Shown: positions 1 to 33,547 of the stretch, one piece after another
Numbering within the stretch: position 1 is the stretch's first letter
Layout: every line of letters starts with the position of its first letter
Assembly (NCBI GenBank): GCA_011620215.1
Contig: WOZP01000204.1
Coordinates: forward strand, 1-33,547
Direction of reading: 5' to 3'
Origin: Rugosibacter sp.
GTDB taxonomy: Bacteria; Pseudomonadota; Gammaproteobacteria; Burkholderiales; Rhodocyclaceae
DNA length: 33,547 nt
Made by a program: the position numbers and the translations under genes
Notes under the pieces: model-generated
Databases searched by the model: none
What the model was told of the DNA's origin: nothing
Seen by the model: only the letters and a program-made list of their open reading frames with translations

Positions 1-344
1 AAGATAACCAAGAAGGGAAAAACAGTGGTATGTGGGTGCAAAACCATGTCATTTGTTAAGATACTCGCCGTATCGCCACCGCCATCCCCCACTAGCGGAT
101 TCAAGACTTTTTCAATTCGGTTATCGCTATGTAAAATGAGCGCGGTTATGCTTTTTCCTGCTGCTGCCATGCTCGCGTATTTCATCCATGAAGTACCAAT
201 CAACAAAAACAAAGCCCCTTGCAACACACTGGGGATATTGCTGCTTAAGACAATACAGACCGCAACTAGATGCGCAAGCCACACCAGACGCTTCAAAAAA
301 CAAGATGGCCTGACATGAATAGAAAGCTTTGCGACAGGCTTCAT
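1..344 (-). CDS. YgfX-like (CptA toxin family) membrane protein, 3' end outside window
   Basis: No stop interrupts this frame from an ATG at 342-344 to the window edge, so about 114 N-terminal residues are visible. They begin MKPVAKLSIHVRPSCFLKRL and continue with a tryptophan/leucine-rich hydrophobic stretch (residues about 20-60). A basic 'RPS' start followed by a membrane hairpin and a small soluble tail is the layout of the YgfX/CptA family. The start is 12 bp after the fabF stop on the same strand, suggesting co-transcription. From knowledge of betaproteobacterial gene order, a small gene of this kind often sits between fabF and the rpoE-rseA-rseB-mucD cluster, so rpoE may lie just outside the window. 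The ORF-track entry 25-318 (+) is its antisense shadow. The family call is from pattern and context only. Confidence 0.6.
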   Translation of the reverse strand, partial: MKPVAKLSIHVRPSCFLKRLVWLAHLVAVCIVLSSNIPSVLQGALFLLIGTSWMKYASMAAAGKSITALILHSDNRIEKVLNPLVGDGGGDTASILTNDMVLHPHTTVFPFLVI

Positions 345-356
345 CGCAATGAATAG

Positions 357-1619
357 CTAAATTTTGCGGAAAATGAGTGTGCCGTTCGTGCCACCGAAGC
401 CAAAATTATTTTTCATCGCGACATCAATTTTCATAGGTCGTGCGGTGTTGGCACAGTAATCGAGATCGCATTCAGGATCTTGGTCGAGAATATTGATTGT
501 CGGCGGGCTGATCTGGTGATGAATTGCCAGCACAGTAAAGATTGACTCAATCCCCCCAGCTCCACCGAGCAAATGTCCGGTCATCGACTTGGTGGAATTA
601 ACCACTAACCGCTGGGCAACATCATGACCAAAAGCCAATTTAATAGCTTCGGTTTCATTTTTATCGCCTAGCGGCGTTGAGGTGCCATGGGCATTCAAAT
701 ATTGCACATCATCAGCATTAACGCCCGCGTTTTTCATGGCGGTTTGCATGCTGCGTTTAGGGCCATCAGTATTGGGCGCGGTCATGTGAAAGGCATCTGC
801 GGCCATGCCAAAGCCCGTGAGCTCGGCATAAATTTTCGCGCCTCGCCGCTTGGCATGTTCATATTCTTCCAGCACCATGACGCCCGCACCTTCACCCAGC
901 ACAAAGCCATCGCGCGCTTTATCCCACGGACGACTCGCTGCCGCCGGATCATCATTACGGGTTGATAGCGCTTTGGCCGAGGCAAAACCACCAATCGCCA
1001 GCGGCGTAATAGAGGCTTCTGAGCCGCCACACACCATCACATCGGCATCACCATATTCAATCATGCGTGCAGATAAACCAATGGCATGTAAACCCGTGCT
1101 ACAGGCCGTCACAACAGAAATATTCGGCCCCTTCATTCCATACATGATCGATAAATTGCCAGAGATCATATTGATAATGGTGCTAGGAATAAAGAAAGGT
1201 GAAATTTTGCGTGGCCCACCGGCCAGAAAATCATTGTGGGTTTCTTCAATCATTGGCAAACCACCAATGCCCGAGCCGATATTTACGCCAATGCGATCCG
1301 CATTTTCATCGGTGACCTCAATACCGGAATCACGCACTGCCTGAATGCCAGCAGCCATACCGTAATGGATAAATGTATCCATTCGGCGTGCTTCCTTGAC
1401 GGATAGATAGGTAGCGACATCAAAATCTTTCACTTCGCCAGCGATCTGCACCGATATGGCTGATGCGTCAAATCGCGTAATCAATCCGATGCCACTTTTC
1501 CCGGCGATGATATTCGCCCAAGCCTCCGGAACAGAGTTGCCCACGGGTGATACAAGACCCAGACCGGTAACAACTACGCGACGCCGTGAAGTAGATGGCG
1601 CAAGTGATACATCTGGCAC
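357..1619 (-). CDS. fabF: beta-ketoacyl-ACP synthase II
   Basis: Condensing enzyme that elongates acyl-ACP with malonyl-ACP in type II fatty acid synthesis in the cytosol. The 420-residue protein carries the thiolase-fold triad: Cys173 in TACSTG, His311 in NAHGTSTP and His349 in SMTGHLLGG, with Lys344 nearby. Length is close to the usual ~412 residues, with a short extra N-terminus before RRRVVVTGLG. The start codon is GTG; a GGGAG Shine-Dalgarno six bases upstream supports it. It lies 44 bp downstream of acpP on the same strand, the classic acpP-fabF pair, and is the last fab gene of the cluster. Confidence 0.97.
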   Translation of the reverse strand: MPDVSLAPSTSRRRVVVTGLGLVSPVGNSVPEAWANIIAGKSGIGLITRFDASAISVQIAGEVKDFDVATYLSVKEARRMDTFIHYGMAAGIQAVRDSGIEVTDENADRIGVNIGSGIGGLPMIEETHNDFLAGGPRKISPFFIPSTIINMISGNLSIMYGMKGPNISVVTACSTGLHAIGLSARMIEYGDADVMVCGGSEASITPLAIGGFASAKALSTRNDDPAAASRPWDKARDGFVLGEGAGVMVLEEYEHAKRRGAKIYAELTGFGMAADAFHMTAPNTDGPKRSMQTAMKNAGVNADDVQYLNAHGTSTPLGDKNETEAIKLAFGHDVAQRLVVNSTKSMTGHLLGGAGGIESIFTVLAIHHQISPPTINILDQDPECDLDYCANTARPMKIDVAMKNNFGFGGTNGTLIFRKI

Positions 1620-1663
1620 GAGTGACTCCCGAAATGAAAAGTAGTGATGTGGTGAAACTTGTT

Positions 1664-1903
1664 TTATTTTTTTAGATTGGAATTGACGTAGTCAATCGCC
1701 TGCTGAACGCTGGTAATTTTTTCTGCATCCTCATCCGGAATCTCGCACTCGAACTCTTCTTCTAGCGCCATGACCAGCTCAACGGTATCCAGGGAGTCAG
1801 CGCCCAGATCATCTACAAACGAAGATTCGTTTTTAATGTCGGCTTCATTCACCCCAAGCTGTTCAGCTACGATTTTCTTGACGCGTTGTTCGATGTTATC
1901 CAT
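1664..1903 (-). CDS. acpP: acyl carrier protein
   Basis: Small acidic carrier (79 residues) that holds growing acyl chains as thioesters on a 4'-phosphopantetheine arm. The attachment site is Ser37 in the canonical GADSLD motif, and the helical acidic pattern ([18 protein letters not shown]) is typical. A very strong Shine-Dalgarno (AAGGAAGGAA) precedes the ATG, consistent with one of the most abundant proteins of the cell. It sits between fabG and fabF. A terminator-like hairpin overlaps the fabG stop just upstream, so acpP probably also has its own transcription start or depends on read-through. Confidence 0.98.
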
Positions 1904-1954
1904 ATTGAAATTCCTTCCTTGATTTATCGGCTATTAAAAACTTGCCTAGTTTAA

Positions 1955-1985
1955 CAAAAAGAACTGACTTCTTTGAAGAAATCAG
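1955..1985 (-). terminator. intrinsic-terminator-like hairpin between fabG and acpP
   Basis: On the minus strand a 9-bp stem (CTGATTTCT / AGAAGTCAG, one G-T pair) with loop TCAA is followed by TTCTTTTTG. The left arm contains the fabG stop codon (1982-1984). Form and position are those of a Rho-independent terminator or attenuator inside the fab cluster. Confidence 0.6.
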
Positions 1986-2728
1986 GTCATATACATGCCA
2001 CCATTTACATTGATTGTGCTGCCTGTAATGTATCCAGCGTGTGGCGAGGCCAAAAAGGCTACCGTCGCCGCAACTTCTTCTGGTCGTCCAAGGCGGCCCA
2101 GAGGAATTTTTTTAAGCAGCGCATCACGTTGCGCTTCGGGCAGCGCACGGGTCATATCGGTATCAATAAATCCTGGCGCAATGCAATTGACCGTGATATT
2201 GCGACTACCCAGTTCATGTGCTAGCGCGCGACTCATGCCTGCCACGCCGGCTTTGGCTGCTGCGTAGTTTGCCTGGCCTGGATTACCCGCTTCGCCCACG
2301 ACCGAAGTAATGTTGATGATGCGACCAAATCGCGCTTTCATCATGCCGCGCATGACGAGTTTCGAAAGGCGAAACACCGCTTTCAGGTTTGTTTCCATTA
2401 CGTCATCCCACTCGTCCTCTTTCATGCGCAGAGCGAGGTTGTCGCGAGTGATTCCGGCATTATTGACAAGCACAGAAACCGTACCAAACTTATTTTCAAT
2501 CTCGCCTAGCAGGGCTTCGCACAGCGCGGCGTCTGTCACGTTGGCAACAGCACCCCAGCCCATAATGTTGGCTGCATCAAGTGTTTTCTGAATCTCCGCC
2601 GCACCAGCAGCAGACGTCGCTGTACCGATGACTGTTGCCCCATGCGCGCCAAGCGCTAATGCAATTGACCGTCCTAGGCCGCGCGACGCTCCGGTGACCA
2701 ATACAACCTGTCCATGCAAATCATTCAT
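1982..2728 (-). CDS. fabG: 3-oxoacyl-ACP reductase
   Basis: NADPH-dependent reduction of 3-oxoacyl-ACP to 3-hydroxyacyl-ACP. The 248-residue protein is a classical short-chain dehydrogenase: glycine-rich cofactor loop GASRGLG at residues 13-19, NNAG at about 89-92, and the catalytic Ser142-Tyr155-Lys159 set (ITSVVGEAG...NYAAAKAG). The C-terminus (TGSTINVNGGMYM) is typical of FabG rather than of other SDRs. It starts 8 bp after the fabD stop, so translational coupling is likely. Confidence 0.96.
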   Translation of the reverse strand: MNDLHGQVVLVTGASRGLGRSIALALGAHGATVIGTATSAAGAAEIQKTLDAANIMGWGAVANVTDAALCEALLGEIENKFGTVSVLVNNAGITRDNLALRMKEDEWDDVMETNLKAVFRLSKLVMRGMMKARFGRIINITSVVGEAGNPGQANYAAAKAGVAGMSRALAHELGSRNITVNCIAPGFIDTDMTRALPEAQRDALLKKIPLGRLGRPEEVAATVAFLASPHAGYITGSTINVNGGMYMT

Positions 2729-2736
2729 GCTCTGCC

Positions 2737-3672
2737 TCAGTGCGTACTCAATAATGTTAATGCAGCGTCAATTCCGGCGCTATCTGCCATAGCTATCCCC
2801 GTGAGATTTTCATCGCACCGCTTGGCCAGGCCTGATAGCACTTTGCCCGGACCGCACTCAATCACATGGGTAACCCCCATTTGCCGCATTGCTTGCATGG
2901 TCTCAACCCAGCGCACGGGGGAGGCCGCTTGGCGCACCAGTGCTTCTTTAATGGCTTCTTGATCGGTCAGCTGAACAACGTCGACATTATTCAGCACAGG
3001 AATTTGCGGAGTTGAAAAACTTGTCTGTGCTAAACGCACACGTAATTTTTCAGCAGCTGGCAGCATCAAGCTGCAATGAAAAGGAGCAGAAACAGGCAGC
3101 ATCAACGCCCGTTTTGCGCCTTTGGCCTTGACCGCCTCGGCTGCCCGCTCGACAGCAGCCTTGTGACCCGCGATGACGGTTTGCTTAGGCTCATTGAAAT
3201 TAACCGCCTGGACAACCTGGCCCTGCGCCGCCTCAGCGCAAGCCGCAATCACTGCCTCCACATCCAGGCCCAGTATGGCTGCCATTGCACCTTCTCCGGG
3301 AGCTACTGCTTCTTGCATTGCTTGCGCACGAAGCTCAACCAGGGGCACGGCATCCTTGAGCGAAATAACCTCCGCTGCCACTAGCGCAGAATACTCACCC
3401 AGGCTATGTCCTGCCATGACAGTGGGGCGCACACCACCTTTTTCCAGCCACAAGCGGTAGATAGCCACCCCGGCGGTGAGCATCAAGGGTTGCGTATTTA
3501 CGGTCTGATTTAAAGCTTCTGCCGGGCCCTCAGCCGCCAACTGCCAAAGATCGCGGCCCAGTGCAGCCGAAGCTTCATCGAACGTAGTCCGTATTATGCT
3601 GGCATCACCGTAATGCGCCATCATGCCTAGCGATTGCGAGCCTTGGCCAGGAAAAACAAGTGCAAATTTCAT
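2737..3672 (-). CDS. fabD: malonyl-CoA-ACP transacylase
   Basis: Transfers malonyl from CoA to ACP, supplying the extender unit to FabH and FabF. The 311-residue protein begins with FVFPGQGSQ-like sequence (LVFPGQGSQ) and has the nucleophile Ser90 in GHSLGEYSALVAA and the catalytic His199 in APFHC. Length matches the family. It sits between fabH (25 bp upstream) and fabG (8 bp downstream) on the same strand. Confidence 0.97.
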   Translation of the reverse strand: MKFALVFPGQGSQSLGMMAHYGDASIIRTTFDEASAALGRDLWQLAAEGPAEALNQTVNTQPLMLTAGVAIYRLWLEKGGVRPTVMAGHSLGEYSALVAAEVISLKDAVPLVELRAQAMQEAVAPGEGAMAAILGLDVEAVIAACAEAAQGQVVQAVNFNEPKQTVIAGHKAAVERAAEAVKAKGAKRALMLPVSAPFHCSLMLPAAEKLRVRLAQTSFSTPQIPVLNNVDVVQLTDQEAIKEALVRQAASPVRWVETMQAMRQMGVTHVIECGPGKVLSGLAKRCDENLTGIAMADSAGIDAALTLLSTH

Positions 3673-3697
3673 TATGATGATCTCGAATACTCAGGAT

Positions 3698-4666
3698 TCA
3701 GAATGTAAGGAGTACCGCACCCCAGGTAAATCCGCCACCCACACCCTCCAGCAGCAGGTTTTGACCTGGTTGCACCCGCCCTTGACATACCGCTTCATCA
3801 AGCGCTAGGGGAATGGATGCCGCAGAGGTATTACCATGGTGATCGACTGTCACGATACATTTTTCACTAGGCAACCCCAGTTTTTTTGCAGTCGATTGCA
3901 ATATCCGCACATTCGCCTGATGCGGAATGAGCCAGTCAAGCTGATCAACCGTCAAGCCTGCTGTATGTAAAACCTCGTTGGCCACTTCGGTAAGCACCTT
4001 AACTGCAAACTTGAATACTGCCTGACCATCCATTCGCAAAAATGGGTCACCAGTCACCTGCCCACCACGGATTTGGCCTGGAACAGAGAGCATGTCGGCA
4101 TGACTGCCATCGGCATGCAGTGCTGTGGCCAAAACCCCAGGGCTGTTTGACGCTTCAAGCACGACCGCACCTGCACCATCACCGAACAAAACACAGGTTC
4201 CACGATCCGACCAATCCATGATGCGCGAAAAAACTTCGCTACCCACAATCAACGCGCATTGGTGTGAGCCAGACCGGATAAATTTTTCTGCCACACTCAA
4301 CGCATAGACAAACCCGCTACATACTGCCTGCACATCGAATGCCGGGGCGCCATTGGTAATGCCGAGCTTCTTCTGCAACAAGGCGGCTGTACTGGGGAAA
4401 ATATAGTCTGGGGTTGATGTTGCCACAATGATCAAATCAACGTCATTCGCTGAGCGTCCCGCAGCAGCAAGCGCCCGCTGGCAAGCATGAAAGGCCAAAT
4501 CGCTACTGGTCTCACCGACTGCGGCGATATGTCGGGCGCGAATGCCTGTGCGCTCGGATATCCAGTCATCGGACGAATCAAGCGCGTGCAAAGCGATTAG
4601 CGCTTGGTTACTGACGGGTTGGCCAGGCAAGTAGCTGCCTGTGCCTGTAATACGCGTAAAGATCAT
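3698..4666 (-). CDS. fabH: beta-ketoacyl-ACP synthase III
   Basis: Initiates fatty acid synthesis by condensing an acyl-CoA primer with malonyl-ACP. The 322-residue protein shows the KASIII triad: Cys116 in QAVCSGF, His249 in IPHQAN and Asn279 in HHGNTSAAS, plus the [14 protein letters not shown] segment near residues 31-45 that is typical of FabH. It lies downstream of plsX with a 68-bp gap, the longest gap between plsX and fabD, which could hold an internal promoter; I found no convincing -35/-10 pair there. Confidence 0.97.
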
Positions 4667-4734
4667 TGCTATAAGCCTTTAAACGGCGAACGATTAATCA
4701 CGTTGAAAATTAACCGCAAGAATCACTCCTAAAT

Positions 4735-5754
4735 CTAAATAGTCGGCGCTGGTGATACGGCAGCCATACGCTCAGCAATTTTAATCGGTAGCTGTTGGCG
4801 CGCAGCCTCTGCTGCTCGCGTCAAAGCCGATAGAAATGCCAGCCGATCAGCAGAGCCGTGACTTTTAACCACGATACCTTTTAGCCCCAATAAACTTGCG
4901 CCATTGTAACGACGGTGATCAAAGCGGCGGCGAAAGGATTTCAATACAGGCATGGCAATTAAAGCCGCTAACCGGGTGAAAATCGAGCGCGAAAACTCCT
5001 CTTTTAGACCACTGGAAATCATTTGCGCCAAACCCTCAGAAGCTTTTAAGGTGACATTGCCAACAAAGCCATCGCATACCACGACATCTGTTGTACCGTT
5101 AAAAATATCATTGCCTTCCACATTGCCAAAAAAATTCAGATCACTTTGCCGCAATAACTCACCAGCGCGCTTAACGATATCGTTGCCCTTGATGTCTTCT
5201 TCGCCAATATTGAGTAGTCCAACGCTCGGGCGCTCTTTGTGTTCAAGCGCAGAAGCCAGCATGGCACCCATGATGCCAAACTGCAACAAATGCTCGGCGC
5301 TGCAATCGACATTTGCACCCAGATCAAGCACATAAGTTGCACCACGCCGAGAAGGCAATACAGTGCAAATCGCTGGTCGGTCAATACCCGGCAAGGTCTT
5401 TAGCACAAAGCGCGAAATAGCCATCAATGCACCGGTGTTCCCGGCTGAAACCGCCGCTTGAGCAACCCCCTCTTTAACCAGGTCGATCGCCACGCGCATA
5501 GATGAATCTTTTTTGCCACGCAATGCACTTGCAATGGACTCTTCCATACCAATCACTTCAGTTGCATTGTGCACAGAAATGCGTGCCCCAAACTCTTGTT
5601 CAACCGGCGTGACATAAGCGCGCAATACCAACTCCGGTCCAACCAAAATAGCGGAACACGAGGGATTTTTACGCAAAAAATCAAATGTCGCAGGTAACGT
5701 GACTTGGGGGCCATGATCGCCCCCCATGCAATCGATCGCCAGGGTAATGGCCAT
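4735..5754 (-). CDS. plsX: phosphate acyltransferase PlsX
   Basis: Makes acyl-phosphate from acyl-ACP, feeding PlsY for phosphatidic acid synthesis at the membrane. The 339-residue sequence opens [16 protein letters not shown], the hallmark of the family, and contains [12 protein letters not shown] near residue 100 and [10 protein letters not shown] near 225. It follows rpmF, with an intrinsic-terminator-like hairpin in the 69-bp gap. Its last codons (Ser-Pro-Ala-Pro-Thr-Ile-stop) are encoded by a copy of the dispersed 18-bp repeat described separately. Confidence 0.97.
4738..4755 (-). repeat. dispersed 18-bp repeat, copy 1 (minus orientation)
   Basis: On the minus strand TCACCAGCGCCGACTATT, one mismatch to TCAYCAGCRCCGACTTTT. 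It forms the last six sense codons of plsX. It is the only one of the eight clear copies in this orientation. Confidence 0.75.
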
Positions 5755-5770
5755 GATTCAAGCTTCTCGA

Positions 5771-5807
5771 CAAAAAAACAGCCGGACACGCGGTTCGCAT
5801 CCGGCTG
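5771..5807 (-). terminator. intrinsic terminator/attenuator between rpmF and plsX
   Basis: The minus strand reads CAGCCGGA, a 13-nt loop, then TCCGGCTG followed directly by TTTTTTTG. The 8-bp GC-rich perfect stem plus seven U residues is a textbook Rho-independent terminator. It ends only 17 bp before the plsX start, leaving no room for a conventional promoter downstream of it. Confidence 0.8.
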
Positions 5808-5823
5808 AATTCATCTTGAAAAC

Positions 5824-6003
5824 TTACTCGCCTTTAGCCTTGATGACTTTTTTGCCGCGATAAACGCCAGAAGGCGAAATATGATGACGCAGATGAACCT
5901 CGCCTGACGTTGCCTCAATCGCAAGTGCCGGTGCGGTCAGGAAATCATGTGCGCGATGCATGCCACGCTTGGAAGGGGATTTTTTATTCTGCTGAACAGC
6001 CAT
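5824..6003 (-). CDS. rpmF: 50S ribosomal protein L32
   Basis: Too short for the ORF track (59 residues). It starts [20 protein letters not shown] and ends KKVIKAKGE, matching bacterial L32 in length, basic charge and the conserved N-terminus, including [14 protein letters not shown]. It is the variant without the zinc-binding cysteines. A strong Shine-Dalgarno (AAGGAG, seven bases upstream) precedes the ATG. It lies 18 bp after yceD and just before the terminator that separates it from plsX. The yceD-rpmF-plsX-fab order is widely conserved. Confidence 0.96.
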
Positions 6004-6021
6004 TATTTATTGCTCCTTGTT

Positions 6022-6597
6022 TCAATGCTTCTTCAAAGCGGCCAGCACCAAAAACGACGCTGAACCGTATTCATTTTCAGCTGCCCCGGCTTCCCCAGGC
6101 AACTCACAGTATTCATGCCGTGGCGCAAGAGGCAGCGCCAGCAACACTTCATTTTCTATCAAACCAACAACATCCAGCACTTCGCTTGCCTCAATGGCAT
6201 CCATCTCATCATCCATCAACTCCTCATCTGGCCAGTCATCATCGGTGCTGATCAATTGCAACACACTATTGACCTGCATCGGCAAACAAACACTTGCCAA
6301 ACAACGCTGGCACTGCAAAAGCAACGTGCCATCAATCACCAACCGCAGCAGAAACTTTTCTTCGCTTTGCCATCCTTCCAAACTGACAGCCAATGAACCG
6401 TCAAGCTCAAGTAGTCGATCTGCCAAATGAGGCAGCCATTTTAAAGGCACATTACCCTCAATAAAACGACTATTGCACGCAAACTCAAGGCTGTCCACCA
6501 TGGTTGGCGTCAAAATCTTATTTGAAAGTCGTGCAGATTCTATGGATTCCACAGGCTCCGCAGACGGCATTTGTAAAGAAGAAGTCTCGTGAGACAT
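6022..6597 (-). CDS. yceD: YceD/DUF177 family protein (23S rRNA accumulation protein)
   Basis: A 191-residue acidic protein with the family's central cysteine pair in LLQCQRCLASV (around residues 100-110) and an acidic patch (DDDWPDEELMDDE) after it. YceD/DUF177 proteins are encoded next to rpmF in most bacteria and are linked to 23S rRNA accumulation; the biochemical role is not settled. It is the first gene of the leftward fab unit and is divergent from maf, with only 48 bp between the preferred starts. Confidence 0.88.
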   Translation of the reverse strand: MSHETSSLQMPSAEPVESIESARLSNKILTPTMVDSLEFACNSRFIEGNVPLKWLPHLADRLLELDGSLAVSLEGWQSEEKFLLRLVIDGTLLLQCQRCLASVCLPMQVNSVLQLISTDDDWPDEELMDDEMDAIEASEVLDVVGLIENEVLLALPLAPRHEYCELPGEAGAAENEYGSASFLVLAALKKH

Positions 6598-6645
6598 AAG
6601 TTTTGAATGTTATCATGTCTGGCCTTTGTTTTTCAAGTCTTAAAC

Positions 6646-7227
6646 ATGCTTCAGCAGCTCATTCTCGCCTCTACTTCACCCTTTCGCAGCGAACTTTTGC
6701 GTCGCTTGCAGCTACCCTTCGATATTGCCGCACCTGACATTGATGAATCAGCTTTGCCCAATGAGCTTCCCGCCGTTACAGCACAGCGTCTTGCCCAGGC
6801 CAAGGCACAGACCATTGCAAAACAGTTTCCGAATGCCTTGATCATAGGCTCTGACCAAGTAGCCGCTTGCGGTGCGCAACGGTTCGGTAAACCAGGAACA
6901 AGGGAAAATGCCCGACAACAGTTGCGTTTGATGAGTGGAAACGAAATCATTTTTCACACCGGGCTTTGTGTGCTCAACAGTATCACTGGCCACTCCCAGG
7001 CTCAATGCATCCCTACCTACGTCGGTTTTCGCGATTTGACGGAAGCGGAAATTGAAGCTTATCTCGATAAAGAAGATGCGCTGAATTGCGCGGGAAGTGC
7101 TAAATCAGAAGGGCTGGGAGTCTCTTTATTGCGTTATCAACGCGGAGACGACCCTACCGCGCTCATTGGCCTGCCCCTCATTACCCTGTGCGAAATGCTC
7201 CGTAGCGCAGGCGTGCGATTACCTTAG
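6646..7227 (+). CDS. Maf-family nucleotide pyrophosphatase, YceF type
   Basis: House-cleaning NTP pyrophosphatase; the YceF subgroup prefers 7-methyl-GTP. The start at 6646 gives 193 residues beginning MLQQLILASTSPFRSELLRR; the track start at 6607 adds 13 residues with no family match. Visible motifs are LASTSPFR (substrate loop), APDIDES, LIIGSDQVA (catalytic Asp) and a C-terminal GLPLITLCEMLR. The sequence resembles E. coli YceF more than YhdE. The upstream Shine-Dalgarno is weak. It is 12 bp from the next gene and probably co-transcribed with it. Confidence 0.9.
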   Translation: MLQQLILASTSPFRSELLRRLQLPFDIAAPDIDESALPNELPAVTAQRLAQAKAQTIAKQFPNALIIGSDQVAACGAQRFGKPGTRENARQQLRLMSGNEIIFHTGLCVLNSITGHSQAQCIPTYVGFRDLTEAEIEAYLDKEDALNCAGSAKSEGLGVSLLRYQRGDDPTALIGLPLITLCEMLRSAGVRLP

Positions 7228-7239
7228 GCTGCACTGGCC

Positions 7240-7962
7240 ATGGCCGGATACCTTTGGTTATTACCAGTCGCACTGGGCGATACGCCCTGGCAATATTGCT
7301 TGCCGCCTACCACCCGCGAAGCAGCCTGTCGGCTAACGCACTTCGTTGCTGAAAATGCAAAATCTGCACGTGCAGAGTTAAAGCGCATGGAACACCCTGT
7401 CCCCCTGCGCGAGTTGGCCATTGAACAATTACCCGAAAAACCAGGTCCTGCCGACATTGATCGGCTTTTAGCGCCACTTTATGCAGGGCATGACATCGGT
7501 TTAATGTCCGAAGCCGGCTGTCCGGCGGTCGCTGACCCAGGCGCATTGCTGGTTCGGCGGGCGCATGCGCTAGGCTTGTGCGTCAAACCGCTGGTTGGTC
7601 CTTCATCCATTCTGCTCGCCCTCATGGCGTCAGGGCTGAATGGGCAGCGATTTGCTTTTCATGGCTATCTTCCCGCCAAGGAGCCAGAACGCAGTCAACG
7701 TATTATTGATCTGGAGAAAGAATCTGTACGCCTGCAACAGACGCAGATTTTCATTGAAACACCGTATCGAAATCTCGTTCTGTTTAATGCATTAATAGCT
7801 AATGCCCGCCCACAAACACTGCTATGTCTGGCGACGGATCTCACGCTGGAGCAGGAATACGTCACGACACGCTCCATCAGCGAGTGGAAAAAACAAGTTA
7901 CCCCGCCCATTGATAAACGGCCTACAGTATTTCTTTTCTTAGCGACTCATTTAGCCATTTAG
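7240..7962 (+). CDS. RsmI-like SAM-dependent methyltransferase (tetrapyrrole methylase fold)
   Basis: A 240-residue relative of 16S rRNA 2'-O-methyltransferase RsmI. The C-terminal two thirds keep family sequence: GLMSEAGCPAVADPGALLVRRAH, LVGPSSILLALMASGLNGQRFAFHGYLPAKEPER and FIETPYRN. The N-terminal third (WLLPVALGDTPWQYCLPP) lacks the usual RsmI EDTR-type segment, and the protein is about 40 residues shorter than typical RsmI. From knowledge of related genomes, a shorter COG0313 paralogue beside maf is common in betaproteobacteria. I therefore call a methyltransferase of unknown substrate rather than rsmI itself. Confidence 0.82.
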   Translation: MAGYLWLLPVALGDTPWQYCLPPTTREAACRLTHFVAENAKSARAELKRMEHPVPLRELAIEQLPEKPGPADIDRLLAPLYAGHDIGLMSEAGCPAVADPGALLVRRAHALGLCVKPLVGPSSILLALMASGLNGQRFAFHGYLPAKEPERSQRIIDLEKESVRLQQTQIFIETPYRNLVLFNALIANARPQTLLCLATDLTLEQEYVTTRSISEWKKQVTPPIDKRPTVFLFLATHLAI

Positions 7963-8087
7963 AGCCATCTCAAGCCTTTAGCTTGCGAGCCAAACACAGC
8001 AAACTATAGCCACCCACGACGCAAAGCACTGCTAGAATCAACAGCCCTTAGCTCTACTTCGTAACGGGTGTCCAACCCGCTTTTCGC

Positions 8088-9260
8088 ATGAAACGCAATC
8101 GCCCTCCGCGCCGCATTAAACAGACACCTGATACGTTGCGTCTGGTTCAACTGGCCACCAGCCTGAGTGAATCATCAAGTCGGATTGAAGATGATTTCTG
8201 GGAAAAACAGCTGACTGCGCTCGTTATGAATTTGATTGCCAGCGGTGCGGAAGAAACCTTGATGGCGGCACTGGATCCTTTGTATCGCGAGACTTCCCCC
8301 GCCTATGGGTCCTTAGTCAGCACGATCGAGGCCTGCGCTGAAACGCGATACGCCGAAACTCCGGATGGCCTGGATGCGCTCATGATTGCCATTCCGATTT
8401 TGGCATGGTCACGCTTTCCAATTCCTGCTGGCGCCATTCCCACAGCGCAACTTGATACTATCCGCGCACATCTGCAAGCCAATGTACTGGCGTCCGGAAC
8501 AAAACTGAGCCTCTGCGACAGACTCTACAGCCCTGATCAGATACCGCAAACTTACATAGACACAGCCCAGTTAATGGATAAAGTCGCGCAAGCCGCCAAA
8601 CATGACCGCGATGTGAAAATCGACCCGAAAAAAATGGCTGAAACCATGAGTTTTTTATCTGACAGCCGCTATCTCATTGGCGCTATTGCGGCCCCTCAGG
8701 GTGCAGCCATGTTTCGTTGGCAAGAGGAAGGCGGAAACCACGCAGAATCCACACGCCAGTGGATTGTGCAAGGCAGTGACCTCATCCGCCCACTCTTGCC
8801 GGCTTGCGCGCTAGAACTGCAACCTGTGGGCGCTTACCATGCTGCCGTGCTTGACGCCGATCGTGCCTCCCGTCCATGGTCGCTGCGCTCAGCCGTCGCA
8901 TTTTTGCAAACCGTACTCAATCTTCTGCCCTCAGACCTTGTTGCCGTCATTGCACGGTTCCATGACGATCAAACTGAAGAATATCGCATCGGTTTAGCGC
9001 TGCGCCAAGATCAAACGGTAGTGCATGGCGTTGTCTGGCCGCTCTTGGAAACTGAAGATAACAACAACGAATTATCTGCAGAGATCGAGACTGTACTGCG
9101 AGAAGCAGATATTACCGAAGTGATCCAACTAAGCCAACGGTTTCCCATTGAATATTGCGACGACTGCGGCACCCCTTTATACCCGAGTCCTGAAGGCGAG
9201 CCAGCGCATGCTGAACTGCCTGAAGAACAGGCTGGAAATACACAGCGTCATCTGCATTAG
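8088..9260 (+). CDS. DUF2863 family protein, function unknown
   Basis: A 390-residue soluble protein starting MKRNRPPRRIKQTPDTLRLV with a basic N-terminus. It matches my recollection of DUF2863, a family mainly found in betaproteobacteria, with segments such as RIEDDFWEKQL and IPILAWSRFPIPAG. No signal peptide or membrane segment is visible. The C-terminus contains CDDCGTPLYPSPEGEP, a small Cys-x-x-Cys feature that could bind metal (inference). There is no clear Shine-Dalgarno; a 5-bp hairpin (CGGGT/ACCCG, 8065-8079) lies just before the ATG. The 125-bp gap upstream may contain its promoter, but none is convincing. Confidence 0.8.
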   Translation: MKRNRPPRRIKQTPDTLRLVQLATSLSESSSRIEDDFWEKQLTALVMNLIASGAEETLMAALDPLYRETSPAYGSLVSTIEACAETRYAETPDGLDALMIAIPILAWSRFPIPAGAIPTAQLDTIRAHLQANVLASGTKLSLCDRLYSPDQIPQTYIDTAQLMDKVAQAAKHDRDVKIDPKKMAETMSFLSDSRYLIGAIAAPQGAAMFRWQEEGGNHAESTRQWIVQGSDLIRPLLPACALELQPVGAYHAAVLDADRASRPWSLRSAVAFLQTVLNLLPSDLVAVIARFHDDQTEEYRIGLALRQDQTVVHGVVWPLLETEDNNNELSAEIETVLREADITEVIQLSQRFPIEYCDDCGTPLYPSPEGEPAHAELPEEQAGNTQRHLH

Positions 9261-9288
9261 CCTGGCGAATTTAAAGTTTCTCGCCGCT

Positions 9289-9306
9289 TCACCAGCACCG
9301 ACTTTT
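9289..9306 (+). repeat. dispersed 18-bp repeat, copy 2
   Basis: TCACCAGCACCGACTTTT, an exact match to the consensus TCAYCAGCRCCGACTTTT. It lies in the 86-bp gap between the convergent DUF2863 gene and dadA. Confidence 0.8.
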
Positions 9307-9346
9307 CGAGTAGTGCGCGTTGATCATGTGTGCCCAGTCCAACGTT

Positions 9347-10618
9347 TTATTTAAAACGATATGGCTCCGCATTGACCTCTGGCTCACGCCCCACAATCAA
9401 GTCAGACAATAACCGCGCTGACCCGCAAGCCAATGTCCAGCCCAGCGTGCCATGCCCTGTGTTTAGCCATAATCCGGCCAATCCGGTGCTACGCATCTCG
9501 CTGATCAGCGGCACATTGCTTGGCATGACCGGGCGTAAACCTGCCCAATATTCAATGTCTTCCACATTTGATAACGCTGGAAACAATCTGCGCGCACGTT
9601 TTACCATCGCATCACAACGCGCCGGGTTAAGCGTCAGATCATACCCCGTAAATTCTGCTGTTCCGGCAACCCGCAAACGTTTCCCTAAACGGGAAAATAC
9701 GATTTTTGCCCCATCATCTGTCAAGCTGACGGTAGGCACTTCGCTGGACAATGCGTCTTCAGGCAAACCAAAAGTAGCCGAATACCCCTTCCCGGGATAA
9801 ATCGGCAGACGCACCCCCAAAGGCCGCAGCAGCAGGGGCGAATAGCTGCCTAACGCCAATACAATGACATCCGCTGCAACGCGCTCACCTGTGGCCAGAG
9901 TGACGCCGGTAATGCATTCGCCGCTACGCTGCAATGCGGTTACGGTTTCACCGAAGCGAAAACGAACGCCGCGTGCGACGGCTTGCTGCGCCAAAAGTTG
10001 GGTAAATTTTTGCGCATCGCCTGATTCATCCGCTGCGGTATACGTACCACCAATAATCGGCACGGTTGACTGCTTGATTGCTGGTTCAATCAACGCGCAC
10101 TCAGTCTGCGTTTTGGGCACTCGATCACAACCGAACTCACGCATTAATTCTGCCTGCTGCAACGCATGATCAAATTCGCCTTGATCCGTATAAATATGCA
10201 AAATGCCACGCGTGATCTGATCGTAATTCAGCGCCAGCGCTTCACGTAGCGTACCCAGCTCGCGTCGGCTGATTAATCCCAGTTGTACAATGGACTGGAT
10301 ATTCGATCGTGTCCTTGCCGCTGTGCACTCGCGCAGAAATTTCGCGCCCCAGAGCCACTGGTTAAAATCAGCACGTAACCGCCACAACAAAGGAGCGTCC
10401 TCTCGACCGATCCATTTCAAGATGCGCCAAAATGCGGCAGGGTTCGCCCATGGCTCGGCATGGCTTACGGAAATCTGACCGCCATTGGCAAAGCTCGTTT
10501 CCCGTGCTGGGGCAATTTGCCGATCAATGACGGTCACATCATAACCTTCAGCGGCAAGATACCAAGCTGAAGTTACCCCCACGACACCAGCGCCCAAGAC
10601 CGTTATGCTTCGCATCAC
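9347..10618 (-). CDS. dadA: D-amino acid dehydrogenase
   Basis: FAD-dependent oxidation of D-amino acids (typically D-alanine) to 2-oxo acids at the inner membrane, passing electrons to the respiratory chain. The 423-residue protein has the N-terminal dinucleotide-binding motif VLGAGVVGVTSAWYLAAEG (residues about 6-24), then ETSFANGGQISVSHAEPWANP, a strong DadA signature. The C-terminus has WAGLRPVMPSNVPLIS and NTGHGTLGWTLACGSA. It is divergent from msrB and convergent with the DUF2863 gene, and no alanine racemase gene is adjacent. A start three bases later (second Met) is also possible. Confidence 0.94.
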   Translation of the reverse strand: MMRSITVLGAGVVGVTSAWYLAAEGYDVTVIDRQIAPARETSFANGGQISVSHAEPWANPAAFWRILKWIGREDAPLLWRLRADFNQWLWGAKFLRECTAARTRSNIQSIVQLGLISRRELGTLREALALNYDQITRGILHIYTDQGEFDHALQQAELMREFGCDRVPKTQTECALIEPAIKQSTVPIIGGTYTAADESGDAQKFTQLLAQQAVARGVRFRFGETVTALQRSGECITGVTLATGERVAADVIVLALGSYSPLLLRPLGVRLPIYPGKGYSATFGLPEDALSSEVPTVSLTDDGAKIVFSRLGKRLRVAGTAEFTGYDLTLNPARCDAMVKRARRLFPALSNVEDIEYWAGLRPVMPSNVPLISEMRSTGLAGLWLNTGHGTLGWTLACGSARLLSDLIVGREPEVNAEPYRFK

Positions 10619-10650
10619 ATTATCCTAAAATCATTTGCATTATCGAGCGC

Positions 10651-10679
10651 TTTTCAAACAACCTGTAGTCGATTATAGT
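10651..10679 (+). promoter_or_regulatory. possible sigma70 promoter of msrB operon
   Basis: TTTTCA, a 17-bp spacer, then TATAGT, lying 51 bp upstream of the msrB ATG in the divergent dadA-msrB gap. The -35 matches the consensus at 4 of 6 positions and the -10 at 5 of 6. Assigned by eye only. Confidence 0.4.
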
Positions 10680-10730
10680 CAGGACCCACCACGGTGAGAT
10701 GCGATTCCCACTATTCCTACACATCCTCTT

Positions 10731-11135
10731 ATGAGTAATAAACCAAAAATCATCAAAACCGAAGCCGAATGGCGCGAACAGCTGACGCCCGTGCAGTATC
10801 ACGTTGCCCGAGAAAAGGGAACAGAACGTGCTTTTACCGGCGAATACTGGGATAGCAAGGAGCCCGGCATCTACCGCTGCATTGGTTGCGGGGAACCTTT
10901 ATTTAATTCAACATCCAAGTTCGACTCAGACTGTGGTTGGCCAAGCTTTACAGTACCGCTAGAGGCCGAGGCTGTTACTGAAGTAGATGACAATACATAT
11001 AACATGCATCGAACAGAAGTCACTTGCAGCCGCTGTGGCTCACATCTGGGCCACGTGTTTCCGGATGGTCCGGCACCTACCGGATTACGCTACTGCATTA
11101 ACTCGGCCTCGGTTGATCTCGCCAAAACCAAATAA
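10731..11135 (+). CDS. msrB: peptide-methionine (R)-S-oxide reductase
   Basis: Repairs the R-epimer of methionine sulfoxide in proteins. The 134-residue protein has two zinc-binding pairs (Cys50/Cys53 in CIGCG and Cys99/Cys102 in CSRCG), the [10 protein letters not shown] segment and the catalytic Cys122 in [10 protein letters not shown]. It is a stand-alone MsrB with no fused MsrA. It heads a tightly packed rightward run, with yciB starting 9 bp after its stop. Confidence 0.97.
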
Positions 11136-11144
11136 GCCTCTGCC

Positions 11145-11768
11145 ATGAAATTTCTTTTTGACCTCTTTCCTGTCATTCTTTTTTTCGCCTCTTTTAAGGT
11201 CGCCGAAAATCAACCGCAGGACGCAGCTGATCTGGTCAGCCAGATATTCGGCCTCCTCGGATCAGATGCCTTGATAACTGACAAGCAGGCACCCATACTG
11301 CTGTCTACCATGGTTGTAATTCTAGCCACCGTGCTGCAAATTGTCTGGGTCTGGTTCCGCCACCGCAAAGTTGACACCATGCTCTGGGTCAGTCTGGTAC
11401 TGGTGACTGTTTTTGGCTCTGCGACACTTATCTTCCACGATGAAACCTTCATTAAATGGAAGCCAACCATTCTCTATTGGATATTCGCCGCTACGTTACT
11501 GGGTTCATCTCAATTTTTAGGTCGCAATTTGATATACACCATGCTTGAAAAACAAATGCAACTGCCGACTTTTCTGTGGGCAAGGCTCAACTATGCTTGG
11601 GCAGCCTTCTTTACTGCCATGGGTGTGCTCAATCTTTATGTTGCATTCAACTTCAGCACCGCCATCTGGGTTAACTTCAAACTTTTTGGCGGCATGGGAT
11701 TGATGTTTCTGTTTATCATCGGCCAAGGGCTGCTATTAGCCAAATATATGCCGCAGGAGAACTCATAA
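11145..11768 (+). CDS. yciB: inner-membrane protein YciB (septation protein A family)
   Basis: A 207-residue polytopic membrane protein starting [20 protein letters not shown], the diagnostic YciB/IspZ N-terminus, with about five hydrophobic segments spread along its length. It also shows [20 protein letters not shown] and the conserved [20 protein letters not shown]. YciB is linked to envelope maintenance and septation; its mechanism is unknown. Its TAA stop overlaps the ATG of the next gene by one base (TAATG), so translation is probably coupled. Confidence 0.94.
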
Positions 11769-12082
11769 TGCTTTATGCCATCATGGCTTACGATGCGCCC
11801 AACAGCGAAGAGCCTCGTCGCACGGCGCATGCACAACACATGGCCCATCTGGATAAAATCACAGCAGCTGGCGGAAAAATCGTTTTGGCTGGCCCTTGCC
11901 TTGCGAAAGACAGTCCTGACCGCCAAATCGCCGGCTTTTTCGGCAGCCTGATTGTGGCCGAGTTTGCCTCACTTGCCGCAGCACAAGAATGGTCAGACAC
12001 CGACCCCTTTCTTATTGCCGGAGTATTCGAGAAAGTGATTGTCAAACCTTTCCGTCAAGTCATACCCCAGCCTCAGCCATGA
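11768..12082 (+). CDS. YciI-like protein
   Basis: A 104-residue dimeric ferredoxin-like-fold protein of the YciI family. The start [20 protein letters not shown], the conserved HMAHLDKITAAGGKIVLAGP (with the His usually proposed as active-site residue) and the AQEWSDTDPFLIAGVF segment are typical. The biochemical function is not established. It overlaps yciB by 1 nt and the following bolA-like gene by 4 nt (ATGA), so the three are very likely one transcript. Confidence 0.9.
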   Translation: MLYAIMAYDAPNSEEPRRTAHAQHMAHLDKITAAGGKIVLAGPCLAKDSPDRQIAGFFGSLIVAEFASLAAAQEWSDTDPFLIAGVFEKVIVKPFRQVIPQPQP

Positions 12083-12360
12083 GCGCTACAAGCACCCTAA
12101 GCGTTGTAAACCTGATACGCGAACGGCTTGCCACTTTAGAGCCAATTGAGCTGAAAGTCATCGACGATTCAGCACTACACGCCGGGCACACCGGTGCCCG
12201 CAGCGGTGGCGGTCACTATCGGTTGACCATTGTGTCCCCTCGATTCAGCAACTGCAGCACCATGCAAAAACACCGCTTGGTGTATGATGCGCTTGGATCC
12301 CTGATGAAGCGGGAAATTCACGCATTGAGCATTAATGCGCTGGCCCCTGAGTCATCCTGA
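12079..12360 (+). CDS. BolA family protein
   Basis: The ATG at 12079 overlaps the yciI-like stop (ATGA) and gives 93 residues. The track's longer frame from 11989 is read-through upstream. Core motifs are KVIDDSALHAGHTGARSGGG-type sequence, HYRLTIVSPRF and KHRLVYDALGSLMKREIHALSI, the helix-turn-helix-like class II KH fold of BolA. BolA proteins partner monothiol glutaredoxins in Fe-S and stress physiology; the specific partner cannot be told here. Confidence 0.93.
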   Translation: MSATSTLSVVNLIRERLATLEPIELKVIDDSALHAGHTGARSGGGHYRLTIVSPRFSNCSTMQKHRLVYDALGSLMKREIHALSINALAPESS

Positions 12361-12448
12361 CCCATGCTGACAAATACTAAAGATAACGGATAACGAATTT
12401 CCATACATTCCCCATTGAAACAACCACTTAATTAACTCAGGAACTACG

Positions 12449-13264
12449 ATGAATCACACGCTCCGTAATGCCCTTCTGATTGCTCTAGCGACTTCCATGG
12501 CAAGCAGCGCTACTGTTTATGCCGCAAAAAAAGATGCGGGCGGAAAATCAGCATCTGCTTTCGTTACAGTGAATGGCCAATCAGTGGCCAAGAGCCGCGC
12601 TGACATGCTGATTTCAGCCCAGGTTGCACAAGGCCAGTCTGATTCGCCAGAACTGCGCGCCGCAGTTAAAGAAGAACTTGTCCGTCGAGAATTGTTAGCA
12701 CAAGAAGCCACCAAAAAAGGCTTGGACAAGAATTCAGAAGTGCAAGCACAAATGGATATGGCACGCCAAGGCGTTTTGATTGGTGCTTATCTAAAAGATT
12801 ACGTCAAGCGTAACCCGGTGAGCGATGCGCAGATCAAAAAAGAATATGAAGAACTGAAAATACGCCTTGGTAACAAAGAATATAAAGCACGTCACATTCT
12901 GGTCGATAAAGAAGAAGATGCCAAAGCGATTATCGAGAAACTGAAAAAAGGCGAAAAGTTTGATGATCTCGCCAAACAATCCAAAGACCCCGGCTCCAAA
13001 GAGCGTGGTGGCGATCTGGGTTGGGCTAGCCCGGCCGCTTTCGTTAAGCCATTCTCTGATGCAATGACCAAACTCGAGAAGGGTAAATTCACCACAGCCC
13101 CAGTGAAGAGCGATTTTGGCTGGCACGTTATCCAGCTTGACGATACACGTGACACTAAGATTCCTCCATTCGAAGAAGCCAAGGGTCAAATTGCTCAGCA
13201 AATGCAACAAAGCATGGTTCAGAAACATATGGATGAACTGCGCGCTAAGGCAAAGATTGAGTAA
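12449..13264 (+). CDS. periplasmic parvulin-type peptidylprolyl isomerase
   Basis: A 271-residue secreted PPIase. The N-terminus has a cleavable-looking signal peptide (Met, positive residues, LLIALATSMASSATVYA-A). A SurA/PrsA-like helical arm covers residues ~40-135, and a single parvulin domain follows: YKARHILVDKEEDA, FDDLAKQSKDPGSKERGGDLGW and VKSDFGWHVIQLDDTR. It probably assists folding or outer-membrane protein maturation in the periplasm. A good Shine-Dalgarno-like CAGGAAC precedes the ATG. It ends the msrB-bolA run and is followed by a strong terminator. Confidence 0.93.
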   Translation: MNHTLRNALLIALATSMASSATVYAAKKDAGGKSASAFVTVNGQSVAKSRADMLISAQVAQGQSDSPELRAAVKEELVRRELLAQEATKKGLDKNSEVQAQMDMARQGVLIGAYLKDYVKRNPVSDAQIKKEYEELKIRLGNKEYKARHILVDKEEDAKAIIEKLKKGEKFDDLAKQSKDPGSKERGGDLGWASPAAFVKPFSDAMTKLEKGKFTTAPVKSDFGWHVIQLDDTRDTKIPPFEEAKGQIAQQMQQSMVQKHMDELRAKAKIE

Positions 13265-13280
13265 CTCAGTCAGTTAGCTA

Positions 13281-13310
13281 AAAAACGGGGGCTACGGCTC
13301 CCGTTTTCGT
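13281..13310 (+). terminator. Rho-independent terminator after the parvulin gene
   Basis: An 11-bp stem (AAAACGGGGGC / GCTCCCGTTTT, one G-T pair) closes a TACG tetraloop, the very stable C(UNCG)G type. It lies 17 bp after the stop codon. The stem ends in TTTT followed by CGTTTC. Confidence 0.85.
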
Positions 13311-13329
13311 TTCTAAGCCACTTCATTAA

Positions 13330-13344
13330 TTTTAATCATTAAAA
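13330..13344. repeat. AT-rich palindrome abutting the monooxygenase-like gene start
   Basis: TTTTAAT-C-ATTAAAA is a perfect 7-bp inverted repeat with a 1-nt centre, ending two bases before the ATG at 13346 in the place where a Shine-Dalgarno would be expected. It could be an operator or chance AT-rich sequence. Confidence 0.4.
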
Positions 13345-13345
13345 A

Positions 13346-13915
13346 ATGGACAATAATTCGGAAACTCAACCTGTCCGACGGATTGTTTACCGCCGTGCAA
13401 AACCCAACTGCGGTCCAGCCTTTGAAGAACTCGTGCGTGGCATGGGTGCTGAGATGAAAAACTACAAAGGCTTTTTAGGTGCTGAAATCATTCCACCTGA
13501 AACTGCTCAAGGCGAATATCAATTCATTTTTCGCTGGGCCAGCCAGAAAGACCTCAACGTTTGGGATGCCTCTGCAGCTCATGCACAATGGCTCCAGCGC
13601 TTGGGGGATGTCGCGGAAGGCGACCCAGAGTACCGTTTGCTCTCGGGCCTTGAAGCGTGGTTTTCCCCCGCAGCGATTCCTGGAGTGAAAACACCATCGC
13701 GACTTAAAATGGCGTTCATTTCATGGATAGGGATTTTCCCCACGGTTGTGCTTTTGCAAGTCACCGTTGCGCCATTGATTTCGGGTTGGCATCCACTGTT
13801 ACAAATAGCGGCATTTTCCGCCTTGATGATCACGCTCATGACATGGCTGGTCATGCCTGGGCTGACGCGGTTATTCCGCCCCCTGCTTTTATCGCAAAAC
13901 AAGACGACACACTAA
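13346..13915 (+). CDS. antibiotic-biosynthesis-monooxygenase-fold protein with C-terminal membrane hairpin
   Basis: A 189-residue protein. Residues ~10-110 resemble an ABM (ferredoxin-like) domain: RIVYRRAKPNCGPAFEELVR, NYKGFLGAEIIPP and YQFIFRWASQKDLNVWDAS. Residues ~125-180 form two membrane helices (FISWIGIFPTVVLLQVTVAP and LMITLMTWLVMPGLTRL). Family members with this architecture are known but uncharacterised. No Shine-Dalgarno is visible. The next gene follows after 18 bp, so the two may be co-expressed. Confidence 0.78.
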   Translation: MDNNSETQPVRRIVYRRAKPNCGPAFEELVRGMGAEMKNYKGFLGAEIIPPETAQGEYQFIFRWASQKDLNVWDASAAHAQWLQRLGDVAEGDPEYRLLSGLEAWFSPAAIPGVKTPSRLKMAFISWIGIFPTVVLLQVTVAPLISGWHPLLQIAAFSALMITLMTWLVMPGLTRLFRPLLLSQNKTTH

Positions 13916-13933
13916 ATTAACCTTGGTATTTTT

Positions 13934-15148
13934 ATGTCTCCCCCCGCTAAGACTGATATCGATCTCAACCGCGCCGTACTGATATTGGCCGGCGCTGCTT
14001 TCGCCAGCGCCGCATCATTTCGCATCTGCGACCCTTTTTTGCCGATACTCGCCTCGAGTTTTGATGTCAGCATTAGTAGTGCAGCACGCGTGATCACCGC
14101 ATTTGTCGTTGCCTATGGTGTTTTTCAGCTAGTATTTGGCCCCCTGGGCGACCGCGTCGATCGCTATCATCTCATCGCCTATTCCACCCTGGCATGTACC
14201 CTGGGCTCAATTGCCTGCGGGCTTTCCCCCTCTTACGGCTGGCTGGTTGCAGCGCGTGCCCTGACAGGTGCTTTTTCAGCAGGCATCATCGCTGTGGGTG
14301 TCGCATGGATTTCTGATCGGGTGCCGTTAAGCCAGCGCCAGCCGATGCTCGCTCGATTTATCAGTGGGCAAATCATGGGAATGGTTGCAGGGCAAGTCAT
14401 GGGCGGACTCTTCGTCGACACCTTGGGTTGGCGCTGGGCGTTTGCTGCGTTAGCACTCATCTATCTTACATTTGGCGGGTTGTTGTTACGGCAAGCGAGG
14501 ATCATTAGCACGACTGCCTCCCCTCGCCCGCCTGCACCACCTGGCAATCCATTTTTTTCCGTAGCACGCGACCTGTTTGCCGTCGTGCAATCATCCAAAG
14601 CATGGCCCGTTTTTGCAGCCATCTGTTTTGAGGGGATGGCGGTATTTTCAGTGCTGGCATTTCTTCCTTTGTATCTACATACGCAGTTTGACATTAGCAT
14701 GACCAAAGCGAGTTTGGCGCTCATAGCTTATGGCGCTGGAGGGCTGATTTATTCGTCCACTGCAAGACGCCTCATAAGTCATTTTTCAGTCGGTAATCTC
14801 GTCTTGCTGGGTAGCGGCTCAGTCGCGATTAGCCTCATACTGCTTTATCTTGTACCTGTCTGGTTTCTTGCTATCCCCGTGATGGCGGGTGCCGGGTTTG
14901 GCATGTATCTGCTGCACAGCACGATTCTGACGCGCGCTACGGCCATCACCGAGACAGCGCGCGGCTTGGCAATATCACTCACTGTCTCGATCTTCTTTGT
15001 GGGGCAGTCTGTCGGCATTTATGCCGCATCGCGCGTGGTGGAGAAAATCGGCATACCTCCCATCATCCTGGCTGCTAGCTTGCTGATTATGCTGGTGGGT
15101 ATTGGTTTTTCTGCGGTGCTCAAAAAGCGTCAAGCGGCAGCTGCTTGA
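13934..15148 (+). CDS. MFS transporter, drug/metabolite exporter type
   Basis: A 404-residue protein with about 12 hydrophobic segments. It has the major-facilitator motif A analogue GPLGDRVDRYHL between helices 2 and 3 (residues ~70-80) and the glycine-rich GQIMGMVAGQVMGGLF region of helix 5, consistent with a DHA-type proton-coupled exporter. The substrate cannot be predicted. It follows the ABM/membrane gene by 18 bp and converges on purL. The last codons lie inside a bidirectional terminator hairpin. Confidence 0.88.
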   Translation: MSPPAKTDIDLNRAVLILAGAAFASAASFRICDPFLPILASSFDVSISSAARVITAFVVAYGVFQLVFGPLGDRVDRYHLIAYSTLACTLGSIACGLSPSYGWLVAARALTGAFSAGIIAVGVAWISDRVPLSQRQPMLARFISGQIMGMVAGQVMGGLFVDTLGWRWAFAALALIYLTFGGLLLRQARIISTTASPRPPAPPGNPFFSVARDLFAVVQSSKAWPVFAAICFEGMAVFSVLAFLPLYLHTQFDISMTKASLALIAYGAGGLIYSSTARRLISHFSVGNLVLLGSGSVAISLILLYLVPVWFLAIPVMAGAGFGMYLLHSTILTRATAITETARGLAISLTVSIFFVGQSVGIYAASRVVEKIGIPPIILAASLLIMLVGIGFSAVLKKRQAAAA

Positions 15149-15156
15149 CGTTTTTT
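15122..15156. terminator. bidirectional terminator between the MFS gene and purL
   Basis: CGTCAAGC-GGCAGCT-GCTTGACG, a perfect 8-bp stem, is followed by TTTTTT on the plus strand and flanked on the left by AAAAAG, giving a U-run on the minus strand too. The MFS stop codon (15146-15148) is inside the right arm. It serves the two convergent genes. Confidence 0.8.
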
Positions 15157-15174
15157 CTGCCACGTACTACCGAG

Positions 15175-18100
15175 TTATTTCAGCCAGCGACGCGCATTGA
15201 AAAATAAATTCATCCATGGCGAAGCCCCTGCATAGCGCGCTTCCCAGTCACGCGGATGCCATGACATCTGTGCTGCACGAACAACCCTTTCCGGGTGTGG
15301 CATCATGATCGTCACGCGGCCATCTGCCGTAGTCACCCCGGCTAAGCCATCAGGCGAGCCATTCGGATTAAACGGATAGGTAGACGCCACCGCGCCACGG
15401 TTATCAATGTACCGTAGTGCCATCCGCAACGGCGAGGAGAGCGTTTCTAGCTCGACCGCCTTGTTGCGCAGTTGTTTCACCAGCACCGACTTTTCCGACG
15501 TTTTATTATCGTCATACACGGCGCGTCCTTCGCCATGCGAAACCACCACAGGTAATTGGGAACCCGCCATGCCCGCAAGAAAAATCGAGGGCGATGGGGG
15601 GATTTCCACCATGACCAGGCGCGCCTCAAACTGCTCACTGCGGTTGCGCTGGAAAGTTGGCCAATTTTCAGCGCCGGGAATAATCGGTGCCAGATGCGCC
15701 ATCATCTGGCAGCCATTGCACACGCCCAGGGAAAAGCTGTCAGTGCGCGAAAAAAATGCTGCAAACTCATCATGCAACTGGTTATTGAACAAAATCGACT
15801 TGGCCCAGCCCTGCCCCGCGCCAAGCACATCACCATACGAGAATCCACCACACGCAACCAAGCCCTTGAAGTCGGCCAACTTGATGCGCCTCGCCTGTAA
15901 ATCCGACATATGTACGTCAATTGCCGCAAATCCTGCCCGATCAAAGGCAGCCGCCATTTCCACATGGCCATTGATGCCTTGCTCACGCAAAATCGCTATT
16001 TTCGGGCGAGCGCCGGTTGCGATAAAGGGCGACTCAAGCTCAAACGCAGCCTTCGCTGACAAACCCGGATCCTCATGATCCAGCAAGGCAGAAAACTCTT
16101 CATCCGCGCACGCCGCATCATCACGCAATTGCGCAATCTGGAAACTCACCTCGCTCCACACGCGTTGCAGTTCATGCCGTGGCGCAGAAAACACGCGCTT
16201 GGCATTACGCCAGATGCGCACTTCGTCCTGCGTATTGGTATGCCCGATAAAATGCACTACCCGACCCAGCCCCGCTTCACGCAGAACAGCCATGACAGCG
16301 GAACGATCCGCATGGCGAATCTGCAGCACAGCACCGAGCTCCTCGGTAAACAAGGCCGTCAACAACTTATCCTGCATCCGGCCAGTCAGCATATCCGGTC
16401 GGCGCTCCATGCCATCGACATCATTCATCAACGTGTCAAAACACAGCGCATCGCTGTTGAGCGAGACACCGACATGCGAAGCAAAGCTCATCTCGCAAAT
16501 GGTCGTCCACAAGCCGCCATCAGATCGATCGTGATAGGCCAGAATTTTTCCGTCACGGTTAAGCTTTTGAATTGCATTGAAAAATACCTTGAGCAAGCCA
16601 GGATCAACATCCGGTGCCACATCACCGCTGACGCCATAAACTTGCGCCAAGGCAGAGCCTCCCAGCCGGTTGCGCCCCTCGCCCAAATCAATCAGCAACA
16701 GCTCTGTTTCACCCACCTCGGCATCACGCCGCAACTCAGGCGTCAAGGTGCGACGAACATCTTCCACCGGGGCGAATGCCGTAATGATTAATGACACCGG
16801 CGAGACAACTTGCTTTAGCTCACCGGCTTTGTCCGCACTCGTTGCCTCGTCAGTCACTGTCCACTGCGTGCGCATGGATAAGGAATCCTTGCCTACCGGA
16901 ATAGCCACACCCAGCGCAGGACAAAAATCGAGTGCGACCGCCTTGACTGTATCGAACAGCACCGCATCTTCATGTCCATGACCCGCAGCCGCCATCCAGT
17001 TGGCCGACAATTTGATCCGTGAAATATCGCCCACATCGGCAGCGGCCAGATTCGTTATTGCCTCGCCAATCGCCATGCGCCCGGAGGCCGGGCCATCCAG
17101 CAAAGCCAACGGCGTGCGTTCGCCCAAGGCAAAGCACTCACCACGGCAGGTGTCATAACCCATAACGGTGACAGCCACATCAGCCACGGGCACTTGCCAA
17201 GGCCCCACCATCTGGTCGCGGGCGGTCATCCCGCCGACTGAACGATCACCAATGGTGATTAAAAAGCTTTTCGAGGCCACGCTGGGCAAGCGCAATACAC
17301 GGTGCGCAGCCTCACTCAGATCAATCGCTGCCAGATCCAGGGCGGGCATATGCACCATATGACGACTAGCCTCGCGGTGCATGCGTGGCGGTTTGCCGAG
17401 CAGCACTTCCAAGGGCATATCCACAGGACGATTATCAAAATAGGCATCCGTCACGGCCAGATGACCATCTTTGGTGGCTACACCCAGCACGGCAAACGGA
17501 CAGTGTTCACGTTCACATAGAGCGCGAAATTCATCTAGCCGCGCCGGTGCTATGGCCAACACGTAGCGCTCTTGCGCTTCGTTGCTCCAGATTTCGCGCG
17601 GGCTCATGCCTGGTGCTTCCGTTTGTACCGCGCGCAGATCAAACACGGCACCACAGCCTGCATCATGCGCCAATTCAGGCAGTGCATTGGATAAGCCCCC
17701 TGCGCCCACGTCATGGATAGCCAATACAGGATTGTCTTCACCCATTTGCCAGCATCGATCGATGACTTCCTGTGCGCGTCGCTGCATTTCCGGGTTGCCC
17801 CGTTGTACAGAAGCAAAATCAAGATCCGCCGAGTTGCTGCCGGTAGCCATGGACGACGCCGCCCCGCCACCCAGCCCGATCAACATGCCCGGGCCGCCGA
17901 GCTGAATGAGCAAAGTGCCCGCCGGAAACTGGATTTTGAACGCATCCCTATCAGCAATATTGCCCACGCCACCGGCCAGCATGATGGGCTTGTGATAGCC
18001 GCGTACCTCGTCGCCAAATTGTTGCTCGAACGTGCGGAAATACCCGGCCAGATTGGGCCTGCCGAATTCATTATTAAAGGCGGCTGCACCCAGCGGGCCT

Positions 18101-19254
18101 TCGATCATGATATCCAGTGCCGAGGCAATGCGATCCGGTTTGCCATAAACGGATTCCCATGGCTGGTTATAGCCGGGTATGCGTAAATCAGATACCGAAA
18201 AACCTGCCAGCCCCGCCTTCGGCTTTGAGCCGCGACCGGTCGCACCTTCATCACGAATTTCACCACCCGAGCCAGTGGCAGCGCCAGGAAAAGGCGAAAT
18301 GGCTGTGGGGTGATTATGCGTCTCTACCTTGACCAGAAAATGCGTCATCTCTTCGCGCCAGATATAGCTGCCATCGGTTTGCGGCATGAAACGGCGAATG
18401 GATGCCCCTTCAAGAATGGCGGCATTATCGGAATACGCCACGATTGTGCCCGCAGGATTGGCCTTGTGTGTTTCGCGAATCATGCCAAAGAGGGACAACG
18501 GTTGTACCTCGCCATCTACCGTCCATGTCGCATTGAAAATCTTGTGCCGGCAATGCTCGGAATTTGCCTGAGCAAACATCATCAGCTCAACATCGGTTGG
18601 ATTGCGGCCCAGCTTGGCAAAGCTATCCAGTAAATACTCGATTTCATCCTCGGACAAGGCCAGGCCGAGGGATGAATTGGCAGCCACTAGCGCATCCCGG
18701 CCACCGGTGAGCGTGTCAATGATCGTGAGCGGTTGTGGTGGAATCTGCTCGAACAGCGCTCGCGCTTCTTCCAGCGTCGCCAGGACGGATTCCGTCATCC
18801 GATCATGCAGACCGCGCCGTACCCCAAGGGTACTTCCTTCGGGGCGTATCTCTAGCGCCGTCCGGCTGGATACCGCTTCGCATAATTTTTCGTCCTTCGC
18901 CCCGCCAACATAAAATGCCGTGCCGCGCTCGATACGCTGCACTTGAAAAAAACCGCAGTTCCGTGCGATGTCAGTCGCCTTCGTGCTCCACGGTGAAATG
19001 GTGCCAAGGCGAGGGGTAACCAAGTGCAACTCACTCGCGACTTGTCCTTGTTCTTGCGTCACCCCGCTAATACCTAGCAGATCTTTCAAGCGTGCTGTTT
19101 CAGCAACATCCAGCGGGGACGAAAGAAGAATGAAATACCAGTGCTCTGCCGCTAAAGTGAGCTTGGGGCTAACCTTCTTTAAAGACTGCTGCAAACGGGC
19201 AAGTCGAGAAGCCGAAAAAGCGGCATTGCCGCGCAGCGCAAGGAATTCAGCCAT
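15175..19254 (-). CDS. purL: phosphoribosylformylglycinamidine synthase (large single-chain form)
   Basis: Converts FGAR to FGAM with glutamine and ATP, the fourth step of purine synthesis. At 1359 residues it is the single-chain proteobacterial type. The N-terminal PurS-like region is followed by two AIR-synthetase-like halves ([18 protein letters not shown] and later [10 protein letters not shown] regions). A C-terminal glutamine amidotransferase domain has the nucleophile Cys at about residue 1178 (GVCNGCQM) and the His/Glu pair in MMPHPERV near residue 1319. It is intact with no frameshift. The gene stands alone, with no other pur genes in the window. A copy of the dispersed 18-bp repeat lies inside it. 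Confidence 0.97.
15477..15494 (+). repeat. dispersed 18-bp repeat, copy 3
   Basis: TCACCAGCACCGACTTTT, an exact consensus match, inside purL. On the coding (minus) strand it reads as Glu-Lys-Ser-Val-Leu-Val. Confidence 0.8.
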
Positions 19255-19291
19255 GGCAGGAACAAGGTGTCAGGAAAAATCAGGGAAGCAA

Positions 19292-19297
19292 ATTATA
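19292..19297 (-). promoter_or_regulatory. possible -10 element upstream of purL
   Basis: A perfect TATAAT on the minus strand, 37 bp upstream of the purL ATG in the 120-bp MAPEG-purL gap. No good -35 box is seen at 16-18 bp, so this is only a candidate. Confidence 0.35.
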
Positions 19298-19374
19298 GCC
19301 TGCATGGCCTCTTCGCCTCCCTGTTCAATCCATCGGAAAATCTGATTTTTAGCGAATGAATCGCACGCCCAGAA

Positions 19375-19797
19375 CTACTGAGCCTGTTGTAATGCCATCA
19401 AGGCCGGGTAAACCTTCATTAACAGCGCGATACAAAGCGCAATACCGAACAAGTACGTGCCCAAAGAGCCGATAAAACGCAATTTGCTCGGCTGCGCCAT
19501 GGTAGGCGGCAAAACAATGCCGAACACGAAGATGTAGCGTGACAAGGTAACCAGGCCCATGCACCACATCATCCACGGGGCAGGGTTAAGCATGCCCAGC
19601 GTCAAAATCAGCACCGCAATCATCGGCACATATTCCGTGGTGTTGCCATGCGCACGAACCGCCTTGTATAAACGGTCAGCCGGGTCGATGTTATATCCAT
19701 ACATGGTTTTGGTTGACCCGCGCGTCATCGAAACAACGAAACCAAGACCAATCACCAGAAAACCCAATAACGCAACACATAGCACGGCAATAATCAT
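19375..19797 (-). CDS. MAPEG family membrane protein
   Basis: A 140-residue protein with about four transmembrane segments. The sequence RLYKAVRAHGNTTEYVPMIAVL (residues ~43-64) carries the MAPEG signature (Arg-x-x-x-Asn-x-x-Glu type loop), as in bacterial relatives of microsomal glutathione S-transferase. Substrate and activity are unknown. It is on the same strand as purL, 120 bp upstream of it, and has its own gap of 224 bp from comEC. Confidence 0.88.
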   Translation of the reverse strand: MIIAVLCVALLGFLVIGLGFVVSMTRGSTKTMYGYNIDPADRLYKAVRAHGNTTEYVPMIAVLILTLGMLNPAPWMMWCMGLVTLSRYIFVFGIVLPPTMAQPSKLRFIGSLGTYLFGIALCIALLMKVYPALMALQQAQ

Positions 19798-20021
19798 CTA
19801 TCTACTCCCCTTAAGTTAATTTAAAAGGCACGCCCCGCTTTAGTCCCAAGCTATCCAAAACAACTGCAGACAGTCACCAGGCATGCTGGCCGAGTGTATC
19901 CGAAATGCGTAAAAAGCTCGGGCACCACCAGCCGCATGCCAAGAATGAATGGAGATTCTTGTTTCATGTCAAGCCTGAAACTGCCTATCGAAACTGCCTA
20001 TCGATGATCTGACAAATCACG
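19798..20021. other. intergenic region between comEC and the MAPEG gene, with tandem 13-bp repeat
   Basis: No ORF or RNA gene is recognised. GAAACTGCCTATC occurs twice in direct tandem at 19977-19989 and 19990-20002, just before the comEC stop. A weak hairpin AAGAAT/ATTCTT lies near 19941-19960. The promoter of the MAPEG gene is expected here but was not identified. Confidence 0.5.
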
Positions 20022-22493
20022 TCATTCAGTTGCTGCTGTGCTTGGCATGGATTGCCAATACCGTCGCCGCGCAGCGCGCGCATGCTCGATCCGTATGCTC
20101 GTCGCCCCAAGATGCACGCTCACCGCACCGGCTACATCCGTGCGCTGCAGATGTGCGCCGCTCTGCTCATAGCGCGCCACTACGTCGGGCTTGGGATGCC
20201 CGAAGCGGTTGCGGTAGCCCACGGGAAATATCGCTTCTTTTGCACCGACGGCGGCAATGAAAGCTTCCGTCGACGAGGTGCGGCTACCATGATGTGGCAC
20301 GATCAACACCTCCGCAGCAAGACCTGATGCCTTGTTTCCCTCCACACGCTGCACCCCAGGAATACTTGCTTCGTGGCGTGTCACCAGCGCCGACTCTTGA
20401 GCAGCCTCGATATCGGAGGTAATCAGCAAACGCCGCCCATACGCATCAATTAACAGCACACATGTCACCGCGTTGCTTTTCATTGCCTCGGTTGCCACCG
20501 TGGGGGCTGCCGGATGCAGAATCAAGAAGTGCACGCCATCCCAATCCCAAGCATCCCCCGCACGACAAGGTACGGTAGCCAACTCGTGATTTGGCAATGA
20601 TTGATTCCACAACGGATGCGCAGCAGGCAACGACACCCGCAGCCGATTGACAGGAATATTTTCCAGTACCGATTGTGCCCCGCCTGCATGATCATTATCG
20701 GCGTGGCTGACAATCAGCTCATCCAGCTGCCGCACCCCCATCGCGCGCAAATACGGGACGATGATGCGGTTGCCGCTATCCGCTTCGGCCGAAAATTTCG
20801 GGCCGGTATCAAACAGCAAATCATGCGTCGCCGTTTGCACATGAATCGCCAGTCCTTGTCCGACATCCAACACCACCACGTTGGCCTCGCCTGGCAACGG
20901 CCGCTGCGGCGTGATGGTCAGCAGCGGCAAAAAAGCCAGCAAACCCAGCCAACGCGCCGGAAACCCACGCGGCAACAGCAACCAGACACCACCCCCCAAC
21001 GCCAGTAATACCGACCATGGTGGCGGCGTGGCCTGCTGCCAAGTGGACAACGGCAACGCCGCCAGCCATGCAATAAAACTCATCAATCCCGTCGTAATGA
21101 AATTCGCCAGCCACAATAACGGATCGAGAAACGGCAGCACGCCGGCCAGCGCCAACGGCGTGATGACAAAACTCACCAGCGGAATCGCCACGGCATTCGC
21201 CAAGGGCGAGACCAGCGAAAACTGCTGAAACAAGGCGAGCAGCGCAGGCAACATGCCCAGCGTTACCGCCCATTGCGCACGGCCCCATTCCGCCAGCCAG
21301 TGCGCGGTACCCAAGCGTCCGCTGGCGATATAAAACAGCAAGGCCACCGCGCCGAACGACAACCAGAAACCGGCCGCCAACACCGCCCACGGGTCGAGAA
21401 TCAACACCACCAGCAAGGCCAGCGCCAGCACGCGCGAGGCCGCCACTTCACGGTTAAGCAAACGCGCCAGTGCCACCACGCCCAGCATGTAAAGCGTGCG
21501 CTGCGCGGGCACAGCAAACCCGGCCAGCAGGCTGTAGGCCAAAGCCGCAACAAAGCCACCCAGCGCCGCTGCCTTTTGTGCGGGTAAATGCAAAGGCAAA
21601 ACAGCCGATCGCCGCCACAACCAGCCGACCAGAAAATAAAACAATCCCGCAAACATAGTCACATGCAGTCCGGAAATGCTCATCAGATGGGTGACACCTG
21701 TTTTAGCGAACTGCTGCCAGAGCATCGGAGCAATCGACTGCTGATCGCCAATGGCCAATGCAATGAGAATGCCCGCTGTATTTATTCCATTCGGCGCATT
21801 GGGCAGCACGGCTTGAAAACGTTCGCGTATGCGTTCACGCAGCATCTCGACGGCATAACCCGGTCGCCAGACGGCTGTATCCAGACGTGTTGCGCTCATT
21901 TGATATGGCGGGCGCACATAGCCGGTTGCGCGTATGCCGCGCTCGAACAGCCAGCCCTCGTAGTCAAACCCCTGCGGATTCACGTTGCCATGCGGGCGCT
22001 TCAAGCGCACCGTGAAGCGCCAGCGCTCACCCGCGTGCAGTGGCAACTCTTGAATCTCCTCTGTCTCGTCGTCCGCTCGCCCGCGATACCAGGCTAGCGA
22101 AATATGCGATGGCACACGCGCAGCGGCCTGCTCCACATCGAACTCAAAACGCACACCGCGCTCGATTATCTGCGGCAATGCCCTGACCACGCCAACAACC
22201 TGAATATCCTGTCCCTCATTCGCCGCAGGTAATTCCTCAGCCAGACGCCAGTAGCCGAATGCCGATGCCCAAAGGAAGCCCAGCGCAAACCCCGCGATCA
22301 GCAGCGCCGTCATCATCGCAAACCCGCGCGCCAAACGCCGTGTCATCAGCGCCGACTTTTTGAGCAAGACCATGCTCAATAGCACCAACAGGGCCACCCC
22401 GCCGCCTGCTGCCAACCAAGGCCAGGCAACAAGTTCCGCCTGTTGCTGCACGAGCCAGACGCCGACGGCAAAAGCCAGCACAAACACGCGCAT
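20022..22493 (-). CDS. comEC: DNA uptake channel protein ComEC/Rec2
   Basis: Inner-membrane channel that carries single-stranded DNA into the cytosol during natural transformation. The 823-residue protein shows three expected parts. First is an N-terminal membrane/DUF4131 region. Second is the competence domain with GILIALAIGDQ and THLMSISGLHVTMFAGLFYFL in the middle. Third is a C-terminal metallo-beta-lactamase-like domain with LDVGQGLAIHVQT, LFDTGP and the HxDxDH motif in VSHADNDHAGG. It appears full length. Two copies of the dispersed 18-bp repeat lie inside it. No other com or pil genes are in the window. Confidence 0.95.
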   Translation of the reverse strand: MRVFVLAFAVGVWLVQQQAELVAWPWLAAGGGVALLVLLSMVLLKKSALMTRRLARGFAMMTALLIAGFALGFLWASAFGYWRLAEELPAANEGQDIQVVGVVRALPQIIERGVRFEFDVEQAAARVPSHISLAWYRGRADDETEEIQELPLHAGERWRFTVRLKRPHGNVNPQGFDYEGWLFERGIRATGYVRPPYQMSATRLDTAVWRPGYAVEMLRERIRERFQAVLPNAPNGINTAGILIALAIGDQQSIAPMLWQQFAKTGVTHLMSISGLHVTMFAGLFYFLVGWLWRRSAVLPLHLPAQKAAALGGFVAALAYSLLAGFAVPAQRTLYMLGVVALARLLNREVAASRVLALALLVVLILDPWAVLAAGFWLSFGAVALLFYIASGRLGTAHWLAEWGRAQWAVTLGMLPALLALFQQFSLVSPLANAVAIPLVSFVITPLALAGVLPFLDPLLWLANFITTGLMSFIAWLAALPLSTWQQATPPPWSVLLALGGGVWLLLPRGFPARWLGLLAFLPLLTITPQRPLPGEANVVVLDVGQGLAIHVQTATHDLLFDTGPKFSAEADSGNRIIVPYLRAMGVRQLDELIVSHADNDHAGGAQSVLENIPVNRLRVSLPAAHPLWNQSLPNHELATVPCRAGDAWDWDGVHFLILHPAAPTVATEAMKSNAVTCVLLIDAYGRRLLITSDIEAAQESALVTRHEASIPGVQRVEGNKASGLAAEVLIVPHHGSRTSSTEAFIAAVGAKEAIFPVGYRNRFGHPKPDVVARYEQSGAHLQRTDVAGAVSVHLGATSIRIEHARAARRRYWQSMPSTAATE
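20381..20398 (+). repeat. dispersed 18-bp repeat, copy 4
   Basis: TCACCAGCGCCGACTCTT, one mismatch to consensus, inside comEC. On the coding strand it reads Glu-Ser-Ala-Leu-Val. Confidence 0.75.
22343..22360 (+). repeat. dispersed 18-bp repeat, copy 5
   Basis: TCATCAGCGCCGACTTTT, an exact consensus match, inside the 5' part of comEC. On the coding strand it reads Lys-Lys-Ser-Ala-Leu-Met. Confidence 0.8.
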
Positions 22494-22568
22494 TAAAAAA
22501 CCCGCCGCAGGTCAACACAATTCTGCATAATCATAAGCATCCACAATCCAGCCCATCGCAATCAATCC

Positions 22569-23273
22569 ATGAGCTACGTTATCACTCCCGCACCGCATTC
22601 CACCGTTTTAGTTGCCAACAGCAACGATCTGTTTCCCGTCCATCGCATTTACTGCGTGGGCCGCAACTATGCCGCACATGCACGCGAAATGGGTGGCAAC
22701 CCCGAGCGCGAGCCCCCCTTCTTTTTCTGCAAACCTGCGGATGCGGTTGTTCCGGTTCCCGCAGGTGAAACCATCGCGCTGGCCTATCCGCACGAAACCA
22801 CCAATTACCACCATGAGATCGAACTCGTCGTCGCCATTGGCAAGACCGGCAAAAACATCACCGAGCGGCGCGCCCACGACCACATCTGGGGCTATGCCGT
22901 GGGCCTCGACATGACGCGCCGCGACCTGCAAAGCGCCCTGCGCGAAAAAAACCAGCCGTGGGAACTGGCCAAGGCATTCGATGAGTCCGCACCGCTTGCC
23001 CCGCTGTATCCGGTCAGCCGCATCGGCCACCCCAAAGCCGGCAGCATCTGGCTCAAGGTGAATGGCGAACTGCGCCAGGAAGGCCGCATCGAACACATGA
23101 TCTGGTCGGTTACCGAAACCATCAGCCACTTGTCGCGTTACTTTGAACTCCAGCCGGGCGATTTGATTTTTACCGGTACACCGGCCGGCGTCGGCCCCGT
23201 CGTGGTGGGCGACGCGCTATCGGGCGGGATCGACGGGCTGGGTGAAATCGCCGTGCACAGCGTTGCGGCATAA
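22569..23273 (+). CDS. fumarylacetoacetate hydrolase family protein
   Basis: A 234-residue FAH-fold hydrolase or decarboxylase. [30 protein letters not shown] and the metal-binding [12 protein letters not shown] (His-x-Glu-x-Glu) are the family hallmarks, followed by [14 protein letters not shown] and [15 protein letters not shown]. The length and the YCVGRNY start resemble fumarylpyruvate hydrolases and YcgM-type acylpyruvases. The true substrate cannot be assigned, because no aromatic-degradation genes are adjacent. It is divergent from comEC (75 bp gap), and the DUF2062 gene follows after 8 bp. Confidence 0.92.
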
Positions 23274-23281
23274 GCCACGCC

Positions 23282-23824
23282 ATGCGCCGCTCGCTGAAGC
23301 GCTTTCTGCCGGATCATGATGTCATCCGCAACAACCGCTGGTTTGCGCCGTTCGCCAACACGCTGCTGCACCCGCGTCTGTGGCATTTGAATCGCCGTTC
23401 CGCCGCCGGTGCCGTGGCCGCTGGGCTGTTTTGCGGCCTGATTCCGGGGCCATTCCAGATGCTCGGTGCGGCGATTTGCGCGGTGATTTTCCGTGTCAAT
23501 CTGCCGCTGGCGATGTTATGCACGCTGTACACCAATCCTTTCACCATCGTCCCGCTGTATATGGCAGCCTACGAAATCGGCCATGCCGTGCTCGGCGGCG
23601 CGGCAACCTTTTCCGCGCCCCCCGCGATGAATGGCGACTTGCTCGGCTGGATTCCAGCGCTCACCCATTGGGTGATCAGTCTCGGCAAACCACTGGCGCT
23701 CGGCCTCGTGCTGCTCGCCAGCCTGCTCGCCGCACTGGGCTATCTGATCATGCGTATCGGCTGGCGCTACTGGTTGATACACGCTATACGGCAGAGAGCC
23801 ACAGGCGAGAGGAAAGATCCCTGA
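23282..23824 (+). CDS. DUF2062 membrane protein
   Basis: A 180-residue protein. The segment SAAGAVAAGLFCGLIPGPFQMLGAA and NLPLAMLCTLYTNPFTIVPLY (residues ~40-100) is the DUF2062 signature; a further helix (ALGLVLLASLLAALGYLIM) follows. Function is unknown. From recollection of related genomes, DUF2062 genes are often near comEC and lolC/lolD; here the abiE island separates it from lolD. It is the last chromosomal gene before the island. Confidence 0.88.
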   Translation: MRRSLKRFLPDHDVIRNNRWFAPFANTLLHPRLWHLNRRSAAGAVAAGLFCGLIPGPFQMLGAAICAVIFRVNLPLAMLCTLYTNPFTIVPLYMAAYEIGHAVLGGAATFSAPPAMNGDLLGWIPALTHWVISLGKPLALGLVLLASLLAALGYLIMRIGWRYWLIHAIRQRATGERKDP

Positions 23825-23840
23825 CATATGATGAGACTCG

Positions 23841-23896
23841 TTGCACTCTGTGTGTATCGGCGTTGGGGCATCGCCCTAGTTCCGGTCAGAGTGCAA
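23841..23896. repeat. 56-nt inverted-repeat structure downstream of the DUF2062 gene
   Basis: TTGCACTCTG at 23841-23850 pairs perfectly with CAGAGTGCAA at 23887-23896. The spacer contains a smaller GGCG/CGCC stem. There is no U-run on either side, so it is not a standard terminator. No known RNA family was recognised. The rest of 23825-23985 shows no gene. Confidence 0.5.
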
Positions 23897-23985
23897 ATCC
23901 CAATCTACTAAAGCACCTCGCATTAACCCATTGTTTTTTACTGGCTAGTGCGTTTTCCGACAGAAAAAATGTTGTTTTCAGCAAA

Positions 23986-24235
23986 CATATGATCCTGGAA
24001 ACCTCAGTTGGAAGCGCCCGATGGTGCGTTTGGGCGGCTGGTTGGCGCGAAGCGACGACGCGGCAGGCTCATGCCTGCAAGGAGGAGCGACAAAGCCAGA
24101 CGGCCGTCCGGACGTGCCAGCGGGCGCTTAGCGGACTCACCTGATTGGTGAGGGTCGAAAAAGCGGGAAAGTTCAATATTCATCAGTGATTCAACGAAGT
24201 CGGAAGTGGTCAACTGAGGTTTCCAGGATCATATG
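23986..24235. mobile_element. MITE-like element with perfect 25-bp terminal inverted repeats
   Basis: The left end (23986-24010, CATATGATCCTGGAAACCTC...) and right end (24211-24235) are perfect 25-bp reverse complements. The outermost six bases, CATATG, are themselves palindromic and could instead be a target duplication, leaving a 238-bp element with 19-bp ends. The interior is rich in palindromes: GCAGGC-TCAT-GCCTGC, GACGGCCGTC, CGTCCGGACG, CTCACC-TGATT-GGTGAG and a long-range AAGCGCCCG/CGGGCGCTT pair. It encodes no transposase; the 69-codon frame at 24004-24213 (-) is not recognised. The parent element was not identified. Confidence 0.75.
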
Positions 24236-24414
24236 AGTCTGGTGATTTTTTGAGCCTGATTGGCCTTTCCACGAAATGAAAGAGCCGCTATACGGCCAAG
24301 CCGTTCGCGTAATCTGTTGAAATTCTGAAAGTTTGAATTCTTGTGATCGACCACCATGTCGACGACACCCCTATCAATTTGTAGGTATTTTGGGTACTTG
24401 AAGGTGACTTCCAT
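24229..24414 (-). pseudogene. short unrecognised ORF ending in the MITE-like terminal repeat
   Basis: A 61-codon frame (MEVTFKYPKYLQIDRG...) divergent from abiEi, whose stop codon TGA is supplied by the CATATGATCC end of the MITE-like element. It may be the remains of a gene truncated by that insertion, or not a gene at all. No family match is recognised. Its putative start lies next to the abiE control region. The rest of 24236-24435 holds nothing else that I can support. Confidence 0.25.
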
Positions 24415-24435
24415 AAATCGTCGCGCTAAAATATA

Positions 24436-24474
24436 TTTACATATACCCTATAATTAAATAGGGTTTACGTATAC
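24436..24474 (+). promoter_or_regulatory. abiE promoter/operator region
   Basis: A strongly AT-rich stretch just before the abiEi ATG. It contains a perfect TATAAT (24449-24454). Overlapping it is a perfect inverted repeat ACCCTAT-AATTAA-ATAGGGT (24445-24464). Outside that are two direct repeats TTTACATATAC (24436-24446) and TTTACGTATAC (24464-24474). AbiEi antitoxins of the studied type bind inverted repeats in their own promoter, so this is a good candidate operator. No strong -35 or Shine-Dalgarno was found. Confidence 0.6.
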
Positions 24475-24476
24475 AT

Positions 24477-25034
24477 ATGACCAAAATCGAACTTATCCGC
24501 AAACTCTCTGAGCTCGATCGACGAGGGATCTATGTGCTGGCACGCCGGGACATCGAAAAGTTGTTCCCAGACGAGGGTGAAAAGTCCATGGAAAAGTCGC
24601 TGCAACGGATGGTGTCCAACGGCCTCTTGCAGCGGGTCGCCAAGGGCCTCTACGTGAACCCGGCCGCGACGAGCAAGAACCGCTGGCTGACGGAGGAGAT
24701 CGCCAAGGCTCTACGCCCTGGGTGCCTCTCGTATGTCAGTTTGGAGTCCATCTTGTCAGAGTATGGAGTCATCTCGCAGATCCCGATCAGCAGGATGACA
24801 GTGATGACGACCGGACGAAGCGGGGTCCACAACACCCCCTTCGGGACCATCGAGTTCACCCACACCAAGCGGGCGCGCTCGGAGATCCTTGGGAGGACGC
24901 TTGCGCCCAAGGGTCGACCGCTTCGCATCGCCACTCGATCAGCGGCTGTCCGCGACCTCTTGCGCGTGGGGCGCAATGCCAACATGCTCATCGATGACGA
25001 GCTCGAAGACGAATCAGAGGTGGAAACGACATGA
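24477..25034 (+). CDS. abiEi: AbiEi-type antitoxin/transcriptional repressor (type IV TA)
   Basis: A 185-residue protein whose N-terminal part (residues ~1-65, RGIYVLARRDIEKLF...SLQRMVSNGLLQRVAKGLYVNP) is a winged helix ending in the 'kGlY' motif of AbiEi antitoxins. The rest (LSYVSLESILSEYGVISQIP, FGTIEFTHTKRA) matches the AbiEi C-terminal domain pattern. It should oppose the AbiEii toxin without a stable protein complex and repress its own promoter, as known for the family. ATGA overlap with abiEii. Start choice: the ATG lies directly after the operator region. Confidence 0.82.
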   Translation: MTKIELIRKLSELDRRGIYVLARRDIEKLFPDEGEKSMEKSLQRMVSNGLLQRVAKGLYVNPAATSKNRWLTEEIAKALRPGCLSYVSLESILSEYGVISQIPISRMTVMTTGRSGVHNTPFGTIEFTHTKRARSEILGRTLAPKGRPLRIATRSAAVRDLLRVGRNANMLIDDELEDESEVETT

Positions 25035-26032
25035 GCGAAAGACAAGACTTCGAGAAGCTGGTCAACCAGGCTATGTCTAATCCCGCCTTATCAGCGATGC
25101 GCCCGGTGGTGGAGAAGGAGCTGCTCCACTACGAGATATTCCAAGCGCTCGACGGCGAAGGCTTGCTCAAAGACTTGGTGTTTCAAGGCGGCACGGCCCT
25201 GCGCCTATGCCGTGGCTCCGACAGGTTCAGCGAGGATCTCGATTTTGCCGGCGGCATCGATTTCAGGGCCGACAAGATGGTCCAAATCAAAGACTGCATC
25301 GAGAAGAGCATTGGAGATCGCTTCGGATTGACGGTCACAGTGAAGCCCAAGCTGGCCAAGGCCGGAGTGGGCCGGGTGAAGGTGGACAAATGGTGGATCT
25401 CGATAGAGACATCCCCTGAAAATCCGGCCATGCCGAGCCAAAAAATCAAGATGGAGATCGCCAATATTCCGGCCCACACCCGGGAACTGATGCCGCTGCG
25501 AGCCAACTACGATTCGGTGCAAGCCATGCCGACAGTCCTTGTCAACACCGAGTCTCTCGACGAAATCATGGCAGACAAGATCCTCGCCTTCCCTACCTCG
25601 TTGAGAGACAGCCAAGGCCGAGCGGCAGGGCTCGACTCGAGCAAAATCCGCCACCGCGACATTTGGGATTTAGCTTGGCTGTCCGCGAGAGGCGCCAAGC
25701 TCGATCCCAATCTGGTAGCCCTAAAGATCGAGGACTATGGCGTCAGTGGCTACGATGACCTGCTTGGCGAAGCAGTCGAGCGACTTCCCGCCATCGTAAA
25801 CAGCCCGGAGTTCACGGCCCAGATGACGCGATTCATTGACTCTGCCACAACATCCAAGACTTTGGACAAGGAAGGGTATCTGGACTATTTGTCGACCTCG
25901 GTTGGGGAGCTTTTCTCGACGATGAGGTCGGAGCTTGCGTCCGCGCTACAAGCCATCCAAAGCCATGCCGTGGCATCCACGGCTGCCGCGCCCAAGGTCA
26001 AGCGCAAACAAACGCCAGATTTGTCGATATGA
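25031..26032 (+). CDS. abiEii: AbiEii/AbiGii nucleotidyltransferase toxin
   Basis: A 333-residue type IV toxin of the DNA polymerase beta-like nucleotidyltransferase superfamily. Visible motifs are FQGGTALRLCRG (residues ~51-62), SEDLDFAGG (Ser67, Asp69, Asp71, putative metal ligands), DEIMADKILAF (conserved Lys) and RHRDIWDLAWL (motif IV Asp). Characterised relatives block growth by nucleotidyl transfer, reported for tRNA in some members; the target here is unknown. All motifs look intact, so the toxin is probably active. It overlaps abiEi by 4 nt and a tiny downstream ORF by 4 nt. Confidence 0.9.
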   Translation: MSERQDFEKLVNQAMSNPALSAMRPVVEKELLHYEIFQALDGEGLLKDLVFQGGTALRLCRGSDRFSEDLDFAGGIDFRADKMVQIKDCIEKSIGDRFGLTVTVKPKLAKAGVGRVKVDKWWISIETSPENPAMPSQKIKMEIANIPAHTRELMPLRANYDSVQAMPTVLVNTESLDEIMADKILAFPTSLRDSQGRAAGLDSSKIRHRDIWDLAWLSARGAKLDPNLVALKIEDYGVSGYDDLLGEAVERLPAIVNSPEFTAQMTRFIDSATTSKTLDKEGYLDYLSTSVGELFSTMRSELASALQAIQSHAVASTAAAPKVKRKQTPDLSI

Positions 26033-26133
26033 GCCTTGGCCTTTGCGATTTTGGTTCAAGCGGCGGACCGGAGACCCTGCTGACTTCCCAATTCGCGAAA
26101 GATTTCTTCCGCAAATCTATCGCCGCTGGATAG
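26029..26133 (+). CDS. 34-codon ORF coupled to abiEii by ATGA
   Basis: Starts at an ATG overlapping the abiEii stop and runs 34 codons (MSLGLCDFGSSGGPETLLTS...FRKSIAAG), ending 5 bp before a strong hairpin. The same ATGA junction joins abiEi to abiEii. It may be a remnant of a third operon gene or a chance frame; the product is not recognised. Confidence 0.3.
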   Translation: MSLGLCDFGSSGGPETLLTSQFAKDFFRKSIAAG

Positions 26134-26138
26134 TCAAT

Positions 26139-26164
26139 TTTCATAGGCATGTTTGCCTATGAAA
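26139..26164. repeat. perfect hairpin downstream of the abiE operon
   Basis: TTTCATAGGCA-TGTT-TGCCTATGAAA: an 11-bp perfect stem with a 4-nt loop. There is no U-run on either strand, so termination is uncertain; it could be a transcript-end stabiliser or an element boundary. Confidence 0.6.
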
Positions 26165-26219
26165 CCAGAAATATCAACAGATTAAGCGAACGGCTTGGCT
26201 ATACGCAGCCCTTTTTATT

Positions 26220-26251
26220 GGTTTAATTTTATTTGAAAATAAAATTAAACC
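26220..26251. repeat. AT-rich perfect 15-bp palindrome next to the lolD stop
   Basis: GGTTTAATTTTATTT-GA-AAATAAAATTAAACC. It lies 13 bp beyond the lolD stop codon, at the likely right edge of the island. There is no flanking U-run, and the stem has only two G-C pairs at its base. A role as lolD terminator is possible but atypical. Nothing else is recognised between 26165 and 26264. Confidence 0.55.
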
Positions 26252-26264
26252 GCTGTCAGTTTTA

Positions 26265-26939
26265 TCACCCCACCAGCCGCCCATCCTCGAGATGCAGCAC
26301 CCGCGCCGCACGCGCGGCAAGGCTTGCGTCATGCGTGACCATGATCAGCGCCGTGCCGTGTTCGCGGCAGAGTTCCAGCAGCAGATCAAACACCGCATCG
26401 GCTGAGGTGCGGTCGAGATTGCCTGTGGGCTCATCAACGAGCAGGCAAGCGGGTTGTGTAACTAGCGCGCGCGCTACGGCAACACGCTGGCGCTCGCCGC
26501 CGGATAGCGCGCCGGGTTGATGCGTCAAGCGGTGACTTAAACCTACACGCTGCAATACGGCGGATGCTTGCGCCAGCGCCTCAGCGCGCGCCATGCGCCG
26601 GATGAAGAGCGGCATGGCGACATTTTCCAGCGCGGAAAATTCGGCCAGCAGATGATGAAACTGATACACAAAACCCAGCGTTCGATTGCGCAAGCGGCCG
26701 CGCTCGGCTTCACTGGCTTTAGCCAGATCCTTGCCTTGCAGCCACACTGTACCTGCAGTTGGTTGATCCAGCCCGCCGAGCAGATGCAGCAGCGTGCTCT
26801 TGCCCGAACCGCTGGCGCCGACAATGGCCACCGTCTCACCAGCGCCGACTTTTAGATCAACGTCGGCGAGCACCGGCACATCCACTGCGCCTTGATGAAA
26901 AGTCTTGGCCAAACCGAGACAGGAAATAATCTCACTCAT
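26265..26939 (-). CDS. lolD: lipoprotein-releasing ABC transporter ATP-binding protein
   Basis: ATPase that powers release of outer-membrane lipoproteins from the inner membrane to LolA. The 224-residue protein has Walker [10 protein letters not shown] (residues 41-49), Q-loop [17 protein letters not shown], signature LSGGE (145-149) and Walker [12 protein letters not shown] (166-176). The [17 protein letters not shown] segment is typical of LolD within the MacB-like group. Its start overlaps the end of lolC by 8 nt, so the two are translationally coupled. A dispersed 18-bp repeat copy encodes Leu-Lys-Val-Gly-Ala-Gly before the Walker A motif. Confidence 0.95.
26836..26853 (+). repeat. dispersed 18-bp repeat, copy 6
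   Basis: TCACCAGCGCCGACTTTT, an exact consensus match, inside lolD near the Walker A coding region, read in a different frame from the copies in comEC. Confidence 0.8.
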
Positions 26940-28185
26940 AGCGCAAGGCCTCCGCCGGTTGCGTGCGCGAAGCGCGCCAGCTGGGGTAAAGCGTGGCCAG
27001 AATGGTCAGTACGAACGACACTAAACTGATCGTACCGACATCCGACCAATGCATGTCCGAAGGGAGCTCGCTGATGTAATACACATCCTTGGCCAGAAAC
27101 TGCATGCTGAACAGCCGTTCGATAAATGGCACCACGACATCAATATTAAGAGACACCGCCACGCCGAGCGCCACGCCGGCAAATAAACCGATGAAGCCGA
27201 TCAACGTGCCCTGCACGATGAAAATACCCATGATGCTGGGTGGGCTGGCGCCCAGCGTGCGCAAGATGGCAATGTCGGCGCGCTTGTCCTGCACGGCCAT
27301 CACCAGTGTTGAGACAATATTGAAGGCGGCCACGGCAACAATCAACAGCAGGATCAGAAACATCATGCGTTTTTCAATATCCACGGCACGGAAAAAATTG
27401 GCATGACTGCGTGTCCAGTCAGTCACCCCGACATCGGCGTCCAGATAGCGCAACAACTCGCGGCTGATTTTTGGCGCAGCGAACAGATCATCCACCTTGA
27501 GTCGCACGCCAGAGACGCGATCTCCCATGCGATACATTTTTTGCGCGTCGCTCATGTCAATTAACGCCAAGCCGGAATCAAACTCAAACATGCCCACATC
27601 GAAAATGCCCACCACGCGAAACTGCTTTACGCGTGGCAAAATCGCCGCAGGCGTTACCAGGCCTTGCGGCGCGAGCAACGTTACCTTGTCGCCTACGCGC
27701 ACCTGCAAGCCATGCGCGAGCTCTGCGCCCAGCACAATGTCGAATTCCCCTGGCACAAGTTGTTCCAGTTTGCCTGCACTCATGTGACGACTGAAATTCG
27801 CCACTGTATCTTCCGCCTTGGGCACGATGCCGCGCACCATCACGCCACGCACCTGGCCGTCAAAACTCAGCAGGCCTTGCTGCTGCACGAAAGGCGCAGC
27901 AGCCCGCACCTGCGGATGGCGCGCCACGCCCTGCACCACATGGCTCCAGTCGGCCAGCTCACCGGATTCGCTACTGACTTGAATGTGCGAAACCACGCCC
28001 AGGATTCGTTCGCGCAACTCTTTCTGAAATCCGTTCATGACGGATAAAACAATGATCAATGCCGCCACGCCAAGCGCCAGGCCAAGCATGGAAATCAACG
28101 CGATAAAGGAAATAAATTGATTGCCTCCGCCTTCACGGGGCTGGGCGCGCGTGTAGCGCAAGCCGATGAGGAATTCATATTTCAT
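26932..28185 (-). CDS. lolC: lipoprotein-releasing ABC transporter permease (LolC/E family)
   Basis: Membrane subunit of the Lol system. The preferred start at 28185 gives 417 residues beginning [15 protein letters not shown], the conserved LolC/E N-terminus; the track start at 28233 adds 16 residues lacking family character and would sit inside a palindrome. An N-terminal helix ([30 protein letters not shown]) is followed by a periplasmic domain and three C-terminal helices (FtsX fold), ending [18 protein letters not shown]. Only one permease gene is present, so the complex may be a homodimer (LolF-like) or a second gene lies elsewhere. Confidence 0.93.
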
Positions 28186-28225
28186 GGAAAATAAACGGAG
28201 AGCACCATCGGTAATTGCGAATAAG

Positions 28226-28247
28226 CTCTGCATGTTAACATGCAGAG
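28226..28247. promoter_or_regulatory. perfect 22-bp palindrome in the lolC / RpfE-like divergent gap
   Basis: CTCTGCATGTT followed directly by its reverse complement AACATGCAGAG, ending immediately before the ATG at 28248. It lies 41 bp upstream of the preferred lolC start, between two divergent genes. As DNA it could be an operator; as RNA it would form a hairpin covering the ribosome-binding region of the RpfE-like gene. Confidence 0.6.
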
Positions 28248-29327
28248 ATGCTTACGCTTATTGTTCCAGGCTTGATTTGGCCGCATCAGGCGCTTCTCGA
28301 CCTCACTCGCGGCCTGACTCGTGATCTCACTCAACAACAGGCCCTGCCCGCTTTTTCCACCTTGCTCGGCCGGGGCAAACTTACCCGCTTGCCGCCTTGC
28401 ACCATCCATCAATCCATTGCACAAGCCCTTGGTCTGGTGACATCCGGTTCAACTGCAACCTTGCCTGCTGCGGCACTGCGCGGGTTAACCGGGTTAACCG
28501 GGTTAACCCTTGGTACGCAAAACACCAGCCACACGGACGACTGGCTATGTCTGGACCCCATCCACCTACGTGTCGAGCAAACACGTTTGCGCGTCGACGA
28601 CCCGCAGTTTCTCGACTTGAGTGCGGCCGAAGCCGAAGCACTCGCCGTCTCGCTAGCGCCGACTTTTTCAGCCTTGGGCATCTTGCAGGTGCTGAACCCT
28701 ACCGCGTGGAATCTTCGCCTGCACGCCAGCGCACCTACCCTTACTTTATTGCCACCTCTGCCTGACCACATTGCCCGCGCAGCGATACCGCTGCCTAAAA
28801 ACGAAGCAACTGCCCCGTGGCGACACGCCATCAACGAAGCAAACATGCTGCTGCACACGCATCCGGTCAATCTGGCACGAGAAGCCGCCGGAAAGCTGAC
28901 CATCAACACCCTTTGGCCGTGGGGGAACGGCTGCCTGCCAGCCTCAGCCATAAAAACGATGCCTCCTTTTGAAGCCTTCTGGGGTAATGATCTGGTTACC
29001 CAAGGCGCGGCAATTCATCAAGGCACACCAGTGAAAAATTTGCCATCGCGCTTTGAAAACCTGACGACCCATAATGCGCTGGTGCTGCTTGACCCGCTCG
29101 AGATCCCCGCCCGCAGCGGCGATACCGACGCCTGGCGAGCCGCGCTTTTACAGCTGGAAACTGATTGGTTTGCCCCGCTGCTGGCGTCACTGAAGCGCCG
29201 CCAGATCAAGCATCTCCGCTTGATAACCCCAGGCGAGGCCGCCAGTTTTGAACTCATCATTCGCCCTCACCACACTTGGCAATTCTGGCGCTCTGCTGCG
29301 CGTCTTACCGTACTTGCCGCGCCTTGA
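28248..29327 (+). CDS. RpfE-like / COG4255 protein
   Basis: A 359-residue protein starting MLTLIVPGLIWPHQALLDL. The central part (INEANMLLHTHPVNLAREA, then INTLWPWGNGCLP) resembles proteins annotated as RpfE-type regulatory or phosphoglycerate-mutase-like proteins, which in xanthomonads and betaproteobacteria are encoded next to recJ. The biochemical function is unknown. It is divergent from lolC and 33 bp upstream of recJ. Odd features are a perfect palindrome directly before the start, three in-frame copies of CGGGTTAAC (GLT-GLT-GLT), and a copy of the dispersed repeat encoding Ser-Leu-Ala-Pro-Thr-Phe. Confidence 0.72.
   Translation: MLTLIVPGLIWPHQALLDLTRGLTRDLTQQQALPAFSTLLGRGKLTRLPPCTIHQSIAQALGLVTSGSTATLPAAALRGLTGLTGLTLGTQNTSHTDDWLCLDPIHLRVEQTRLRVDDPQFLDLSAAEAEALAVSLAPTFSALGILQVLNPTAWNLRLHASAPTLTLLPPLPDHIARAAIPLPKNEATAPWRHAINEANMLLHTHPVNLAREAAGKLTINTLWPWGNGCLPASAIKTMPPFEAFWGNDLVTQGAAIHQGTPVKNLPSRFENLTTHNALVLLDPLEIPARSGDTDAWRAALLQLETDWFAPLLASLKRRQIKHLRLITPGEAASFELIIRPHHTWQFWRSAARLTVLAAP
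28481..28507. repeat. three tandem copies of CGGGTTAAC in the RpfE-like gene
   Basis: A 9-bp unit repeated exactly three times, in frame, encoding Gly-Leu-Thr repeats. Each unit contains the palindrome GTTAAC, also the centre of the 22-bp palindrome at 28226-28247. Slippage would change the protein by three residues without a frameshift. Confidence 0.8.
28650..28667 (+). repeat. dispersed 18-bp repeat, copy 7
   Basis: TCGCTAGCGCCGACTTTT: the 13-bp core is exact, with two differences in the 5' part. It lies inside the RpfE-like gene on its coding strand. Confidence 0.75.
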
Positions 29328-29360
29328 AAGCAAAAGCACCCTTCTTTATTTGAAACCTCC

Positions 29361-31070
29361 ATGACACAAACCAACCAGACCATCCACATCGCCCAGCGAG
29401 ACATCCCGCCACGCGCCACCTGGGTATTGCAAGAAGCGGGGGTGCATCCCTTGCTGGCGCGCTTGTACGCCGCACGTGGCGTGCGTGCCGGTGATGAACT
29501 GGATACTCGCAGCGCCGCACTGCTTCCCCCCGATCAGCTCAAAGGCGCAACAGAGGCCGCACGCTTGCTGGCCGATGCCATCGCGGCCAAAAAACGCCTG
29601 CTGATTGTGGCCGACTACGACTGCGATGGCGCTACCGCCTGTGCCGTGGGTCTGCGTGCGCTGCGCATGATGGGTGCCACGGTGGAGTACCTGGTGCCCG
29701 ACCGTTTCAAGCTCGGCTATGGACTATCGCTCGAGGTAGCCAAGCTGGCAGCCGAGCGCCAGCCCGATGTGGTCATCACGGTGGATAACGGCATCGCCAG
29801 CATGGAGGGTGTCGCCGAGCTCAAAGCTCGCGGTATCGCGACGCTGATTACCGATCACCATCTGCCGGGGGCTGAGCTGCCCGCTGCCGATGTGATCGTC
29901 AACCCTAACCAACCGGGCTGTACTTTCCCCAGCAAGGCACTGGCGGGGGTTGGCGTGATGTTTTATGTAGCGCTGGCGCTGCGCGCCGAACTGCGCCAGC
30001 GGGGAGCCTTTAGCCAAAGCCAGGAGCCCAATCTGGCCAGCCTGCTGGATCTCGTCGCGCTGGGCACCGTGGCCGACGTGGTCGCGCTGGATCGCAACAA
30101 TCGTATTCTCGTCACGCAGGGCCTCACCCGGATGCGCGCGGGCCACATGCAGGCCGGTGTGCGAGCCTTGTTTACCATTGCCGGACGCGAGCCGACGCGT
30201 GCGGCCACGTTTGATTTAGGCTTCATGCTGGGGCCGCGGCTCAATGCAGCAGGCAGACTGGCAGATATGTCGCTCGGCATTGAAGCCTTGATTACCGATG
30301 ATGCCGCCCGCGCCATGAACATCGCGCAGGAACTGGATGCCATCAACCGTGAGCGGCGCGTGATCGAGACTGACATGAAAGAAGATGCCGAGCTGATTCT
30401 CGCCTCTCTCGAGCCGGCCGATCAAGCCAGTCTGACGCTGTTTGATCCTGACTGGCATCAGGGTGTCATCGGCATTCTCGCGGGCCGCGTCAAAGAAAAA
30501 TTTCACCGGCCAACCTTTGCTTTCGCGCGTGGCGATGAAGGTGAACTCAAAGCATCAGGCCGCTCGATACCCGGCCTGCATTTGCGCGATGCGCTGGATC
30601 TGGTCAGCAAACGCGTGCCCGGCCTGCTATTACGCTTCGGCGGCCATGCGGCCGCCGCCGGACTCACGCTGGAAGAAGATCGCCTGGCAGAATTTGAAGA
30701 GGCTTTCGAGACAGTTTGCCGCGAACTGATTTCACCCGGCGATCTCACTCGCACGCTGGAGACCGATGGCCCGCTGGAAAGCGGCTATTTCTCGCTGGAA
30801 GCCGTCCGCCTGATGCAACAGGAAGTCTGGGGGCAAGCCTTTCCAGCCCCCTTGTTTAACGACACGTTCGAGGTGGTTCACCAAAAACTGCTCAAGGATA
30901 AGCACTTGAAGCTGCGCCTGAAAAAAGGTCACATGCAGTTTGAAGCCATTCAGTTTAACTTTTCAGGCAGCGCACCCAATCTGATCCATGCGGCGTTTCG
31001 TCTGGACATCAATGAATGGAATGGCACTCAAACGGTGCAACTGCTACTGGAACACTTCGAGGCGGCATAG
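29361..31070 (+). CDS. recJ: single-stranded-DNA-specific exonuclease RecJ
   Basis: 5'-3' ssDNA exonuclease of recombination and mismatch repair. The 569-residue protein has the DHH phosphoesterase motifs DYDCDG (residues 85-90), VDNGI (141-145) and TDHH (164-167), then LNAAGRL, a DHHA1 domain with FGGHAAAAGLTL and a C-terminal OB-fold region. All metal-binding motifs look intact. It is 33 bp downstream of the RpfE-like gene, so probably in one transcript with it. It converges on the c-di-GMP protein. Confidence 0.96.
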   Translation: MTQTNQTIHIAQRDIPPRATWVLQEAGVHPLLARLYAARGVRAGDELDTRSAALLPPDQLKGATEAARLLADAIAAKKRLLIVADYDCDGATACAVGLRALRMMGATVEYLVPDRFKLGYGLSLEVAKLAAERQPDVVITVDNGIASMEGVAELKARGIATLITDHHLPGAELPAADVIVNPNQPGCTFPSKALAGVGVMFYVALALRAELRQRGAFSQSQEPNLASLLDLVALGTVADVVALDRNNRILVTQGLTRMRAGHMQAGVRALFTIAGREPTRAATFDLGFMLGPRLNAAGRLADMSLGIEALITDDAARAMNIAQELDAINRERRVIETDMKEDAELILASLEPADQASLTLFDPDWHQGVIGILAGRVKEKFHRPTFAFARGDEGELKASGRSIPGLHLRDALDLVSKRVPGLLLRFGGHAAAAGLTLEEDRLAEFEEAFETVCRELISPGDLTRTLETDGPLESGYFSLEAVRLMQQEVWGQAFPAPLFNDTFEVVHQKLLKDKHLKLRLKKGHMQFEAIQFNFSGSAPNLIHAAFRLDINEWNGTQTVQLLLEHFEAA

Positions 31071-31128
31071 AGTGCTGGGGGTTGCCGTGGCAAAAAACGT
31101 AACGCGCCGCCGTATCCTGTATCCCGTA

Positions 31129-31146
31129 TCATCAGCACCGATTTTT
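31129..31146 (+). repeat. dispersed 18-bp repeat, copy 8
   Basis: TCATCAGCACCGATTTTT, one mismatch to consensus, in the 100-bp gap between convergent recJ and the GGDEF-EAL gene. No clear intrinsic terminator was found in this gap. Confidence 0.75.
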
Positions 31147-31170
31147 GGCTCTGACCAAGACGGCTGTACG

Positions 31171-33363
31171 CTACAGCTGGCCACCCGTAGCAATGAGCAA
31201 GTCGGAAAATTCCTGGTCGGGCAGGGGCTTGGCAAGCAGGTAACCCTGAAACTCGTCGCACCCCTGATAGCGCAGAAAATCAAACTGTGCCTGGTTTTCC
31301 ACGCCTTCGGCCACGACCGTTTTACGCAGGCTTTGGCACATCGAGATAATCGCGCGCGCGATCATTGCGCCATCATCCTCATGTTCGATTCCCGTCACCA
31401 GTGATTTATCAATCTTGATGATATCGAGAGGAAATCGCCGGATATAAGAGAGCGATGAATAACCCGTACCGAAGTCATCCATGACCAAGCTGACACCCAG
31501 ACGCTTGAGACCTCTCAGCATGCCTAGCGTGCGTCCGCTATCGCCGATAAAAATGCTTTCGGTAATTTCCAGTTCCACACGCTCGGGCGGTAAACCAGCC
31601 TCGCTGATCAGCCCGGCGATATGCTCAACGAGTTTGTCATCAAGAAATAACCGTGGCGAAAGATTGACCGCCACATTGAGTGGTTTCCCTAGCACCTTGC
31701 TCCATTGGCTCGCAGCAGCAAACGCCTTGCGCAAGATGATGTCGGTCAGCGGCACGATCAGCCCTGTCTCTTCTGCGATGGGAATGAAGCGATCTGGCGC
31801 CACCGTGCCAAAATCTGCTGTATGCCAGCGTGCCAGCGCTTCGGCACCCACAATGCGGCGGAGATGATCCACCTTGGGCTGAAAAGCAACCGAGAACCCG
31901 TCCTGCTCAAGTGCCACCCGCATGGCGGCTTCAAGCTGGAGCCGTTCATCCGAGATGCGGTTCATCTCGTGAGTGAAAAACTGAAAATTGTTGCGCCCGC
32001 GCGCCTTGGCGGCATACATGGCGATATCGGCATGTTTGAGCAAGGTTAGCGCATCTTCGCCATCCGTCGGATACAGCGCAACGCCCAAACTCGCGCCGAC
32101 CTGCCAATCACGCCCCATCAGCATGATCGGCCGACTGACCTCTTGCAGCACCCGTTCGAGCAAGGAAATGATGGATGCCACCTGATAATGCTCGTTGAGC
32201 ACCAGCACAAATTCGTCACCCCCCTGCCGCGCCACGGTGTCTATCGTACGCAGGCTATGGCGCAAGCGGTGAGCCACTTCAACCAGCAACTCATCGCCCG
32301 CCACATGGCCTAGACTATCGTTGATGAACTTGAAGTTGTCCAGATCGATAAACACCAGCGCCAGAAAATAGCCACGCCGCGTCGCACTGGAGATGGCTTG
32401 CTCAAGACGATCATTGAGTAAATTACGGTTGGGTAGCCCCGTCAACTGATCAAAATTGGCCTGATACTCCAGCTGCGCTTGATAATTCCTGCGCTCGGTG
32501 ATGTCCTGCACCGTGCCTTCGTAACAAATAAGTTTTCCCTGCAGGTCTCGCACACTATGGGCATTTTCCGAAATCCATATCTTGGAACCATCCTGGCGAT
32601 AGACCTCGGATTCAAAGTTAACCACCTCGCCCTGCGTATCCATCAAATGGCGAAATTTTTCGCGCTGTGCAGGATCAACGTACAGGCGACGCTCAATATC
32701 CGCAAGGTCGGCGATCAGTTTCTCGGGTGACGTATAACCATACAATCGAGCCAGGGACATGTTGGCCGACAAATAGTGCCCGTCAGGCGTAGTCTGGAAA
32801 ATGCCTTCGGATGCATGCTCGAATATGTGGCGATAACGCAGTTCAGCATGGGCTATGGCATCCTGCGCTTGACGACGTTCGCTGACGTCTTCGATAAAAC
32901 CTTCCAGCACCTGCTCACCGCACTCGTCCAGCACGGCCATGCCACGTTCCATTACCCATTTTTCCTGTCCGGTACACGTGAGAATGCGGTACTCCACAGA
33001 AAAATTTCGGTTCGCTGCGACAGCCGCCGAAATTTCTTCGCGTACCCGCAACCGGTCTTCTGCCAACGTGATCTCCTCCCACGAGACTTGTTTGCTATCG
33101 ACCAGCGCTTCAGGTGCATAGCCGGTCAGGGCAAGACAGCCCTGGCTGACAAACCGCATGGTCCATTGCGCATCCAGTCGGCACCGATAGGCCATCCCGT
33201 TAAGATTGGCCATCAAGGTGTCGAGTACACGGATAGGATCCAGAGAAAGCGTAGTATTCACGCAGGCAAGATACTCAGCAGAAGTTTTTTCGGGTGATTG
33301 TTGGTACATGGAAAAGGATACATGAAAAACCTTGAGAGCATAGCAAGTTATGTACCATGCCAT
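31171..33363 (-). CDS. PAS-PAS-GGDEF-EAL cyclic-di-GMP signalling protein
   Basis: Likely cytosolic protein that could both make and degrade c-di-GMP. In the 730-residue reading, PAS/PAC 1 is ~45-165 and PAS/PAC 2 ~173-292 (FIEDVSERR and TVQDITERR mark the ends). The GGDEF domain is ~300-460 with intact GGDEF at 381-385 and an RTID inhibitory I-site at 372-375. The EAL domain is ~480-720 with EAL at 508-510, NVAVNLSP, ELEITES, DDFGTGYSS, KIDKSLV and VVAEGVEN. All catalytic motifs appear intact. No transmembrane segment is evident. The start is uncertain: Met19 (33309, MYQQSPEK) may be the true start, but only 33363 has a partial GAG Shine-Dalgarno. Confidence 0.94.
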   Translation of the reverse strand: MAWYITCYALKVFHVSFSMYQQSPEKTSAEYLACVNTTLSLDPIRVLDTLMANLNGMAYRCRLDAQWTMRFVSQGCLALTGYAPEALVDSKQVSWEEITLAEDRLRVREEISAAVAANRNFSVEYRILTCTGQEKWVMERGMAVLDECGEQVLEGFIEDVSERRQAQDAIAHAELRYRHIFEHASEGIFQTTPDGHYLSANMSLARLYGYTSPEKLIADLADIERRLYVDPAQREKFRHLMDTQGEVVNFESEVYRQDGSKIWISENAHSVRDLQGKLICYEGTVQDITERRNYQAQLEYQANFDQLTGLPNRNLLNDRLEQAISSATRRGYFLALVFIDLDNFKFINDSLGHVAGDELLVEVAHRLRHSLRTIDTVARQGGDEFVLVLNEHYQVASIISLLERVLQEVSRPIMLMGRDWQVGASLGVALYPTDGEDALTLLKHADIAMYAAKARGRNNFQFFTHEMNRISDERLQLEAAMRVALEQDGFSVAFQPKVDHLRRIVGAEALARWHTADFGTVAPDRFIPIAEETGLIVPLTDIILRKAFAAASQWSKVLGKPLNVAVNLSPRLFLDDKLVEHIAGLISEAGLPPERVELEITESIFIGDSGRTLGMLRGLKRLGVSLVMDDFGTGYSSLSYIRRFPLDIIKIDKSLVTGIEHEDDGAMIARAIISMCQSLRKTVVAEGVENQAQFDFLRYQGCDEFQGYLLAKPLPDQEFSDLLIATGGQL

Positions 33364-33547
33364 GACATCTCACTATGGCCCTATGGCCCGGTGTTGCGCC
33401 CGTCGGTGGCAAGTTGGCGTCATCCATGCACCATGAACAACACTACATCTGCCCCAGCATGGGGCGCCACCCTGTGCAAGAGAAATACACTGCACGCCGG
33501 TCTCCCAACACCAACTTTTTCTTTCGTCATTACACAAAGTACGCTAA
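33364..33547. other. window-edge region without a confident gene
   Basis: Contains a hairpin GCCCC-AGCAT-GGGGC near 33459 and a degenerate form of the dispersed repeat (ACACCAACTTTT, to 33519). Two overlapping plus-strand frames, from ATGs at about 33425 and 33433, stay open to the window end, but neither has a Shine-Dalgarno or a recognisable product. Confidence 0.4.

Follow-up and report, generated by a model that had tools for sequence, protein, structure and literature searches.

The segment at positions 23986 to 24235 of the window (the whole 33,547-nucleotide stretch of DNA that was analysed) raises the question of whether a short, strongly palindromic sequence is a mobile element or a fixed structured region, and of what its palindromes serve. 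The sequence-only reading had described a 250-bp element with perfect 25-bp inverted ends and nested palindromes. Both descriptions held on closer analysis. The arms at 23986-24010 and 24211-24235, 25 nt each with 200 nt between them, are 100% complementary, and there is no second perfect inverted pair of 25 nt at a spacing of up to 2 kb in the window. The nested palindromes are made up of inner arms (24012-24046/24095-24129, 74%), a tip that is rich in GC and the hairpin CTCACC...GGTGAG. Judged against 88 copies found elsewhere, the mobile unit proper is narrower than the 250-bp segment: it spans 23993-24228, with 18-bp perfect ends on a 236-bp unit and an interior open reading frame that has no coding match. 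The outermost CATA/TATG is flanking sequence outside this unit. It had been suggested that CATATG was the target duplication; the motif is present on both sides, but 75 of the 88 collected copies show an identical 3-bp TNA duplication instead. In the window copy this duplication is mismatched (TGA vs TCA). The unit was oriented by its more stable (sense) fold, and its limits are as follows:

23993-24228, + strand: mobile unit (MITE), TCCTGG...CCAGGA, 236 bp, delimited by comparing 88 copies and their duplications
23993-24010, + strand: left terminal inverted repeat, TCCTGGAAACCTCAGTTG
24211-24228, - strand: right terminal inverted repeat, reading CAACTGAGGTTTCCAGGA on the + strand
23990-23992: left 3-bp TNA target copy, TGA, where the empty site predicts TCA
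24229-24231: right 3-bp TNA target copy, TCA

An empty site was sought in sister genomes, as had been proposed, and was found in G007. In this genome the same neighbours (a DUF2062 gene and an ABC transporter) enclose a type II CRISPR array, cas2, cas1 and cas9; the array has 36-nt repeats with a 66-bp period. The window retains one CRISPR repeat and the sequence behind it. G007, which is 82% identical to the window at this place, has the empty site CATCAAAACAGA-TCA-TATTGATCCGGTGATTTTTT, compared to the filled site CAGCAAACATA-TGA(element)TCA-TATGAGTCTGGTGATTTTTT of the window, so the element inserted into a TCA target within the last codons of the former cas2. The two differences between ACAGATCA and ACATATGA each extend the palindrome; they could be arm-templated mutation or ordinary divergence. 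The other cas sequence is gone from the window, and an AbiEi-like/AbiEii pair stands in its place, in agreement with the earlier claim that a toxin-antitoxin locus adjoins the element:

23879-23914, + strand: single remaining CRISPR repeat by the insertion site, the 36-nt repeat of G007
24477-26032, + strand: toxin-antitoxin pair of AbiEi-like (24477-25034) and AbiEii (25031-26032) genes, AbiEii E 3e-29

The AbiEi_4 and DUF6088 matches to the AbiEi-like gene are below their cut-offs. The divergent open reading frame that the element had been thought to cut short does not support that idea: it is 61 aa long (24229-24414, - strand) without a Pfam match, and the bases beside the element on this side are the former cas2 3' end in another frame. 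Positions 23879-23914 and 24229-24252 are what is left of a type II CRISPR-cas locus, namely one repeat and the cas2 3' end. A pair of 30-bp inverted repeats (93%) at 24295-24324 and 26170-26199 flanks the AbiE pair, as though this module had itself come in as a transferable cassette in place of the cas genes.

The ends were also searched against the element's own genome (G000, 220 contigs), where they are not single-copy: two further copies are present, both broken off at contig ends and 96% and 100% identical to the window element over the parts seen. The exact 19-bp end is present in 64 GTDB contigs, mostly from Beta- and Gammaproteobacteria (Thiobacillus, Dechloromonas, Azonexus, Nitrosomonas, Sulfuricella, Gallionella), and many of these ends are paired, 219-224 bp apart. 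The TNA duplication is identical in 20 of 20 copies examined in the complete genome G027. The 75 duplications comprise TGA (31), TCA (25), TAA (10) and TTA (9), counts that are to be read with the relatedness of copies inside one genome in mind, and the symmetrised target consensus is ATNAT, which is palindromic. No match to the element was obtained among plasmids and IMG/VR viral contigs. The 236-bp element is a non-autonomous cut-and-paste element (MITE): it is shorter than 500 bp, has inverted ends, a target duplication, multiple copies and an empty site, and carries no transposase gene. The initial view of a MITE-like element without transposase is supported by copies in its own genome, relatives elsewhere and the empty site in the sister genome. 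The family is widespread and apparently undescribed; within open full texts, the scope of our literature check, the end sequence was not found and core fragments matched unrelated papers only.

The interior of the element folds into a hairpin that covaries, is specific to one strand and carries conserved tandem G.A pairs; this hairpin is absent from Rfam. The + strand folds at -142.9 kcal/mol, compared to a shuffle mean of -85.3 (sd 4.8; z -12; 0 of 200 shuffles as good), and the - strand at -111.1 kcal/mol (z -9.6). One fold is common to 37 full-length relatives with a median pairwise identity of 62% (minimum 48%), and compensatory (double) changes occur in 34 of 56 pairs in 36 aligned sequences. 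The + strand is the more stable one in 34 of the 37 relatives (mean -16.4 kcal/mol; Wilcoxon p 2e-7), and by our own count the G.U and A.C cells of the pair table stand at about 7:1. The hairpins of the window copy are:

24012-24129, + strand: large conserved internal hairpin with compensatory changes
24036-24108, + strand: core hairpin module (model R2) with tandem G.A/A.G mismatches, common to MITEs with other ends; R2 match E 1.6e-14
24136-24152, + strand: small conserved hairpin CTCACC...GGTGAG

Within the innermost 74 positions (24036-24108 in the window), the tandem G.A/A.G mismatch is present in 35/40 and 39/40 sequences, and the pair flanking it switches between C-G (25) and G-C (12). 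A second step in the core alternates between tandem G.A and Watson-Crick pairs. For the core structure, all five covariation measures lie above 500 of 500 shuffles. With Rfam covariance models the window element had no match at E <= 1, and four weak, below-cut-off matches to microRNA families in related loci all fall outside the elements.

The core is not confined to elements with these ends. R2, a covariance model of the core hairpin used at a cut-off of E <= 1e-5, detected it in 72 of the 399 Pseudomonadota genomes sampled, including genomes beyond the class, with more than 100 matches in G375. A second model, R1, rewards any palindrome; its matches below about 60 bits (such as L183 and L184) were discounted because R1 gives up to about 49 bits to the antisense strand of such palindromes as well. 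Among 44 distinct sequences with strong R2 matches, most of them outside the R2 training set, both G.A steps are present in 39, and CAAGGC is likewise present in 39. Most inspected R2 loci are MITEs with other ends (TAGGGCCTGTTGACATT..., CTAGTGTGGTGTTTCAG..., TAGTGCCCTGTCTCGCAA..., AGAACCTATTTCAGTAG..., CTAGTGTCCTTTAACGCAAG..., GGGAAGGTCTGCACGAATCC...), and in many R2-bearing MITEs of 264-272 bp two cores stand head to head. The loci L191, L193, L221, L222, L234 and L239 hold 264-295-bp MITEs with two head-to-head cores and mostly TAGGGCCTGTT-type ends; the ends of an IS5-like IS in G002 match this two-core group. The more than 100 core hairpins of G375 (e.g. L218) occupy one 3.9-Mb genome and belong to at least two element types.

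The search for a full-length IS sharing these ends, as suggested by the sequence-only reading, recovered none from the genomes and contigs covered. Autonomous IS with ATCCTGGAAACCTCAGTTG ends (end pairs at IS-like distances) were not found in the 64 contigs and 5 genomes, and the inverted ends around PF01609 and PF13340 transposases included none of the element's type. A missing autonomous partner does not exclude a MITE, because type II MITEs have little beyond their ends in common with an IS (PMC10969869). The sole direct link to a transposase is the IS5-like IS of G002 (L248), 910 bp long with DUF4096 and DDE_Tnp_1, whose ends TAGAGTCTGTTGGCATTGAT / TAGGGCCTGTTGACAATCAG match one sister class of hairpin MITEs with ends other than those of the window element. 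The 3-bp TNA duplication is known for the IS1031 group of the IS5 family, and the element shares it; an IS with ATCCTGGAAACCTCAGTTG ends was not found in the genomes and contigs searched. Because of the TNA duplication and the IS5-like IS that shares its ends with a sister hairpin MITE, we infer that a DDE transposase of IS5 type probably acts in trans on the ends.

Other known systems were compared as well. Correia (NEMIS) and ERIC elements are likewise short and non-autonomous, with inverted ends and folding transcripts that can affect mRNA. These elements duplicate TA, whereas the present element has a TNA duplication and unrelated ends, which led us to reject membership, as well as a conserved tandem-G.A core. 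With REP/RAYT systems it has palindromic hairpins, strand asymmetry and many copies in common, but its long inverted ends and fixed 3-bp duplication are as in DDE transposition, and this assignment was also rejected, since REP/RAYT repeats are single hairpins with a tetranucleotide that have neither inverted ends nor a duplication. An integron attC site was dropped because of the 3-bp duplication. The Chunjie MITE of Geobacter uraniireducens (Genetics 2008;179:2291, as described in PMC10969869) is 178-235 bp long, and by that description the element resembles it in size, inverted ends, direct repeats and many copies; the title of the Chunjie paper also reports operon insertion without disturbed structure (PMC10969869). 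As far as that description goes, Chunjie has one operon insertion, in contrast to the many junction insertions with rebuilt stop, start and GAGG described below.

To examine the insertion targets, the pre-insertion site was rebuilt for each copy, and we asked if the target ended a long coding frame as its stop codon and if a further frame began at an ATG, GTG or TTG overlapping the target, with genes for the junction and orientation counts called by a home-made gene caller. The target is a stop codon in 26 of 75 copies (3.8% of random TNA sites), overlaps a start codon in 35 (13% of random sites) and is both, a stop/start overlap, in 18 (0.5%). When only the ATGA context is considered, 17 of 44 insertions hit a stop/start pair, compared to 1.2% of 2220 background ATGA sites (p 1e-21). 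The window copy itself is not at a gene junction. Junctions with Pfam or NCBIfam matches include:

L145: rsmH / ftsL
L144: FKBP isomerase (fkpB) / ispH
L140: starch-synthase-like gene / folA
L049: radical-SAM gene / acpS
L032: histidine kinase / response regulator

Each TNA is a stop codon (TGA or TAA) on one strand, and therefore the duplication always restores the stop codon that was hit. The junction sequences are exact (...TGA-TCC...CTGAGGTTTCCAGG-ATG...): at ATGA junctions the upstream stop is kept by the duplicated TGA, and the downstream ATG is rebuilt from the element's terminal A plus TG. The right end contains GAGG(T), a putative Shine-Dalgarno sequence in copies at operon junctions, which stands 7-8 nt (about 8) before the rebuilt ATG, the standard Shine-Dalgarno spacing. 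From these sequences we infer that insertion at a stop/start overlap would be transparent to translation. The genes ftsL and ispH are generally essential, and since insertions survive before them, the downstream gene is presumably translated. The downstream gene would gain a new ribosome-binding site, making junction insertions tolerable. Pairing of the two element ends in the mRNA would mask the GAGG; a ribosome terminating at TGA would cover about nine bases at the start of the left arm, as judged from known ribosome footprints, and could thereby open the stem, so that the freed GAGG would keep translational coupling. Initiation dependent on upstream translation has been described for natural gene pairs (PMC6728339).

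The junction enrichment might instead reflect target preference and purifying selection only, with the GAGG and the terminal A coincidental and without a role. The palindromic ATNAT consensus itself includes ATGA, and selection removes insertions inside genes, both as expected from such an account. It is harder to reconcile with the excess of true stop/start pairs over the ATGA background, with the retention of GAGG and the terminal A in most end variants, and with the translation of ftsL and ispH, which must be possible despite the insertion before them; we therefore regard it as doubtful, though to be taken seriously.

The question of what the hairpin serves was approached through its orientation and distribution. 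Of the copies at gene junctions, 31 have the stable strand antisense to the genes and 12 have it sense (p 0.005, uncorrected), a distribution that speaks against that strand acting in cis within host mRNA. A single-stranded-DNA function with replication-strand bias gained no support, as none was seen in four genomes (25 leading, 24 lagging). Duplications are intact in short derivatives that lack the core, and movement therefore does not strictly depend on it. Because the stable strand is mostly antisense to operon genes, we suppose with low confidence that the hairpin may act for the elements, in their mobilisation or as an RNA working in trans, and not for the host operon. A role of the core in cis on the mRNA, whether as insulator, stabiliser or RNase III site, as has been proposed for Correia/ERIC, would agree with its RNA-like G.U bias and tandem G.A, and RNase III or RNase E is known to cut Correia and ERIC MITE transcripts (PMC10969869), but the 31 to 12 antisense excess makes it rather unlikely. 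Another possibility is that the core is a separate mobile repeat (REP/RAYT-like) inserted into different MITEs, since the same core occurs within elements of unrelated ends, sometimes twice head to head. However, the stem runs outward from the core with covariation and without sequence conservation, so that no insertion boundary is seen, and a target duplication around the core was not noticed; this explanation is improbable. The strong, covarying, strand-specific and RNA-like fold would also suit an immobile feature of this locus, either a structured RNA gene or a regulatory region, but such a feature is refuted by the copies at unrelated loci with target duplications and by the sister genome with its empty site, which leaves it next to no probability.

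We consider it quite probable, taking the results together, that the element is a trans-mobilised MITE with an ATNAT target, tolerated stop/start insertions with coupling, and a shared hairpin that may serve the element. A wider proposal is offered tentatively, as possible but not favoured: the tandem-G.A hairpin may be a common functional module of unrelated mini-transposons, perhaps a recognition or regulatory RNA for several IS5-type transposases, and the ends of one lineage may make stop/start insertion invisible to translation, with the end-to-end stem as a coupling switch. The proposed strategy, to use a target that holds a stop codon, to duplicate it and to bring along a ribosome-binding site and start codon, would explain in concrete terms how mobile DNA can spread through compact genomes rich in operons, including insertions between rsmH and ftsL or ahead of ispH. 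The shared hairpin suggests a common functional RNA or DNA part in many bacterial MITEs, opens the long-standing question of why MITEs conserve their folds to direct testing, and defines a class for annotation that applies to about a fifth of the Pseudomonadota genomes sampled.

Some further elements vary in their interior or ends. Those at L047:6950, L057:7623, L055, L068, L069 and L050 have the same ends and follow the TNA rule with quite different interiors, which include REP-like hairpins such as GTAGGTGCGAATTCATTCGCAC. In L130, L131 and L138 one end is partly duplicated in tandem, or the interior is larger (448 bp, L138), suggesting aberrant transposition or slippage.

Follow-up and report, generated by a model that had tools for sequence, protein, structure and literature searches.

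A self-complementary ten-base extended -10 core as a probable shared promoter of the divergent rpfE-recJ and lolC-lolD operons

The central ten bases of a palindrome that directly precedes an rpfE-like gene of Rugosibacter probably constitute a symmetric bidirectional promoter of the housekeeping type, which would be common to the rpfE-recJ operon and the divergently oriented lolC. Judged from its sequence, this arrangement would belong to a known kind of promoter, which appears here in an unusually compact, conserved and leaderless form. In the window, i.e. the whole stretch of DNA that was analyzed (33,547 nt), the element is flanked by the following genes:

26265-26939, minus strand: lolD, ATPase gene downstream of lolC (TIGR02211 LolD, above cut-off)
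26932-28185, minus strand: lolC/E-type lipoprotein-releasing permease gene, 417 amino acids (TIGR02212 lolCE, above cut-off)
28248-29327, plus strand: rpfE-like gene, 359 amino acids (open reading frame)
29361-31070, plus strand: recJ (TIGR00644, above cut-off)

The gap between rpfE and recJ is 33 bp, and the two genes are probably co-transcribed. A Pfam search with the rpfE-like protein gave no match, and its residues ~180-248 show weak similarity to the cofactor-independent phosphoglycerate mutase or proposed homoserine kinase models of NCBIfam, with scores far below the cut-offs. At 28485-28512, rpfE contains a tandem GGGTTAACC-type 9-bp repeat (Gly-Leu-Thr repeated) that is shorter in genome G003, and two tandem rpfE matches exist in one genome of another genus (L100, G227:C8:20553-22104). 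At 24477-26032 of the window, two adjoining open reading frames resemble an AbiEi/AbiEii-type toxin-antitoxin pair, by eye only.

The palindrome itself is as an earlier note on this DNA had described it: CTCTGCATGTTAACATGCAGAG is perfectly symmetric over 22 bp (28226-28247), its 3' end directly abuts the rpfE ATG at 28248, and it thus occupies the position of a ribosome-binding site. It is located 41-62 nt upstream of the conventional lolC start (28185, minus strand), and a longer lolC reading frame that begins inside the palindrome is unlikely to reflect the true gene start. No other palindrome with arms of at least 8 bp exists within the window. Palindromes with 11-bp arms are expected by chance ~0.009 times per window but ~0.6 times per 2.38-Mb genome, and the length is therefore notable for the window and not for the genome. 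An intrinsic terminator, i.e. a GC-rich stem with a stretch of T behind it, was sought and not found. The features in and around the palindrome are these:

28226-28247, no strand assigned: 22-bp palindrome, made up of a 10-bp core between two discriminator-like flanks of 6 bp (from the sequence)
28232-28241, no strand assigned: self-complementary core ATGTTAACAT, in which the putative extended -10 elements of the two strands overlap (from conservation)
28215-28220, plus strand: weak -35-like hexamer TTGCGA (4/6) with a 15-bp spacer, minor if real (from the sequence)
28233-28241, plus strand: putative extended -10 (TG t TAACAT) for rpfE-recJ, with the hexamer at 28236-28241 as -12 to -7 (from the spacing and the lack of a Shine-Dalgarno sequence)
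28248, plus strand: predicted rpfE transcription start, the A of the ATG (7 bp past the last -10 hexamer base)
28232-28240, minus strand: putative extended -10 (TG t TAACAT) for lolC-lolD, with the hexamer from 28237 down to 28232 (from the symmetry and the tracking of base 1)
28225-28226, minus strand: predicted lolC transcription start, C 28225 or G 28226, ~22-23 bp from the rpfE start (from the -10 position)
28186-28225, minus strand: predicted 40-nt lolC leader without a recognizable Shine-Dalgarno sequence (from the sequence)

The earlier note had made its reading depend on conservation of the palindrome in relatives, and this was found for one part of it only. In 146 upstream regions of rpfE orthologues, conservation is strong and confined to the central ATGTTAACAT. 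Perfect symmetry over the full 22 bp exists in this genome alone and over 20 bp in its three closest relatives, the outer arms being conserved in closest relatives only, and across 19 genera the outer-arm pairing at offsets 6-12 is at the chance level that was obtained by shuffling left and right flanks between these genera. The entire 22-bp palindrome was thereby ruled out as a conserved unit.

A core of the class TGnTAnCAT is present in 57 of the 146 regions, which belong to 22 genera of one bacterial family. As the class was defined by this very pattern, the invariance of TG, TA and CAT inside the 57 loci is partly circular, but the spacing and the other core columns were not fixed by the selection. 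The spacing to the rpfE ATG is 5-9 nt in 55 of the 57 loci (6 nt in 36, 7 nt in ten, 5 nt in seven, and 8-9 nt in two). Outside the family, a search for start-adjacent cores across the order gave isolated matches only. The closest named relatives of the 2.38-Mb draft genome are metagenome-assembled Rugosibacter genomes. Relatives that are assembled into one or few contigs (G007, G018, G031, G035) have the core as well, and it is thus not an assembly artefact. The sequence ATGTTAACAT occurs once in this genome, and genomes of the family usually contain zero or one copy, which argues against an operator of a regulon. Other rpfE genes are preceded by asymmetric extended -10 elements, either at the same 6-nt spacing, as in G298 (TGCTACACT, ATGCTACACT), or as a second conserved promoter type, GTGCTAGACT, which lies 27 nt from the ATG in nearly all cases (L061, L065, L066, L075, L080 and others, genera g69, g73, g91 and g27); at these GTGCTAGACT-type loci, lolC is distant or absent.

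In the rpfE direction, TGTTAACAT ends 6 nt before the ATG and the first T of TAACAT is 12 nt before it, and the 5-9 nt found at the conserved loci is the distance that is needed for a transcription start at the A of the ATG. Bacterial leaderless genes are marked by a TAnnnT motif ~12 bp upstream of their start codons (PMC3160421), and rpfE has such a -10 element at ~10-12 bp. TAACAT is a mediocre -10 hexamer, and no conserved -35 column was seen in the relatives; a TG, however, is present at 28233-28234 of the plus strand (positions -15/-14), mirrored on the minus strand, and a TGn is able to make up for a poor -35 (PMC2613000). No Shine-Dalgarno sequence was found before rpfE, where only a GAG adjoins the ATG; AGG, GGA or GAG of any kind occur in seven of 55 core-to-ATG spacers, and the spacers are not purine-rich (43% purine). 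The lack of a Shine-Dalgarno sequence together with the spacing of the extended -10 suggests that the rpfE mRNA is leaderless, and a leaderless rpfE promoter is in our view very likely. A strict leaderless pattern matched eight times in this genome versus once in a reversed control, which weakly supports the idea that further genes of this genome may be leaderless.

Being identical to its reverse complement, the core is likewise an extended -10 element towards lolC: ATGTTAACAT yields TGTTAACAT on both strands, the -10 elements of opposite strands overlap, and the key bases -7T and -11A are found in both directions. As the predicted +1 at 28225 is a C, initiation for lolC probably moves to G28226. 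In this genome and three related ones, the lolC ATG is 46 nt from the core; within this subclade, lolC thus does not start leaderless and has a poor -35. The leader contains a possible small upstream reading frame, MVLSVYFP (28183-28209, minus strand), the stop of which overlaps the lolC start (ATGA); by eye, it appears not to be preserved in G007. The lolC ATG is as close as 5-11 nt beyond the core in 26 loci, where both genes hence look leaderless, with ~21-25 bp between their start codons. Among 14 lolC genes from genomes in which lolC is separated from or set further from rpfE, six have their own TAnnnT (TAACAT or TAGAAT) 7-9 nt before the ATG, at a chance expectation of ~0.06 each.

Another link of the core to lolC comes from its first base, which is the -7T position of the lolC strand. 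Of the 42 core-class loci with lolC at no more than 60 nt, 41 have A as base 1 and one has G, and of the 15 loci without a near lolC, 11 have G and four have A (Fisher p=8e-8). As the sequences are related, Fisher values overstate independence, and the permutation within genera is safer (p=0.0013). The association holds at lolC cut-offs of 30, 60, 100 and 420 nt, the cut-off having been picked after the data were seen. The same trend exists in 48 non-core extended -10 loci, where A occurs in 11 near and 15 not near cases and other bases in none and 22, respectively (p=4e-4). The -7T of the lolC strand is therefore lost mainly where lolC is not near. The CAT of the core stays conserved in lolC-less loci, and full symmetry is thus not maintained by lolC alone. 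Genome G003 has two copies of the core: one, at 46 nt from lolC, retains ATGTTAACAT, though only an rpfE remnant follows, and the other, before the intact rpfE, is GTGTTAACAT, with base 1 changed to G. The order after the lolC-side core at this locus (L180, G003:C98) is a broken rpfE start (MLTFVVPDLHMP-stop), a small gene that encodes a putative membrane protein, the second core, and the intact rpfE.

How could such an element function? On the plus strand, transcription from the extended -10 TGTTAACAT would begin with the A of the rpfE start codon and give a leaderless rpfE-recJ mRNA. Read from the minus strand, the ten core bases would also serve as extended -10 for lolC-lolD, and the two starts, on opposite strands, would be ~22-23 bp apart. 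RNA polymerase would bind the core in one orientation or the other, and a single promoter core would consequently be common to both operons, which would compete for it. As for the outer arms, they would be the two discriminator regions, and their symmetry in the closest Rugosibacter relatives may stem from descent and chance. Start sites, leaderless translation and polymerase competition are what we infer from the sequence, conservation and spacing of the core and from the covariation of its lolC half with lolC proximity. A more far-reaching version, to which we give an even chance, is that the ten-base palindromic extended -10 would be the entire conserved promoter of two divergent operons, i.e. 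of Lol lipoprotein export and rpfE-recJ, that in many genera both mRNAs would be leaderless, with start codons ~21-25 bp apart, and that polymerase orientation alone would set the ratio of the operons.

What alternatives exist for a symmetric bidirectional promoter? The core could be the extended -10 of a leaderless rpfE promoter only, with the lolC promoter elsewhere and the palindromy incidental. The CAT that is retained in lolC-less loci and the asymmetric extended -10 elements before rpfE in other genera would agree with such a unidirectional promoter, but base 1 follows the proximity of lolC within genera as well as at the duplicated locus of G003, and in the 26 loci with a close lolC ATG a second promoter could hardly be accommodated without reaching into the coding sequence of rpfE; we consider this explanation unlikely. 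That the lol genes and rpfE-recJ are served by one common element, as the earlier note had proposed, is supported by the symmetric core and by the tracking of base 1, but the operator that it envisaged for this purpose has lost ground. The perfect symmetry, the position common to divergent operons, and the 20-22 bp of symmetry in the closest species could be due to a dimeric transcription factor that is dedicated to this palindrome and regulates both operons together. Against it stand the uniqueness of the core in the genome and its usual zero to one copies in the family, outer arms that do not co-vary across genera, the spacing to the start codon that is locked at 5-9 nt, the asymmetric replacements elsewhere, and the fact that -10 recognition explains all conserved letters, which together make such an operator quite improbable. 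A repressor that overlaps the promoter, or a dedicated operator with a single site, is possible.

An RNA hairpin that forms at the 5' terminus of the rpfE transcript and restricts its translation, the other mechanism that had been suggested, is very improbable, although the strand folds better than its shuffles (z -2.2) and G007 has one two-sided arm change (T-A to G-C). As the start predicted from the core is at the ATG, after the palindrome, the hairpin would not be part of the rpfE mRNA; moreover, only the central 10 bp are conserved and the arms are lost in most genera, there is no Shine-Dalgarno sequence or other ribosome-binding site to hide, and the upstream DNA belongs to the divergent lolC. 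Finally, ~0.6 palindromes of this length per genome would permit a chance palindrome without function, which nevertheless has practically negligible probability, as chance is refuted for the core by its fixed spacing in 22 genera; the outermost arm bases may have arisen by chance.

With the symmetric bidirectional promoter as the preferred reading, the locus offers evolutionary evidence that the symmetry of such promoters is kept for function, as the half that serves lolC decays once lolC has ceased to be a near neighbour. The promoter would be very compact and would connect a repair gene with a lipoprotein-export operon, lolC being an essential gene in E. coli, and it would provide a natural system for polymerase competition and leaderless translation in Betaproteobacteria. 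Symmetric bidirectional promoters were recognized from start-site maps, and a published map of this kind for the core-bearing family was not found in the literature.

Bidirectional promoters with symmetric -10 elements were reportedly described by Warman et al. in 2021. Like these, the element has a self-complementary -10 region between divergent operons, with shared -10 bases. Bidirectional promoters have been defined by divergent starts that are 7-25 bp apart (PMC10268837), and with overlapping -10 elements the starts are commonly 10, 18 or 23 bp apart (PMC12825309); the distance of 22-23 bp that is predicted here from sequence would correspond to one of these common distances. Unlike the known cases, the extended -10 is here perfectly palindromic on both strands and conserved in 22 genera, the start appears to be leaderless on one or both sides, and no regulator site is known. 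The TAACAT 6 nt before the ATG and the lack of a Shine-Dalgarno sequence resemble leaderless bacterial genes (PMC3160421), but the -10 is here common to a divergent gene that itself often appears leaderless. Similarly, the TG at -15/-14 and the weak or absent -35 are as in extended -10 promoters (PMC2613000), which differ in that the motif is here present on both strands within the same ten bases.
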